A DNA stretch of 64,000 bases from Chthoniobacteraceae bacterium (GTDB lineage: Bacteria > Verrucomicrobiota > Verrucomicrobiia > Chthoniobacterales > Chthoniobacteraceae): NCBI GenBank assembly GCA_947476045.1, contig CANJNZ010000001.1:62001-126000 (forward strand). Reading direction: 5' to 3'. This document shows, one piece after another, positions 1-64,000 of the stretch (positions within the stretch are counted from its first letter, which is position 1; each line of letters begins with the position of its first letter). A program made the position numbers and the translations under genes. The notes below the pieces were generated by a model, which was given only the letters and a program-made list of their open reading frames with translations, was not told where the DNA came from and did not search any database.

Positions 1-2947
1 ATGCCCGCTGCGGGACTGGTGCGGCGGCTTCGAGGCGGCGAAATTCCGCGAGGAGTGCGCGCGACTTATCGTCCGCTGGCGCAGTGGGGAGCAATTTCTT
101 GCGCACGAAAACATCGAGCAACGCGCGCTGCGGTTCGGTGATTTTCCCACCGCGCCACGCGGTGATCGCGGCGGTGAACATATCGCGAACGCGTTCTGCA
201 TCATCACTATTGCCGCCGAGCAGCGCGGCAAAATCCACAACCGTTTCCGGCGGCGTGCCGCCATCGTGCGCGACGATGCGATCCACGAAAAACCAACTTT
301 GCACATCGCGCTTTTCTCGACGGGTGAGATCCTCGGCGCAGGCGAATTCGACATAGGCCATCGAGCCTTTGCGGTATTTCACATCAATTCTGATCCACTT
401 CGGATCTGCGGCGTTTAACTCAGTGCGAGGAAAGATTGGGTTCGTGCCAATCGGGTAACCGTCCACAATGAGGCGGCACCAAGCAGCGTGCCCGGCGGCG
501 TGGATGCTGATGTAGTCCGTCGTGACCTTGAACCGCTCGGTCGTCGCGATCCCCCCGAACTTGCGCGTCAGCATCCCGCTCCCCGCACCCTCCGCACGCA
601 GGCCGTCGAGGATCACATCGCCCGCTGGTTCGATGGTGAAATCACCGGCTGCCACGCTGCCAATACCCGGCCCGTTGAAAAATTTTGGCGTCAGTGTTGG
701 TGCGGCGGCTTCGGACGCGGCTTTTTTTCCAGACGCAGTGATCTCGGCAAGTGCGTTTTTCCACGCGTTCTCGGTGTTTGCTCCCAGCGCAAGAAGTTGC
801 TGGCTGATGCTGGCCAATTGCACGCCGAGCGCTGTGGCCTCGTTCCTCTCGGCTTCCGTCCATGCGATGTCCGGCCGTTTGTCATTCGGTCCAAAGAAAT
901 CCGGCCCTGCGCGGAACGATGCGGCTATTTCTCCCGCATTGAGCGCGCGGTCGTAGAGCCGTGCTTCGTCCACTTCGCCACGAAGGTGCCCATTCACTTT
1001 GCCGAGCAGGTGGCGCAGGCCGAAGAGCAGATGCGAGTCGGCTGGCAACTTGCCCGGCGGGTTTGCTGGCCTCCACGATTTCCCGTAGGGCTGGCCGTTG
1101 CGAAAAACGGTGATGGTGCCATCTGCTGCGTAGGTGATGGCGACGTGGACAAAGCCGTCCGTAGTCTGCTCATCGGGCGCTTCAAGAACGCGGCCGCGCG
1201 CGAGTCCCTCGCTTCCAGCCAGCCAGCGACGCGGTGTAGTCTCTGCAAAAACAATCGAATCAAACACAACACCACCGCTGTCTTCGAGAGTGAGAACTCC
1301 ACCGCCACGCTGGTCGAGCGCCGCGAGTTTCACCCATGCCTCCAGCGTTTTTTCGGAGAGCACGCGGCCCACGGGTAACGTGCGCGCATAGCCTTTGCCG
1401 TTGAGGATGAGCCTGCCATCACGCACCACAGCATCGCCTTCGAGTTGGGCGTTGATGCCGCCAATGTCATCCAGAGTGACTTTTTTTGCGCCGCTTACGC
1501 TGTCGAAACCCCATCGCGCGATGGGAAGTGGCGGCGCGTCTGCACTGGTTTTTTTGATACCCTTCGCAGCATACGCGCGGTCCAGCACAGCAGCGCGGAG
1601 TGCGTCGCGTTTTGCAGAAACAGCATCGCGCTCCTTTTCGAGTCTGGCTTTTTCCGCTTCGCGATTGCGAGGGCCTGCCAGATGCGCTGGAATCTTCGCA
1701 GCCTCCGCAAGCCATGCTTCGGCAACAGCGGCTTTCACCTTCGCTTTCGCGGCGGCGAGCGCGGCGAGGGACGCGTCCAATTTCTCCGGAAGATCAATCG
1801 TGCGCATCGCGGGCCGGCTGCTTTCCATGACACCCGCGAGCGCCGTGTAGTCGCGCTGGGAAATGGCGTCGAATTTGTGGTCGTGGCAACGCGCGCAAGA
1901 GACGGTGAGGCCCTGAAATGCCTTGGTGAGAACGTCTATTTGCGAGTCCACGGTCTTCACCTGCTCGTCGCGTGTGTCCACGGGCTGGAAGCCGTGCTCG
2001 ACGAGTCGCCAGTGTGTGAGGCCGAGCATCGCTTCGTTCCAGCCCTCGGCGGCGTTCGGGCGCGGCGGCAATTGGTCGCCCGCGATGTGTTCGCGGATGA
2101 GCGCGTCAACCGGCACGCCGTCATTGATGGCGCGGATGATGTAGTCGCGATAGCGCCACGCCTCGGGAATCTCCGGATCGCCCTCGCTGCCGTGACTGTC
2201 CGCGTAGCGAACGAGGTCGAGCCAGTGACGGGCCCAGTGTTCGCCGAAACGCGGACTGGCCAGAAGCCGATCCGCAGCCTCGGCGATTGCGGATTGTGGA
2301 TTGCGGATTGCGGATTGAACGAACGACTCCACTTCCTCCGGCGACGGCGGCAGCCCCGTGAGCACGTAGGTAAGACGACGGATCAGCGTGCGCGGATCGG
2401 CGTCCAGCGCGGGAGCGAGCCCTGCCGTTTCCATTTTCGCCAAAAGAAAACGATCCACATCATTGCGCGGCCACTCTGAATTTTTAACGGACGGCGGTGC
2501 TGGATTTCCGATGGACTGGAAACTCCACCATGCTTTGCGTTCGGAAAATATTTCGGCCCACGCACGAGGACGTTCCTTTGCGGGTTCGTCGCGCGGATCA
2601 GGCGCACCGAGCGCGATCCACTTTTCGAAATCAGCGATGGCTCCGGCGTCCAGTTTCGGACGCTTCGCGGGCATCTTCAGTTCGGGATCATCGTGGCGAA
2701 TAGCTTTGAGCAATAGACTCTCGGCAGGTTTTCCGGGAATAATAGCAGCACCTGTGTCGCCTCCTTTCTGCCAGCCGGGACGCGAATCAAGACGCAATCC
2801 GCCCTTCTGTTTTTCCGCGCCGTGGCACTCGTGGCATGTCTCCGCGAGCACGGGACGGATGCGCTTTTCAAAAAACTCCACCTGATCGGGCGGCACGGCG
2901 TGCGCGCTTGCGATGGCGAACAAGGCTGGAAGAAATGAGAGGCGCAT
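1..2947 (-). CDS. PSD1 / planctomycete-type cytochrome c (DUF1549/DUF1553) protein, truncated by the left window edge
   Basis: Reverse-strand translation from ATG at 2947: MRLSFLPALFAIASAHAVPPDQVEFFEKRIRPVLAETCHECHGAEKQKGGLRLDSRPGWQKGGD...; CxxCH motif, then DUF1549-like HWARHWLDLVRYADSHG and SCARCHDHKFDAIS. Frame appears open to position 1. Missing from the ORF track because it runs off the edge. Confidence 0.9.
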   Translation of the reverse strand, partial: MRLSFLPALFAIASAHAVPPDQVEFFEKRIRPVLAETCHECHGAEKQKGGLRLDSRPGWQKGGDTGAAIIPGKPAESLLLKAIRHDDPELKMPAKRPKLDAGAIADFEKWIALGAPDPRDEPAKERPRAWAEIFSERKAWWSFQSIGNPAPPSVKNSEWPRNDVDRFLLAKMETAGLAPALDADPRTLIRRLTYVLTGLPPSPEEVESFVQSAIRNPQSAIAEAADRLLASPRFGEHWARHWLDLVRYADSHGSEGDPEIPEAWRYRDYIIRAINDGVPVDALIREHIAGDQLPPRPNAAEGWNEAMLGLTHWRLVEHGFQPVDTRDEQVKTVDSQIDVLTKAFQGLTVSCARCHDHKFDAISQRDYTALAGVMESSRPAMRTIDLPEKLDASLAALAAAKAKVKAAVAEAWLAEAAKIPAHLAGPRNREAEKARLEKERDAVSAKRDALRAAVLDRAYAAKGIKKTSADAPPLPIARWGFDSVSGAKKVTLDDIGGINAQLEGDAVVRDGRLILNGKGYARTLPVGRVLSEKTLEAWVKLAALDQRGGGVLTLEDSGGVVFDSIVFAETTPRRWLAGSEGLARGRVLEAPDEQTTDGFVHVAITYAADGTITVFRNGQPYGKSWRPANPPGKLPADSHLLFGLRHLLGKVNGHLRGEVDEARLYDRALNAGEIAASFRAGPDFFGPNDKRPDIAWTEAERNEATALGVQLASISQQLLALGANTENAWKNALAEITASGKKAASEAAAPTLTPKFFNGPGIGSVAAGDFTIEPAGDVILDGLRAEGAGSGMLTRKFGGIATTERFKVTTDYISIHAAGHAAWCRLIVDGYPIGTNPIFPRTELNAADPKWIRIDVKYRKGSMAYVEFACAEDLTRREKRDVQSWFFVDRIVAHDGGTPPETVVDFAALLGGNSDDAERVRDMFTAAITAWRGGKITEPQRALLDVFVRKKLLPTAPADDKSRALLAEFRRLEAAAPVPQRA
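2285..2318. repeat. GGATTGC-type short tandem repeat inside the PSD1 CDS
   Basis: gattgcggattgtggattgcggattgcggattga; encodes ...SAIRNPQSAI... on the minus strand. Confidence 0.8.
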
Positions 2948-3001
2948 CAGTGCTCCAAGGATAACCCACGAACCACACATTTCACTATGCACAATTTTTA
3001 T

Positions 3002-4546
3002 CTACGCCGCACGAAGGCGCAGCGTTACTTCGAGTCCGTTGGGCTGGACGTTGTGCGCGACGACGCTGCCGGAACACGCTTCCACGCATGTTTTTACAAT
3101 AGCGAGTCCTAGCCCGGTGCCGCCCTGACCGGGCTGGCCGGGTGTGCGCGCGGTATCCACGCGGTAAAATGGATCGAAGATTTTCGGCAACGCATCGGTT
3201 GGGATTCCGGGCCCGCTGTCGGTGACGCTGAGGAAAACATCCGCACCGTCCCGCACGGCGGAGACCACAATGGGGCCGGCGTGGCCAGCGTAGCGGATGG
3301 CGTTGCGCAAAAGGTTGCTCACCGCTCGAAGAAGCAAGTCAGGCTCAGCGCGGGCATGAAGCTCAGCGTCAATATCCAAGCTGACTTGTGAAGTATCCCC
3401 AGCCTCTCGATGGATCGCTTTTTCAGCAATGGATCGAAGGTTCACACTTTGCAGTTCGACTTTTTTGCCCCCGATGCTCGCGCGGGAAAATTGCAGCAGC
3501 TCGTTTACGAGCGAGGCCATGTGTTCTACTTCCTCGCGCACATCGGCGAGGCGCTCGCGATCATCCTCGGTGGTTGCGCGCTGTTCGAGGATGCTCACGG
3601 CCATTTGCAGGCGGGCGGTTGGTGCGCAGAGTTCGTGCGCCACATCGCCGAGGAATCGCTTTTGCCCGCCGACGTAACCCGCGAGGCGCGCTGCCATACG
3701 ATTAATTTCACCACCGAGAGCGCCGAGTTCGTCGCGGCGTTTTTCGTTCGCACGCGCCTCGAAATTTCCCTCCGCAAGTTGCGCAGTCGCCGCGCTCATC
3801 CGCGAGAGACTGCGTGTGATGCCGCGCACAAACGGGAGCCAGATGAGTGCCGATAGCACGAGCACACCCGCCCCTGCCCACAGCAGCGGCACGATATCGA
3901 AATACAAACCGCCGCCGGTCGGCGAATCCGACTCGGCGAGAATGGCACCGCCGTGCTTCGCTTGATTTTCCAAATACTCGACCCTGACAAGCACCCAGTA
4001 GCGATCCGGTTTTGTGGTGGGGATGAAAAGCTTGTCCGGCAATTCACGGGGCTGGCCACGCAGTTGCGCTGGCGGCTGGCCGCGCTGAGGTCCGTCAGGC
4101 GGCCCACCTTGAAAGTCAAATTCCTCGGGGCGCGGAGGGCGATCCTCAAGACCGGGCGGGCGGCGTCCTTCAAACGGCGGACGAGCCCGCTGATTATCCA
4201 TGCGTAAGGGCGGGCGAGCACCGACGAGCCTGTTGTGAACTTCCGGTATCAGTGGCTGCGTGGGGCCTGCGAGGTGACGTCCGTTGTTGTCGTAGAGGAA
4301 AAATCTCACTCCAAACGGCGCAGCGTGTTTCTTAAGAATTTCATCCCACTTTTCGCTGGGGACGTTGTTCAACTCGGCCATGATTTCGAGCGCCTTGTTT
4401 TGCACGCGATCCCCAGCAACACGCGCGGAGAAACCGCTGACTTGAAACTGCCCGCGCACGAGCAGCCAGCCCGCGACGAAGAGCACGGCGAGGTTCACGA
4501 AGAACCACATCACGATTTTTGCGTAGAGTGGGATGCGTGTTTTCAC
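3002..4546 (-). CDS. Sensor histidine kinase (HAMP, HisKA, HATPase; CpxA/EnvZ-like)
   Basis: 514 aa; N-terminal TM, second TM, HAMP-like segment, DVAHELCAPTARLQ H-box, NLLRNAIRYAG N-box, DSGPGIP and GGTGLGLAIVK G-boxes. Confidence 0.93.
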   Translation of the reverse strand: MKTRIPLYAKIVMWFFVNLAVLFVAGWLLVRGQFQVSGFSARVAGDRVQNKALEIMAELNNVPSEKWDEILKKHAAPFGVRFFLYDNNGRHLAGPTQPLIPEVHNRLVGARPPLRMDNQRARPPFEGRRPPGLEDRPPRPEEFDFQGGPPDGPQRGQPPAQLRGQPRELPDKLFIPTTKPDRYWVLVRVEYLENQAKHGGAILAESDSPTGGGLYFDIVPLLWAGAGVLVLSALIWLPFVRGITRSLSRMSAATAQLAEGNFEARANEKRRDELGALGGEINRMAARLAGYVGGQKRFLGDVAHELCAPTARLQMAVSILEQRATTEDDRERLADVREEVEHMASLVNELLQFSRASIGGKKVELQSVNLRSIAEKAIHREAGDTSQVSLDIDAELHARAEPDLLLRAVSNLLRNAIRYAGHAGPIVVSAVRDGADVFLSVTDSGPGIPTDALPKIFDPFYRVDTARTPGQPGQGGTGLGLAIVKTCVEACSGSVVAHNVQPNGLEVTLRLRAA

Positions 4547-5262
4547 GGTGTATCCGGCTCCACGAGCATGTAGCCGGCTGCGCGCACGGTGCGGATGAAG
4601 CGCGGGTTCTTGGCGTCATCGCCCATCTTTTTCCGCAGCGCGGAAATGTGGACATCTATCGAGCGGTCAAACACGTCGTAGTGGCGATCACGGATGTCCT
4701 CGATGAGCGCCTCGCGTGTCTTGATGCGACCCTTCGCGCGCACGAGCGCGAACAGTAAATCGTATTCGACTGGCGTGAGCGTGAGTGGCTTGTCGCCAAA
4801 TGCTGCTGTGCGGGTATTCGGATCCACTCGTAGCGGACCAACGACCAGTTCGGCCAAAGCCGCGTCTTTATCCACAGTGCGTGCGCTGCGACGCGTGACG
4901 GCGCGGAGACGGGCGAGCAGTTCACGCGTCGAAAAAGTTTTTGGCAGATAGTCATCCGCCCCGATTTCCAAACCGACGATACGATCCGCCTCTTCGCCGC
5001 GACCCGTGAGCATGAGCACCGGCACATCGCTCGTTTTACGAATGGCCTTGAGCACCTCGAAGCCGTCCATACCCGGCATCATCACATCGAGAATGATCGC
5101 ACTCCACGTTTCGGCGGTGGCTTTTTCCACTCCCTCAGGGCCGGTGTGGACGGAAGTCACGGCGTATCCAAGCGGCGTGAGATAGCCTGCGATGAGGCGG
5201 CAAAGCTTGCGGTCATCGTCTATGACAAGAAGACGCTGGGCGTTGGTAGTATCGGCGGACAT
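4543..5262 (-). CDS. OmpR/CpxR-family response regulator
   Basis: MSADTTNAQRLLVIDDDRKLCRLIAGYL..., IILDVMMPGMDG, winged-helix C-terminus; overlaps the kinase start by 4 nt. Start chosen at the internal Met. Confidence 0.93.
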   Translation of the reverse strand: MSADTTNAQRLLVIDDDRKLCRLIAGYLTPLGYAVTSVHTGPEGVEKATAETWSAIILDVMMPGMDGFEVLKAIRKTSDVPVLMLTGRGEEADRIVGLEIGADDYLPKTFSTRELLARLRAVTRRSARTVDKDAALAELVVGPLRVDPNTRTAAFGDKPLTLTPVEYDLLFALVRAKGRIKTREALIEDIRDRHYDVFDRSIDVHISALRKKMGDDAKNPRFIRTVRAAGYMLVEPDTP

Positions 5263-5429
5263 ATGCGCTGGAATAGTGGGTGGATAGCACGGCGGCGAGC
5301 CGTGATGCTCTCGCATTTACACGGACTTAACAATTTTCCCGAAGTTCGCTGACACCTTTTTTACATCGGCGGAGTTTAATAACCCGAACACCAGCGTGCG
5401 GCCCCACGCAGGCTACAACAAAACCAACT

Positions 5430-6545
5430 ATGAAAATGAACCACGCAATCATCGGAGCAATCTCGGTCTTTCTTTCGACCTGGACGCTCGATGCACAAGA
5501 CAACCAACGACCGAATCCGCCATCCGGCGAAGGTCAACCACACAACGAAAACGCAGCCCGCCCCGATGGAGAAAGACCTCATCGCCAACATCGTCACCGC
5601 GACGAAGTAGGCCAGGCTCAAAGCCCGGAAGCACCTCGCGGCGAAGCTCCGCGCGGAGAACGCCCCCAGCAAAATGATCGTCCTCCAGAAAACCAGCGCC
5701 CGCAAAATGCAGAACGCCCGAATCGCGACGGCGGCAATTTTGCACCACGCGGCGAAGGTCGGCGCTGGCAGCGCGGGGAACGGCCATTTTTCGGCCCCGG
5801 ACAAAACGCACGGCCTGACGCGGCGCAGCGCAACTTCGCCCCACCACCGCCGCAACAAGGCCCGCGTGAAGACCGCCGCCATCAATCACAAGCCGGCCCT
5901 CAGCAATCGGAGCAACGCGGCCCGGGCGAAGGTCGTAACTTTGGACATCACCGCCACCGGCACCACAAGTGGCAAGACTTCGGTGGCAACGGCCAGCAAT
6001 ATGGAATGGAGCGCCCGCATCGTCACCACCACAGGGGCTACGGCCCGCAACAGCCACCAAACGGCCCCGGCTATGCACAACAAGACGAGCGCCGCATGGA
6101 TGCTCGTTCGCAGGGTGGTCGTCCGCACTTCGCTGGAAGACCAAGCCCGCAAGAGATGCAGCATCTTTTCGAAATGATGCGCGGTCGTTGGACACAAAGT
6201 GGAAGCCATCGCGATGGTTTCCGTCCGCAGCCACCGCAGGACGGCACACGTTTTCAACAGCAAGGCGAACGTCGCATGGATGCACGCTCGCGAAACTGGC
6301 GTCCGCGCTTCGGAGAAATGCCGGACTTCCAACAGCGCGGCCCACATTTTGAAGGAATGCGCCCGCAAGGCCCCGGCCCGATGAACGGCGACCCTCGTGG
6401 AATGCACCAAGGCCCGCCGCCTCCGCAGTGGGATCGCTTCGCACCGCCACCTCGCGAAGACTTCGCGCCACCCCAGGGTGAAAGAGAGCAGTATCGCCCA
6501 AGGAGACGCCCGCCGCAGGACGACTGGCAGGAGCCGCGCCGCTAA
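5430..6545 (+). CDS. Secreted low-complexity P/R/Q/H/G-rich protein
   Basis: 371 aa with signal-peptide-like MKMNHAIIGAISVFLSTWTLDAQ followed by repetitive P/R/Q/G/H sequence; divergent from the two-component system. The antisense 366-aa ORF is considered spurious. Confidence 0.7.
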   Translation: MKMNHAIIGAISVFLSTWTLDAQDNQRPNPPSGEGQPHNENAARPDGERPHRQHRHRDEVGQAQSPEAPRGEAPRGERPQQNDRPPENQRPQNAERPNRDGGNFAPRGEGRRWQRGERPFFGPGQNARPDAAQRNFAPPPPQQGPREDRRHQSQAGPQQSEQRGPGEGRNFGHHRHRHHKWQDFGGNGQQYGMERPHRHHHRGYGPQQPPNGPGYAQQDERRMDARSQGGRPHFAGRPSPQEMQHLFEMMRGRWTQSGSHRDGFRPQPPQDGTRFQQQGERRMDARSRNWRPRFGEMPDFQQRGPHFEGMRPQGPGPMNGDPRGMHQGPPPPQWDRFAPPPREDFAPPQGEREQYRPRRRPPQDDWQEPRR

Positions 6546-6566
6546 GCAAAACAACGTATCACCAAC

Positions 6567-6604
6567 AAAGCGCCGAGGTCGAAAGGCTCCGGCGCTTTCG
6601 TTTT
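6567..6604 (+). terminator. Putative intrinsic terminator
   Basis: aaagcgcc...ggcgcttt inverted repeat followed by cgtttta, just after the 371-aa CDS stop and between convergent genes. Confidence 0.65.
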
Positions 6605-6620
6605 ATCCCCTCCCCCTCCT

Positions 6621-9287
6621 CTACGGCTTGGCCACTTTTTTCTTCTGAAAATACTCGGGGTATTTGCTGCGGAGTTGGTTTTCCAGCTTCTTAGCGTCAT
6701 CTTCCTCGCCGAGTTTGCGGTGGATGCTGATGGCGCGCTCCAACGCACGCGGGCAGATGTCATCGTCATCGAGCGTCACTGGAATGGATTCAAAAATTTG
6801 CAGCGCCTTCTTGGCGGAACCTCTTCCGAATTCCACCTCGCCAGCACGCAGCCGCAGTTCGCCATTGTATTTTCCCTCCGTCGCAACTCCGAGGCCCTCC
6901 TTGATCGTCTTGTCCGCACCGTCCCAATCTTTCTGTCCGATCTGCGCGTCGGTCTTTTCGATCAGCCCTGCCACGCGCGGCACGGTGTCCTTCACCAGCG
7001 TCAGGTAGTTGTCGAAACTATCCACGGCATCCTTGAATTTTCCGAGCTTCGTCCGGCTGCGTGCGAGCAGCAGAAAATCCTCCGCGACCGCTTCTTTCTT
7101 CATCACGAGGAGCGGCATGTATTTCACGGATTTTTCAAAGTCACCGCGTTCGTAATACTTTTGTCCGAGCCAGCGGATCACGTCCGTGGAGGTCTCGGCT
7201 TTGCCTCCATTGTTTTTGTAAAATTCGATCTCCTTCTCCGTCGCGTCCACATCCTCGAGATTGTAGTAGCACAGCAACAGCGCGAGCGATGCACGCTCCA
7301 TGAACTGCTCCTTGTCCAGCGTGCGGGCGGCAGCGAGATGCGGCGCGGCCTTCTTCCAGTTCTTCGCATCAAACGCCGCACGACCGAGCCAGTAATTTGC
7401 CTTTGCCTTCGCGGGCGTCTCGGGAAAATCGCGCAGTAAAATCTCGAACGTCTCGCCCATACGCACTTGATCGCCGAGCTGACCGTGGATGAGCGCCAGA
7501 TTTTCGAGACCGAACTCGCGCTCCTTCGACTTCGGATACTTCGTCGTCAGTTCCTGAAAATCTTTTTGCGCAGGCACATATTGTTTGAGCTGCATCTGCG
7601 CTGCGCCGCGCTGGGCGAGGGCCGTGGGCACTTTCGCATGCGTGGGGTAGTCTTTCACGAAGGTCGTGAATGTCGCCACCGCTTTGTCGAAATAGCGGAG
7701 CTGCATCCAGCACCAGCCGAGCTTGAAGGTCGCCTCACCTTTGAACGCACCGGCAAGTCCCTTCGATTTTTCTACGATGATCTGATAGATCGGTGCCGCG
7801 TGCTCGAAGTCCCCGGCTTTGAACAACGCCTCGGCCTTCATCAGCGACACGCGCTCCACCTGCGGCGCGGTCGGGTTTTCGGTCAGAAATTTGTTCACCT
7901 CATCGAGCAGCCGTGCATCACCCGTGTCGTAGAGCATCACCAGTCTCGCGTAGCCGGCCTCGCGCGCCTGTAGCGTTGCCGGGAAATCGTGCATAATTTG
8001 ATCGTAAAGCCCCATCGCTGCATCGCGCTGGCCAAGCTCGCGATTTGCGTCAGCAGCGAGCACGAGCACGTTCAGTTTCGCTTCGAGATTCAGTCCGTTC
8101 GTTCCTCCTTGCTCGAAGCGCGCAAGCAAACCTTTGTAGTCCTTCTTTTCAAACATCACCCGGAAGAGCGCGACTTGCAGCCGGTCTTTTGCGGTGCCGA
8201 TTTCAGGCAGCGCGAGTGCGGCGGTGATAGTCGTGGTTGCTGCATCAAGGTGACCGAGTTCAAGCTGGAGCATCCCGGCGCGTGCGGTCGCCTCCGCTTT
8301 GATCTGAGGATTGCTCGTTTCCGCAGCGAGCGGGAGCAGCCATTTCAGGGCGGTGTCTCGTTGATTTGCTTCTTCGAGCAACCGGGCGGTGGAAAGCCGG
8401 CTCGCATCGCGGTAGGGGTTGCCTTCCACGATTTGGGAAAGGTCTTCGTATTGCACTTTCGCCTCGGTTTTTTGGCCCGTCGCTTCGAGGCAGCGGCCCA
8501 CAAAAAACTTCGACGCGCTCACCAGCGTAGGCTGCTTGAGGCGCACGCTCGCACGGCGGTAAACCGGCAAAGCACCACGGTAATCTTTTTCGTCGTAGAG
8601 AATTGTCGCCAGTCGATAGGCGGAGTAGCCGACAAAATCACCTGCGTTAAAATTGGCAATGACCGCTTCGTAGTTCGCCTTCGCGTTATTGATCGCATCC
8701 GTCAGCCGATAACACTCGGCGAGGCGATAGTAGGCTGCCTGACGATCTTCCGGCGGAGCCTTGGTATACGTTTGAAGATAGCGCTCATATTCCGGTGCCG
8801 CATCGCGCCACATTTTGCGGGAGTAAAAACCATCTGCGAATTGAAGCTGCACCTGATCCGCCGTGGTCGCGTTCCCGCCGGATTTCACGACAATGTCTCC
8901 CCCATCGAGACTCTCCGTGGGTGCCTGTTTTTGCGGAATGCCCGCGCGGGGCGTCGCTGGCTCGGCTGTTTTTTGTGCAACAGTATCCGCTCCGATCGGC
9001 CGCTGCGGCGTAACCACACCTGCATTCCCTGGCACCGGCGTCGGTTTTTTTAATGGCACCGCTTTCGGCACGTCCGCATCAGGAGCTACAGGCTTTGGTT
9101 TGACAGGCAGCGCCTTCGGCGGCTCTTCCGCCGGTTTGAACGGCTTCAGCGGCGGCGCAGATTCCTCGGTCGCAGGTTTCTCGCCGCCGGGCCGGAAAGG
9201 TTTAAGCACATCGTTCTGTGCGTTCGCCCGCACTGCGAGCAGGGCGGCGAAAGCGCAAGGCAGGACGGTCTGTAGAATGCGTTTCAT
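6621..9287 (-). CDS. Large TPR protein (YbgF/BamD-like repeats), exported
   Basis: 888 aa; signal peptide MKRILQTVLPCAFAALLAVRANAQ, proline-rich linker, many TPR-like helices (YYRLAECY, FKLGWCWMQL, YNLEDVDATEKEI). Overlaps the upstream ExbD-like gene. Confidence 0.85.
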   Translation of the reverse strand: MKRILQTVLPCAFAALLAVRANAQNDVLKPFRPGGEKPATEESAPPLKPFKPAEEPPKALPVKPKPVAPDADVPKAVPLKKPTPVPGNAGVVTPQRPIGADTVAQKTAEPATPRAGIPQKQAPTESLDGGDIVVKSGGNATTADQVQLQFADGFYSRKMWRDAAPEYERYLQTYTKAPPEDRQAAYYRLAECYRLTDAINNAKANYEAVIANFNAGDFVGYSAYRLATILYDEKDYRGALPVYRRASVRLKQPTLVSASKFFVGRCLEATGQKTEAKVQYEDLSQIVEGNPYRDASRLSTARLLEEANQRDTALKWLLPLAAETSNPQIKAEATARAGMLQLELGHLDAATTTITAALALPEIGTAKDRLQVALFRVMFEKKDYKGLLARFEQGGTNGLNLEAKLNVLVLAADANRELGQRDAAMGLYDQIMHDFPATLQAREAGYARLVMLYDTGDARLLDEVNKFLTENPTAPQVERVSLMKAEALFKAGDFEHAAPIYQIIVEKSKGLAGAFKGEATFKLGWCWMQLRYFDKAVATFTTFVKDYPTHAKVPTALAQRGAAQMQLKQYVPAQKDFQELTTKYPKSKEREFGLENLALIHGQLGDQVRMGETFEILLRDFPETPAKAKANYWLGRAAFDAKNWKKAAPHLAAARTLDKEQFMERASLALLLCYYNLEDVDATEKEIEFYKNNGGKAETSTDVIRWLGQKYYERGDFEKSVKYMPLLVMKKEAVAEDFLLLARSRTKLGKFKDAVDSFDNYLTLVKDTVPRVAGLIEKTDAQIGQKDWDGADKTIKEGLGVATEGKYNGELRLRAGEVEFGRGSAKKALQIFESIPVTLDDDDICPRALERAISIHRKLGEEDDAKKLENQLRSKYPEYFQKKKVAKP

Positions 9288-9745
9288 TCAGGCTCGGCCT
9301 TGGCAACGGATATGTTCCATATGTTTGAACTGCGGCAAAGATCCAAGACGCGCACCACGTCTTTAAAAGGTAAATTTTTGTCGGCAATCACGATGATCGT
9401 GTAGTCCGGATCAATGCGCGACAGCGCGGTCAATTTTTTAGCCAGTTCATCGCAACTGACGGGCTTGGCATTCAAGATGACTGTGCCGTCCGCATTCAAG
9501 GTCAGCGTAGTTTGATTCTCTTTGAGCGCAGGCAAGTCTTCTTTCTTCGCTGTGGTTGCCTTGTTCGCATCAGGCTTCGCCTTCATGTGTGCTGCCTTGA
9601 CTTGTTTTAGCCGTGGACCGACAGACTTTGGTTTAACCTTTTGCGCCTCCTCCGCAGGAATACTTGCGTCTTTCTGAGCAGACACACTCAAAGGGGTCAT
9701 GACTGCAAAAAAGCATGACAATGCAACTGGCAGAACGCGCTTCAT
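9284..9745 (-). CDS. ExbD/TolR periplasmic-domain paralog with a signal peptide in place of the TM anchor
   Basis: C-terminal half aligns by eye with the neighbouring ExbD (NQTTLTLNADGTVILNAKPVSCDELAKKL...NIWNISVAK); N-terminus MKRVLPVALSCFFAVMTPLSVSAQ. Confidence 0.75.
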   Translation of the reverse strand: MKRVLPVALSCFFAVMTPLSVSAQKDASIPAEEAQKVKPKSVGPRLKQVKAAHMKAKPDANKATTAKKEDLPALKENQTTLTLNADGTVILNAKPVSCDELAKKLTALSRIDPDYTIIVIADKNLPFKDVVRVLDLCRSSNIWNISVAKAEPE

Positions 9746-10155
9746 TCAGACTTGGTCACAGGGAACGCCACATTCCAGATGTTTGCGCCGCGGCAAATGT
9801 CCAGCACCTTGGCCACGTATTTGTAGGGCACATTTTCATCGCCGCGCAGGATGATCGCGTAGTCGGGGTTAATCTTCGCAAGTGCGTCCATCTTCACAGC
9901 CAGTTCCTCGTAAGTGACCGGCTTCGTATTCATCACGAGCGAACCGTCCACCTTCACGTTCAGCACCGTCTGGTTCACATCGAGCGAAGGATCGCCGCCG
10001 TGCTCAGCCGTCGGCACCTTCACATCGAGTTCCATTTCCTTGCGGGCAAAATTCCACGTCACGATGAAAAAGCACAGCAGCACGATGAGCACATCCACCA
10101 TCGGAGCGATTTGAAAACCGAGCACGTGAGGCTCGGAGCGGCGGCGAAATTTCAT
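9742..10155 (-). CDS. ExbD/TolR family biopolymer transport protein
   Basis: GFQIAPMVDVLIVLLCFFIVTW TM with conserved Asp, followed by the ExbD periplasmic domain. Confidence 0.92.
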   Translation of the reverse strand: MKFRRRSEPHVLGFQIAPMVDVLIVLLCFFIVTWNFARKEMELDVKVPTAEHGGDPSLDVNQTVLNVKVDGSLVMNTKPVTYEELAVKMDALAKINPDYAIILRGDENVPYKYVAKVLDICRGANIWNVAFPVTKSE

Positions 10156-10167
10156 GACAGGCTTGCT

Positions 10168-11070
10168 TTAAAACTCCTCGTCCAACGCAGCCCTCGAAGG
10201 CTCACGCTTCTTGTTGAAATTCAGCGCCATCAGCCCCACCACGTGGGAACTGGCCACTTCCAAATCCGAAATGAGCCGCTGCACTTTGTTCCGGAAGAAC
10301 GCATAGAAAGCGAACGCCACAATGCCTACAACCAGACCCGCTCCCGTTGCCACAAGCGCCTCCGACACGCCTCCTGCCAGCCCCCAGTCGCGGTTTGCGC
10401 CACCGCTCGCAGGCCCGTTCGCCAGTTCGCCAAAGCTCTTAATAATTCCTACCACCGTGCCAAACAAACCGACCATCGGCGACAGTGTCCCGATGTCCGC
10501 GAGATATGTCACGCGATGCTGGAGCGAAGCCGCCTGCGCCGATCCTTCGCTCTCAGCGACGCTTTTCACCACGTCGAAATTCGCGCTCGGGTTCTTCGTC
10601 AAAAAATCCAGCGTGCGCTGCACCACCCGCGCCACCGCCTCGCCGTGCCGACTCGAAATCGCCAACAACCCGAGGTAATCGCGCTTTTTCAAAAGCACAT
10701 CCGCCGTGTTCATGTAGTGCGAAGTGAGAATCGCCGAGCGACGCAACGTCGCCATGAAAATGAGCACAAACATCACTGTGAGAAAACTCATCACGCCCAG
10801 CGGAATCATCGTCCAGCCGCCATGCTCGATCAGCTTCCAAAGCGAAGTCCCTCCCTGCCCCTGCTCCGGAGGAATGTAAGCCGAACCCGGCTTCTGCACA
10901 GGCTTCGGCGTCAGCTTCGGCCCGTTGATTTGAGTCACCGCATTATCCTTTCCTGCATCCGCAGTTGCTGCCGCCGGCTTGGCCGCCCCCTCCGGTTTTG
11001 CAGGTGCCTGTGCGCAAAGCACGCCGACACAGAGAAACAAAGCCACCAATGCAAATACGAACGATTTCAT
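10168..11070 (-). CDS. MotA/TolQ/ExbB proton channel family protein
   Basis: MKSFVFALVALFLCVGVLCAQ signal, then TM, IGTLSPMVGLFGTVVGIIKSF and AGLVVGIVAFAFYAFF; adjacent to exbD. Start at the second Met of the ORF. Confidence 0.92.
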   Translation of the reverse strand: MKSFVFALVALFLCVGVLCAQAPAKPEGAAKPAAATADAGKDNAVTQINGPKLTPKPVQKPGSAYIPPEQGQGGTSLWKLIEHGGWTMIPLGVMSFLTVMFVLIFMATLRRSAILTSHYMNTADVLLKKRDYLGLLAISSRHGEAVARVVQRTLDFLTKNPSANFDVVKSVAESEGSAQAASLQHRVTYLADIGTLSPMVGLFGTVVGIIKSFGELANGPASGGANRDWGLAGGVSEALVATGAGLVVGIVAFAFYAFFRNKVQRLISDLEVASSHVVGLMALNFNKKREPSRAALDEEF

Positions 11071-11195
11071 GAGTAAAGTGCCGCGCAATGTAGCGCGGCA
11101 CTAACAGGATGCAACATCGGCGGGGTCTTTTTGTAACAGCAAAATTTCCTGTAATTTGATGCGCCCGACGACGCTCTCGCGTCATTTTCTCAAAA

Positions 11196-12263
11196 TCAAT
11201 ACACGCCTTCGACGATTGTCTTTTCCATAGCGCCGAACGGTCGCACTTCGGCGACGCCATCCCATGCGTAGGGGGCGCGAGGGCGGCGACGGAGGGCTTC
11301 GTCGCGTTCGAGAAAGCGCGGCATGAAGAACTCCTTCGTGAGCGTGGTCAGCTCCACGCGTCCCCATGTGTCATAGTCCACGGTTTGCTCGGTGTCGTTC
11401 GGGTTCACAACGCGCAACACGGCGCGCGGCTGCGGAGCGTAGTAGGTGATGGAAAAATTGTCCTCTTTCGTCAGTGGCACGCTCGCCGCGAGCCCCATGA
11501 GTGTATTGCCGTAAGTCGGGTAGAAGCCGATGCGACCCTCCAGCACTTCCTCGATGATAAAGCGCACATATTGCGGGAGCATCGTGGTGCCGCCGCAGAA
11601 CACACCACGAATGCCCGCCTCGTAGAGGTCCACCTTTTCCGCGAGCGCTTCGAGCAACTTCGGTGTCGTGAAGAGGCCGGTGACTTTGCGGTGCTTCAAA
11701 ATAACCGCAGCCTGATCCACGACATGCTCCATGTAATGCTTGGCAGGCTCGAACAACTTCTTGGAAATCAGTTTTTTCACCCAGCGCGGATCGAGGTCTA
11801 TGAAGTAGCAAGATGAGCCGCGCACATGCGCCAGATGCTCGATGGCCAGCCGCAGCCGGCGCGGCCCCGTCGGCCCCATCATCAGCCATGCGCCGCCACG
11901 TGGAAAATGCTCATCGTTCAGCTTGTCGGAGAACTCCGAGTAATCCACGCGGAAGTCGTTCCAGCCGATGCGCTGCTTGGGCATCCCCGTCGTGCCGCCT
12001 GTCTCGAAAATATTGAACGGTTTCCCTTTGAATTCCTTCGGCACCCAAACCTCCGGCTGTAAATCACGGAGCCATTCGTCCTGAAAATGCGGGAACTTTT
12101 TCACATCCTCGAAAGTCGTGACCTCCTTGCGCGGGTCGAAGTTTTTTCCCATCCAATCCAACCAGAAAGGACATCCCGTCTCCGGCGAAAAATGCCACGC
12201 GATAATCTCGCGCAGATGTGCATCAAGGGCGGCTTTGGCTTGTTCGGTTGTTTGCTGAATCAT
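11196..12263 (-). CDS. AMP-binding / phenylacetate-CoA ligase-like enzyme
   Basis: ETGGTTGMPKQRIGW P-loop-like motif and FYPTYGNTLMG; 355 aa. Confidence 0.75.
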   Translation of the reverse strand: MIQQTTEQAKAALDAHLREIIAWHFSPETGCPFWLDWMGKNFDPRKEVTTFEDVKKFPHFQDEWLRDLQPEVWVPKEFKGKPFNIFETGGTTGMPKQRIGWNDFRVDYSEFSDKLNDEHFPRGGAWLMMGPTGPRRLRLAIEHLAHVRGSSCYFIDLDPRWVKKLISKKLFEPAKHYMEHVVDQAAVILKHRKVTGLFTTPKLLEALAEKVDLYEAGIRGVFCGGTTMLPQYVRFIIEEVLEGRIGFYPTYGNTLMGLAASVPLTKEDNFSITYYAPQPRAVLRVVNPNDTEQTVDYDTWGRVELTTLTKEFFMPRFLERDEALRRRPRAPYAWDGVAEVRPFGAMEKTIVEGVY

Positions 12264-12284
12264 GACTGAAGTTATGTGTGAAAA

Positions 12285-13787
12285 TTACTCGTTGGCTTCT
12301 GCCTTTGGCTCGGGGAGCATGAAGCTGAGGATGGCTCCGATAAGCGCGTAGATGCCGGCGACGCAGGCTCCGACGATGGCGATTTTTGCAGCGCTGGGCG
12401 GGTTGGATTCGGAGAGGGTGATGGTGAGCCACGCGGCGGCGGTGCCGATGACTCGCCCGCCGATGTTTGCAGCGAAGCTCTCGCCGGTTCCGCGCAGATG
12501 CACGGGGAAGACGAGCGGGATGTAATTTCCCCAGAATGAAAACTGCGCGATGGTGAGCAGGCCGGCGAGGAAGATGCCGGCTTTGATCCACACGAGGTTG
12601 TCGCCGCCGAGGTTCCCGGAGAGCCACATGAAAAAGAACGGCACGAAGAGCATCGCAGGCACGAGGAAAAGTCTCAGCAGCACGCGGCGGCTGAGGATGA
12701 CTGTGGCGAGGACGGCGAAAATCACGCGACCTGTGAGGCCGCCGATCTCCTGGGCGGTGGAAACTTTGGCCACTGCTTCGTCGCTGGCGTTTCCCGCGAT
12801 CTGGCGCTTCTGCGCGGGTGTGAGTTCGGGTTTGCCCGCTGCTTTTGCGTCCGCGACGGCCTTCCCGACTGCGGCTTTGGCGGTGGCGATGATTTCCTTT
12901 TGCCCGCGCTCGGCGGGCGTGCCGACGGCCTGTGCGCCGATGATTTGCGGGAGTTGCTGGATGGCTCCAAAGGCGATGCCGTAGCTGGCCGCGAAGACGA
13001 GCGTGGTGATGATCGTCGTGCGTGCGAGCGCGGGGCTGAACAGTTCGCGGATGCTCGGGCGCTTGAGCACGCCGGCCTCGCGTTTTTTCTGCCACTCGGG
13101 CGACTCCGGAAGGAATGGCCGGATGAGGATGAGCGGGAGCGCGGGAATGACGCCGGAAATGAGCGTGTAACGCCATGCTTCATGTCCGCCATGAATCGAG
13201 GGAAGGCTGAGCGCCCACTTGGCCGCGGCGATGTTTGCCAGCGCGACGAGGATGCCGCCCAACGAGGAAAACGCCTGCGTGTAGCCGAGCACTTTTTCGC
13301 GGCGGTGCGGGTTTGTGAAAAGCTCCGCGAGCCACGCCACAGCTGCGACGAATTCCACGCACACGCCGATGAAAACCAGACAGCGGAATATAAGAAGTTG
13401 CTCCAGGCTCGTGGCGAAACCCGCAGCGCAAGCAGCGCCCGCGTAGAGCAGGATGCTGAAGGTGAGCACGCGACGACGACCGAGCAGGTCGGTGAGATAA
13501 CCGCCGAGAAGGCCGAAGACGCCGCCTGCGATTGCCGGCACGAAAAAAAGCATCCGCGCCCAATGGACATACATTTCACCGCCGGGCAGCCATTTTGCCA
13601 TCGCCTCGGGACGCGGCATTCCGCCCGCGACCATCTGCTCCACCAAAGGAACACTCAACGCGGCCATCGCCGGCTTGATGATGAGCGGCAGCATCAGCAG
13701 TTCGTAGATGTCGAAGGCGAAACCTATTGAGGCGATGATGCAGATGAGCCACTGCGTGCGTGTGAGGCCGGATGTCTGGTTTTCCAT
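12285..13787 (-). CDS. MFS transporter (sugar/aromatic-acid type) with an extended Ala/Lys-rich loop
   Basis: 500 aa, about 12 TM; GGYLTDLLGRRRVL motif A; FLPESPEW. Confidence 0.9.
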   Translation of the reverse strand: MENQTSGLTRTQWLICIIASIGFAFDIYELLMLPLIIKPAMAALSVPLVEQMVAGGMPRPEAMAKWLPGGEMYVHWARMLFFVPAIAGGVFGLLGGYLTDLLGRRRVLTFSILLYAGAACAAGFATSLEQLLIFRCLVFIGVCVEFVAAVAWLAELFTNPHRREKVLGYTQAFSSLGGILVALANIAAAKWALSLPSIHGGHEAWRYTLISGVIPALPLILIRPFLPESPEWQKKREAGVLKRPSIRELFSPALARTTIITTLVFAASYGIAFGAIQQLPQIIGAQAVGTPAERGQKEIIATAKAAVGKAVADAKAAGKPELTPAQKRQIAGNASDEAVAKVSTAQEIGGLTGRVIFAVLATVILSRRVLLRLFLVPAMLFVPFFFMWLSGNLGGDNLVWIKAGIFLAGLLTIAQFSFWGNYIPLVFPVHLRGTGESFAANIGGRVIGTAAAWLTITLSESNPPSAAKIAIVGACVAGIYALIGAILSFMLPEPKAEANE

Positions 13788-13801
13788 GGTGGAAATTGCG
13801 G

Positions 13802-15382
13802 CTACTTTTGCTGTGCGTCTGGCTTTGCACCTTCGGAAACCGCGTAGAGATGCGTCTGCGTGCTGATGTAGAGCGTGCCGTTGGCGACGACCGGCGTGGA
13901 GAGGATCGGCGCGCCCATATTCACTTCATTGAGCACCTTTTTTTCCTTCGCAGCAGCGAAGATGCACAGGTCGCCGTCCTCGTCGCCGATGTAAACTTTT
14001 CCGTCCACGACCATCGGCGAGCCCCAGATGTGCGCCTGCATGTCGTGCTGCCACTGGAGCTTTCCGGTTTTCGTATCAATGCAATAGACGAAGCCGCTGT
14101 AGTCGCCGATGAAAAGCAGGTCGGTCGCGGGGTCAATCGCCACCGTGCTGATGCTGCGTTTGATGTCCTTGAAATCCCACACGAGCGCCGACTTGGTCAC
14201 GTCGCCCTTCGCTCCTTTTGGATCAATACACAAGAGACGGCCAACGCCTTCGCCGTGCTCAGGATCCTGGCCGACTGCGACATAGATTTTGTCTTTGTAG
14301 AAAACAGGCGTCGCAATGATTTCGCTCGGGCCATCGGGCGCTGGATATTTGATTTTCTTGCCGGTCTTGTCCGTTTTGTAGGCATCGAGCACGGCGTCGA
14401 ATTTCCACAGCATCTTGAACACGCCGCCATCCGCGCCCTTCTCCGGCACCGCGTCGAACGCATACAGAAAGCCGTCGCCGCCGCCGAAAAACACCTGCCA
14501 TTTTCCATCCACCATGCCCGCGCTCGGCGAGGCCCACTGTCCGTGGAAAATGTGCGGCCCGATCTTGGCGTCGTCTTCGCCGAGTAGTTCGCCCGTCTTT
14601 TTATCCAGCACGATGAAGCTCGGTGCTTGCGGAGCGGGAATCGTGACGTGCGACCAGTCCTGACCGTTGCTTGTGCAGACATACACGCGGTTGTCGAGAA
14701 TCAGCGGCGAGCTGTTCGAGGCGTTGTGCGGGAACACGCCGAGTTCGTCCATCATGTCGTATTTCCAAAGGATGTCGGCGTCCTTCGCCGCCGCCTCGAC
14801 CTTCGGCTTCGCTGGTCCCGGCATATACTGGCCTTCGTCTTTAAATTTCCCGTCGTTACCGTTCTTCTGCCCCTCAGCATCGAGCGCCACGACCTCGCAG
14901 CGACTCGTCACGGAATAGAGCGTATTGCCCTCGACGAACGGCGCGCTGAGATAGCCGAGATACTCCCAGTCATTCACCTTCCCCGACGCGAGTTTCGGCA
15001 CCGTGAACTGCCATTTTAATTCGCCCGTCTTTTCCTCCAGCGCGAGGAGCACCGACTTGTCGTCCTTGAAGCGCGGGTCGCGAACGCCGGCGTTGTTCGT
15101 GCCGATATAAACGGTGTTATAAGCGACGACCGTGTTGCCGTAAGTCTGCGAGCCGAGCTTCGCGATCCACTTCACGTTTTGCGTGGTGGACATATCAATC
15201 TCCTCGCTGTTTTTCTTAAATTTCCCCGGCTCGAATTTCGCAGGAATCCCCTTCGCATCGGAATACATGTTGCGCCCCGGATCGCCACCACCCCAAGCCG
15301 GCCAATCGGCGGCGTAGAGTGCTGTGGTAAAAGCGACGCCAGCCAGCGCGGCGGCGGTGAGTTTGCTCTTAATCATGTTCAT
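13802..15382 (-). CDS. PQQ-binding-like beta-propeller repeat protein
   Basis: Signal peptide, DWPAWGGGDPGRNMYS, repeated LLFIGDYSGFVYCIDTKTGKLQWQ-type blades. Confidence 0.9.
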   Translation of the reverse strand: MNMIKSKLTAAALAGVAFTTALYAADWPAWGGGDPGRNMYSDAKGIPAKFEPGKFKKNSEEIDMSTTQNVKWIAKLGSQTYGNTVVAYNTVYIGTNNAGVRDPRFKDDKSVLLALEEKTGELKWQFTVPKLASGKVNDWEYLGYLSAPFVEGNTLYSVTSRCEVVALDAEGQKNGNDGKFKDEGQYMPGPAKPKVEAAAKDADILWKYDMMDELGVFPHNASNSSPLILDNRVYVCTSNGQDWSHVTIPAPQAPSFIVLDKKTGELLGEDDAKIGPHIFHGQWASPSAGMVDGKWQVFFGGGDGFLYAFDAVPEKGADGGVFKMLWKFDAVLDAYKTDKTGKKIKYPAPDGPSEIIATPVFYKDKIYVAVGQDPEHGEGVGRLLCIDPKGAKGDVTKSALVWDFKDIKRSISTVAIDPATDLLFIGDYSGFVYCIDTKTGKLQWQHDMQAHIWGSPMVVDGKVYIGDEDGDLCIFAAAKEKKVLNEVNMGAPILSTPVVANGTLYISTQTHLYAVSEGAKPDAQQK

Positions 15383-15398
15383 AATCTTATTCTTATTC
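15373..15398. repeat. Left inverted arm flanking the four-helix-bundle gene
   Basis: tcatgttcataatcttattcttattc; its reverse complement matches 15881..15906 at 22/26 positions by eye. Confidence 0.7.
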
Positions 15399-15869
15399 TC
15401 GGTTCGTTTCTGAAAATCGCTTCGCCCTCCGCTTGGCGGAGTATTTCACTGGCGTGCGTGGGGTGTTAAAAACATCGCCACTGCTGCTTCCCGGCTCCTC
15501 AAACAAACGGTCGTCCGAATTCGCACGGATGAGCCCGAACAACATCGAGGTGATTTCCACGAGCGTGTCTTTTCCTTGCGCAACGTCTCCGGCTTGAGCC
15601 TTTCCTTTTGCAACGAGCACGTCGAGACACGCCGAACACTCAAGTGCCGAGCCGCGAGCGATGTCGAAGAACCGGCAGCGATCCGCACTGGTGAACTTAC
15701 CATTGCCCTCGGCAATGTTGAGCGGAACCGAGGTGCTTGCCCGGTCGAGCTGATCGCGGACAGAGTAAGATTTTGGCAAACAATCCAAGAGCGGCTCTGC
15801 CCAAGAAATGAACGCTAGACTGCGCTGGTAAACTTGCAGCTTTTCGTGATCGAGAGAGCGACGCGACAT
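15393..15869 (-). CDS. Four-helix-bundle protein (23S rRNA intervening-sequence protein family)
   Basis: LDHEKLQVYQRSLAFISW...YSVRDQLDRASTSVPLNIAEGNGKFTSADRCRFFDIARGSALECSACLDVL, a characteristic family signature. Confidence 0.9.
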   Translation of the reverse strand: MSRRSLDHEKLQVYQRSLAFISWAEPLLDCLPKSYSVRDQLDRASTSVPLNIAEGNGKFTSADRCRFFDIARGSALECSACLDVLVAKGKAQAGDVAQGKDTLVEITSMLFGLIRANSDDRLFEEPGSSSGDVFNTPRTPVKYSAKRRAKRFSETNRE

Positions 15870-15880
15870 GGATGACGGGA

Positions 15881-15906
15881 GATTAAGAATAGGATTATGA
15901 ATACGA
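15881..15906. repeat. Right inverted arm flanking the four-helix-bundle gene
   Basis: gattaagaataggattatgaatacga; inverted partner of 15373..15398. Confidence 0.7.
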
Positions 15907-15921
15907 ATAAGAAGGAGGCGC

Positions 15922-18435
15922 TTAGTTCGCTTTCACTTCGATGTTATCAATCCATGCGCGCTGCTCCTGCGGGCTGAGGGAGTAGATGCCGGGTGAGCCG
16001 TTGGTGTGGGCGAATTTGTCGGCAAGTTCAATGGTCCATGCATCGGGTTCGGTGTCGGCTTTTTTCCACGCCTTGGCGCGGACGGTGCCGCTGCCGTCGG
16101 ACTTCACGTCCACGCGGACTTTGAGGCGATACCACTCGTTCGGCGTGAGGGTGAAGGGCTGGACTTCCTTGATGCGCGCAAGGTTTGAGCTGACTTCGAT
16201 TTCGCGTGCGTTGCCGCGCAGGACGACGAGGTAGCGCTGGTTGATGAGACCGATGTCGGACATCTTGCGTTTGTTGCCCTCGGTGAGCACGTCGGCCTCG
16301 ATGGTGTAGTTCTTCATGTCCGGGTGGCCGATGAAGACCTGTGCGCGCTGAAACAATTTGTGATCAATCGTTTTGCAGAGCGCTTTGTTGTCGCCCTCGC
16401 CGGGAGCCTTGCGCACCTCGAAGCGGAACCGCGCGCCGTTCCATGCGAGCGGCGGATAAGAAAAGGCGGTTGGCTCTTCGATCACGTTCCAATTCGTCGG
16501 GCCGGGCTGCGGCGCTGGCTTGCCGGGTTCGGCAGGCGCGAGCGCGGTGGGTTCGTTACCGATGCCGGGGCCGGTCTTTTCCTTTAACTCGGTGGATTCA
16601 AAATCAATTTTGATCGGGAGGCTCGGCAGCACTTTGCCGCGCATCGTGCCGGTGACTTTTTCGTCGGCCTTGAGCACGGCTTGGAATGCGCCCGCGCTGC
16701 CCGCGGGTTTTGCATCGGCGGTGAGTTTTCCGTTCGCGTCGAAAGTGCCGTTCATCGTGGCTTTCACGAGCGCGGTCGGCGGGATGTAGGTGTCAATTTT
16801 CACACCATCGAGCGCGACGTTTTCGTTGAGCGTGAAACCGAGTGCATCCAATCCACGCACGCGCACCTGCGCGCTCTGCCCGGGACGCAACAGCACTTCA
16901 TTTGGGATGAGCTGGAGCTTTGCTGGGGCGGCAGTTTTTGTGACATCCGGCCATTCAGCGCTCTTCCACTCCACCTTCTTCGCCCCCGCGTTGTCGCCCT
17001 TCTTTCCAAACGCGTAGAGCTTCTTGTCCGTCTGCACGTAGAGCTTGCCGTTGTATGCAATGGGCGAGCCGAAGCAGCGGCCCGTGAGCTTCGTGCGGCT
17101 GAGCACTTCGGCGTCCTTCGCGCCGGGCTTGAAGACCAGGAGTTCGCCGTCGCCGCCATCGTTTTCCGCGCCCGCCGCCTGCCCCTCGGCACCGGCGATG
17201 TAAAAAGCGACGTAGAGTTTTCCATCGGCGAAAAACGGCGAAGACTGCCGCTGCTCAGCACCGAGTTTTTTTCTCCAAAGCACTTCGCCGCTGTCGGCGT
17301 TCACGGCGGCGACTTCACCCGTGCCGCTCACTTCGTAGAGCGTGTTGCCCACGAGGCACGGCGAGCTGGCGAGATTGCCGAGCGGGTTGCGCCATTGTTC
17401 GAGTTCCTTCGGCGAAAAGATGCGCATTCCCGGCGGGACGGCGTTGATCGAGGGAATCGTGGCCTTCGATGTTTCGTCGGCTTTCGGCAGGCGATACGAA
17501 GCAGTGCGGCCCACCTCGGTGGTGTCCACGTTTTCCGACTCGTGCGAAATGATCAGCGAATCCTTGTAGAGAATCGGCGAGGCGTTGATGCCGCCTTTCG
17601 CGCCTGCTTTTGCCGCGGGGAAACGGAACAGCGGGTCGCCGGTGCGCGCATTGATGCACGCGACGGACGAATCGCCGCACGCGGTGAAAAGCACGCGTTT
17701 GCCATCGAGAAACGAGAACGTCGGCTGCGAGAAAGTGTTGTCCTGTGGGCGGTCGGCGGGCGACGAGAGCCAGACGAGTTCACCCGTTTTTTTATCGAAG
17801 GCAAACATGCGGTCGCCCGCCGGGCCGTTCGCGCCCCAGCCGCTCGTGACGCCGCGTGTGATGACCAGTTCGCGGTCAATCGCCGGCGTCGCCGTGCGCG
17901 AGTTTGGGAACGTGAGGCGTCCGTATTCCTCCATCATCGAGTGCTGCCACACGACCTTGCCCTCCGCCGTGAAACACGAGAGCAGCCCCTGCGTGCCTTG
18001 CACGAAAACGTTGCCCGTCTCCGGATCAATCGTCGGCGCGCTCGTCGAATAGCGCAGGTAAATCGTGTCGCTGAGGAAATCGTTTTCCAGATGCTGCCAC
18101 AGCAGCTTCCCCGTCTCCGCGTCGAAGCAACTCACGCCCTCGCGCAGATCCTTGCCCTCGCCCACGTAGCCGTTGATGTAGAGTTTGCCGTTCGCGATCA
18201 CCGGCGTGCTCTGGCCGGGAAAATCCGCCGTCCACAGCGGTTTCTTCGCGTCCACTTTGTCGGGCAGTCCCGTCTCCGGCGAAGTTCCATTTTGATCCGG
18301 CCCGCGCCACGAGAGCCAGCCTGCGACCTTCGCGGCATCAGACTTCGCGGCAGGCGTATCCTTTTTTGCAGCGTGTGAAACGGAGAGCGCGCAGGCGATG
18401 GCGAGTGCGACAGATGGAGCGAGACGGAGCTTCAT
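15922..18435 (-). CDS. Large PQQ-like beta-propeller protein
   Basis: Starts MKLRLAPSVALAIACALSVSHA; WRGPDQNGTSPETGLP, GVSCFDAETGKLLWQH; C-terminal jelly-roll-like segment FIGHPDMKNYTIEADVL. Start chosen at the internal Met with a good signal peptide. Confidence 0.88.
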   Translation of the reverse strand: MKLRLAPSVALAIACALSVSHAAKKDTPAAKSDAAKVAGWLSWRGPDQNGTSPETGLPDKVDAKKPLWTADFPGQSTPVIANGKLYINGYVGEGKDLREGVSCFDAETGKLLWQHLENDFLSDTIYLRYSTSAPTIDPETGNVFVQGTQGLLSCFTAEGKVVWQHSMMEEYGRLTFPNSRTATPAIDRELVITRGVTSGWGANGPAGDRMFAFDKKTGELVWLSSPADRPQDNTFSQPTFSFLDGKRVLFTACGDSSVACINARTGDPLFRFPAAKAGAKGGINASPILYKDSLIISHESENVDTTEVGRTASYRLPKADETSKATIPSINAVPPGMRIFSPKELEQWRNPLGNLASSPCLVGNTLYEVSGTGEVAAVNADSGEVLWRKKLGAEQRQSSPFFADGKLYVAFYIAGAEGQAAGAENDGGDGELLVFKPGAKDAEVLSRTKLTGRCFGSPIAYNGKLYVQTDKKLYAFGKKGDNAGAKKVEWKSAEWPDVTKTAAPAKLQLIPNEVLLRPGQSAQVRVRGLDALGFTLNENVALDGVKIDTYIPPTALVKATMNGTFDANGKLTADAKPAGSAGAFQAVLKADEKVTGTMRGKVLPSLPIKIDFESTELKEKTGPGIGNEPTALAPAEPGKPAPQPGPTNWNVIEEPTAFSYPPLAWNGARFRFEVRKAPGEGDNKALCKTIDHKLFQRAQVFIGHPDMKNYTIEADVLTEGNKRKMSDIGLINQRYLVVLRGNAREIEVSSNLARIKEVQPFTLTPNEWYRLKVRVDVKSDGSGTVRAKAWKKADTEPDAWTIELADKFAHTNGSPGIYSLSPQEQRAWIDNIEVKAN

Positions 18436-18590
18436 GGCGATAAACGGCGCGGGGTTTGTCGCGCCAGTGGCGAGCGGTGTAGTTCGCAGAAAAGGGAGAG
18501 TCAAATACTACTTACACGTATTATTTTTCACCCGCCTCCCTCTCGCGGCAAACCTTGCCAGCGCGTGCGGCTTCCTCTTTCCTCCGCACC

Positions 18591-19055
18591 ATGCCAGACG
18601 ACCCATCGCCCGCTCCCAATTCGCCTCGCCGCCTGCCTCCGCTGCTCCGGCGCGCGTGGTATTCGCTCAATCAGGTCTTCCGCCAGCGCATCGCCCACCT
18701 CGGCCTCACGCCCGACCAATACAGCATCCTGCGCTGGCTCAGCGAAGGCGACCCGCGCGGCCTCACCCAGCAGACCATCACCTACCTCATGGCCAGCGAC
18801 CCCAACACCATCACCTCCACCCTTCAGCGCATGGAAAAAAGCGGCCTCATCTCCCGCAACGCCCACGAGAGCGACAAACGCGCCCGCCGCGTCCGCATCG
18901 AAGCCGCCGGACGCCGCATCTTCGCCCAGGCCTTCGACGTGGCCAAAGCCCTCCAATCCGAAACCCTCGACGCCCTCCCCAAATCCAGACGCGAACGCTT
19001 CCTAAAAGACCTCGAACTCATCGCCGACGCGTGTGCGGCTGCGCAGCAAAAGTAG
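18591..19055 (+). CDS. MarR family transcriptional regulator
   Basis: LGLTPDQYSILRWLSEGDPRGLTQQTITYLMASDPNTITSTLQRMEKSGLISRNAHESDKRARRVRIEAAGRRIF; winged-helix MarR signature. Start uncertain (18555 or 18591). Confidence 0.9.
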   Translation: MPDDPSPAPNSPRRLPPLLRRAWYSLNQVFRQRIAHLGLTPDQYSILRWLSEGDPRGLTQQTITYLMASDPNTITSTLQRMEKSGLISRNAHESDKRARRVRIEAAGRRIFAQAFDVAKALQSETLDALPKSRRERFLKDLELIADACAAAQQK

Positions 19056-19122
19056 AATTAAAAACCTGCCTGCCCGATCGATAGGCTGTGTGATATGGTA
19101 AGTTTCCTTTTGACGGTAGAAC

Positions 19123-20523
19123 GTGCGGTCCTTATCAAAAGACATGGCATCCTTTGGATCCAAATCTTCCTCAAGTGCTGTTTGTCGGTTTTTCAGCCGC
19201 TCAGGCGTTTTTGCGATTCTCATCGCTAGTTGCTTTCTCTGCCCGTGCACAAAAGCCCAGCAAGTTGACCAGATACTAGGGGTCGATATGGCCAGGGAAA
19301 ATGGAGTATTAAAAGTTCCCGTCCATATTAACGGTGTCATTTCACTAAAGTTCGTAATCGATAGCGGAGCATCTGAAGTTCAGATCTCAAAAGACGTATT
19401 TCTTACACTGATCCGTGCTGAGACAATCGGGGAACAGGATTTTCTCCCCGGCAAGACCTTTGTTCTCGCTGATGGAACAAAGGTGAAAAGCGACCGGTTT
19501 ATCTTACGTTCGATAAAAGTTGGTGAATCAACCTTTTCGAATATTGAGGCAAGTGTCGGTGGCTTGGATGCCGCGCTTCTTCTAGGGCAAAGCTTTTTGT
19601 CACGATTCAATGAGTGGAAAATCGACAACAAGAACCAAAAGCTAATTTTGACTGCACCGCAATCAGCCCATCTAAGCGTGCCTGCTTTACCGCCTGCCGT
19701 TCCAGCACCCGTGATCCCGGAGCCAAAAACAGACCCAGCCGATCCGAAATCACACCCGCCCTACCACACCCGCCTTTCGCTCAAGAAAGTCGTCAACAAA
19801 CCATTCCGCCTGCTCTTGATGTCCTATGACACCAACAAAGCTGGCAAGGTGGAAAGTGTGCAGGTCACCACCACAAACCGCAGTGGTATATTCTTTTCTG
19901 TTCCGCTCGGCGAACACATCCCCGACACACGCTTCCAGACAGTGTCCTTCGAGAAAAAAGAAGCGCCCGATGTTGATAATACAAAGAAAGACGTTTCCGA
20001 ACTCACCATCATCAATAAAGAAACAAAGGAAAAGCTTGTGCTTGTCCTCGGTGTCGTGCGCGACTCGCCCGAGATCTCGCCCGAGAGTTTCATCGTCCTC
20101 CAATATCTCTGGGTTGGGCCGGATGGGTGGAAAACGCCCGACATGAATTTAAAGAAAGGTGCTACATTCAAGCTTCTGCCTGAGCTTAAAACAACCTACA
20201 AGGTGACTGAAATCAAGGCACCTAATCCGAAAAATGGTCAGCTTGGCGAAGCGCAAATTCAGCTACCTAATGGGGAAACGATTACTTTGAGGGAAACGAT
20301 TGCTTTGCATTCCACCAAACCAGCGACGGCGGCTCCCGCTGCACCGAAGACCGTGATCACCATTACCAAATTGGTGACAGTGCAACTTCGATTCGGACGC
20401 GTGCCACTGACTCCCGGAACGCGTGTGCGCTTCATCGGAATTGAAGGGCCGAACGTGCGCGTGAATTTAAACGGCAACGAGATCGTCGTGCCATCTGCCG
20501 CAACCGATGTGGATGCTCCTTAG
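19123..20523 (+). CDS. Retropepsin-like aspartyl protease domain protein with C-terminal extension
   Basis: VPVHINGVISLKFVIDSGASEVQISKDVF...LLLGQSFLSRFNEWKIDNKNQKLIL, the clan AA retropepsin-like pattern. Confidence 0.82.
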   Translation: MRSLSKDMASFGSKSSSSAVCRFFSRSGVFAILIASCFLCPCTKAQQVDQILGVDMARENGVLKVPVHINGVISLKFVIDSGASEVQISKDVFLTLIRAETIGEQDFLPGKTFVLADGTKVKSDRFILRSIKVGESTFSNIEASVGGLDAALLLGQSFLSRFNEWKIDNKNQKLILTAPQSAHLSVPALPPAVPAPVIPEPKTDPADPKSHPPYHTRLSLKKVVNKPFRLLLMSYDTNKAGKVESVQVTTTNRSGIFFSVPLGEHIPDTRFQTVSFEKKEAPDVDNTKKDVSELTIINKETKEKLVLVLGVVRDSPEISPESFIVLQYLWVGPDGWKTPDMNLKKGATFKLLPELKTTYKVTEIKAPNPKNGQLGEAQIQLPNGETITLRETIALHSTKPATAAPAAPKTVITITKLVTVQLRFGRVPLTPGTRVRFIGIEGPNVRVNLNGNEIVVPSAATDVDAP

Positions 20524-20668
20524 CCATCAACTCGCCAACCTCAGCGCCGTGTGCCATTTCCACGTTGCCTCAACAAAATGATAGACAAGGGAAGATGAGA
20601 TTATTTCTAACTCAGTCGGGCGACGGGCCAGTGGCATCGTAGCGCAGAAAGCTAAGCAGATTTACCGA

Positions 20669-21922
20669 CTACTTCGCCCGCAAATCCACGCAGGCTGCTT
20701 CCTTGGTGCTGCGGATGAAGGCGAGGCCGTTGGCGACGACGGGGGTGGTCCAGCATTTGCCTTCGAGGACTTTGGCGCGGGCGAGTTCGGTATAGGCGTC
20801 GGGTTTGGCGGCGAAGGCGACGAGTTCACCGGCGTCGCTGAGTGCGAGCACGGTGCCGCCGGCGGTGAGGACGACGTGGCCGGGGCCGAAGCCGTCCTTT
20901 TCCCACTTCACCGTGCCATCGGGAAGCGTGGCGCATTTCACGGGGCCGGAGCCGTATTTTTTGAACTGGAACATGCCGTAGAGATTGCCGCCGAAGAGCA
21001 CGGGCGTGCTCCAGTGGTTGGCGATTTGTTTGTCGCCGGGGACGCGCATGACTTGCTCGGCTTTCCACTCGGTGCCGGTCTTGGTGATTTTAAACGCCGC
21101 CGCGCCGATGCCGTAGCCTGCGCTGCAATAGACGAGGTCGCCCGCGACGACGGGGCTGGCTGCGGTGCTGACGTTGTATTTGAAATCGGCGTGCCAGAGC
21201 TGGGCGAGCGTCTTCGGGTCGAGCGCGCAAAGGCCGCTCTGCATGAAAAAGATGATCTGTCGCTGGCCGAGGATGGTGGCCGCGACGGGCGTGGCGTGTG
21301 TCATTTGCTCGTCGCCGGATTTGGCGATCACGGCGCCGGTCTGGGGATTGATGGCGAGGAAGCTCTGGCCCGCTCCGCCGCCGGTGACGTAAAGCACGCC
21401 GCCTTCGAGCAGCGGGCTGGCGGCGTTGGACCAACTGATGTTGCGCCCGGCGTGTTCTTTCATGATGTCGCGCTTCCACACGGGCTTGCCGGTGGCGGCG
21501 TCGAAGGCGTGCAGCGCGAGGTCGCTGTGCATGGCGATGACGAGATTCCCCGCGACCGTGGGTGAACTGCGCGGGCCGTCGCCGCCTTTGTTTTCAGCAG
21601 TGCCCGAATCGCCGCCGCCGCCGTATTTCGCGGAGCCGAGTTCGGCGCTCCAAAGATCTTTGCCGGTCATCACATCGCGGGCGACGAGCACTTCATTCTG
21701 AGCGTGGCCTTCGATCGTGAAGCATTTGTTCCCCGCCACGGCGAATGAGCTAAAGCCGGTTCCGCCCTGCACTTTCCAAAGCACCTTGGGGCCGGCGTTC
21801 CATGTGGTGTTGATTTTGTCGGGCGTGCTGCCGTCGCCAGCGGGGCCGCGATATTGCGGCCAGTCGGCGGCGTGGAGCGATGCGGTGAGAGTGCAGATGG
21901 CGAGGAGTGTGTGGAGTTTCAT
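20669..21922 (-). CDS. PQQ-like beta-propeller protein
   Basis: MKLHTLLAICTLTASLHAADWPQYRGPAGDGSTPDKINTTWNAGPKVLWKV...; repeated propeller blades. Confidence 0.92.
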   Translation of the reverse strand: MKLHTLLAICTLTASLHAADWPQYRGPAGDGSTPDKINTTWNAGPKVLWKVQGGTGFSSFAVAGNKCFTIEGHAQNEVLVARDVMTGKDLWSAELGSAKYGGGGDSGTAENKGGDGPRSSPTVAGNLVIAMHSDLALHAFDAATGKPVWKRDIMKEHAGRNISWSNAASPLLEGGVLYVTGGGAGQSFLAINPQTGAVIAKSGDEQMTHATPVAATILGQRQIIFFMQSGLCALDPKTLAQLWHADFKYNVSTAASPVVAGDLVYCSAGYGIGAAAFKITKTGTEWKAEQVMRVPGDKQIANHWSTPVLFGGNLYGMFQFKKYGSGPVKCATLPDGTVKWEKDGFGPGHVVLTAGGTVLALSDAGELVAFAAKPDAYTELARAKVLEGKCWTTPVVANGLAFIRSTKEAACVDLRAK

Positions 21923-21964
21923 GAGGTGAATTTTGGAAGTGATGATGTGGTTGTGAATGAGAAA

Positions 21965-22234
21965 TTATTTCGCATCGCCGGGCCATGCGCCGACGGCTCC
22001 TTTGCCTGGCGATTTTTCGATGGGCTCGTTCGTCGGGTCGCTGAGCGAAAGCAGGATGCTCTTTGCGCGATCCGAGGAGCCGCGTGCGAGTTCCTTCAGC
22101 GCCTCGCGAAATGCGGCGAGCCGGAAGTCCGCTTCGCCGGTGCCCCGATCCATGCGGTCGAGGAACGCGCCGAGATCAATGAGCTTCGCGCGTGCGTCCA
22201 TGAAGTAGAGGTCGAGCAGTTCGTTGCGAGTCAT
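21965..22234 (-). CDS. Hypothetical protein
   Basis: MTRNELLDLYFMDARAKLIDLGAFLDRMDRGTGEADFRL...; compact ORF between annotated genes, internal Met chosen. Confidence 0.6.
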   Translation of the reverse strand: MTRNELLDLYFMDARAKLIDLGAFLDRMDRGTGEADFRLAAFREALKELARGSSDRAKSILLSLSDPTNEPIEKSPGKGAVGAWPGDAK

Positions 22235-22330
22235 GCGCGGAGGCTGGCGGATTTTGCGCCGGGACGCAAGAAGGGCGGCGCACTCATCGCACGCCGCCCC
22301 TCGAAATGTGCGCGTCACAGCGCGGTGGGA

Positions 22331-22747
22331 CTAGTCCTCCTTCTTGAATTTCTTATGGCCTTCTTTTTTGCTCTTGGTGAGTTTTTCCATCGCCTTGGTG
22401 GCTTCATCGGCCTTGCCGTCGGCGATTGCCGCGCGGAGTTCTTCGAGGGTCTTGAGCGACTCCTGCATCGCGGCTTTGTAGTCGGCCAGAAATTTTTCCT
22501 TATCCGCCGCAGGCACGTCCTTCGCCATCGCGGGTTCGAGCGTGAGCGCCTTTTCCATGGCGGCTTTCGCGTCGGCGAGCTTGGCGAGATTTACGTCCTT
22601 TTGAGCGGGGTCGGCAATCGCGCGGTTCACGGATTTGACGGCCTTGTTGACTTTGTCCATTTCCTTGCCGAGCGGCGTATCCTCTTCGGCGAAAACCGGA
22701 GTGGCTATGGCTGCAACGGCGAACACAGTGGCGAGTAGGTATTTCAT
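22331..22747 (-). CDS. Small secreted Ala/Lys-rich protein
   Basis: Signal peptide MKYLLATVFAVAAIATPVFA; helical A/K/E-rich remainder. Confidence 0.7.
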   Translation of the reverse strand: MKYLLATVFAVAAIATPVFAEEDTPLGKEMDKVNKAVKSVNRAIADPAQKDVNLAKLADAKAAMEKALTLEPAMAKDVPAADKEKFLADYKAAMQESLKTLEELRAAIADGKADEATKAMEKLTKSKKEGHKKFKKED

Positions 22748-23044
22748 TGTTTTTTTGTAGGTTTGTTTTCGATTCGCGCCCGCATTTGAGTAGACGCGTT
22801 GTCGTATTGATAGACGAGAAGGGCGGTATCTTAGTCAAAGTTTCTTTTTCCGGTGAAAAAAGACGCTGGGGCGTCGGCGGTCTCCCCGCCGCTCATTGAG
22901 CGGGCACATGGCCTGCTTAAGGTCAATGAACAATGGGGTTCATTACTCTAGTCAAAACCAGACGCCAGACGCCAGGCAGCAGGCGTGCAAGCGGAGCGTC
23001 GCGAGGCGCGCACGACTCTGTTTTGAACACGTGCGCGCCGCATC

Positions 23045-26000
23045 GTGCTGGCTACAGGTTTTCTGCTCGGCCTTGCGCCGAATCTTTATCCCGTCACCCG
23101 CACTTGGGACGGCGGCGGCGGCGATTCCAACATCACCACAGGGCTAAACTGGGTGGGAGATGTCGCCCCTGTGAGTGGAGACAGTTTATACTTCGCCGGC
23201 TCGCTCCGTCTCACTCCGCTACTCAATAGCAACCTCTCCGTCAGCCGGTTGACTTTCAACAGTGGCGCAGGCGCGTTCGTGTTGGGCGGGACTGGAATTT
23301 ACACAGTCAATAAGAACGGAATAACCAACAGCAGCACGAACACACAGACCATCGGGAATGCAATCGCGCTGAGCCGCAGCCAGTCTTGGAATGCAGCGAG
23401 TGGAGACTTGGTCATCACAGGTGCCGTCAATACATCGGGCAGGAAAATCACTTTCAACGGTGGCAAAAACTCCACGCTCACAAATGTGGTTTCGGGAACC
23501 GGCAACATCACACAAAGCGGTGTCGGTGCCCTCACGCTCAGCGGCTCCAACACCTACAGCGGAGGCACCTCGCTGAGCGCCGGGACACTCATCATCGGCA
23601 GCAACACCGCGCTGGGCACGGGAGCTTTGACCATCACCGCCGGAACGCTCGCCGCCAACGGCACTGCACGCACTTTGACAAACACGAATACCGTCAACGG
23701 GAGTTTCACTTTCAACAGTCCGTCGGACCTCACGCTTTCCGGCACAGCGGCACTCGGAGTCAACGCCACAGTCACCGTCAGCGGAGTTGGTGCGCTGACC
23801 TTCGGCGGGATCGTTAGCGGCAGCACGCGCATCCTGACCAAGGCGGGCACAGGCACGCTCGTGCTCAACAACGCAAACACTTACAGCGGCGGCACCGTGG
23901 TGAACGCCGGATCGCTCGTCATCGGAAATGCGCAGGCACTCGGGACTGGCACGGCCACTTTCGGCACAATGACGGTCAGCGCGACAGGCAGCGCGAAGTT
24001 TATCACCAACACTGTGCAACTCACGGGGAACACCACGTTTGGCGGCACGACCGACATGACGTTCAACACGGGAACAACCCTCACAGGTTCGCGGACTGTG
24101 ACCGTGAACAGCGCAAACGTAATCCTCAACGGCATCGTCAGCGGGACCGGATTCGCACTCAGTAAATCCGGCACGGGAACGCTTACACTCGGCGGCACTT
24201 CATCCAATACATTCAGCGGCGGGGCCAATGTGAACGATGGTGTTCTGCTGCTTTCCAAAAGCGCGACCATCAACGCCTTTTCCGGCTCACTCGTCATCGG
24301 TGATGGAAGTGGCGCATCACGTTCGGCCATTGCGCGGCTGAATCAAATCAATCAAATCCCCGACGCGAGCGGCGTGACTCTCGCCAGCGACGGGATGCTC
24401 GACCTGCAAACATTCACGGACACCGTCGCAAGTATCACCGCCAACGGCGGCGTCATCACCGGCACGGGAACCGGACGTCTCGACCTCGGCGGAAACATCA
24501 CCGTAAACGGCACCGGCTCGCTCGCCACTTTGATCGAAGCAGCGCTAGGGCTGAATGCGTCGCGCACCTTTCTCGTGAACGACAACTCTGTTTTGGGCGA
24601 TGCAGACCTCACCATCTCCGGACTCATTTCCAACGGCAGCGCAGTGAGTGGACTCACCAAATCCGGCCTCGGCACGCTCCTGCTCAGCGGAGCAAACACC
24701 TTCAGCGGTGGCACCACACTTCTCAACGGCACCGTGCTCATGGACTCTTCAACCATCGGCTCCATCACCAGCGGCCCGGTGGGAACAGGCACCGTCCTCC
24801 TCGGCGACACCGCCGGCACCAACAGCGCGGGATTGCTCTTCTCCACCTCCAGCGGACGCAGCATTTCGAATCCCATCACTGTTCGCGCTGGCAGCACGGG
24901 CAGTCGCACCCTTGGCGGTTTGAACACCTCGGGTTCGAACACGTTCAGTTCTCCCATCACGCTGAACACATCCGCCCTTCTCAGTGCCGCAACTGGCGGG
25001 CAGGTGCAGTTTACAGGTGTGCTTTCCGGCGGCGGCGGAGTGACGAAAACGGGGACGGGGACCGTCATTTTCACCAACGCAAACACACTCACCGGCGCAC
25101 TGGTTGTGCAGTCGGGAGCACTTAATCTCTCGGGTGTAAACGGACGCCTGACCGCCATCCCGTCGATCACGATAAAATCGGGGGCGTCGCTGACGCTGGA
25201 CAATACTTCTGGCGAAAATTTCACACGTATCCCGGTCGGCGCTCCAATCACGCTGAATGCGGGCGAAATCAAATTCATATCCAGCACAAACAACTCAAGC
25301 CAGCTGGCGGGCACCCTCAACGTGACGGGCGCTCCATCGGCTGTGACAGTCGTTCACAACGGCACGGCACTGCAAAGCACGGCACTGACATTCAGTTCGC
25401 TAGGAACCATCTCACCCGGAGCGAGTGCAAACTTTACCGGTATCGGCGGAGCACTCGGCGCCGGGCTTTACGGACCGCATGTTTTCATCACAGGCCAGGC
25501 CATTGGAATCATGGGTTCGTGGGCGCGCGTCGGCTCCGATTTTGCCGAATACACCGTGGATGGCGTCCATACCTTCAGCAACTACTACACGGGCAGCGAC
25601 GGCATCAACGTCAACAACACCACAAAATATGTCATTCTGGACAGCTTTTCACCGTCCGGTGCCTACACGCTGACAAGGGCCGGAACGACGACCGACGGCG
25701 GCTTGAAGACCACCGACATCGCGCTCGTGGATTTGGGGTCTGATTCAAGCCGCGCGCTCAATCTTTTCAGCGGAGGACTCATCAAGAGCGGTGCACCGGA
25801 TACAGTAATCAGCGGATTGGGAAGACTCACCGCCGGCGGCACTGTGACCACAACCTTGAGTGTCAGCGTCGAGGCCGCGCGGACGCTGACCATATCCGCT
25901 CCAATCATCAATAACGCGGGAGCCAATGGCATTTATGGCGACGCAGATGACGGGGTGGTTTCATTGCTCAAGAACGACGCAGGGCTGCTCATCCTATCGG

Positions 26001-28363
26001 GGACTAATACTTTCAGCGGGGACAGCTACCTCGCGGGCGGAACTCTTTCCGTGGGAGCGGACGCCAGTCTTGGCGCGACGACCAACTCCGTGCAATTCTC
26101 CGGCGGCACGCTGCAAACAACATCGTCCTTCACCGCCTCATCGGGGCGGCGTTTTGTCATCGGCACCGCGAATAACGGGACGTTGGATGTCGGCTCCGGG
26201 CTCTCGCTTACCATCGGCGGCGCTGCAGACCGGCTTGCAACCAGTGATACAAGCGGAGTCCTCTACAAGACAGGCGCAGGCAGTTTGATTCTCAACAACT
26301 CAAATCCAAATTTTACAGGAACACTCAGCATCTCGAATGGCAGCGTGGAATTGCGAAACGCCACATCACTGGGAAGCAACACAGCCATTACTCTCGCGGG
26401 TGGTTCGCTCCGTCTGCGCAACGATGCATCCACAACCTTTACAAGCCAGATCACGGTCACGGCAGACAGCACAATAGATGCGTCCCGCCTTACCGGCTCG
26501 TCTCCCGCAATCACCCTCACCGTTGGAAATATCTCCATCGGCAGCCAGACGCTGGGGCTGTCCGCAACCAACGGCGCCGACCTTTCCCTCGGCGGGGTAA
26601 CGCTCACGGACAATCCGGTTTTTAATGCGTCCGCTGGAAACACAACGGTCGGTGCAATCTCAGGCGGCTACGCCTTTACCAAAATCGGTGCCGGCACTCT
26701 CATTCTTAACGGCGTCGGCAGCTACAGCGGAAGCACGCTCGTCCAGAACGGCACTCTCGCGCTTGGAAATGCGGCGGGCATTTCCCCCGGTTCTGACACG
26801 ACCGTGGCGGCGGGTGCCATCCTCGACCTGCGCAACCTCAGCCCGACAATCGGCTCACTGGCGGGCGCTGGCGACGTGACACTTGGCTCGGGCACTCTCG
26901 CTGTTGGTGGCAACGACGGGACATCCACTTTCACCGGCACAATCTCGGGCAGCGGCGGACTTGTAAAATCGGGCACGGGGACGATGACTCTTGGCAGCGC
27001 AAATTCCTACACCGGCGCAACGACCATCAACAACGGCACATTAGTGACCACTGCTGCCGGCGCACTTCCAACGGCGTCGACCATGACAGTCGGCACGGAC
27101 GGCGTGTTAAATGTGGTGGGCGCAGATCAGACCGTCGCCTCTCTTGCGGGATCAGGCGAAATCCTGCTGGATGGCGCCACACTTTCCTTCGGAGGAAATG
27201 GATCTTCCACGAGCTACACAGGCATAATTTCCGGCACGGGAAATATCACAAAAACCGGCGCTGGAACATTCATTGTATCCGGACTAAACGACTACTCGGG
27301 ACAGACGACTGTATCCGGCGGAATACTACAGCTCGGCGCAGCAAACGCCCTCCCCTCCACCACCGCCGTCAGCCTCGCAGCGGGGACAACATTCGACATG
27401 GCAGGCTTCACACAAACGGTAGGCTCTCTCTCGGGCGCAGGCACGCTCTCACTCGGTGCGGGAACTCTCACCGTTGGCACCGACACGACGCTGTCGAGTT
27501 TGGTGACAGGAACAGGAACCCTCATCAAATCCGGCAATGGAGTGCTGACGCTGAGCGGCGCGAATACATTCTCAGGGGGAGTCACCATCCTGGGCGGCGC
27601 CATATCCGTGGATAATCAGTCCCGCCTTGGCACCAACACCACCATCAACCTCGACGGCGGCGCGCTCGCGGCAAATGCGGATCTGACCATCACGAAAACC
27701 CTCAGCCTCGGCGCTGGCGGAGGCGCGATAGATACCACGTCACACAACGTCACAATCTCCGGCTCGCTCAGCGGCTCCGCCACGACCCTCACCAAACAAG
27801 GCACCGGCACTCTCACCATCACCACGAATGACGCCTCCTTCTCCAATGAACTGAGCATTGATGAAGGCTTGGTGTTGGTAAATGGCACGCTCACTTCGAT
27901 GCCAGCCACCGTCAACGACGGAGGCACCCTCGGAGGCACGGGGACTGTGGGTGTCACAAATGTTCTCAGCGGTGGCACGCTCGCACCCGGCACAACGATA
28001 GGCCGCCTCAACACATCCTCGCTCAGCATGGCGACCGGCTCCATACTCTCGATTGATCTCGGCGGCACAGTCCCGGTCACCACCTACGATCAGGTGAAAA
28101 CCACCGGCACACTCACGCTGGGCGGCCTGCCATCAATCACACTCGCAGGCGGCTTCCTTCCCATCGTCGGCAATCGCTTTTACATCATGCTCAACGACGG
28201 CAGCGATTCCATCACCGGAACATTCGACTCGCTGCCAGAGGGCTCCACCTTTGTCTCAAGCGGCTATACCTTCGCCGTCAGCTACCTCGCCAATGGCGAC
28301 GGAGGCGCAAGCGGCAACGATGTCTCATTCACCGTCACCGCAATCCCCGAACCCGTCGTATGA
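23045..28363 (+). CDS. Autotransporter-associated beta-strand (PATR) repeat protein; PEP-CTERM tail interrupted by the stop
   Basis: 1772 aa; repeated LTLSGSNTYSGGTSLSAGTLIIG-type units; ends ...VTAIPEPVV*. GTG start, short signal-like N-terminus. Confidence 0.9.
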   Translation: MLATGFLLGLAPNLYPVTRTWDGGGGDSNITTGLNWVGDVAPVSGDSLYFAGSLRLTPLLNSNLSVSRLTFNSGAGAFVLGGTGIYTVNKNGITNSSTNTQTIGNAIALSRSQSWNAASGDLVITGAVNTSGRKITFNGGKNSTLTNVVSGTGNITQSGVGALTLSGSNTYSGGTSLSAGTLIIGSNTALGTGALTITAGTLAANGTARTLTNTNTVNGSFTFNSPSDLTLSGTAALGVNATVTVSGVGALTFGGIVSGSTRILTKAGTGTLVLNNANTYSGGTVVNAGSLVIGNAQALGTGTATFGTMTVSATGSAKFITNTVQLTGNTTFGGTTDMTFNTGTTLTGSRTVTVNSANVILNGIVSGTGFALSKSGTGTLTLGGTSSNTFSGGANVNDGVLLLSKSATINAFSGSLVIGDGSGASRSAIARLNQINQIPDASGVTLASDGMLDLQTFTDTVASITANGGVITGTGTGRLDLGGNITVNGTGSLATLIEAALGLNASRTFLVNDNSVLGDADLTISGLISNGSAVSGLTKSGLGTLLLSGANTFSGGTTLLNGTVLMDSSTIGSITSGPVGTGTVLLGDTAGTNSAGLLFSTSSGRSISNPITVRAGSTGSRTLGGLNTSGSNTFSSPITLNTSALLSAATGGQVQFTGVLSGGGGVTKTGTGTVIFTNANTLTGALVVQSGALNLSGVNGRLTAIPSITIKSGASLTLDNTSGENFTRIPVGAPITLNAGEIKFISSTNNSSQLAGTLNVTGAPSAVTVVHNGTALQSTALTFSSLGTISPGASANFTGIGGALGAGLYGPHVFITGQAIGIMGSWARVGSDFAEYTVDGVHTFSNYYTGSDGINVNNTTKYVILDSFSPSGAYTLTRAGTTTDGGLKTTDIALVDLGSDSSRALNLFSGGLIKSGAPDTVISGLGRLTAGGTVTTTLSVSVEAARTLTISAPIINNAGANGIYGDADDGVVSLLKNDAGLLILSGTNTFSGDSYLAGGTLSVGADASLGATTNSVQFSGGTLQTTSSFTASSGRRFVIGTANNGTLDVGSGLSLTIGGAADRLATSDTSGVLYKTGAGSLILNNSNPNFTGTLSISNGSVELRNATSLGSNTAITLAGGSLRLRNDASTTFTSQITVTADSTIDASRLTGSSPAITLTVGNISIGSQTLGLSATNGADLSLGGVTLTDNPVFNASAGNTTVGAISGGYAFTKIGAGTLILNGVGSYSGSTLVQNGTLALGNAAGISPGSDTTVAAGAILDLRNLSPTIGSLAGAGDVTLGSGTLAVGGNDGTSTFTGTISGSGGLVKSGTGTMTLGSANSYTGATTINNGTLVTTAAGALPTASTMTVGTDGVLNVVGADQTVASLAGSGEILLDGATLSFGGNGSSTSYTGIISGTGNITKTGAGTFIVSGLNDYSGQTTVSGGILQLGAANALPSTTAVSLAAGTTFDMAGFTQTVGSLSGAGTLSLGAGTLTVGTDTTLSSLVTGTGTLIKSGNGVLTLSGANTFSGGVTILGGAISVDNQSRLGTNTTINLDGGALAANADLTITKTLSLGAGGGAIDTTSHNVTISGSLSGSATTLTKQGTGTLTITTNDASFSNELSIDEGLVLVNGTLTSMPATVNDGGTLGGTGTVGVTNVLSGGTLAPGTTIGRLNTSSLSMATGSILSIDLGGTVPVTTYDQVKTTGTLTLGGLPSITLAGGFLPIVGNRFYIMLNDGSDSITGTFDSLPEGSTFVSSGYTFAVSYLANGDGGASGNDVSFTVTAIPEPVV

Positions 28364-28625
28364 ATCCAAATTTTCGCCGCCCTCTCACTGATTCTGGGCC
28401 GCCGTCGCTCCTCGCTGCGGCGCGCATCCTGACGCCGGCTGAAATGAACGGTTCTTCGTTCTAGAACTGCGGTATTTTTTTCAACACCACCCTTGGCAGG
28501 CCCTCACAAATACCGCGCGGGTATGTGGAATTTTCCGCCGATAAGACGCCAAGAAACGGTCAAAACTCGACGAGATACGATAAGCATCAAAGTCCGGAAG
28601 TGATAGCCTCCAAGCTGAAAACGTT

Positions 28626-30134
28626 ATGAACATCAAACACATCCTCTCCGCAGTCTCAGCACTCACTCTCACTTCAACTATTTTCGCAGCCGAGCCGCCA
28701 CCTGCATCGGCGGCACCATTGCCCGGGCCCGCAGCGAAGGGCACTGACCCGGAGATCATCGGGGAGGAAAAAGCCGTGCTCACTGCTGCCCCAAATGTTC
28801 CGCCACCCATCAAGCGCAAGCACGCGACGAAGGTCGTCGTGAATCTCGAAGTGCGTGAAGTGGTGAAGCGCATGGCGGATGGCGTGGAGTATTTGTTTTG
28901 GACGTTTGGCGGAGAGGTGCCCGGACTTTTCATCCGCGTTCGCGAGGGGGACATGGTGGAGTTTCACCTCGGAAATCATCCGAGTTCAAAAATGCCGCAC
29001 AACATTGACCTCCATGCGGTGACTGGCCCGGGCGGCGGCGCGGCCTCGTCATTCACGGCGCCGGGACACGAGTCGCAGTTTTCCTTCAAGGCGATCAATC
29101 CCAGTCTTTACGTGTATCACTGCGCGACCGCGCCAGTCGGGATGCACGTGGCAAACGGAATGTATGGGCTCATCCTCGTGGAGCCGAAGGAAGGGTTTCC
29201 GCCTGTGGACAAGGAATACTACGTGATGCAGGGCGACTTTTATACGAAGGGCAAATTCGGGGAGGAGGGCTTGCAGCCATTCGATCAGGAAAAGGCTGTG
29301 GATGAAAAACCAAGCTACGTAGTTTTCAACGGTTCCGTCGGAGCGCTCGTGGGCGACAAGGCGCTGAAAGCCAAAGTGGGCGAGCGCGTGCGGCTCTTCG
29401 TCGGGAATGGCGGGCCGAATCTCACATCGTCATTCCACGTCATCGGCGAGATTTTTGACCACGTTTATCAAGAGGGCGGCGTGCGCGCCTCGCAGGAGCA
29501 GGTGCAGACAACAGTCGTGCCGGCGGGCGGCTCTGCGATTGTGGATTTCCGGGTGGATGTGCCCGGCACGTTCATCCTCGTGGATCACGCGCTCTTCCGT
29601 GCGTTCAACAAAGGCGCTCTCGGAATGTTGAAAGTCGAAGGGCCGGCGAACCTGCTCATTTATTCCGGCAAGGAAGTGGACGCGACCTACCTCGGCGACT
29701 CGGCATTTGCCGGCGCGCAGGCGAAGGTGACGGAACTCGAATCGCAGATGAAAAAAGCCATCGCCGCCGACCCGAAGATCGCAGCGATGGGCAAGGAGAT
29801 CATCGTGGAGAAAGGCAAACGCATTTACTCGCAAACGTGCTTCGCGTGTCATCAGGCGGAAGGACAAGGCCTGCCGGGAGTGTTCCCGCCGCTCGCGAAG
29901 TCGGACTTCCTCATGGCGGACAAAGCGCGTGCCATTCGCGGGATTATCAAAGGCCAGACCGGCGAGATGACGGTGAACGGCGTGAAATACAACGGCGTGA
30001 TGCCGCCCGTGATGCTGAACGACGAACAAATCGCACAGGTCGTCACCTACGTGATGAACGCATGGGGCAACAGCGGAGACATCGTGACCGTGGAAGAGGT
30101 GAAGAAAATCCACGCTGAATCCGCGAATCAGTAA
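28626..30134 (+). CDS. nirK: Copper-containing nitrite reductase with C-terminal cytochrome c domain
   Basis: [60 protein letters not shown] copper-ligand motifs, plus C-terminal CFACHQ haem motif. Confidence 0.95.
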
Positions 30135-30137
30135 CCA

Positions 30138-30908
30138 ATGCGAATTCGTCGCTCCATTTTCGCAGCGCTCGTCGCCATGTGCTCCATCGCACATAGCGGC
30201 GAGCCCGAAATGGCGACCGTGCCTGATGGAAAATACGTGCCGCTTTTCCGTGGGGAAAAGGATGCGAAGGAGATCGCAGTCTCCGCTTTTCAACTCGATG
30301 AAAGGCCGGTGACAAACGGCGAGTCTCTCGTCTTTGTTCGCGAAAACCCAAAGTGGCAACGCTCGCAGGTGAAACGACTCTTTGCTGACGAACGCTACCT
30401 CGCGCATTGGAGCGGCGACTTGAATCTCGGCAAGGCGGACGGCGCGCAGCCCGTGACAAACGTATCGTGGTTCGCTGCAAAATCCTACGCCGCGTGGCGG
30501 GAAAAACGTCTGCCGACGACCGTCGAATGGGAGTTTGCGGCGGGCGCAGGCTTCACCATCGCCGACGGCGCGAAGGACGCGGAATTTCAGCAGGCCGTCG
30601 CCCGCTGGTATAGCACGCCGTCGCCCGCCACGCTGCCTGCCGCAGGAAGCGGGCGCGCCAATTTTTACGGCATCCGCGATCTGCACGGCCTCGTGTGGGA
30701 GTGGACGAGCGATTTCAACAGCGCCATCGTGACCGGCGACGCACGGGGCGACACCGGGCTTGAGCGGAATCTTTTTTGCGGCGCAGGCTCGCTCGGCGCG
30801 AAGGACACAGCGAATTTCTCCGGCTTCATGCGCTTCGGAATGCGCAGCAGCCTCAAGGCAAGCTACACCGTCCACAACCTCGGCTTCCGCTGCGCGAAAG
30901 ACCTATGA
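30138..30908 (+). CDS. nirV: SUMF1/FGE-family protein, NirV-like
   Basis: FQLDERPVTNGESLVFVREN...PVTNVSWFAAKSYAAWREKRLPTTVEWEFAAGAG...SSLKASYTVHNLGFRCAKD; immediately downstream of nirK. Confidence 0.88.
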   Translation: MRIRRSIFAALVAMCSIAHSGEPEMATVPDGKYVPLFRGEKDAKEIAVSAFQLDERPVTNGESLVFVRENPKWQRSQVKRLFADERYLAHWSGDLNLGKADGAQPVTNVSWFAAKSYAAWREKRLPTTVEWEFAAGAGFTIADGAKDAEFQQAVARWYSTPSPATLPAAGSGRANFYGIRDLHGLVWEWTSDFNSAIVTGDARGDTGLERNLFCGAGSLGAKDTANFSGFMRFGMRSSLKASYTVHNLGFRCAKDL

Positions 30909-31633
30909 ATACGAATCTCGCGCAAAGACACAAAGACGCACGGCTAGCGCCCTGGATTTTGCATTTGGAGGGCAGGAAGGCGGGACCTTCATGGTTTCAT
31001 GGTTTCCGAATGCATCTACGTATCACGCGCCTCGCCTGCATCTCTCTCTGCGCCTTTGCACCTTTGCACGATGCCCGTTCCGGCGATCTGCCGCCGTGCT
31101 GCCGCAAGGCGCTCGATGCGGGAAAAGCAACGGACAAGTCGCTCTATTTGCTCGATTCGAAATGGACCTCTGATGTCGGCAAGACTGTGCCGCTTTCTGT
31201 GCTGCGCGGTCGACCGCAGGTCGTGGCGATGTTTTTTACACACTGCGAATACGCGTGCCCCATCATCGTGAACGACATGAAAAAACTCGAGGCAGCGCTG
31301 CCCGCCGAAGTGCGTGCGAAGACGGATTTCCTGCTGGTGAGCTTCGATACGAAGCGCGACACGCCCGACGCGCTCGCCGCGTTTCGGAAGAAGGAAAAAT
31401 TGCCCGCCGCGACATGGACGCTCCTGCGCGGCGGCGCGGACGACGTGCGCGAACTCGCTGCGCTGCTCGGCATCAACTACACGCCGGATGCACGCGGACA
31501 GTTCGCCCACTCGAATCTCATCACCGTGCTCAACGCCGAAGGCGAGGTCGCCTTTCAGCAACCCGGCCTGAACACCGACCCAGCCGCGCTCGTTAGCGCT
31601 GTGACAAAAGCCGCCGCTGGTGCAAAACGATGA
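30905..31633 (+). CDS. SCO1/SenC family copper chaperone-like protein
   Basis: VAMFFTHCEYACPIIVNDMKKLE (CxxxC) and SFDTKRDTPDALAAFRKK. True start may be 31010 (MHLRITRLACISLCAFAPL). Confidence 0.88.
   Translation: MNTNLAQRHKDARLAPWILHLEGRKAGPSWFHGFRMHLRITRLACISLCAFAPLHDARSGDLPPCCRKALDAGKATDKSLYLLDSKWTSDVGKTVPLSVLRGRPQVVAMFFTHCEYACPIIVNDMKKLEAALPAEVRAKTDFLLVSFDTKRDTPDALAAFRKKEKLPAATWTLLRGGADDVRELAALLGINYTPDARGQFAHSNLITVLNAEGEVAFQQPGLNTDPAALVSAVTKAAAGAKR
30918..31071. repeat. Inverted CGCAAAGACGCAAAG-type repeat pair
   Basis: Arm 30918..30943 tcgcgcaaagacacaaagacgcacgg; arm 31046..31071 ctctgcgcctttgcacctttgcacga (reverse complement about 19/26 identical). Confidence 0.5.
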
Positions 31634-31890
31634 TCATGTCCGACGATCCCGCCATCATCGTGACTCTCGACGTTCGCGAAGACATCCGCGAAGGGCGTGA
31701 GCCGTTTCGCAAAATTCTCGATGCCGCCGGGCGTCTGCGCGATGGCGAGCAACTCCGCATCATCGCGCCGTTCGAACCGCGGCCCTTGATCCATTTGCTG
31801 GCGACACAGGGCTTCACGGCAACGATTGCCCAGCGAGAGGATGCTTACGAGGTCACCTTCTCCGCTCAGCCCGATACAGAACCGCTATGA
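31630..31890 (+). CDS. DUF2249 domain protein
   Basis: TLDVREDIREGREPFRKILDAAGRLRDGEQLRIIAPFEPRPLIHLLATQGFTA. Confidence 0.88.
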   Translation: MIMSDDPAIIVTLDVREDIREGREPFRKILDAAGRLRDGEQLRIIAPFEPRPLIHLLATQGFTATIAQREDAYEVTFSAQPDTEPL

Positions 31891-33116
31891 ACGATCGTCG
31901 TCCTCATTTTTTCGCACTTTGTCCGGCGGAGCCTTTCCGTATTTTCTTTCCGCTCGCGACGCTGCTTGGGATTTCAGGCGTTTCGTTGTGGCCGCTGTTT
32001 TTCGCCGGGCTGCATAAATTCTACCCCGGCGTCATGCACTCGCGGCTGATGATTGAGGGTTTTCTGGCGGGGTTTGTGTTCGGTTTCCTCGGCACTGCGA
32101 TGCCGCGATTACTTTCCGCCCCGTCGCTGCGTGCGTGGTAACTTTGGACGCTCGTTACGCTCCATCTCACCGCCGCAGGACTGCACATTGGATTTCAGAC
32201 AAATGCGGGCGACGCGGTGTTTGTCGCGCTGTTGCTGTTGTTCGGTGTGATGCTCATTCGTCGGGTGAAACGGCGGGCCGGACTGCCGCCGCCGGGCTTT
32301 GTGTTTGTGGCGCTCGGCTATCTGTCCGGGCTGGCGGGCACGGTGCTTTGGCTTTGCGGAGTGAATGGCTGGCTGCCCGGAAGCGTGATGCTGCTCGGCG
32401 GACTTTGGCTGAATCAGGCTTTCGCGCTGCTGCTCATCCTCGGCGTCGGCTCGTTTTTGATCCCGCGCTTTCTGGGTCTACCGGATGTCATCCCCATGGC
32501 GGACGAGCGGACTGCCTCGCCAGCATGGCGGCGGCGCGCGCTGTTTTCGCTCGTGCTCGGCGCGCTTTTTCTCGGCAGCTACTGGCTCGAAGCAGGATAC
32601 GCGATGGGGACTCAGGCAGCCGTGCTACGGGGCTGTGTGGCAATCGCATATTTCGCGGTGATGGTGCCCATCCATCGCACACCAGAGCCGGGCAAGACCG
32701 TCCCTCTCGCGATGAATCTCTCGCTCGCCGCGCTGGTCGCCGGTCTTGTGTTTCCGCTATTTTGGCCGAGCCAGCGTGTCGCGGGGCTGCACATCATATT
32801 CATCGGCGGCTTCAGCCTTGTCACATTCACCGTCGCCACGCGCGTCGTGCTCGGTCACTCGGGAAATGAACATCTCTTCCGCTCGCCGCTGCCATCCCTG
32901 CGCACTGTCACATTGTTCATCGTAGCCAGCGTAATCCTGCGCGCCGTGGCCGACTTTTTCGTGGAAAGCCGCGCCGGACTTTTGAACTGGGCCAGTTCAC
33001 TCTGGATGTTCGCAGCACTGGCATGGTCCATTTTCATCCTGCCAAAAGTGCGCACCCCGGACTCCACCGAGGACGGCACCTGCAAAGGCCGCAGGGAGAG
33101 CCTGAACGCGGCCTGA
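31887..33116 (+). pseudogene. nnrS: NnrS family membrane protein interrupted by one in-frame TAA (32139..32141)
   Basis: 31887..32141 (EPFRIFFPLATLLGISGVSLWP...GFVFGFLGTAMPRLLSAPSLRAW*) continues in the same frame as LWTLVTLHLTAAGLHIGF...LHIIFIGGFSLVTFTVATRVVLGHSG. Confidence 0.85.
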
Positions 33117-33159
33117 TAAAATGCACCTTGAATCACTGGTTTTCGAGAAACCCGTTGCC

Positions 33160-33177
33160 CTAGCACGCCTCTTGCAT
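33160..33177 (+). promoter_or_regulatory. Possible sigma-54-type -24/-12 promoter
   Basis: cTAGCACGcctcTTGCAt versus TGGCACG-N4-TTGCW, one mismatch (in the -24 GG); lies just upstream of the 33195 small ORF. Confidence 0.3.
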
Positions 33178-33194
33178 TACATGAATCTTAGCCC

Positions 33195-33374
33195 ATGAAT
33201 CTCATCCGTGCCGCATTTTGGTTCGCACTCTTTGTAGCATCCGCATTTTGCTTTCTCGTAATCTTTGAGCATGGATTTACAAACTTCGGCGAGAACTCGA
33301 AGAAGGAAGTCGAATTTCTCAAAGTGGTCTTCAAGCTTGCTGACAAAAAAAAGCCCGCAACACCTGCTAAATAA
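33195..33374 (+). CDS. 59-aa small membrane protein (absent from ORF track)
   Basis: MNLIRAAFWFALFVASAFCFLVIFEHGFTNFGENSKKEVEFLKVVFKLADKKKPATPAK*; one TM plus charged tail; falls just below the track length cutoff. Confidence 0.55.
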   Translation: MNLIRAAFWFALFVASAFCFLVIFEHGFTNFGENSKKEVEFLKVVFKLADKKKPATPAK

Positions 33375-33470
33375 CGCAGCTGCGGTGACATTATAGACAG
33401 ATTCAGCAAAAAGGTGTGCGCAGCCATTGTCAGCGTGTAGTGAGGGTGCTAGCTTCTCGAGTCCCGCAAT

Positions 33471-34928
33471 ATGCCCATCACGACAGAACAAGAGCTTTCC
33501 TCAAACGCACGTGCGCTTTTTCTCAAAGCGAAACACGCGAATGAAATTGGTAATCACGGCTACGTCATCCAGCTCATACAGAACGTGCTGAAAGAAGCGC
33601 CCGGCTTCCTCGATGGACGCAAACTGGCGCGCGCCGCTTCGCTCGCTCAGAACAAAGGCAAGAGAACCGGTTTTTCGCTCGCAGGCACCACGTTCAGCAT
33701 CACCAGTGGCGGCTCTATAAAAAAGGACCCCCTTGTGGCGATGGATCTCGCTGAAAAGTCGCTCGCCAATGACCCGACCAGCCAGCAGGCAAATCAGCTT
33801 TTGTTTGAAGCGGCTAATAAAGCGGGATTCCCAGAAGTCGCCTCGTTCGCGTTGGAAACACTGGCCGGCGCAAATCCGAAAGATGCAAAAATCCTTCACC
33901 AGCTCGCCGCTCATTATACGAACATTCATGAGAACGACAAAGCGGTCGCCGTTTATAACCGCATCATCCAACTCAATCCGAGCGACCTCGATGCAATCAA
34001 GAAAAGCAAGGATGCCTCGGCCTCGGCCACGTTAAAAAAGGGCAAGTGGGAAGAGGTAGCACAAAGCGGAGGCAACCTGAATTTTCGAGACCTGCTGGGT
34101 AAAAAAGACGAAGCGGTCGCACTGGAGAACCGGGCGAAAATCGTCAGAACGGCCGACCAGATCAGCCAGCAAGTCAGCGAAATCTATGCAACATGGGAGC
34201 CGCATCAGAACAATGTGGATCTCTCCCGCCGTCTTGCGGGTCTTTATGAGCAATGGTTCGAGGTCACAATTGCAGATAACGGTCCCAGCGATGAGGCAGA
34301 CGGTTATCTCGATAATGCGATCTGGTTTTATACCCACACAAACAGCCTGCTGAATGGCGGAGACGCAAACATCGCGCGCAAACAAAACGATCTCGAATTC
34401 CGAAAACTGGACCGACGCATCAAAACGCTACAGGACTGGCTCGCACAGGTGGATGCCTCCAGCCCGGAAGCCCATCCCTATGCCGACGAACTCGACATGC
34501 TCATCAAACAGCGGGACGGCTCCGTTTTGGAAACCGCAAAAAAACGCGTCGCGGATAACCCGACTGACCTCCAACTCCGCTATGAACTAGGCGAGGCGCT
34601 GATGAATGCCGGCCAATTCAGCGAGGCCATCCCTGAACTGCAACGCGCCCGGCAAAATCCAAATGTCCGCCTGAAGGCAATGAACCTTCTGGGCCAATGT
34701 TTCGTGGAAAAAGGGATGCTCGACCTCGCCGTCACGCAATTCAAGACCGCTGCCAGCGAGATCCTTGCGATGGATAACGTCAAAAAGGAAATCCTGTATA
34801 AACTGGGTCTTGCCTATGAGAAGATGGGGAAACGCGAAGAGTGTCTCTCTTGCTTTAAGGAAATCTACGAATCCGACTATGGCTATCTGGATGTCGCAAA
34901 ACGCGTCGAGAGCAGCTACGTCAGCTGA
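33471..34928 (+). CDS. TPR repeat protein
   Basis: AVAVYNRIIQLNPSDLDAIKK, LRYELGEALMNAGQFSEAIPELQRAR, LYKLGLAYEKMGKREECLSCFKEIYE. Confidence 0.85.
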   Translation: MPITTEQELSSNARALFLKAKHANEIGNHGYVIQLIQNVLKEAPGFLDGRKLARAASLAQNKGKRTGFSLAGTTFSITSGGSIKKDPLVAMDLAEKSLANDPTSQQANQLLFEAANKAGFPEVASFALETLAGANPKDAKILHQLAAHYTNIHENDKAVAVYNRIIQLNPSDLDAIKKSKDASASATLKKGKWEEVAQSGGNLNFRDLLGKKDEAVALENRAKIVRTADQISQQVSEIYATWEPHQNNVDLSRRLAGLYEQWFEVTIADNGPSDEADGYLDNAIWFYTHTNSLLNGGDANIARKQNDLEFRKLDRRIKTLQDWLAQVDASSPEAHPYADELDMLIKQRDGSVLETAKKRVADNPTDLQLRYELGEALMNAGQFSEAIPELQRARQNPNVRLKAMNLLGQCFVEKGMLDLAVTQFKTAASEILAMDNVKKEILYKLGLAYEKMGKREECLSCFKEIYESDYGYLDVAKRVESSYVS

Positions 34929-35003
34929 GTCAGGCGTTTCTTAAAAAAACGTTCGAATAAACTCACGGACTCTACTGTCAAAAACAACACTTTCACACCG
35001 CAC

Positions 35004-35621
35004 ATGAATAAACCAACTATCCTTGCCCTCGCTGCATTCGCTGCGCTCACACTCTCCGGTTGCTATGGCACCTACTCTGCAGGAGCCGTCTATGGCCGCA
35101 GCCCCAGCTACGGCGGCGGCTATTACGACGATTACGACTCAGAGCCTGTGTTCATACAGCGTGACTACGTCTATATCAGCGGTCGTCAGTATTATGTTCC
35201 CGTCTATCGCTACGGCGACCGCGTCTATTACACCTACGGAGGAAACAGGCATTATTTCAACGACTACGACGGCCGGAAATACAGCAATCATAAACACGAC
35301 CGCAGTCATGTCTCACAGTATGACTATCAGCGGAAACAAGAGCGCTACCAATACGAACAGCAGAAGAAACAGTGGGACTATCAAAGGAAGGTAACCCGCA
35401 ACGAAAACGAACTGCAAAAAAAGCAGTATGAATACGATCAAAAGGTCACACGGAACCGGGCCGAATTGCAAAAAGCCGCTTATAAAAATCAGCAGGAGCA
35501 GGCCAGGAAGCAGTATGAGTATCAGCAAAAACAGCAGGTGTATAACAATCGCGCCGCTGTAGCTCAGTGGAAGTCCCAGCATCCTGAGCTTCAGAAGAAA
35601 AAGAAGAAAAAGGACGATTAG
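35004..35621 (+). CDS. Lipoprotein with Tyr/Gly-rich head and Q/K/Y/R-rich coiled-coil-like tail
   Basis: Lipobox MNKPTILALAAFAALTLSGC; tail of repeated YQRK/QQKKQW/YDQKVTRNRAELQK; ends KKKKKKDD. Confidence 0.75.
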   Translation: MNKPTILALAAFAALTLSGCYGTYSAGAVYGRSPSYGGGYYDDYDSEPVFIQRDYVYISGRQYYVPVYRYGDRVYYTYGGNRHYFNDYDGRKYSNHKHDRSHVSQYDYQRKQERYQYEQQKKQWDYQRKVTRNENELQKKQYEYDQKVTRNRAELQKAAYKNQQEQARKQYEYQQKQQVYNNRAAVAQWKSQHPELQKKKKKKDD

Positions 35622-35714
35622 TCGGCGGGTCCTACAGCGTTCCAAAGCGCGGTCTTTTAGAAGGCTGTGCCTTGAAAACTTGCCACGCCTCCCCTCATCC
35701 GCCAACAAGCAGCG

Positions 35715-37001
35715 ATGCGCTACGAACCGCTCAACCCGAAGCTCTACATTGAAAACCGCGCCAGACTCACAGCGCTGCTCCCGCCGAAGTCCATCGCCAT
35801 CGTCAATGCGAACGACGTTTATCCGGCCAATGCGGATGCCTCGTATTCCCTCCGTGCAAACAGCGATCTGTTTTACCTCACAGGCATCGAGCAGGAGGAG
35901 ACGCTCCTCGTTCTTTTCCCCGATGCAGACGATGAGAAAATGCGCGAGATACTTTTTCTTCGCGAGCCAAACGAGCAGAACGCACTTTGGGAGGGGCACA
36001 AATTCAGCAAGGACGAAGCGACGAAGCACACCGGTATCACCGAGATAAAATGGACGCAGGAATTTGACGGTCTGTTCCGCCGCCTCGCGATTGAAGCGGA
36101 GAATCTCTACATCAACACCAACGAACACAAACGCGCTTCCACCGAAGCGGAAACGCGCGACGACCGCTTCATCCGCGAAATCCAGAGCCGCTACCCGCTC
36201 CACAATTACCGTCGGCTCGCTCCCCTGCTCCACAAGCTCCGTCTCGTAAAAAGCCCGCGCGAAATCGCAGTTATCCAACACGCCTGCGATCTCACGGCAA
36301 AGGGCTTCAAGCGCGTCCTTCGTTTCACAAAACCAGGACGCACCGAAACCGATATCGAAGCCGAGTTCGCCCATGAATTCATCCGTGGACGAGGGCGCTT
36401 CGCCTACGATCCCATCGTCGCCTCTGGCAAAAACGCGTGCTGCCTTCACTACAGCGAAAACAGCGCGCAGCTCAAAGACGGCCAGCTCATGCTGCTCGAC
36501 GTGGGCGCCGCCTACGCGAACTACAACTCCGACATGACGCGAACCATCCCCGTGAATGGCCGCTTCACCCGCCGCCAACGCGCACTTTACAACGCCGTCC
36601 TTCGCGTCCTGCGCGACAGCACCGACCGCCTCGCGCCCGGCGTGAAATACAAAGACTGGCAGAAAGCTGCTGAGGCACAAATGAGCGACGAACTGCTCGC
36701 CATCGGACTCCTGAAACCCAGCGACATTCGCAAGCAGACCGCCGACAAACCCGCCGTCAAAAAATACTTCATGCACGGTCTCGGTCACCCCATCGGCCTC
36801 GATGTCCACGATGTCGGCGACATCATCCAGCCCATGCAAGCGGGGTGGGTTTTCACCGTCGAGCCGGGCGTTTACATTCCCGATGAAAATCTCGGCATCC
36901 GCCTCGAAAACACCGTCCTCATCGGCGAAAACGGGAACACCAACCTCATGGCGAATATCCCCATCGAAGCGGACGAAATCGAGGCAGCGATGGGGCGCTA
37001 A
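35715..37001 (+). CDS. Xaa-Pro aminopeptidase (aminopeptidase P, M24B)
   Basis: Metal-ligand motifs LLDVGAAYANYNSDMTRTIP, MHGLGHPIGLDVHD, TVEPGVYIP. Confidence 0.93.
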   Translation: MRYEPLNPKLYIENRARLTALLPPKSIAIVNANDVYPANADASYSLRANSDLFYLTGIEQEETLLVLFPDADDEKMREILFLREPNEQNALWEGHKFSKDEATKHTGITEIKWTQEFDGLFRRLAIEAENLYINTNEHKRASTEAETRDDRFIREIQSRYPLHNYRRLAPLLHKLRLVKSPREIAVIQHACDLTAKGFKRVLRFTKPGRTETDIEAEFAHEFIRGRGRFAYDPIVASGKNACCLHYSENSAQLKDGQLMLLDVGAAYANYNSDMTRTIPVNGRFTRRQRALYNAVLRVLRDSTDRLAPGVKYKDWQKAAEAQMSDELLAIGLLKPSDIRKQTADKPAVKKYFMHGLGHPIGLDVHDVGDIIQPMQAGWVFTVEPGVYIPDENLGIRLENTVLIGENGNTNLMANIPIEADEIEAAMGR

Positions 37002-37077
37002 GAGCAGCCTTGCTCAAAGGCACCAACGCGCATACAAGCCGCCCTCCAATTTTAAAAACAACCAACCAAATCACACC

Positions 37078-37557
37078 ATGCCTATCGCCATCGGAACCCA
37101 AGCCCCCGACTTCACACTCAAAAGCAAAGACGCCAACGGCCTCAAGGACGTGACGCTTTCCGCCAATTTCGGCAAAAAGAACACGGTTATCCTCTTCTTC
37201 CCGCTCGCGTTCACCGGCGTATGCACGCAGGAGTTTTGCGACGTGACGCAAGGCATCAGCAGCTACGCGGGCCTTGATGCGGAAGTCATCGGAGTGAGCG
37301 TGGACAGTCCTTTTGCGCAGGAAGCTTGGGCGCAGCAAAAGAGCATCACCGTCACGCTCGTCAGCGACCTCGACAAGAAAACCACAGAGGCCTACGGCGT
37401 TCTTTTCCCCGGTCTCGCCGGCATCGGCGCCACCAGCGCACGCGCCGCATTCATCGTGGATAAAGCGGGCGTGATCCAATACGCCGAGCAAACCGAGACG
37501 CCAAAGGATCTGCCAAATTTCGCAGCCATTCAGGCCAAGCTCGCGGAGCTGAAGTAG
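37078..37557 (+). CDS. Peroxiredoxin (AhpC/TSA family)
   Basis: MPIAIGTQAPDFTL...VILFFPLAFTGVCTQEFCDV; start set at the ATG 37078. Confidence 0.93.
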   Translation: MPIAIGTQAPDFTLKSKDANGLKDVTLSANFGKKNTVILFFPLAFTGVCTQEFCDVTQGISSYAGLDAEVIGVSVDSPFAQEAWAQQKSITVTLVSDLDKKTTEAYGVLFPGLAGIGATSARAAFIVDKAGVIQYAEQTETPKDLPNFAAIQAKLAELK

Positions 37558-37564
37558 CGCCGCT

Positions 37565-38896
37565 TTGAAGCTCTCCACCATCGCAGCAACGCTCGCGGAA
37601 CTCGGCGCAAAGCCGACGCAAAGCCTCGGGCAGAATTTTCTTCACGACCAAAATCTCGCGAAGTGGATCGTGGATCAAACGGGCATCGCGCCCGACGAAG
37701 CATGGCTGGAAGTTGGACCAGGACTCGGCGCACTCACAGAGTTTGCACAAGCGCGCTCGGAAAATGGAGTGCTGCTGGAAAAAGATGACCGCTTGATCGC
37801 GTGGCTCCGCACGGAGTTTCCCAAACTGGAAGTCGTGCATGGCGACGCGCTCACTTACGACCCTCGCGAACTTTTTCCACGCGGCCCGGTGAAAATTTTC
37901 GGCAACCTCCCTTACTACGTCTCCAGCCAGCTTCTGTTTCATTTCACCGCCGAGCCATCGCCGGCTGCAGGCTTCGTTCTCACGCTTCAGCGCGAGGTGG
38001 CGGAGCGACTTTGCGCAGAACCACGCACAAAGGCTTACGGCGCGTTCACACTGCTCATCGGTCGTCGCTGGCAGGCGAAATTACTTCGCATTTTACCCGC
38101 GCACATTTTCACGCCGGTTCCAAAAGTGGATTCCGCCGTGGTGAGCCTCACGCCACGGAACGACGACGAAGTGCCCGAGTGCGACGGCGGATTGTTCATC
38201 TCGCTCGTGAAGCGCGGATTTGCGCAACGCCGCAAGATGCTCCGCAAAAACATCCAGCTCGAACGCTGGCCGGAATTCGCCACTGCGCTCGGAGTGCCGG
38301 AGACCGCGCGTGCCGAGGAACTGAGTCTCGCGCAATGGGTCGCGCTGACAAACCTCGCGAGCGGAGCGACCGGCGATCATGCCGCGAAGGCACAGGATGT
38401 GACGGGGGAAATTTTCGACGTGGTGGATGAGCACGACAAGGTCATCGGCCAGCGCCCGCGTGGTGAAGTTCATCGGGAAAAACTCCGGCATCGCGCCGTC
38501 CATATTTTCGTCATCAACAAACGTGGTGAGTTATTTCTCCAGCGCCGCTCGCGCTGGAAAGACGTGCATCCGCGCAAGTGGGACAGCAGCGCAGCCGGAC
38601 ACGTGAATGCCGGCGACACCTACGACGTCACTGCACCCCGCGAACTCGAAGAGGAACTCGGGGTGCGCGCATCGCTGGAGTGCATCGGCGAACTGCCCGC
38701 GAGTGAGGCAACCGGCTGGGAATTTGTGAAAATCTACCGTGCCGTGCACAATGGACCTTTCCAACTGCCGCCCGCCGAAATCGAAAGCGGCAGCTTTTTC
38801 ACCCACGAACAACTCACCCGCTGGATCACCGCCCGCCCGCAGGATTTCGCCACAGGCTTTCTCGAATGCTGGCGCGCCGTCGCGCCGAAAACTTAG
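37565..38896 (+). CDS. Fusion: RsmA/KsgA rRNA dimethyltransferase + NUDIX hydrolase
   Basis: N-term LGQNFLHDQNLAKWIVD, LEVGPGLGALTE, FGNLPYYVSSQLL; C-term GHVNAGDTYDVTAPRELEEELGV Nudix box; single uninterrupted frame from a TTG start. Confidence 0.9.
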   Translation: MKLSTIAATLAELGAKPTQSLGQNFLHDQNLAKWIVDQTGIAPDEAWLEVGPGLGALTEFAQARSENGVLLEKDDRLIAWLRTEFPKLEVVHGDALTYDPRELFPRGPVKIFGNLPYYVSSQLLFHFTAEPSPAAGFVLTLQREVAERLCAEPRTKAYGAFTLLIGRRWQAKLLRILPAHIFTPVPKVDSAVVSLTPRNDDEVPECDGGLFISLVKRGFAQRRKMLRKNIQLERWPEFATALGVPETARAEELSLAQWVALTNLASGATGDHAAKAQDVTGEIFDVVDEHDKVIGQRPRGEVHREKLRHRAVHIFVINKRGELFLQRRSRWKDVHPRKWDSSAAGHVNAGDTYDVTAPRELEEELGVRASLECIGELPASEATGWEFVKIYRAVHNGPFQLPPAEIESGSFFTHEQLTRWITARPQDFATGFLECWRAVAPKT

Positions 38897-40218
38897 TTCA
38901 GAGCAGGTAAATGGAGGCTGACCTCGGCGCCGCCGGAAGTAGCATTTGCGAGACGTAGTTCGCCGCCGTGTGCACGCACAATTTCTGAGGTGACGCTGAG
39001 TCCGATGCCCATCCCCCCTTCCTTTTCACTGAAAAAAAGTTCCGTCCCCTTCGCAATCGCGGTGGTGGAAAATCCAGCGCCTATGTCTGTGAATAAAACG
39101 ATGTATTTCCGTCCGTTCTCGTTGGTCGTGCGGCATTCGATCTTCAACTCCCCGCCACTCGCACTCATCGCGTGGATGGCGTTGATGATGATGTTGTCAA
39201 ATGCCTGCGCGAGCCTGCGTCGGTCGCCGTTCACGGCAAGACCCGGCACGAGTTGATTCACGATTTCCACGTTCGCGTGTGCAGCAGCGGGCATAAGTGT
39301 CTTCACACTCGCTGAGATCAGAACAGCGAGATCACACGGCGCAAGCTGCGGTGGTTGCGGGCGCGCGAGAAACATCCACTGGCTGACGAGGCTTTCGATC
39401 TTCGCCGTCTCGGCGAGGATGATGGAGAGCCTTTCGCCATGCACATCAGCGATTTCCCCTTCGAGCAGTTGCGTGTGGAGTTTGATCGCGGAGACCGGGT
39501 TGTTGATTTCGTGCGCAAGGCCCGTAGTCATTTTGCCAAGCGTAGCCAGTCGCTCAGCCTGTTCACGCGCACGTCGCTCGTCAGCGAGTTTCGCACGTGT
39601 GGAATCGTAGGCGCGGGCGAGTTGTCCGATTTCATCAGTGCGCGATGCCTCGGGCAACGGCTCCGAATTTTCATCCGCGATGTGCGGAAGCCGCGCTGCA
39701 AAACCGCGCAGAGGACGGACAATTCCGCTGACAAGCACCCATGCGAGAGCAATGGAAAGCGCCCAAAATGCACCGAGAACACCGAGCGTGCGGGGACGAG
39801 ACAAAAATTCCGTGAGCGGTTCCGCCGCCCGCAGCAAAACAAGACTGCGCCCTTGCGCGATGCTGGCAACGGCGGCTTCGGTCGAAGTCTCTGGCATGAA
39901 TACACCACCATCCACTGGCAACGCCCGGTATTCCGCCGCGCTGGATTTCGTCCAGCTTGGGCCGTTGGGCGTCCACTCGTTCAGTGCATCGAGAAAATAC
40001 ACACGCACGCCGAGAACCTCGCCGAGCGCCTGAGCGGTGCGCTCGCTCGTGGGAAGATTTTGCGAGCGAACAAACGCCGCATTTGTCCGCGCCATCGCGG
40101 AAAACTGTCCGCGCGACTGACGCCGCTCTTCCACGCCAATCCACAGCACGAGCGCAAGCGAACCCGCGACAACGAATGCCACAAATGGCAGCGTGAGACG
40201 GCGGGTGAGCGAGTTCAT
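38893..40218 (-). CDS. Sensor histidine kinase, no adjacent response regulator
   Basis: MNSLTRRLTLPFVAFVVAGSL..., LGKMTTGLAHEINNPVSAIKLHTQLLEGE, EGGMGIGLSVTSEIVRAHGG. Confidence 0.9.
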   Translation of the reverse strand: MNSLTRRLTLPFVAFVVAGSLALVLWIGVEERRQSRGQFSAMARTNAAFVRSQNLPTSERTAQALGEVLGVRVYFLDALNEWTPNGPSWTKSSAAEYRALPVDGGVFMPETSTEAAVASIAQGRSLVLLRAAEPLTEFLSRPRTLGVLGAFWALSIALAWVLVSGIVRPLRGFAARLPHIADENSEPLPEASRTDEIGQLARAYDSTRAKLADERRAREQAERLATLGKMTTGLAHEINNPVSAIKLHTQLLEGEIADVHGERLSIILAETAKIESLVSQWMFLARPQPPQLAPCDLAVLISASVKTLMPAAAHANVEIVNQLVPGLAVNGDRRRLAQAFDNIIINAIHAMSASGGELKIECRTTNENGRKYIVLFTDIGAGFSTTAIAKGTELFFSEKEGGMGIGLSVTSEIVRAHGGELRLANATSGGAEVSLHLPALN

Positions 40219-40408
40219 CGGCGGCAGAAAGTATCCCTCTTCGTTCCGACGGCGATCAATTTCTGGCCATGCAAACAGCCTCTTTCCGGCTTCTGGCGTA
40301 GGACACGCACTATTTTCAAGAGTGGACACATTACACACGAGCAAATGGCACGCCGCCCGCTAATGCGCGCCCCGCCATCGGCAACCATCTTAAAACACCA
40401 CATACAAA

Positions 40409-41287
40409 ATGATAAAACTCACCTCTCTCCTAACCCTCGCCATCGCGACCAGCGCCGCTTTTGCAGCGGAAAAGAAAAACGCTGCCAGCGATGTGCAGCG
40501 GATGCCCACCGTCACCGCAACGGACAGTTCATTGCTGAATGAAGAACGCCCCGTCGGTGAAACAGGTCGGCCTGAATGGACCAGCGCACGACGCTTCCCC
40601 ACGACTCGCGTATATATCCAAAAAGACCCATGGGAAGTCGGCGTCGAACAATGGTGGCGCTATCGCTACAAGCGCGATGGCAGCAGCATCAGCCGCCTCA
40701 CCAGCGAAATCGAAATCGGTCTCCCTCACCGGATGCAGCTCGACCTTTACTACGATATGGCAGTGGACGGCGACAGCCGTTCGCACACGGAGGATTTCGC
40801 AGCCGAGCTTCGCTACGCATTTGCAGACTGGGGAAAAATTCCGCTCAACCCAACCGTTTACGCTGAATACAAATGGACGGACAAAGCGCCCGATGTGCTC
40901 GAATTGAAACTCCTCCTCGGCGACCAAATCGCGGGCGGCTGGCACTACGGCGTCAATTTCGTGTGGGAGCGCCAGCTTGGCGGCGAACTCGAAACCGAAT
41001 GGATGGTCGTCGCGGGCATCAGCAAGACATTGTTGGATGGAAAATTGAGCGTCGGCATCGAAGCAAAATACGACCACGACTCGGTGCATGCCGATCGAGG
41101 AAATCCCGAGCACATCATGCTCGTCGGTCCCAGTGTGCAATGGCGCATCACGGAAAACATCCACCTGAGCACCACGGCTCTCTTCGGCACCAATCAAGAT
41201 TCGCCGCGCAACGAATGTTATTTCATCCTTGGATACGACTTTGGTAAAGCGGATGGCAAATACCACCCTGTTTCGGGTCGGCGTTAA
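40409..41287 (+). CDS. Predicted outer-membrane beta-barrel protein
   Basis: Signal peptide; alternating beta pattern (MQLDLYYDMAVDGDSR, FVWERQLGGELETEWMVVAG, IHLSTTALFGTN). Confidence 0.55.
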   Translation: MIKLTSLLTLAIATSAAFAAEKKNAASDVQRMPTVTATDSSLLNEERPVGETGRPEWTSARRFPTTRVYIQKDPWEVGVEQWWRYRYKRDGSSISRLTSEIEIGLPHRMQLDLYYDMAVDGDSRSHTEDFAAELRYAFADWGKIPLNPTVYAEYKWTDKAPDVLELKLLLGDQIAGGWHYGVNFVWERQLGGELETEWMVVAGISKTLLDGKLSVGIEAKYDHDSVHADRGNPEHIMLVGPSVQWRITENIHLSTTALFGTNQDSPRNECYFILGYDFGKADGKYHPVSGRR

Positions 41288-41299
41288 AAATTAAGTGTC

Positions 41300-42007
41300 A
41301 TGGTAACCAGCGGCAAATCGCTCCTCGCCTCACTGCTCCTTCACGGAGCAGTGGTGGCGGGGGCTGCCGTCTGGATGATGCAGCCGACGCAAGTCACACC
41401 GCGCATCGGACAGGGAAATGATGACACGACAGCCTCACTGTTTGTGGATTCACTCAGTGAGGAAAGCGACGCTACTTCGCTCGATGAAAGTCTCCAGACA
41501 CCGCCGGATTCCGCGCTGGCGAATGAAACGCCAGTGCCGTCATTGTCAGACGTCGCAGTGACACAGCCTCAATCTCACGACACGCCCATCGCAAACATCG
41601 TGACAACCCTCGGTGCATCCACGCTATCGCCAATCGCCGCAGCACCAGCAACCATCAAACGCTCAGGTAAAAAATCCGTCACCACCTCAGTTCGCGGTGG
41701 TGGGCGTAGTGGGCTCGCTGGAACAGGCGCTAGCGGCATCTACATTCCGGCGAAATACTCACGCTGCCCCGCTCCCGCATTTCCGCCCGAAGCGAAAAAG
41801 TCGGGCCTAAAGGGAACCGTGCTACTGCTCGTGGAAGTGGACGAAGCTGGCCGCCCCGCCAGCGTCTGCATCCGCCGAACATCCGGCTACGAACTGCTCG
41901 ACACCACCGCGCTGCGCACCGTGCGCAACTGGCGCTTCGAGCCAGCACGGCTGGATGGCCAGGCCGTCACCTCCCGCGCCGAAGTCCCAGTCCGCTTCGC
42001 ATCGTAA
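41300..42007 (+). CDS. TonB family protein
   Basis: N-terminal TM, linker, and C-terminal GTVLLLVEVDEAGRPASVCIRRTSGYELLDTTALRTVRNWRFEPARLDGQAV. Confidence 0.9.
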   Translation: MVTSGKSLLASLLLHGAVVAGAAVWMMQPTQVTPRIGQGNDDTTASLFVDSLSEESDATSLDESLQTPPDSALANETPVPSLSDVAVTQPQSHDTPIANIVTTLGASTLSPIAAAPATIKRSGKKSVTTSVRGGGRSGLAGTGASGIYIPAKYSRCPAPAFPPEAKKSGLKGTVLLLVEVDEAGRPASVCIRRTSGYELLDTTALRTVRNWRFEPARLDGQAVTSRAEVPVRFAS

Positions 42008-42033
42008 ATTGCAAGCAGCACAGCCTCTACGAT

Positions 42034-43044
42034 TCAGAATTGGAACTGATCGATATTCTCTTTCGTAAAAACGAAGGGCTTTCCGAGGATGATGTCGGTG
42101 TCTTGGATTTCCATCGCGCCGAGTTTTCCTGATGTGAAAGTTTTGTCGCCCGTCTTGAGCGTGCCTTTTGCGGCGGCGACGGCGGCCTGAATGGTGAGGT
42201 AGCCAAGGTCCTCGACCTTCCACAAAATCACCGCCTGTGTGACGCCGTCCTTCACGTATTGACGGTTCTCGCTCGGCAGGCCGAGGCCGAGCACTTTCAC
42301 GACACCCGCCTTGCCCGCCTGCTTCACAGCCTCCGCTGCTCCGGGGACTGCGGGCGAGCAGATGGCCATGATGCATTTCAAATTCGGGTAGGCGTTGAGG
42401 ATGTTCGTTGCCTCGGCCTGGGCCTTGTCTTTTTGATCATCGCACGGCTTCGTGGTCACGAGTTTCATCTTCGGATATTTTGCCGCAAGGCGCGCCTCAA
42501 TGTTCTTGCGCCATTCGGTCATGTTCGCGGCGGTGAGCGTCGCGGTGATGATGGCGAACTCCCCTTCCTCACCACAGAGTTTGGCAGCTGTGTCCATGAG
42601 CGTCTCACCGATTCCCTGCGCGGTCGCCTGGTTCACGAAAAAGCTGCGCGCATCGGGCGTCGTGTCGCTGTCGTAGGTGACGATTTTGATCCCCTTTTCC
42701 TGCGCCGCCTTGAGAGCGCCCGAGATGCCTTCTCTATTTTCGCAAGCAGCGGCGATCACGTTCACGCCGTAGTTCACCCAACCTTCGACGATCTCGTTTT
42801 GCTTGGCCGGATCGGTATTCGTCGGGCCGTCGTAGATCAACTCCACACCGAGTTCCGCCGCCGCAGCACGCGCGCCTTTTTCCACTGTGGCGAAGTATTG
42901 GTTGCCCTTGCTCTTTGGAAGCAGCGCGATGGTGAGTTTCTTGCCGTCGCTGGAATTTCCGGCGGAGCTGCTGTCCGATTTTTTGTCGCACGCGGTCACG
43001 AGTGCGAAGGCGAGGAGTGAGGTGAGAAAAGTGGAACGTTTCAT
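42034..43044 (-). CDS. Sugar ABC transporter substrate-binding protein (rhamnose type)
   Basis: MKRSTFLTSLLAFALVTACDKKSD lipoprotein; LLPKSKGNQYFATVEKGARAAAAELGVELIYDGPTNTDPAKQ. Start corrected from the 600-aa ORF. Confidence 0.92.
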   Translation of the reverse strand: MKRSTFLTSLLAFALVTACDKKSDSSSAGNSSDGKKLTIALLPKSKGNQYFATVEKGARAAAAELGVELIYDGPTNTDPAKQNEIVEGWVNYGVNVIAAACENREGISGALKAAQEKGIKIVTYDSDTTPDARSFFVNQATAQGIGETLMDTAAKLCGEEGEFAIITATLTAANMTEWRKNIEARLAAKYPKMKLVTTKPCDDQKDKAQAEATNILNAYPNLKCIMAICSPAVPGAAEAVKQAGKAGVVKVLGLGLPSENRQYVKDGVTQAVILWKVEDLGYLTIQAAVAAAKGTLKTGDKTFTSGKLGAMEIQDTDIILGKPFVFTKENIDQFQF

Positions 43045-44063
43045 GTGGTGATAGTTGGCTTGGGAGCGGCGTGACTTTGCCTGCGCGAGCGCCGGACGGC
43101 GAGCGATTTTGCCAGTGTGCCGCCAGCCAGCGCGAGAATGAGCAGCGCGCCCGTGAGCAGGCTTCCAAGTTCGCTGCCGATGCCTGCGAGCGCGATGGCG
43201 GGTATCAATTTCAGCCCGGTCGTGAGCACAGCCACGCTCGCGATGCCGAGGAGCGTGCCGCCTACAGTGCCGACACCGCCGAAGATGCTCGTGCCGCCAA
43301 GCACCACAGCGGTGATTGCCTGCAATTCGTAGCCAGTGCCCGCATCCGCACGTGCCTGCCGCAGTCGTGCAGTGAAAACAATCGCTGCCAGCGCTGCGAC
43401 AATTCCTGCGAGCACGTAGGTGAATGCGATTCGCCGCTGCACCGGCAGCCCTGCATAGCGCGAGCCTTCCGGCGAAAAGCCAATCGCACGAAACGCCCGC
43501 CCGAATGTGGTGCGATGCACAAGCACGGCAATGCCAATGGCAATGAGGATGAACAGCCATCCTTGCAGCGGCAGTCCCATCCAGCGCTCTCGTCCCAGCG
43601 CGATGAATTCGGGGCTGAAGTCCCTGTAGGTCATCGTGCCCTTGGTGATCGCCTCGGCGAGTCCGCGAAAAAGTGAAAACGTGCCGAGCGTGACGATGAG
43701 CGGCGGCAGCCGGAGCACAGTGATGAGCGCCGCATTCACACCACCCGCCATCGCACCGACGCCGAGCGTGAGCGCCGCCGCGAGAGGCATGGCCATTTTC
43801 CACTCGTGCGTGAAAACCCCGAAGATCACAGCGCACAAACCGAGCAGCGAGCCGACCGACAAATCTATACCACCGGTGAGAATGATCGGCATCATCACGA
43901 GCGCGAGCATCCCGATTTCCGCCGAGTGCCGCACTATGTTAGCCACGTTGTCCGACGTGTTGAAATTGCGCCCTGCTACGCTGAAGAAAACGATCTCCGC
44001 GACAAGGACGAAAAACAGAATCGCCTCCGGTCTGGCGAGCAGCCTTTTGAGGAAAGTATTCAT
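43041..44063 (-). CDS. Sugar ABC transporter permease
   Basis: IILTGGIDLSVGSLLGLCAVIFG; TSIFGGVGTVGGTLLG; in the rhamnose operon. Confidence 0.92.
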   Translation of the reverse strand: MNTFLKRLLARPEAILFFVLVAEIVFFSVAGRNFNTSDNVANIVRHSAEIGMLALVMMPIILTGGIDLSVGSLLGLCAVIFGVFTHEWKMAMPLAAALTLGVGAMAGGVNAALITVLRLPPLIVTLGTFSLFRGLAEAITKGTMTYRDFSPEFIALGRERWMGLPLQGWLFILIAIGIAVLVHRTTFGRAFRAIGFSPEGSRYAGLPVQRRIAFTYVLAGIVAALAAIVFTARLRQARADAGTGYELQAITAVVLGGTSIFGGVGTVGGTLLGIASVAVLTTGLKLIPAIALAGIGSELGSLLTGALLILALAGGTLAKSLAVRRSRRQSHAAPKPTITT

Positions 44064-44070
44064 GAGTTTT

Positions 44071-44170
44071 GAACCGCAGATGAACGCGGATATACGCAGA
44101 TAAAACGACGACTGCGAATCTGAGCGGCTTTGAAACGAAAATATCTGCGTTTATCTGCGTTCATCTGCGG
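44071..44170. repeat. R1 inverted repeat pair (CCGCAGATGAACGC family)
   Basis: gaaccgcagatgaacgcggatatacgcagataa ... atatctgcgtttatctgcgttcatctgcgg; arms are near reverse complements. Confidence 0.9.
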
Positions 44171-45090
44171 CTCCTCCGTGTGCGCAATCCATCCGCGACC
44201 ACCGCGAGGAGGATGACGAGGCCCTGAATGGCTTTTTCCCAATGCGCTTCGACGTGGAGCGAGGTCAGCGCCGGGTTGATCATGGCGAGCAGCAGCAGGC
44301 CCGCAAAGACGCCCCACAGATTGCCGCGTCCGCCGTTCACCGCGACGCCGCCGACCACGCAAGCAGCGATCACTTTCAACTCCAGCCCGGCTCCGCACGT
44401 CGGCTGCACTTGCGGCGACTGCACCACGTTCATCACCGCCGCAAGACCGGTGAGCGCGCCGAGCAGTGTGAAAGCTCCGAGTGTCGTGCGGCGGGGATTG
44501 ATGCCAGCGAGCCGCGCAGCCTCGGCGTCCGTGCCGACGGCGTAAATGAAACGTCCAGCCGCGAGATTTTTCATTGCCCACGCCGCGAGCGCGAGCAGCA
44601 CGAGCGCCGCGCAGATGAGTGCCGTCTGTCCGCCGAGCTGTCTGAGCCCGAACCACTGCGTGCCCGGCGGCAAGTTCACGAATTTTCCCTGCTGAAAAAG
44701 TCGCAGCGCCTCCTGCCAAGTCACCATCGTAGCCAGCGTGACGACGATGCTCGGCAGTCCCAGCCCTGCGACGAGCCAGCCATTCAGCGCACCCATCACC
44801 ATGCCCGAACCGATGCTCGTAAACAAAACAACGGGCAACGGCAACCCCGCCGCTGCAAGCAATCCCGCGACGACCGCGCACACGCCAAACTGTGAGCCCA
44901 CGGAAATATCAATCTGCCGGCAAATAATGACGAGCGCCATGCCCACCGCGACGACTAGCGAAGGAGTCTGCGCTGTGAGCCGCGAAAGCAACGGCTGCGG
45001 CGAAAAGAACGACGGGGCAACGAGTGCGAGCACAAGCAGCAACAGCGCAAGCGCAGCAGCTACGGAGAGTTCGCGGAAATAGCGTTTCAT
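44161..45090 (-). CDS. Sugar ABC transporter permease
   Basis: VIICRQIDISVGSQFGVCAVVAGLLA; VIAACVVGGVAVNGGRGNLWG; C-terminus ...RTRRSRR* partly encoded by R1. Confidence 0.92.
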   Translation of the reverse strand: MKRYFRELSVAAALALLLLVLALVAPSFFSPQPLLSRLTAQTPSLVVAVGMALVIICRQIDISVGSQFGVCAVVAGLLAAAGLPLPVVLFTSIGSGMVMGALNGWLVAGLGLPSIVVTLATMVTWQEALRLFQQGKFVNLPPGTQWFGLRQLGGQTALICAALVLLALAAWAMKNLAAGRFIYAVGTDAEAARLAGINPRRTTLGAFTLLGALTGLAAVMNVVQSPQVQPTCGAGLELKVIAACVVGGVAVNGGRGNLWGVFAGLLLLAMINPALTSLHVEAHWEKAIQGLVILLAVVADGLRTRRSRR

Positions 45091-45103
45091 TCTCGTTAGT
45101 TGT

Positions 45104-45604
45104 TCATCGGCTCGCCCACTCTGTTTTCAGAAACCAATCTGGTAGCTTCCACTCGGGCAAAGCCTTTAGATCCGGATTTTTTATATGAACAGGTCCACAG
45201 TATCGGCCTTTCACAGCTTGAATCGTAACAGTATCCGCGTCGTTTCCGACGAAAGCCGTCACGGCGAAGTAGGTATCTGGCAATTGGAGAATCGTCGTAA
45301 TTCCGGGCCAGCCCTCCTCGTCAGACCAAGAGTAAGTCTCGATCTTTTTGCCTCCAGCCAAGTTTTCAAATTTCCGACAAGCTGATGCATAAATGTTTTC
45401 GATGACCGTGTGGTTGGTTTCATCTGTGAAAGTGTTGAACTGGATCATGGCTGGGCATTCAGAACCGATTACCGCTCCGTCTTTTTCTATCCCAAGTTTC
45501 CTAATTGATAACTCCGCTCGCCAGTCAGGTCGGATCCACAGCAAAAGTTTGCCAATCAAAATTACCAAGCCGATGAGTATCGCCGCTTTGAGCACCCTCT
45601 TCAC
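45104..45604 (-). CDS. Hypothetical membrane-anchored protein inside the rhamnose ABC operon
   Basis: 166 aa; N-terminal TM; GTG start overlapping the end of the ATPase gene. Confidence 0.65.
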   Translation of the reverse strand: MKRVLKAAILIGLVILIGKLLLWIRPDWRAELSIRKLGIEKDGAVIGSECPAMIQFNTFTDETNHTVIENIYASACRKFENLAGGKKIETYSWSDEEGWPGITTILQLPDTYFAVTAFVGNDADTVTIQAVKGRYCGPVHIKNPDLKALPEWKLPDWFLKTEWASR

Positions 45605-47097
45605 TACGCAGCCTCCTTTCCTAGCGCCGCCGCCATCACTTCGTGGGCGTCGCTTTTTCCGGGGAGCATCGCGGTGAGTGTGCCGCTTCGCATGACGGCG
45701 ATTCGGTCGCTCATGCCGAGAATTTCGGGGAGGTCGCTGGAGATCATCAGCACCGCGAGGCCGTCTTTTGCTAGCGCACGGATGATGCGGTGAATTTCGG
45801 ATTTTGCGCCGACGTCAACGCCCTGTGTGGGTTCGTCGAGGATGAGGAGCTTGGGCTTTGTGGCGAGCCAGCGCGCGACGCTGACCTTTTGCTGGTTGCC
45901 ACCGCTGAGCGAGGAGCCGGGGGCGTCGGGGCCATAGGTTTTGATGCCGAGATCGCGGATGAACTTTTGCGCCAGTTCCGTCTCCGCACCGAAGCGCAGC
46001 CAGCCACCGGGAAAGAGCGCGTGGTGAACGGCCATCGTGATATTGTGCGCGACGGGCATTTCCAAAATGACGCCGTGCCGCCTGCGATCCTCTGGAACGT
46101 AGGCGATGCCGTGGGCGATGGCTTCACGGGGCGAGGAAATGGAGACGCGCTTTCCGCCGAGCAGGATTTCGCCGGAATCGGCGGGCGTGATGCCGAACAA
46201 AACACGCGCCAGCTCCGTGCGCCCGGCACCGACGAGTCCAGCGAGGCCGACGACTTCGCCAGCGCGAACATCGAGCGTCACCGAGCGAACGCCGCCCGCA
46301 GTGCAGCCGAGATTTTTCAACGAAAGCACAACCTCTCCTGGCGCGCCCTCGGCGGGCGGATAGATGTGTGAAACTTCACGTCCCACCATGAGCTGGATCA
46401 ACTGCGTCTCGTTCAGTTCGCCAGCAGCGTTGGTGCCGACGCTTTCGCCATCGCGCAACACCGTCACACGGTCAGCGAGTGCGAAAATTTCCTCAAGGCG
46501 ATGCGAGATATAAATGACGCCGACGCCGCTCGCGCTGAGTTCACGCACGACGGCAAAAAGAAGTTGCTGCTCCTTCTGCGTGAGCGAGGCGGTTGGCTCG
46601 TCCATGATGACGATGCGTGCGCCAGCCCCGAGCGCGCAGGCGATTTCGACAAGCTGCTGCTCGGGCATCGAAAGCGAACACACCTCGGCCTCGGGCGAAA
46701 TCTCCGCGCCGATGCGCTGGAGGAGTTCCGCAGCGCGCGTGCGGCGAGCCGGCCAATCCACACGAGCGAACGAACGCGTCTTTTCCAACCGCAGACCGAT
46801 GTTTTCCGCGACCGTGAGATCGGGAAACAGCGCGGGCTGCTGGTAAATGCAGGCAATGCCGAGCTTGTGTGCGCTCGCGGGCGTGAGGTGCCCGACGCGC
46901 TCGCCATTGATATCAATGCTCCCGCCGTCCGGCTGGTGCGCGCCGGTGATGACCTTGATGAGCGTGGATTTGCCCGCGCCGTTCTCACCGAGCAACGCAT
47001 GCACCTCGCCCGCTCGCAGGTCAAACGACACGCCCTTGAGCGCGCGCACCGCCCCGAAGGATTTGGTGACGGAGGTGAGTTGGAGGACAGGATTCAT
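45604..47097 (-). CDS. Sugar ABC transporter ATP-binding protein (double ABC domain, rhamnose type)
   Basis: GENGAGKSTLIKVITGAH and LSGGNQQKVSVARWLATKPKLLILDEPTQGVDVGAKSEI; start MNPVLQLTSVTKSFG. Confidence 0.93.
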   Translation of the reverse strand: MNPVLQLTSVTKSFGAVRALKGVSFDLRAGEVHALLGENGAGKSTLIKVITGAHQPDGGSIDINGERVGHLTPASAHKLGIACIYQQPALFPDLTVAENIGLRLEKTRSFARVDWPARRTRAAELLQRIGAEISPEAEVCSLSMPEQQLVEIACALGAGARIVIMDEPTASLTQKEQQLLFAVVRELSASGVGVIYISHRLEEIFALADRVTVLRDGESVGTNAAGELNETQLIQLMVGREVSHIYPPAEGAPGEVVLSLKNLGCTAGGVRSVTLDVRAGEVVGLAGLVGAGRTELARVLFGITPADSGEILLGGKRVSISSPREAIAHGIAYVPEDRRRHGVILEMPVAHNITMAVHHALFPGGWLRFGAETELAQKFIRDLGIKTYGPDAPGSSLSGGNQQKVSVARWLATKPKLLILDEPTQGVDVGAKSEIHRIIRALAKDGLAVLMISSDLPEILGMSDRIAVMRSGTLTAMLPGKSDAHEVMAAALGKEAA

Positions 47098-47098
47098 T

Positions 47099-47130
47099 GA
47101 ACCGCAGATGAACGCGGATGAACGCAGATT
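47099..47130 (+). repeat. R1 copy adjoining the GxxExxY gene 3' end and the ATPase gene start
   Basis: gaaccgcagatgaacgcggatgaacgcagatt. Confidence 0.9.
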
Positions 47131-47131
47131 T

Positions 47132-47533
47132 TCACTTGGGCAGAAACTCGGACAGGATGATGCGCTTGAAATCCAAGCCACCACCTTTACCGAAGTTGAT
47201 GAGGTAACCCAGCGGCTGTTTCGTTATTCGTAGGTAATTGATGAGTTGCGCCTCGTGCTCCGGGAGCAACTGGCTCACTGCTTTCAACTCAACCACAATA
47301 CTGCTGAAAACAAATAGATCGGGAATAAAACGTTTCTTCAGTTCGCGGCCTTTATAGAAACAGGCGAGTTCCTGTTTCGCACGAAAAGCGATGCCACGCA
47401 GTTCCAACTCCATTTCAAAACACTCCTGGTAAATATCCTCGGCAAGACCAAAGCCGCGATCGTTATAAACTTCGAATGCGGCGCCGATGAGTTGGTAGCT
47501 CTCGTCCTTCATGTAACTCACATCGTGTTTCAT
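47132..47533 (-). CDS. GxxExxY protein (PD-(D/E)XK nuclease-like family)
   Basis: LIGAAFEVYNDRGFGLAEDIYQECFEMELELRGIAFRAKQELACFYKGRELKKRFIPDLFVFSSIVVELKAVSQLLPEHEAQLINYLRITKQPLGYLINFG. Confidence 0.95.
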   Translation of the reverse strand: MKHDVSYMKDESYQLIGAAFEVYNDRGFGLAEDIYQECFEMELELRGIAFRAKQELACFYKGRELKKRFIPDLFVFSSIVVELKAVSQLLPEHEAQLINYLRITKQPLGYLINFGKGGGLDFKRIILSEFLPK

Positions 47534-47570
47534 GGGTTCATCCGTTGCACATAATTGTCGCGGCTGTTTT

Positions 47571-47660
47571 GAAACCGCAGATGAACGCGGATAAGCGCAG
47601 ATTCGATAACTGCAAAATTCTTTCTCTTATCTGCGTTCATTTGCGTTCATCTGCGGTTCA
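47571..47660. repeat. R1 inverted repeat pair upstream of the GxxExxY gene and overlapping the rhaA 3' end
   Basis: gaaaccgcagatgaacgcggataagcgcagatt ... ttatctgcgttcatttgcgttcatctgcggttca. Confidence 0.9.
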
Positions 47661-48912
47661 AAAATTCCTCAGCCTCATATTTGCGGACCTCCGCCAGCCA
47701 TGCTTCGCCGACGGGGACGCTTTTGCTTTCGCAGTAGAAATCCCACACGGCGCCGAAGGGGAGCGACTTGCTCTCTTCCTGAAGGGTAAGACGGGCGGTG
47801 TTGTCGCCTGCGAGTTCGGCGGCTCGGATGGCGGGCGGTTCGAGCAACGCGAGGAGGAGGGCGCGGAGCAGGTTCCGCGTGCCGATGACCCACGCGGCGA
47901 TGCGGTTGATGCTCGCGTCGAAATAATCGAGGCCGAGGTGGACGCGCTCTGCGTGGCCGGTGGCGATGATTTCGCGGGCGATGGCTTGGAGGTCGTCGGT
48001 GAATGTGACGACGTGGTCGCTGTCCCAGCGGACGCCGCGGCTGACGTGCAACAGAATCTCCGGCAAATAAAGGAGCACGCTGGAGATTTTGTCGGTGATG
48101 CTCTCGGTGGGGTGAAAATGGCCGGCGTCGAGGCAGAGCAGTTTGCGACGCGTGATAGCGTAGCCGAGGTAGAATTCGTGCGACCCGACGGTGCAGCTCT
48201 CTGCGCCAATGCCGAAAAGTTTCGGCTCCACGGCGTCGAGATTGTGTTTAGCGGGGAGTGGCTTTTTGAATACATCGTCGAGCGCGGCGGCGAGGCGTTC
48301 GCGCGGAGATTGACGATCGGCGGGCGTGTCCTTGAAGCCGTCGGGAATCCAGACGTTGGTGACGCACGGCGTGCCGAGCGCCTTGCCCATCGCCGCGCCG
48401 ATTTCGCGCGAGCGTCGGCAGTGCTCGATCCAAAAATTGCGGATACCTTTGTCGCGGTGTGAAAGCGTGAAACCGTCGGCGGCCTTGGGATGCGAAAAGC
48501 ACGTCGGGTTGAAGTCGAGGCCGAGGCCGTTGCTCTTCGCCCAAGCGATCCAGTTTTTGAAATGCGCGGTTTCGATTTCGTCACGATCCACGCGTTTGCC
48601 GCCGAACTCACCGTAGAAAGCGTGGAGATTCAGGCGATGTTTGCCGGGGATGAGCGACAGCGCTTTCTCCAAATCGGCGCGCAGCTCCGCGGGTGTGCGC
48701 GCTTTGCCGGGATAATTTCCGGTGACGGCGATTCCTCCGCCAAGGGCGTTGCCGAAATTCTCAAACCCGCCCACATCATCGCCCTGCCAGCACTGGAGCG
48801 AGACGGGGATTTTTGCGAGGGCCTTGAGCGCGCGGTCAACATCCACGCCGAGATCGGCGTAGCGTTCGTGGGCGAGGCGGTAGGCTGCGGAGATGGATTT
48901 GGAGCGGGACAT
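47647..48912 (-). CDS. rhaA: L-rhamnose isomerase
   Basis: [77 protein letters not shown]; start at the internal Met. Confidence 0.95.
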
Positions 48913-48955
48913 GGGAATTGTTTTGCAGTGCGCGGCGATGATTTGTCTCCGGCGT

Positions 48956-49276
48956 TTAGGATTTTTCGATGTGAAAGATTTCCGGGAGTTCGAAGGCGAC
49001 GGGGCTGTTGTCGGCATTGGATGGCATCAACTCGCGCATATGCGCCCACCAGCGTCGGCAGATCTCGGTGCGTGCGATGGCAGCCCACTGCGCTTCGCTT
49101 TCAAACTCCACATAGGCGAAAAGCTGACGCGTCTGCGCGTGGTGAAAAATGGAATATGTCTTCACGCCATGTTCCAGCAGCGCGGCCTCCAAGTCGGGCC
49201 AGATAGACTGGTGCCGGCGGATGTATTCGGCTTCGCAGCCTTCGTTGACGGACATGACAAACGCTTTGCGGATCAT
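48956..49276 (-). CDS. rhaM: L-rhamnose mutarotase
   Basis: [43 protein letters not shown]...[12 protein letters not shown]. Confidence 0.93.
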
Positions 49277-49404
49277 GGCTGGTAATCATTTCTGACAAGC
49301 GCCACCGGCGTCGAGAACGCTTTGATACCTCGCGCAAAGACGCGGAGGCACATAGATGGTGGTTTTGCTTGGCCTTTTCGGCGCAACGGGATTGCACTGC
49401 CGCC

Positions 49405-50823
49405 ATGCGTTTCCTCGTTCTTCTCGCCAGCGTGCTGTTTGCCATTTCCTCGCGCGGGGAAATTGCGGGTAAGCGTCCGAATATCATTTTCATCCTCACG
49501 GACGATCAGGGCTTTGGCGATGTCTCGGCGAACGGAAACCCGGTGCTCAAGACACCGAACATGGACCGACTGCACGACGAAGGCGTGCGGTTCACGGATT
49601 TCCACGTCTCGCCGACTTGTGCGCCGACGCGAAGCGCGCTGCTCACGGGGCGGCACGAATTTAAGAACGGTGTCACGCACACTGTGATGGAGCGTGAGCG
49701 GATGACGCTTGATGCGATCACACTGCCGCAAGTGCTGAAGACTGCGGGATACACCACGGGAATGTTTGGAAAATGGCACCTCGGCGATGAGGACGAGTAT
49801 CAGCCGGAGCGGCGTGGATTTGACGAGGTTTTCATCCACGGCGGCGGCGGCATCGGCCAGCACTATCCCGGCTCGTGCGGCGATGCGCCGGGCAACACGT
49901 ATTTTTCCCCGCTGATCAAACACAACGGCAAGTTCGAGAAGACCGATGGTTACTGCACAGATGTCTTTTTTGCGCAGGCGACGAAGTGGATCGAGGGCGT
50001 GAAAGGCGGGAAGCCGTTCTACGCCCACATCGCCACGAACGCGCCGCACGGCCCGTTGCAGGTGCGCGCGGAGGACGAGGCGCGTTATCAGGGCAAGGGG
50101 CCGGCGAAGTTTTTCGGAATGGTGGCGAACATTGATGATAACATCGGCAGGCTGCACGCGAAGCTCACCGAGTGGGGCATCGAAAAAGACACGCTGATCG
50201 TTTTTATGAACGACAACGGCGGCACCGCTGGCACGGGAGTTTTCAACGCGGGAATGCGCGGACAGAAGGGCACGGCTTTCCTCGGCGGCACGCGGGCATC
50301 GTCGTTCTGGCGCTGGCCGGGGACGCTGAAACCGGCGGACGTGACGAAGCTCGCTGCGCACATTGATTTTCTCCCGACGCTGGCGGAACTCGCCGGTGCG
50401 AAGCTCGACGAGAAAGTGGTGAAACAAATCGAAGGCCGCAGCCTCGTGCCGCTGCTGGAAAATCCCGCCACTGCGTGGCCGACGCGCACGCTATTCACGC
50501 ATCTCGGTCGCTGGGACAAAGGCAAGCCGCCGGAGTCCGGCAAGTATGCGCAATGCAGCGTGCGCACACCGGACTACCACCTCGTATCCACAACGAAGGG
50601 CGACCAGCCTGCGTGGTTGCTTTTCGACGTGCGCACCGACTATGGCGAGAAGCAGGACATCGCCGCACAAAACGCGGAGATCGTTGCGGAGATGAGTGCG
50701 GCGTTTGAAAAATGGTGGGCGTCCGTGGTGCCGATGATGGTCAATGAAAACGTGCCGCTCGCACCGGCGAATCCGTTTTGGACGCTGCACAAAAAACAGT
50801 TCGGCAGCGGGCCGGTGAAGTAG
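49405..50823 (+). CDS. Arylsulfatase-family sulfatase
   Basis: RPNIIFILTDDQGFGDV; CAPTRSALLTGRHEFKNGV carries the Cys-type CxPxRxxxLTG signature; GKWHLGDE. Confidence 0.94.
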   Translation: MRFLVLLASVLFAISSRGEIAGKRPNIIFILTDDQGFGDVSANGNPVLKTPNMDRLHDEGVRFTDFHVSPTCAPTRSALLTGRHEFKNGVTHTVMERERMTLDAITLPQVLKTAGYTTGMFGKWHLGDEDEYQPERRGFDEVFIHGGGGIGQHYPGSCGDAPGNTYFSPLIKHNGKFEKTDGYCTDVFFAQATKWIEGVKGGKPFYAHIATNAPHGPLQVRAEDEARYQGKGPAKFFGMVANIDDNIGRLHAKLTEWGIEKDTLIVFMNDNGGTAGTGVFNAGMRGQKGTAFLGGTRASSFWRWPGTLKPADVTKLAAHIDFLPTLAELAGAKLDEKVVKQIEGRSLVPLLENPATAWPTRTLFTHLGRWDKGKPPESGKYAQCSVRTPDYHLVSTTKGDQPAWLLFDVRTDYGEKQDIAAQNAEIVAEMSAAFEKWWASVVPMMVNENVPLAPANPFWTLHKKQFGSGPVK

Positions 50824-50826
50824 CGA

Positions 50827-51552
50827 TTAAGAGCGTTCACCCTTTTCATCCGCAGCACCGGCTTCTGCGAGCAGGCGCAGCGCAATGCGCGCGAGGATGC
50901 CTGTCACGATGAGCATCGAGACCAAGCCGCCGATCCACAGCGCCCAATCGGTCGGCGTGAGCGTGCCTTCGCCGCGCCACACGCGCAGCCCGCTTTGCGC
51001 GAAGCGCCCGAGATACGCGTAAAGAAACATCCCCGGAGCCTGCCCGAGCGCAATCCACACGATGCAAGTGCGCACTGGCACACGCGTGAGGCCGTAGAGG
51101 TAATTTAGGATGCTCGTCGGAAAGAGCGGATGCACCTGGCTGAGGAAAATGATCCAGCGACCTTCGCGCGCGACCGCCGCATCAAGCGCCGCCCACTTTC
51201 CGCCCGTGTGCACCCGACGCTCCACCCAACCACGTCCGAAGCGCCGCGCAAGCAACACCGCCACCGCTGCGCCGAGCGTGGCGCCGAGCATGTTGAGCAA
51301 AAATCCCCACCACAGCCCGAAGAACAATCCAGCGCCGATGGCGAGCACGCCGCCGGGCAGGAGCAGCACGTTGCACGCGGCGAAGAGCAGTGGGTAAAGC
51401 ACCGCGCCCCATACTTCGAGTTCGGTGATTTTCCGCTGCGCGCTCGTGACGTATTCCGCGACCGGCAGCCAGCGCACCGCGAGCACGATGAGCAGCGCGA
51501 GCACCGGCACGCTGAGCGAATGCAGCAGGATGGCGCGGTTGGCTTTGTTCAT
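50827..51552 (-). CDS. TVP38/TMEM64 (VTT/DedA-like) membrane protein
   Basis: LPGGVLAIGAGLFFGLWWGFLLNMLGATLGAAVAVLLARRFGRGWVERR; LSQVHPLFPTSILNYLYGLTRV. Confidence 0.88.
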   Translation of the reverse strand: MNKANRAILLHSLSVPVLALLIVLAVRWLPVAEYVTSAQRKITELEVWGAVLYPLLFAACNVLLLPGGVLAIGAGLFFGLWWGFLLNMLGATLGAAVAVLLARRFGRGWVERRVHTGGKWAALDAAVAREGRWIIFLSQVHPLFPTSILNYLYGLTRVPVRTCIVWIALGQAPGMFLYAYLGRFAQSGLRVWRGEGTLTPTDWALWIGGLVSMLIVTGILARIALRLLAEAGAADEKGERS

Positions 51553-51673
51553 ACGTGGAAAGGCGGGTGTTTGTCGCGGGAGAGCGCGCACTTTACCAAG
51601 TGAAAAACGCGCCGCGCCTTTCGTCCGCTTTTCGATTGCCAGCGACAATTTGCCCACTCAGCGTCCGCCCCGC

Positions 51674-52465
51674 ATGAAATTCATCGCCAAATTCCGCACC
51701 ATGCTGGCTGCGTTCGTCGCGCTCAGCGTCACCCTCCTGTTCACCGGTTGCTTCCAGATGGAGCAGGTCATCAATATCAAGCCCGACGGCTCCGGCACCA
51801 TCGTCATGACGGCGGTGATCACCAAGGAGGCGCTCAAGCAAATCGAAGAAATGTCGAAAGCGGGAGGGCAGGGGAAAACACCACTCGATGAAATGACCGA
51901 TCCCGCCAAGGCAGCGGAGCAGGCGAAGAAGCTCGGCGAAGGCGTGAAATTTGTAAAAGCCGACAAGATCAAAAACGATGTCGGCGAAGGCGCGAAGCTG
52001 ACTTTCAGCTTCACCGACGTAACGAAACTTCACGTGGATATGGACATGAATGGCGGTGGCCCCGGCGGCGACGAAAACAAGGAAAAGGAACCCGTCACTT
52101 TTGGATTCAACAAAGGAACGCTCACCATTAAATCGACGCACAAGAAACCTGCGGCAGCCAAACCGGACGACAAGGAAGATCCAAATGAAGCGGCCAACCT
52201 TGCGATGATGCAGCAAATGATGAAGGGGATGAAAATCAGCGTTTTTGTGAACATCGAAGGCACCATCACCGAAACCGATGCGGCGCACCGCGATGGTTCA
52301 CGTATCACTCTGGCCGTCGTGCCTTTTGACGAAGTGCTCAAAGACCCGAAAAAGATGAAGGCGATGGACAAAGCCGGCGGCTGGAACGAGGCGCTGAAAA
52401 TCTTGAAGGAAATCCCCGGCGTAGTCGTCGAGCCGAAGGAGACCGTGACCGTGAAGATCAAGTAA
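51674..52465 (+). CDS. Secreted lipoprotein with LppM-like N-terminus
   Basis: MKFIAKFRTMLAAFVALSVTLLFTGCFQMEQVINIKPDGSGTIVM; lipobox FTGC. Confidence 0.75.
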   Translation: MKFIAKFRTMLAAFVALSVTLLFTGCFQMEQVINIKPDGSGTIVMTAVITKEALKQIEEMSKAGGQGKTPLDEMTDPAKAAEQAKKLGEGVKFVKADKIKNDVGEGAKLTFSFTDVTKLHVDMDMNGGGPGGDENKEKEPVTFGFNKGTLTIKSTHKKPAAAKPDDKEDPNEAANLAMMQQMMKGMKISVFVNIEGTITETDAAHRDGSRITLAVVPFDEVLKDPKKMKAMDKAGGWNEALKILKEIPGVVVEPKETVTVKIK

Positions 52466-52490
52466 GCGTCTGCGTTTGCAGAGTGTTTTC

Positions 52491-52532
52491 AAAACCGGGC
52501 CGGGCGGTGACGCTTCGGCCCGGTTTTTCTTT
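52491..52532 (+). terminator. Intrinsic terminator
   Basis: aaaccgggcc gggcggtgacgcttc ggcccggttt ttctttt downstream of the lipoprotein stop. Confidence 0.8.
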
Positions 52533-52662
52533 TCCGGGGGCTCTGCGAAAGTGAACTGCCTGCTGCAACTCCTGAATTCGCCCGGCGTTTGAGCATTCCG
52601 CTCGTGGTGTTGTCAGAGACGATGCTCGTCTTTTCCAAAAACCGCGCACAACTTCTCCGACC

Positions 52663-53163
52663 TTGATGTCACGCAACCGCGCCGCCTTTACACTGCTCGA
52701 ACTGATGCTCGCTATCGCGATCACCATCGTCGTGATGCTTGTGGCGATCCCGAGCGTGCGCGGGCTCGTGGCGGAGCGACGGCTGCGTGATACGTTCGAG
52801 AAATTTGACGCACTCGCGCGCAAGGCGCAGCTTCACGCCGTCACGCAGCAGCGCACGTGGGCGCTTCGGATTGATGAAGGCGGCGTCGCCATCAGTGCGG
52901 ACGATCCTTTGCCCGAGGAGCACAGCGGCAGCGAGGACAACGCAACTCCCGAGCAAATCAGCTCCAGCAAGGATGAAAGCTACACGCTGCTACGACCGGC
53001 CTCGCTCCTCCTGCCAAAGGACACGCCGAGCAAATGGACGTTCTGGCGCAGCGGCACGTGCGAGCCCGCCATTGTCAATTACACCGGCCCCGACGGCACA
53101 TGGGCGGCGCAATACAATCCGCTGACCGGCCACGGCGAAATCACCGACCAGCAAGTGCGATGA
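52663..53163 (+). CDS. Prepilin-type pseudopilin (GspH-like)
   Basis: NRAAFTLLELMLAIAITIVVMLVAIPSVRGLVAERRL prepilin N-terminus. Confidence 0.85.
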   Translation: MMSRNRAAFTLLELMLAIAITIVVMLVAIPSVRGLVAERRLRDTFEKFDALARKAQLHAVTQQRTWALRIDEGGVAISADDPLPEEHSGSEDNATPEQISSSKDESYTLLRPASLLLPKDTPSKWTFWRSGTCEPAIVNYTGPDGTWAAQYNPLTGHGEITDQQVR

Positions 53164-53687
53164 TGCCCGCTTTCAAATCACGGAGCCTTCTGCGCAAGCG
53201 TCGCGCATTTGTGCTGCTCGAATCCATGCTCGCTGTGGCCATCTTTGCCATTGGTGTGCTGGCTCTCGGACGCTGCATGGAAAACTGCATGAAGAGCGAA
53301 AAATACCGCCGCGAGGAAGGCCTCGCCCAGCGCGCGCTCGCAAATTACTGGGTGCAAATCGAGACGGGCGCACTGCCGCTAAATACCGACAAATCCAGCG
53401 AGGAACTCAAGGGCGCGTGGTCGGGGATGACGATGAATATGGCCCGCGAGCCTCTCCAGCTCCGCAACGAAAAGGATCAGGAAATTTTCGGGCTCTATAA
53501 AGTGACGCTTTCGCTGAATTGGAAATCCGCTGGCGATACGATCACGCGAGAGATGTCGTTCATGATTTATCCGCGGCAGAGAAACGGTGTGCAAAATGGT
53601 AGGCAGACTCCGGTCGCTGAGCAACAACGCGCCCCCGGTGCAAACGGCGCACCGACGCCACCGGCCACGCCTCCTGCGCGACGCTGA
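53160..53687 (+). CDS. Prepilin-type pseudopilin (GspI-like)
   Basis: KRRAFVLLESMLAVAIFAIGVLALGRCMENC; ATGA-type overlap with the previous gene. Confidence 0.82.
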   Translation: MMPAFKSRSLLRKRRAFVLLESMLAVAIFAIGVLALGRCMENCMKSEKYRREEGLAQRALANYWVQIETGALPLNTDKSSEELKGAWSGMTMNMAREPLQLRNEKDQEIFGLYKVTLSLNWKSAGDTITREMSFMIYPRQRNGVQNGRQTPVAEQQRAPGANGAPTPPATPPARR

Positions 53688-53705
53688 TTCCGCCCCTCAT
53701 CCAAA

Positions 53706-54413
53706 ATGACGAATGACTTTCCAATGACGAGCCACGAGAGCCGCACGGTTCCCGCGCGCTTGCGTCATTCGTCCTTCACGCGCCGCTCGGGCTTCACGTT
53801 GCTGGAAGTCATCCTCTCCGTCATCATCCTTGCTTCGATTGCGCTCGGTATTTTCAAATTTGTGCAGTCGAACCTCCGTGCGATCCAATCTTCCGTGCAG
53901 GACACCGAGGAGCAGCTCGCTGTCGAGCGCCTTGCCTCGCTCGTGCAGGAGGAACTTTCCAATATCGTCCCGAAAAGCCAGTCGTCACTGCTCGGCGAAG
54001 GGCTGAAGCTTGGCGGCACCAATCTCGATTCCATCGAATGGCGTTCGCGCGGCGGCCCCGGCCTGATGACCACTGCCGTGAGCGGCGAGTATCGTGTGAA
54101 ACTCCGGATGCAGCCGCTGAAGGACAACCAAAGCAAATACGAGATCGGTCTGTGGCGTCGCCCTGCGCTGCTCGACACCGAGAGCGGCCTCATCGCCGGC
54201 GGCAGCGACAAAGACGCAACGTGGGTGCCGCTTTTGCAAAACGTCACCGGCCTCACCATCCGCTATTGGGATGCGCGCATGGGGCAGTTGCTCGATAGTT
54301 GGCGCGACCAGGCGGCGCGTCCGAGTTTCGTCGTCCTCAGCATCCTCCGCGAAGGCGAAGAGTCGCCCTATGAAGCCGTGCTCAGCGTCCCCGCAGCCAT
54401 GACCCAGCAATGA
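53706..54413 (+). CDS. Prepilin-type pseudopilin (GspJ-like)
   Basis: RRSGFTLLEVILSVIILASIALGIFKFVQSNLRA. Confidence 0.85.
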   Translation: MTNDFPMTSHESRTVPARLRHSSFTRRSGFTLLEVILSVIILASIALGIFKFVQSNLRAIQSSVQDTEEQLAVERLASLVQEELSNIVPKSQSSLLGEGLKLGGTNLDSIEWRSRGGPGLMTTAVSGEYRVKLRMQPLKDNQSKYEIGLWRRPALLDTESGLIAGGSDKDATWVPLLQNVTGLTIRYWDARMGQLLDSWRDQAARPSFVVLSILREGEESPYEAVLSVPAAMTQQ

Positions 54414-55315
54414 TCCCACGCCCTTCACATACTCGTGCCTCTGCGCTGCTACTCGTCCTTTGGGCGCTCTTCGTCCTCACGGCTGGCGTGCTTGTTTGGG
54501 CATCGTTCATCCGGCAGACGCTGGCGGTCGCGGGCGAGCAACAGAATGACACCGAGGCGCGCGCGATGGCGCACAGCGGTGCTTCGCTTGCACTGCATCC
54601 GCTTGTTGGAAAAGAGACGCCGGTTTTGCAGGCGATGGCGGAAAGCGATCCCGGCTACCGCGTGCAGATGGTCAGCGAAGGCGGAAAGCTGAACGTCAAT
54701 GCGCTGCTCGGCGGGCAGGATCCGATTCGCCTCGATCTTTTCAAACGCTGGCTCGAATCGCGCGGCGTCGAATTCAACGACCGCGAGCACATCGTGGATT
54801 GCATGCTCGACTGGCTCGATGGCGACAATCTCAAGCGCATCAACGGCCAGGAAGACACCACCGGCTACCACCCGCCGAATCGCGGGCAGTTTCTCAGCGT
54901 CGAGGAAATCGCCGAGGTCGCGGGCACCGAGCCGCTCACTTCGCAGGCTGGATGGCAGGACGATCTCACCGTGGATTCGCAGGGGCCGATTGATGTCACG
55001 AGCGCAGAGAAAAACATCCTGCGCCTGCTGCCGGGCATCAGCGACGGCGGGATTGATCGCTTTTTGAAATGGCGCAAAGGCCCCGACGGCATTGATGGCA
55101 CGCTCGACGATCCGAAGATCGAAAAGCTCGAAACCGTGCAGGCTTTCCTCGGCATCAACAAAGCCCAGTGGGGCGCGCTGGGCGGCATGGTCAGCCTGAA
55201 GGATCCCAATTGGCGCATTACTGTAACAGGCTGGTCGGGAAAAGTCGTTCGACAAGTCGTAGTAGTCGCCGCTAAGGGAAGCCAGAACCCGCAGATCAAA
55301 AAGTGGAAAGAATGA
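54410..55315 (+). CDS. GspK-like protein
   Basis: SALLLVLWALFVLTAGVLVWASFIRQ; KLNVNALLGG; DCMLDWLDGDNLKRINGQE; INVTS-like IDVTSAEKNILRLLPGI. Confidence 0.88.
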   Translation: MIPRPSHTRASALLLVLWALFVLTAGVLVWASFIRQTLAVAGEQQNDTEARAMAHSGASLALHPLVGKETPVLQAMAESDPGYRVQMVSEGGKLNVNALLGGQDPIRLDLFKRWLESRGVEFNDREHIVDCMLDWLDGDNLKRINGQEDTTGYHPPNRGQFLSVEEIAEVAGTEPLTSQAGWQDDLTVDSQGPIDVTSAEKNILRLLPGISDGGIDRFLKWRKGPDGIDGTLDDPKIEKLETVQAFLGINKAQWGALGGMVSLKDPNWRITVTGWSGKVVRQVVVVAAKGSQNPQIKKWKE

Positions 55316-56592
55316 AGCAAAACGGCACGACCAACGCCCTCCTCACACCGGAGGCACACGGCTGGCGGCTCCACATCAGTGGAGGCGAGGATCGCACCGT
55401 GCCCACGCTCAGCGAGGCCATCGCGTCCATCCCCGCTGCTGCGCACATCGAACTCGCGCTCCCATGCCAGTCCGTCCTGCTGGAGCGCCACAAACTTCCC
55501 GCCACCGACCGCGGAGAGCTTGCGGACATGCTCCAGCTTCAGCTCGAAAAAACGCTCCCTTTCCCCGTCGAGGATGTCAGCCATGGATTTGAAATCCTCA
55601 GTCAGGGGGAAAATGAAAGCACCATCCTCAGCGTCACCGCCGCGCACTCGGAGCTGGATCAACTTTGCGCGCCGTTGCGCGAAAGCGGGCGCGTCCCCGA
55701 GCACATCGGCCTTCAGGCATTGCGCATCGCTGCGGCCTGCCCTGCCGATGAAACCACGCTCGTGCTTTGGGCGGAGCAGGAGCAGACCGTCGTCGCCATC
55801 GCCGCCGGCGGGAAACTCGCGTGGGCCCAACCCATCGCCTCGCTCGACGCCGAGACCGTTATGGGCGAACTCCCCGGCCTGCTCATCAGCGCCGAACTCG
55901 ACGGCGTGCCTTCCGACTTCACCGCCATCCGCGTCGCCGAAGATTGCCGTTTGCTGACCGAGCCGCTCGCCGCGCACTTCGGAAAAAAAGTCGAGCCACT
56001 CAGCTATGGCGCCATCGCACAGCCCGGCGAAAAATCACTCACCGTCATCGCGCACACGGGCCTCGATTTGCTCCCCGCCGCCTGGAAGCACGCCGCCCGC
56101 AGCCGCCATCGCGGGGAAAAGCTGAAGCAAAACCTGCTCACCGCAGCCGTCGTCTATTTGCTCATCGTCGCCGCCGCTTTCATCTACCTCGCGTGGACAA
56201 AGAATCAGGTGCGAAAAGCCCAGCAGCAAGTCGCTGACACAGCGCCGCGCTACGCAGGCATCGCCAAGCAGATCGCCCGTTGGGACGCGCTCACGCCAGC
56301 CGTCGAGCCCGACCGCTACATCATCGAAGTCATGCACCTGCTCATCCGCGACCTCGGTAAAGCCAAGGAAGCACAGCCCGGCCTCGATTTGAAATTCACC
56401 TCCTTGACCTTCAATCCGCGCGAGTGGATCGTGAAAGGCGAAGGCACCACGGACAGCCACTTCACATTCACCCAGCAACTGAAAAAAGACACCGACCTGA
56501 CCGACCGCTGGGACATGCCCGCGCCCACGCCGCCCTACACCCCGCTCAAGGACGACAAAGTCAGCTTCACCATCACCGGCAAACCACGATGA
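55312..56592 (+). CDS. GspL/PilM-like actin-fold assembly protein
   Basis: Position after gspK; ELALPCQSVLLERHKLPATDRGELADMLQLQLEKTLPFPVEDVSHGFEIL; C-terminal TM. Confidence 0.75.
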   Translation: MKQNGTTNALLTPEAHGWRLHISGGEDRTVPTLSEAIASIPAAAHIELALPCQSVLLERHKLPATDRGELADMLQLQLEKTLPFPVEDVSHGFEILSQGENESTILSVTAAHSELDQLCAPLRESGRVPEHIGLQALRIAAACPADETTLVLWAEQEQTVVAIAAGGKLAWAQPIASLDAETVMGELPGLLISAELDGVPSDFTAIRVAEDCRLLTEPLAAHFGKKVEPLSYGAIAQPGEKSLTVIAHTGLDLLPAAWKHAARSRHRGEKLKQNLLTAAVVYLLIVAAAFIYLAWTKNQVRKAQQQVADTAPRYAGIAKQIARWDALTPAVEPDRYIIEVMHLLIRDLGKAKEAQPGLDLKFTSLTFNPREWIVKGEGTTDSHFTFTQQLKKDTDLTDRWDMPAPTPPYTPLKDDKVSFTITGKPR

Positions 56593-57119
56593 TCGCGCAA
56601 ATGTCCCAGCGCGAAAAAGTCCTCGCAGGCGTCGTCGGCGCGTGCCTCTTCCTGCTGCTGAATGTCTTCCTCTTCAAAATCTTCCTCGGCAACCACGCCC
56701 TCCTCCGCACCACGCTCGCAAAGGCCCAGTCGCAGTTAGCCGGCTTCCAGCAGCAGGAAAGCGAACGCACCAAGTGGGCTCAGCGCGAAGTGTGGCTCGA
56801 CCAAAACCTCCCCGTCCTCGGCGACGCTGATGTCTCCAACAAACAAATCCGCGAAGCCCTGCTCGACCTCGGCAAAAAGAACACCGTCACCATCGAATCC
56901 CCCACGCCCGGTGTGCCCGCCAACCAGCCTTACTACACCACCCTCGGCGTCCGCATCGAGTGCAAGGCCGCGTGGACGCAGATGGGAAATTTCCTCTACG
57001 ACCTCGAAACACCCGGCCAGTTCCTCGTCATCGAAGCCCTCGAAATGAAAGTGGACCCCGCCGACAAAACCCAGCTCCGCGCTACCATGACCGTCGCCAA
57101 ATGGTTCGCGCCCAAATAG
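56589..57119 (+). CDS. GspM/PilO-like protein
   Basis: MIAQMSQREKVLAGVVGACLFLLLNVFLFKIFL TM; YTTLGVRIECKAAWTQMGNFLYDLETPGQFLVIEALEMK. Confidence 0.72.
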   Translation: MIAQMSQREKVLAGVVGACLFLLLNVFLFKIFLGNHALLRTTLAKAQSQLAGFQQQESERTKWAQREVWLDQNLPVLGDADVSNKQIREALLDLGKKNTVTIESPTPGVPANQPYYTTLGVRIECKAAWTQMGNFLYDLETPGQFLVIEALEMKVDPADKTQLRATMTVAKWFAPK

Positions 57120-57176
57120 CCGAGTGAACGCCCGCCGTTGCCCATTGTCCAAACCCGCAGCACCTTTCCACCGACC

Positions 57177-57866
57177 ATGAAAACCACGCTCGCCATCCTT
57201 TTCACCACCGCAAGCGCGCTGGTCGCCGCGGAGAACATCATCCCCGTCGCCTACACCAAGGACCGCTACGAGGAAACATTCGGCAACTCCCCCTTCGCCC
57301 TCGAAACCAAAGTGGAAGTCAAAGACACCACACCGAAAGAGGACCCTTTCAAAAACCTCGAACTCAAAGGACTCGGCCAGGCCGACGGCAAGGACTACGT
57401 CATCATCCAGAAAGTCGGCGAGGCAAACTCCATGCGCTTCTGGGGGCAGGAGCCGAATGACGGCATCTCCATCAAAGAAGTCCACTGGAGCGACCGGATG
57501 GGCGAAACCTACGTCATCATCCGCAAAGGCGGCGAAGAGGGAAAAGTAGGCTTCAACGAACTCGCCCTCCACGGCGGCGCAGGTGCAGTCGGCGCGCCCA
57601 ATCCCGCGCCAGTGAATCGCGGAGCCCTCCCGCAACGTCCTCCGGGGGGAAACTTCACCGGCGGCACCATCGTCCCCGGCAACGGCGCCCTCGGCAACGC
57701 AGGCGCACGCCCACCCACACCCGCTTTCCAGCCCGTCCGCCCCACAGCCACTCCCGCCCCCAACGGCGGCTTCCGCTCCACTCCTCCCGGCATGCCCACC
57801 CCCAACTCCACCCCCACCGCCCCAAGCACCGGTCGCCAGCGCATCCGCGTCATCAACAACCGGTAG
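57177..57866 (+). CDS. Secreted protein with Pro/Asn-rich tail at the end of the pseudopilin operon
   Basis: Signal peptide MKTTLAILFTTASALVAAE; C-terminal P/G/N/T-rich region. Confidence 0.7.
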   Translation: MKTTLAILFTTASALVAAENIIPVAYTKDRYEETFGNSPFALETKVEVKDTTPKEDPFKNLELKGLGQADGKDYVIIQKVGEANSMRFWGQEPNDGISIKEVHWSDRMGETYVIIRKGGEEGKVGFNELALHGGAGAVGAPNPAPVNRGALPQRPPGGNFTGGTIVPGNGALGNAGARPPTPAFQPVRPTATPAPNGGFRSTPPGMPTPNSTPTAPSTGRQRIRVINNR

Positions 57867-57958
57867 AGGCGAGCGCACGGGGACAGTTGCAAAGCGCAGA
57901 CGCCGTGCAAGGCGCGGTGAAAAACAAGACGCCTCCCACGCGTCGGCGCACAACCGCC

Positions 57959-58588
57959 TTACTGCGGCGGGTTCTTGGTGCCGTCGGGGAAGGTGATGTC
58001 GGTCTTCGGCAGGGCGGCGCGCAGTTCGCGCAGCGCGGCGGCGGGGATTTTGTGGCTGCCCCAGAGGCCGAGCGTTTGCAGTCCGGTGAGGCCTTTGAGG
58101 GAGTCAACGTTTTGCAGCACACGGCAGAAGCTGAGGTCGAGCGTTTGCAGTTCGGTGAGGCCCTCGATGCCGTCCACGTTTTGCAGCGCGGGGCAGCCGT
58201 TAAGGAAGAGCGTATGTAGGCCGGTGAGGCCCTTGAGGGCGTCCACGTTTTCGTCTTTACATCCTTCGGCATACAATTGCGTGGGATTGAGATGGTGGAG
58301 CATTTCGCGGTAGCGGCCAAGGTCGGGGACTGCTTCCATCTCAAGCTCGCGCTCGTGCTTGCCCCATGTCTCCTTTTTGAGCGCATTGTGCCAATCCTGC
58401 CGGATGAGGCTGAAGGCGTCATCGTATTCCCACGTGAACCCCGCCTCCTTCGCTTCGCGGACGGCGTTGTTGTAGGCGTTGAGCTTCCACACCTGCCAGC
58501 CGATGCCGCCGAGGAAGACGACGATGAGCACGCACCAAATCTTCTTCCCAAAGCTGCTCTCGCTTTTCGTGGTGCGCCCGTCTTTCAC
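57959..58588 (-). CDS. Membrane-anchored leucine-rich-repeat-like protein A
   Basis: TM WCVLIVVFLGGIGWQVWKL; about 23-aa repeats LQTLDLSFCRVLQNVDSLKGLTG; GTG start. Confidence 0.8.
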   Translation of the reverse strand: MKDGRTTKSESSFGKKIWCVLIVVFLGGIGWQVWKLNAYNNAVREAKEAGFTWEYDDAFSLIRQDWHNALKKETWGKHERELEMEAVPDLGRYREMLHHLNPTQLYAEGCKDENVDALKGLTGLHTLFLNGCPALQNVDGIEGLTELQTLDLSFCRVLQNVDSLKGLTGLQTLGLWGSHKIPAAALRELRAALPKTDITFPDGTKNPPQ

Positions 58589-58651
58589 GCGGGCCTTCTG
58601 CCCTACGCCGCGACCGATGACAAGGCGCGAGGGTTATGGCTGGATACCGCC

Positions 58652-59557
58652 TTACTGCGGCGGGTTCTCGCTGCCGTCGAGGAAGGTGATGTCGGTCTTC
58701 GGCAGGGCGGCGCGCAGTTCGCGCAGTGCGGTGGCGGGGATTTTGTGGCAGCCGCGGAGGTCAAGCGTTTGCAGGGCGGAGAGGCCCTTGAGGGCGTCCA
58801 CGTTTCGCAGATCGCGGACGTTGACGAGGTCGAGCATTTGCAGGCGAGTGAGGCCCTTCAGGAAGTCCACGTTTTGCAGCGTAGTGGAGCCACGCAGATT
58901 GAGTTTTTGCAGGCCGGTGAGGCTCTTGAGTCCGTCCACGTTTTGCAGTTGTGGGCAGAATTTGAGGTTAAGTTCTTCCAAGTCGGTGAGGCTTTTTAGG
59001 TCGTCGGCGTTTTGCAGTGCGGGACATTCGCCGAGCCCTAACCCATGAAGACTGGTGAGGCGCTTCAAACCATCAATGTTTTGCAGCGCTTCGCAGCCGT
59101 TTAGGTTGAGTGTTTTCAGTTTGGTAAGACCCTTCAGTCCGTCCACGTTTTGCAGCGTGGTGCAGTCGTGGAGTTGGAGCGTTTGCAGGGAGGTGAGGCC
59201 CTTGAGGGCATCCACGTTTTCGTCCTTGCATCTCCAAGCATCCAAATCCGTGGGACGGAGATGGTGGAGCATTTCGCGGTAGCGGCCAAGGTCGGTGACT
59301 TCTCCCATGTAAAGCACGCGGCGGTGCTCGCCCCATGTCTCCTTTTTGAGCGCATTGTGCCAGTCCTGCCGGATGAGGCTGATGGCGTCATCGCACTTCC
59401 ACGTGAACCCCGCTTCCTGCGCCTCGCGGACGGCGTTGTTGTAAAGGTGGAGCTTCCACACCTGCCAGCCGATGCCGCCGAGGAAGAGGACGATGAGCAC
59501 GCACCAAAGCTTCTTCCCAAAGCTGCTCTCGCTTTTCGTGGTGCGCCCGTCTTTCAC
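58652..59557 (-). CDS. Membrane-anchored leucine-rich-repeat-like protein B (tandem paralog of A)
   Basis: Same N-terminus (VKDGRTTKSESSFGKKLWCVLIVLFLGGIGWQVWKL) and C-terminus (HKIPATALRELRAALPKTDITF) with more LRR units. GTG start by homology with A; the ORF extends to 59650. Confidence 0.8.
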   Translation of the reverse strand: MKDGRTTKSESSFGKKLWCVLIVLFLGGIGWQVWKLHLYNNAVREAQEAGFTWKCDDAISLIRQDWHNALKKETWGEHRRVLYMGEVTDLGRYREMLHHLRPTDLDAWRCKDENVDALKGLTSLQTLQLHDCTTLQNVDGLKGLTKLKTLNLNGCEALQNIDGLKRLTSLHGLGLGECPALQNADDLKSLTDLEELNLKFCPQLQNVDGLKSLTGLQKLNLRGSTTLQNVDFLKGLTRLQMLDLVNVRDLRNVDALKGLSALQTLDLRGCHKIPATALRELRAALPKTDITFLDGSENPPQ

Positions 59558-59648
59558 GCGGGCCTTGTGCCGCGTGCGGGGGATGTTGGCAAGGCGGGGA
59601 TGGGCAGGGGTGGCGGAAAGGAGGCGGGGCGTAGGCGGGAGGGCGCGC

Positions 59649-60111
59649 ATGGTGATTGAAAGGGCACGGGTGGCGGTCGGGAGGACAAAGGTGGTGCTTG
59701 GAGGAGGGCGGTTCTTGGTCGCGAGGATGGAGTTGGCCGTCGGAGGGAGGGAGGGAGGTGACGGTCAGAGGGACGTTGGTGGCGGTCAGAGGGGCAGAGT
59801 TCGCTGTCCGGGGAGCGGAGGTGGCGGTTTCTTTAGCCTCAACGCTTGTTCCGTTGTAGTCAACGCCAGTTCCGTTGGGCTCAACCGTCCGTCCGTTGAG
59901 TTCAACGGTTGTTCCGTTGTGGTCAACCGTTCATCCGTTGTGGTCAACGCCTTTTCCGTTTGGCTCAACGGTTAGTTCGTTCATCTCAACGGATATTGCG
60001 TTGGTCTCAACGGTTTATAGGTGGGGCCCAACGGACGCTCTGTTGGATTCAACGCTTTGTCCGTTGGCCACAACGGAATGACGGTTGGTCTCAACGGAAT
60101 CGGCGTTGGCG
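59649..60111. repeat. 21-bp-period tandem array; 13 palindromic units at 59839..60111
   Basis: TCAACG-type unit starts at 59839, 59860, 59881, 59902, 59923, 59944, 59965, 59986, 60007, 60028, 60049, 60070, 60091; G-rich units at 59670, 59691, 59712, 59733, 59758, 59779, 59800, 59821. Confidence 0.9.
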
Positions 60112-60167
60112 CTTTTCTGCTTGATTCCACCGCTGCTTTCACCCAGTGTTGCGGTGCTCTTTTTCCC

Positions 60168-60869
60168 ATGAAACGCCATCATTTCTACCCGAGGCCCACT
60201 GGTGAGCAGGCTGGCTGGCTCGAAAACTTCGCCAATGCTCTGGAGTCCTGCGCTGCCACGCTCGGGATCGCGCCTGCCGTTGCTGCGGACTGTGTGGCCG
60301 ATGCCCGCTGGTGCGCTTACGTGGTGGGGTTGTGGCTGGCGACGGCGCGCTCTTTTTCCCCGGCTTCGACGGATGCGGTGGAGGCGGTGCTGAAGGGGAA
60401 GGACTTTGCGGTGACTTCGCTGCCCACTTTCACGCCGCCGGCGCTGCCTGCGGGGGTTTCGCCAAGGCCGAACGGGGGGCTCGGGCGCATCTTTGAAATG
60501 GCGGGGGCCATCAAGCGGATGAAAAACTACACGGAGATCATCGGGACGCGCCTCGGCATCGTGGGCCCGGAGGATACGGGGGCGAAGACGATGCCGAAAT
60601 TCACGGCGAAGGTGCTGCAAGGGGAGGGCGTAGAAATGGTGCGGCTGGCGTTTTTCAAATTCGGGCACACGGGGGTGTTCATCGAGTCGCGGCGCGGCGG
60701 TGGCGAGTGGGAGACGCTGGCGATTGATACCGAGAGCCCCTACGATGACGAGCGCCCCCTGCTCGCCGCCGACACGCCAGAGGTGCGCGAATACCGGATG
60801 CGTTTCTGGGACAAAGGGACGCCCAACGGTGACTTGACCGCCGTGGCGAAGGCGACGGTGAGCCCGTGA
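60168..60869 (+). CDS. Uncharacterised protein preceded by the 21-bp array
   Basis: MKRHHFYPRPTGEQAGWLENFANALESCAATLGIAPAVAADCVADARWCAYVVGLWLATARSFSPASTDAVEAVL...; start at the ATG just after the array. Confidence 0.75.
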   Translation: MKRHHFYPRPTGEQAGWLENFANALESCAATLGIAPAVAADCVADARWCAYVVGLWLATARSFSPASTDAVEAVLKGKDFAVTSLPTFTPPALPAGVSPRPNGGLGRIFEMAGAIKRMKNYTEIIGTRLGIVGPEDTGAKTMPKFTAKVLQGEGVEMVRLAFFKFGHTGVFIESRRGGGEWETLAIDTESPYDDERPLLAADTPEVREYRMRFWDKGTPNGDLTAVAKATVSP

Positions 60870-60871
60870 GG

Positions 60872-60910
60872 GGAATTGCGGATTTCGGATTGCGGATTGC
60901 GGATTTGGGG
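60872..60910. repeat. GGATTGC-type short tandem repeat
   Basis: ggaattgcggatttcggattgcggattgcggatttgggg; same family as 2285..2318. Confidence 0.75.
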
Positions 60911-61065
60911 AAGTCACCCGCTCTCCGGCGGTGGCAGCGGCAATTTCCATTTGCCAAGGCATCCCAGCCTCGTTTTCCTCTCCAAACCATGCCCGCCCCG
61001 ATCCGTCCATACCAGTTCTCTCTGCGGTTCAATACTATGTTAGGCGTCGCTAGCCGCTCTGTGCA

Positions 61066-61494
61066 ATGAAGCCTTCAAAAGCCATCGGATTCGGAGCCGC
61101 CATTCTATTCGTGGCGCTTTGGTCGTTGCCATTGGCTCGCGCCATATCGCTATTTCGAGAGTCGCAGGCATACTTCGCCGAAACTGGCTCCATCAACGCA
61201 TACAACGACATTGCGTTTAGCGCCGCGCTTCTCTCGTCCTACGCCGTTTCGTTGCTCGCCGCGTTAGCTCTCGCGTGGTTTCTGTCTCTTCGTCCGCATC
61301 TTGTATTTTTGCTTCCAGTCATCGCTCTCGTCTTTGCCGTCGTCGAGGTTCTCAGATTGCGTCCAGAATCGCCCATCGCTCTCTTCCCGACCATTGCACC
61401 GTGGCGTCCGGCTCTTATCAGTATCGCAGCGGCGGCCACAGCCGCACTTTTCATCTACACTCCACGCCTCAACACAAATGACCGCAACGCCTAA
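61066..61494 (+). CDS. Hypothetical membrane protein, cassette-like gene 1
   Basis: 142 aa, about 4 TM; stop codon TAA lies in GCCTAAT of the attC-like site. Confidence 0.65.
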   Translation: MKPSKAIGFGAAILFVALWSLPLARAISLFRESQAYFAETGSINAYNDIAFSAALLSSYAVSLLAALALAWFLSLRPHLVFLLPVIALVFAVVEVLRLRPESPIALFPTIAPWRPALISIAAAATAALFIYTPRLNTNDRNA

Positions 61495-61543
61495 TCATGC
61501 GCTGAAGCGAACCGCTCGGTGCGTCGCTGAGCTTGGGGTAGCC
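61489..61543 (+). other. attC-like recombination site
   Basis: GCCTAAT ... AGCGAACCG-CT-CGGT(gcg)TCGCT ... GGTAGCC; imperfect hairpin with extrahelical bases, between two small same-strand ORFs. Confidence 0.5.
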
Positions 61544-61563
61544 GTCGCTCGCGCTCACTGTGA

Positions 61564-61878
61564 ATGAATGCCACGAAGACAGCTTCCGCCATCGCTGCGT
61601 CACTCGTGTTACCGGGCGCCATCTTCGTCATCTACACCAACCTCAACATCCATCAACGGCTTTTCGTCGAGCGTCTCGGCTGTGGTTGCCATCCGTTCTT
61701 CAACACCAATCACCTTTCGCTCGTCATCTCCGCTGCTGTTCTTGTCTTTTCAGCGCTACTTTGGTGGCCCGCGTCCAGCGGTTTCTCGCGACGGTGGCGC
61801 ATCGGGTTTCGCACGATGTTCAGCGTTGCGTCCCTGTGGTTTCTCCGCTTCTTCATGACGCACAACGCTTGGCTCTGA
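61564..61878 (+). CDS. Hypothetical membrane protein, cassette-like gene 2
   Basis: 104 aa; LVLPGAIFVIYTNLNIHQRLFVERLGCGCHPFFNTNHLSLVISAAVLVFSALLWW. Confidence 0.6.
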   Translation: MNATKTASAIAASLVLPGAIFVIYTNLNIHQRLFVERLGCGCHPFFNTNHLSLVISAAVLVFSALLWWPASSGFSRRWRIGFRTMFSVASLWFLRFFMTHNAWL

Positions 61879-61957
61879 ACTCTACACATGACGCCTCACT
61901 TCCAATGCCACCGTCACTGCGGTTCAATACTATGTTAGGGGTCGCTCGCGTATTCCC

Positions 61958-62431
61958 GTGAAGAGAGCCCAAAAGATACTGCTTGGAGTCGCTGCGACAG
62001 TGATCGTGCTTGCAGTCGGTTACGCTATCTTTCTGCACTTTGCCATGCGTCAAATGGGCGACCATATGGGCGACGGCATCCGCGATCTCCTTCATTTCAC
62101 GCTCAACCGTGCTCAGGAGGTCGCTCGTCCTCTCACCGAGGCGGATGCTGTATTGCGTTACAATCCCACTGACTCAGGCTTTTCCTTCCGCTCAACCGCC
62201 AATCCCGAGCAGACAACGAATGTGACAGAGGAAGAGCTTTCGGGTTACATCCAACGAGAGATGGCACCTCAACCCAAACTCGTCGTTATCTATCGTCAGG
62301 CAGACTTTCCCATTCCCGCAGAGCGAACTGGCTTCGAGTCGCGCATTCGCGCGAGCCTTCAGGCAGGAGGAGCTGCATCCGTCACCTTCGCCGTCGAGCA
62401 ACCAACAACGGCGAAGTCATTATTCGAATGA
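61958..62431 (+). CDS. Hypothetical membrane-anchored protein, cassette-like gene 3
   Basis: 157 aa; N-terminal TM ILLGVAATVIVLAVGYAIFLHF; GTG start shortly after GTTAGGG. Confidence 0.6.
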   Translation: MKRAQKILLGVAATVIVLAVGYAIFLHFAMRQMGDHMGDGIRDLLHFTLNRAQEVARPLTEADAVLRYNPTDSGFSFRSTANPEQTTNVTEEELSGYIQREMAPQPKLVVIYRQADFPIPAERTGFESRIRASLQAGGAASVTFAVEQPTTAKSLFE

Positions 62432-62615
62432 CCGCAACGGCCAACCATGCGCTGTAGCGCTGATTCTTAGATACTCGGCAGCCCTTGCACACTCAGTTGC
62501 GCGGGGAAATGGCGGGCTGGTGACAAAAGTTTCTTTCCCACTGCGAACGGTTGCTGCTTTATTGTTTCCGGCAGTTACATTTTCTGCCGACCGTAAATTT
62601 TAAACCACAGCCCAA

Positions 62616-63905
<1,290 letters not shown>

Positions 63906-63927
63906 GTGGTGCGCAGGGAAAAGGGGG

Positions 63928-64000
63928 CTATTCCTCCCGCAGCAGATTCTCCGGCAGCGAAATCATCTCGCCCGCCGAGCCATCGGGCCGCACAGCTACG
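63928..64000 (-). CDS. C-terminal fragment of an unidentified CDS running off the right edge
   Basis: Reverse-strand ...VAVRPDGSAGEMISLPENLLREE* ending at TAG (63928..63930). Confidence 0.45.
   Translation of the reverse strand, partial: VAVRPDGSAGEMISLPENLLREE

Follow-up and report, generated by a model that had tools for sequence, protein, structure and literature searches.

A noncoding 21-bp tandem array linked to a helical-Fn3 protein family in Verrucomicrobiota and other bacterial phyla

Within a 64,000-nucleotide stretch of DNA from a Chthoniobacteraceae bacterium (the window), tandem 21-bp units lie ahead of a gene for a 233-residue protein, and the comparisons presented here point to array and gene together as an undescribed cassette in at least three phyla. 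No description of such a cassette was found in the journal literature searched (mainly open-access articles). In at least three phyla, a protein family absent from the libraries searched goes together with a noncoding array that is free in sequence and almost fixed in its period of 21 bp. Selection appears to act on the geometry and dyad symmetry of the DNA rather than on one sequence, which is an unusual constraint, and the linkage to the array opens a direct way into the function of the helical-Fn3 family. The arrays make up a class of bacterial satellite-like repeats, and the many private array-protein pairs found in nature allow the co-evolution of DNA recognition to be tested.

The window array and the gene family beside it

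The repeat region of the window is a composite of two arrays (Table 1). In the downstream or B array, identity is 0.67 at a lag of 21 bp and 0.68 at a lag of 42 bp, compared with about 0.25 at other lags. Six positions of its unit (C2, A3, A4, C5, G15, and T16) are invariant across the 13 units, spacer positions 8–11 and positions 19–21 are variable, and in the consensus, 7 of the 10 position pairs across the dyad are complementary (p = 0.008 relative to shuffles, for the B array alone). The original prediction of 13 units recurring every 21 bp without an indel is borne out, as all spacings are exactly 21 bp. It had also described a palindrome, CAACGG-N5-CCGTTG, in many of the units. The arms of this palindrome are common, with CAAC in all 13 units, GTTG in 10, CAACGG in seven, and CCGTTG in six, although the exact palindrome occurs in just one (59902).

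The A block, the older of the two, adjoins the B array directly on the upstream side; a period of 25 bp at 59725–59773 marks its 4-bp register slip. The same A-B composite is present beside the corresponding leucine-rich-repeat (LRR) gene of a congener (G001, Spartobacteria MAG Umea_bin-08385), in which the A-B junction is conserved (locus L007) and about 12 A-type units are combined with five of the B type. There, the gene downstream of the composite has been reduced to about 40 codons, followed by ProS, and the array has been retained.

Table 1. Positions of the arrays, genes, and repeats discussed in the text (window coordinates unless a locus is named)
Feature	Position	Strand	Remarks
LRR gene on the far side of the composite array	58652..59650	-	also a neighbor in congener G001
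A array, ~8 x 21 bp, unrelated non-palindromic type GAGGTGGCGGTCGGAGGGACG	~59660..59838	.	one 4-bp slip
Hybrid unit closing the A array	59818-59838		in register with the B array
B array, 13 x 21 bp, consensus TCAACGGTTTTTCCGTTGGGC, dyad-symmetric	59839..60111	.	no internal register shift
Spacer between array and start codon	60112..60167	+	
Gene for 233-aa helical and Fn3-like protein	60168..60869	+	multicopy family
Heptanucleotide repeat (ATTGCGG)n	60875..60905	.	directly after the stop codon
Heptamer repeats at L122	747-794, 2207-2230		
Heptamer repeats at L123	1463-1494, 2694-2726		
Heptamer repeats at L124	848-880, 2203-2234		
XRE/HTH_3 gene upstream of the array	L121, L123, L124, L156, L158, L163, L167, L178, L196, L204, L209-L212, L223, L270 (5617-6000)		
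MPFDP gene downstream of the Fn3 gene	L163, L167, L170, L182, L201, L204, L209-L212, L221, L223		

The protein encoded downstream is predicted to combine N-terminal helices (residues 11–32, 36–76, and 104–116) with a C-terminal Fn3-like β sandwich (about 144–231), as seen in an AlphaFold2 model built from a 43-sequence alignment (pLDDT 91.6, pTM 0.57). Foldseek matches of the modeled protein are mostly Fn3/Ig modules and include no nucleic-acid-binding fold. Searches of Pfam, NCBIfam, PHROG, PADLOC, and PDB sequences gave no convincing match for this protein, none of 43 family members matches a PADLOC anti-phage defense profile, and nothing was found when plasmid and phage proteins were searched for members of the family.

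Within its own genome the protein has four close paralogs, 56–58% identical to it, each preceded by a 21-bp array of its own, built from a different unit. Two more distant members, on contigs C2 and C83, also have arrays, so that none of the seven members in this genome lacks one; it was through its array, which lies between an HTH gene and the distant family member, that the C2 member came to light. Profile searches identified homologs in 15 of 40 genomes from the host's bacterial family, frequently in several copies, with more in other families and classes of Verrucomicrobiota, in WOR-3, and in Bacteroidota. DYIP-type proteins, which we presume to exist in other phyla, are a lead that finds support no further than these homolog searches reach. 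Contigs C30, C27, C268, C146, C91, C142, C173, and C106 of the congener G001 end inside copies of the Fn3 gene, which suggests that near-identical multicopy genes broke the assembly.

The search for arrays upstream of homologs of this protein, which had been proposed with the original prediction, used 650 bp upstream of each homolog and took the lag of best identity among 8–60 bp, over 126 bp; a locus was counted as positive where that lag was 21 or 42 with an identity of at least 0.5. Arrays were found by this measure at 68 of 74 loci from Verrucomicrobiota, WOR-3, and Prevotellaceae and at 18 of 25 further Bacteroidota loci. Combined, 86 of 99 homologs have an upstream period of 21 or 42 bp, compared with 0 of 235 control segments, the 99 loci being paralogs and orthologs that are hence not independent and that span three phyla and dozens of different units. 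When 864 kb of the genome (the window plus 800 kb sampled) was scanned for periodicity only, five strong 21/42-bp arrays were detected, of which one is the window array, one is the array that led to the distant C2 member, and three have no family gene.

Register, symmetry, and private unit sequences

The constancy of the period was gauged over the arrays taken together. Neighboring copies, in a total of 883 units, are mismatched at 35% of positions (5989 differences), and about three internal register shifts were counted by phase Viterbi, with six further calls at array ends. Changes in array length between ortholog pairs are mostly multiples of 21 or cancel one another. In contrast, the flanking noncoding DNA of orthologs contains 43 indels per 267 substitutions, of which none is a multiple of 21. 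The units are also palindromic above chance (6.6 pairs versus 5.5 expected, z = 12.5), a perfect example being CGCCTCCAACCGTTGGAGGCG, and, taken singly, 22 of 70 arrays reach p < 0.05 for palindromy, a count in which the window is entered as its mixed A and B consensus, the B array having been scored separately. Across the columns of the unit, conservation is mirrored about the dyad (mean rank 0.71, se 0.039, n = 55). As in phased operators, the sites are dyad-symmetric and an unchanging whole number of helical turns separates one from the next. Compensatory double changes are no commoner than expected, either within units (94 versus 109 expected) or between them (86 versus 95).

Taken together, a spacing of exactly 21 bp without coding, dyad symmetry, and the lack of covariation favor symmetric double-stranded DNA sites for protein, placed two helical turns apart. 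The original prediction of a helically phased palindromic array upstream of the gene is supported in this respect, the near absence of register shifts and the symmetry of the arms being observed and the binding of protein putative.

A period equal to seven codons also raises the issue of translation, and the original prediction had offered a decayed heptapeptide-repeat coding region as an alternative. Such a region, decayed or live and perhaps forming an N-terminal extension of the downstream protein, is now scarcely credible as a general explanation and, for the window array, is largely refuted. In its favor, L048 and several GC-rich loci have a frame that runs without a stop out of the array and into the gene, and plus-strand frames are open somewhat more often than those of the minus strand. 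All six frames of the B array nonetheless contain stops, as had been noted for several of them, with one or two in each of five frames and 11 in the sixth. In the AT-rich WOR-3, all six are closed in two of eight arrays (L222 and L224), and the open frames of the family genes there span only about 220 aa, with no N-terminal extension. The comparison of divergence by codon position that had been suggested as a check was run on 70 homologous arrays and revealed no signal of the coding type, as column diversity varied with codon position at p < 0.05 in one of the 70.

What is conserved among the loci is the 21-bp geometry, and the motif is private to each of them. Most pairs of unit consensuses are as unlike each other as shuffled sequences. 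Units are unrelated even in some paralog pairs for which the adjacent proteins are 81–90% identical (L209/L210, L156/L157, L196/L204, and L122/L123); between those orthologs that were compared, the unit is retained. The two-unit pattern of the window array was found nowhere else in its genome, and no dispersed regulon of the window motif was found. A viral origin of the motif was rejected, as matches in IMG/VR were single per contig and were taken as chance. When 85,462 species were searched with a strict pattern, seven loci were returned, all of them genuine arrays of 21-bp units (in Treponema, WOR-3, Prevotellaceae, and Verrucomicrobiota), and this recurrence of CAACG/CCGTTG across phyla may be a coincidence where palindromic units are so numerous.

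If the Fn3 protein reads the array, the existence of 90%-identical paralogs with unrelated units implies that few residues must decide which unit is read. Residue 5 of the protein differs in seven of seven close-paralog pairs with different units and in none of five pairs with the same unit, a post hoc comparison of dependent pairs, and is therefore taken as a lead only to how the units may be read.

Candidate explanations and related systems

How an array of fixed geometry and freely replaced sequence might serve the gene beside it can be framed in several ways. For the cis half of the cassette, we tentatively favor a noncoding, helically phased, dyad-symmetric, and locus-private array of putative protein sites, a reading that is plausible if still short of probable. 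Symmetric protein dimers would occupy one unit after another on the same face of the helix in cooperative assembly, and this assembly would control or nucleate the product of the adjacent gene, whether through autoregulation or as a nucleoprotein assembly. The binder would come from the same cassette, being either the Fn3 protein or, where present, the linked XRE/HTH_3 protein. The geometry of the unit stays fixed as its motif is replaced between paralogs. Several observations count against phased sites of this kind: Foldseek, applied to the predicted structure, shows no nucleic-acid-binding family for the Fn3 protein; the 90%-identical paralogs have unrelated units, and near-identical HTH proteins lie by unrelated arrays (L121/L124); no more than 22 of 70 arrays are palindromic when each is tested alone; the A block of the window is non-palindromic and contains one slip; and three of the five strong arrays in 864 kb lack a family gene. 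A more specific proposal, that of a self-addressing protein-DNA pair used across phyla, seems rather unlikely at present. In it, the variable N-terminal surface of each helical-Fn3 copy would read its own private and rapidly replaced two-turn array, the geometry being universal and the sequence a locus barcode.

A rival reading is a mutational origin with no binding function. Replication slippage or unequal exchange would amplify and homogenize 21-bp units close to the gene family into a minisatellite that is at most tolerated, an origin that would account for higher-order periods of 42, 63, and 84 bp, for ortholog copy numbers that change in 21-bp steps, for the replacement of unit types inside one register, and for orphan arrays without a gene. 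This explanation is nevertheless unlikely, as a neutral array would not be expected to remain almost free of register shifts at 35% divergence beside flanks rich in indels, to show dyad-symmetric conservation, or to be tied to one gene family in three phyla. Quite unlikely is the view that the array serves as the operator of a linked XRE/HTH_3 regulator, with the Fn3 protein as regulated cargo only. At 15–17 of 61 loci from several families, a small, co-oriented XRE/HTH_3 gene does immediately precede the array, and palindromes are read by HTH dimers. Most loci, including the window, have no HTH_3 gene nearby, however, and the closely similar HTH proteins of L121 and L124 stand beside unrelated arrays, which weakens the case for the HTH protein as reader of the units. 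Distinctly improbable, too, is a reading in which the array forms consecutive RNA hairpins within a 5′ untranslated region and acts on downstream transcription or translation. The palindromic units are in keeping with it, as is the placement of the array between a conserved leader (approximately GGGAAAAGGGGNNCTCTTCNCTGTNGGA, before several Spartobacteria arrays) and the start codon, ahead of which the Spartobacteria have an unstructured AC-rich stretch. Hairpins would not, however, require a spacing of exactly 21 nt, no excess of compensatory changes occurs within or between units, and no Rfam match was found.

The favored reading, an array of phased protein sites, invites comparison with systems in which DNA repeats are paired with a protein. 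In plasmid iterons and partition centromeres, tandem sites recur at intervals of about two helical turns, are specific to a replicon, and lie beside a protein gene of the same module. The present arrays resemble them in being tandem at about two turns, private, and adjacent to a protein gene, and differ in being chromosomal, with 5–18 copies per genome, and in that the adjacent helical-Fn3 protein has no Rep, ParB, or RHH signature and no plasmid match. CRISPR and TIGR arrays also lie beside a protein gene, as does the present array; here, however, there is no alternation of repeat and spacer, the contiguous units being variants of one motif, and the protein alongside matches no defense model. 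By analogy, then, the array may work like a phased operator, an iteron, or a centromere-like array. It is not classed as any of these because the adaptor proteins that define them were sought and not found: next to the arrays, no Rep, ParB, or RHH-type gene was detected, only an HTH_3 gene at a minority of loci.

Two further systems are similar in the form of their sites. In C.Csp231I, an XRE-family controller, the length of the spacer between palindromic dimer sites is critical and its sequence is not (PMC4321490). The operators of such controllers share with the present loci palindromic dimer sites upstream of a gene and small XRE-type HTH proteins; they differ in that C.Csp231I has two sites, compared with about 5–20 units in the arrays described here, in that restriction or methylation genes were not seen at the present loci, and in that the unit sequence here changes completely between close paralogs. 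The REP/BIME elements, in which one motif is dispersed genome-wide (PMC3733652), are likewise noncoding palindromes of similar length, whereas each motif here is repeated in tandem, keeps its register, and stays within a single locus.

Neighboring genes, orphan arrays, and heptamer repeats

Other genes recur around the cassette. At 12 loci, a gene for a short protein starting with MPFDP or MSFDP (about 67–115 aa, coiled-coil or collagen-like) lies downstream of the Fn3 gene; apart from a weak match to Collagen, no Pfam family was found for it. On the other side of the window cassette, the LRR genes at 57959–58588 and 58652–59650 form a tandem pair that share 76% identity over 179 aa and contain internal repeats of 69 bp.

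Some arrays occur apart from the family. L271 (9070–9777 on contig C3 of G000) and L287 (18824–19307 on C12) are long 21/42-bp arrays that share a common unit on opposite strands, with no family gene adjoining either. L299 (3171–3476 on C23 of G000) is an orphan 21-bp array upstream of a gene whose product, we presume, resembles an EVE-HNH protein. In a Treponema MAG, in which no homolog of the Fn3 protein was found, the long 21-bp array of L042 (4542–5938) contains several unit families and half-unit hybrids and runs off the contig.

Heptamer repeats provide a further common element. Repeats similar to the one after the stop codon of the window gene, of the form (GATTGCG)n, also occur at 2285–2317 and follow or flank three sister cassettes. 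They are found on both sides of several cassettes, in an orientation that is constant relative to the gene, and are possibly insertion or recombination sites.
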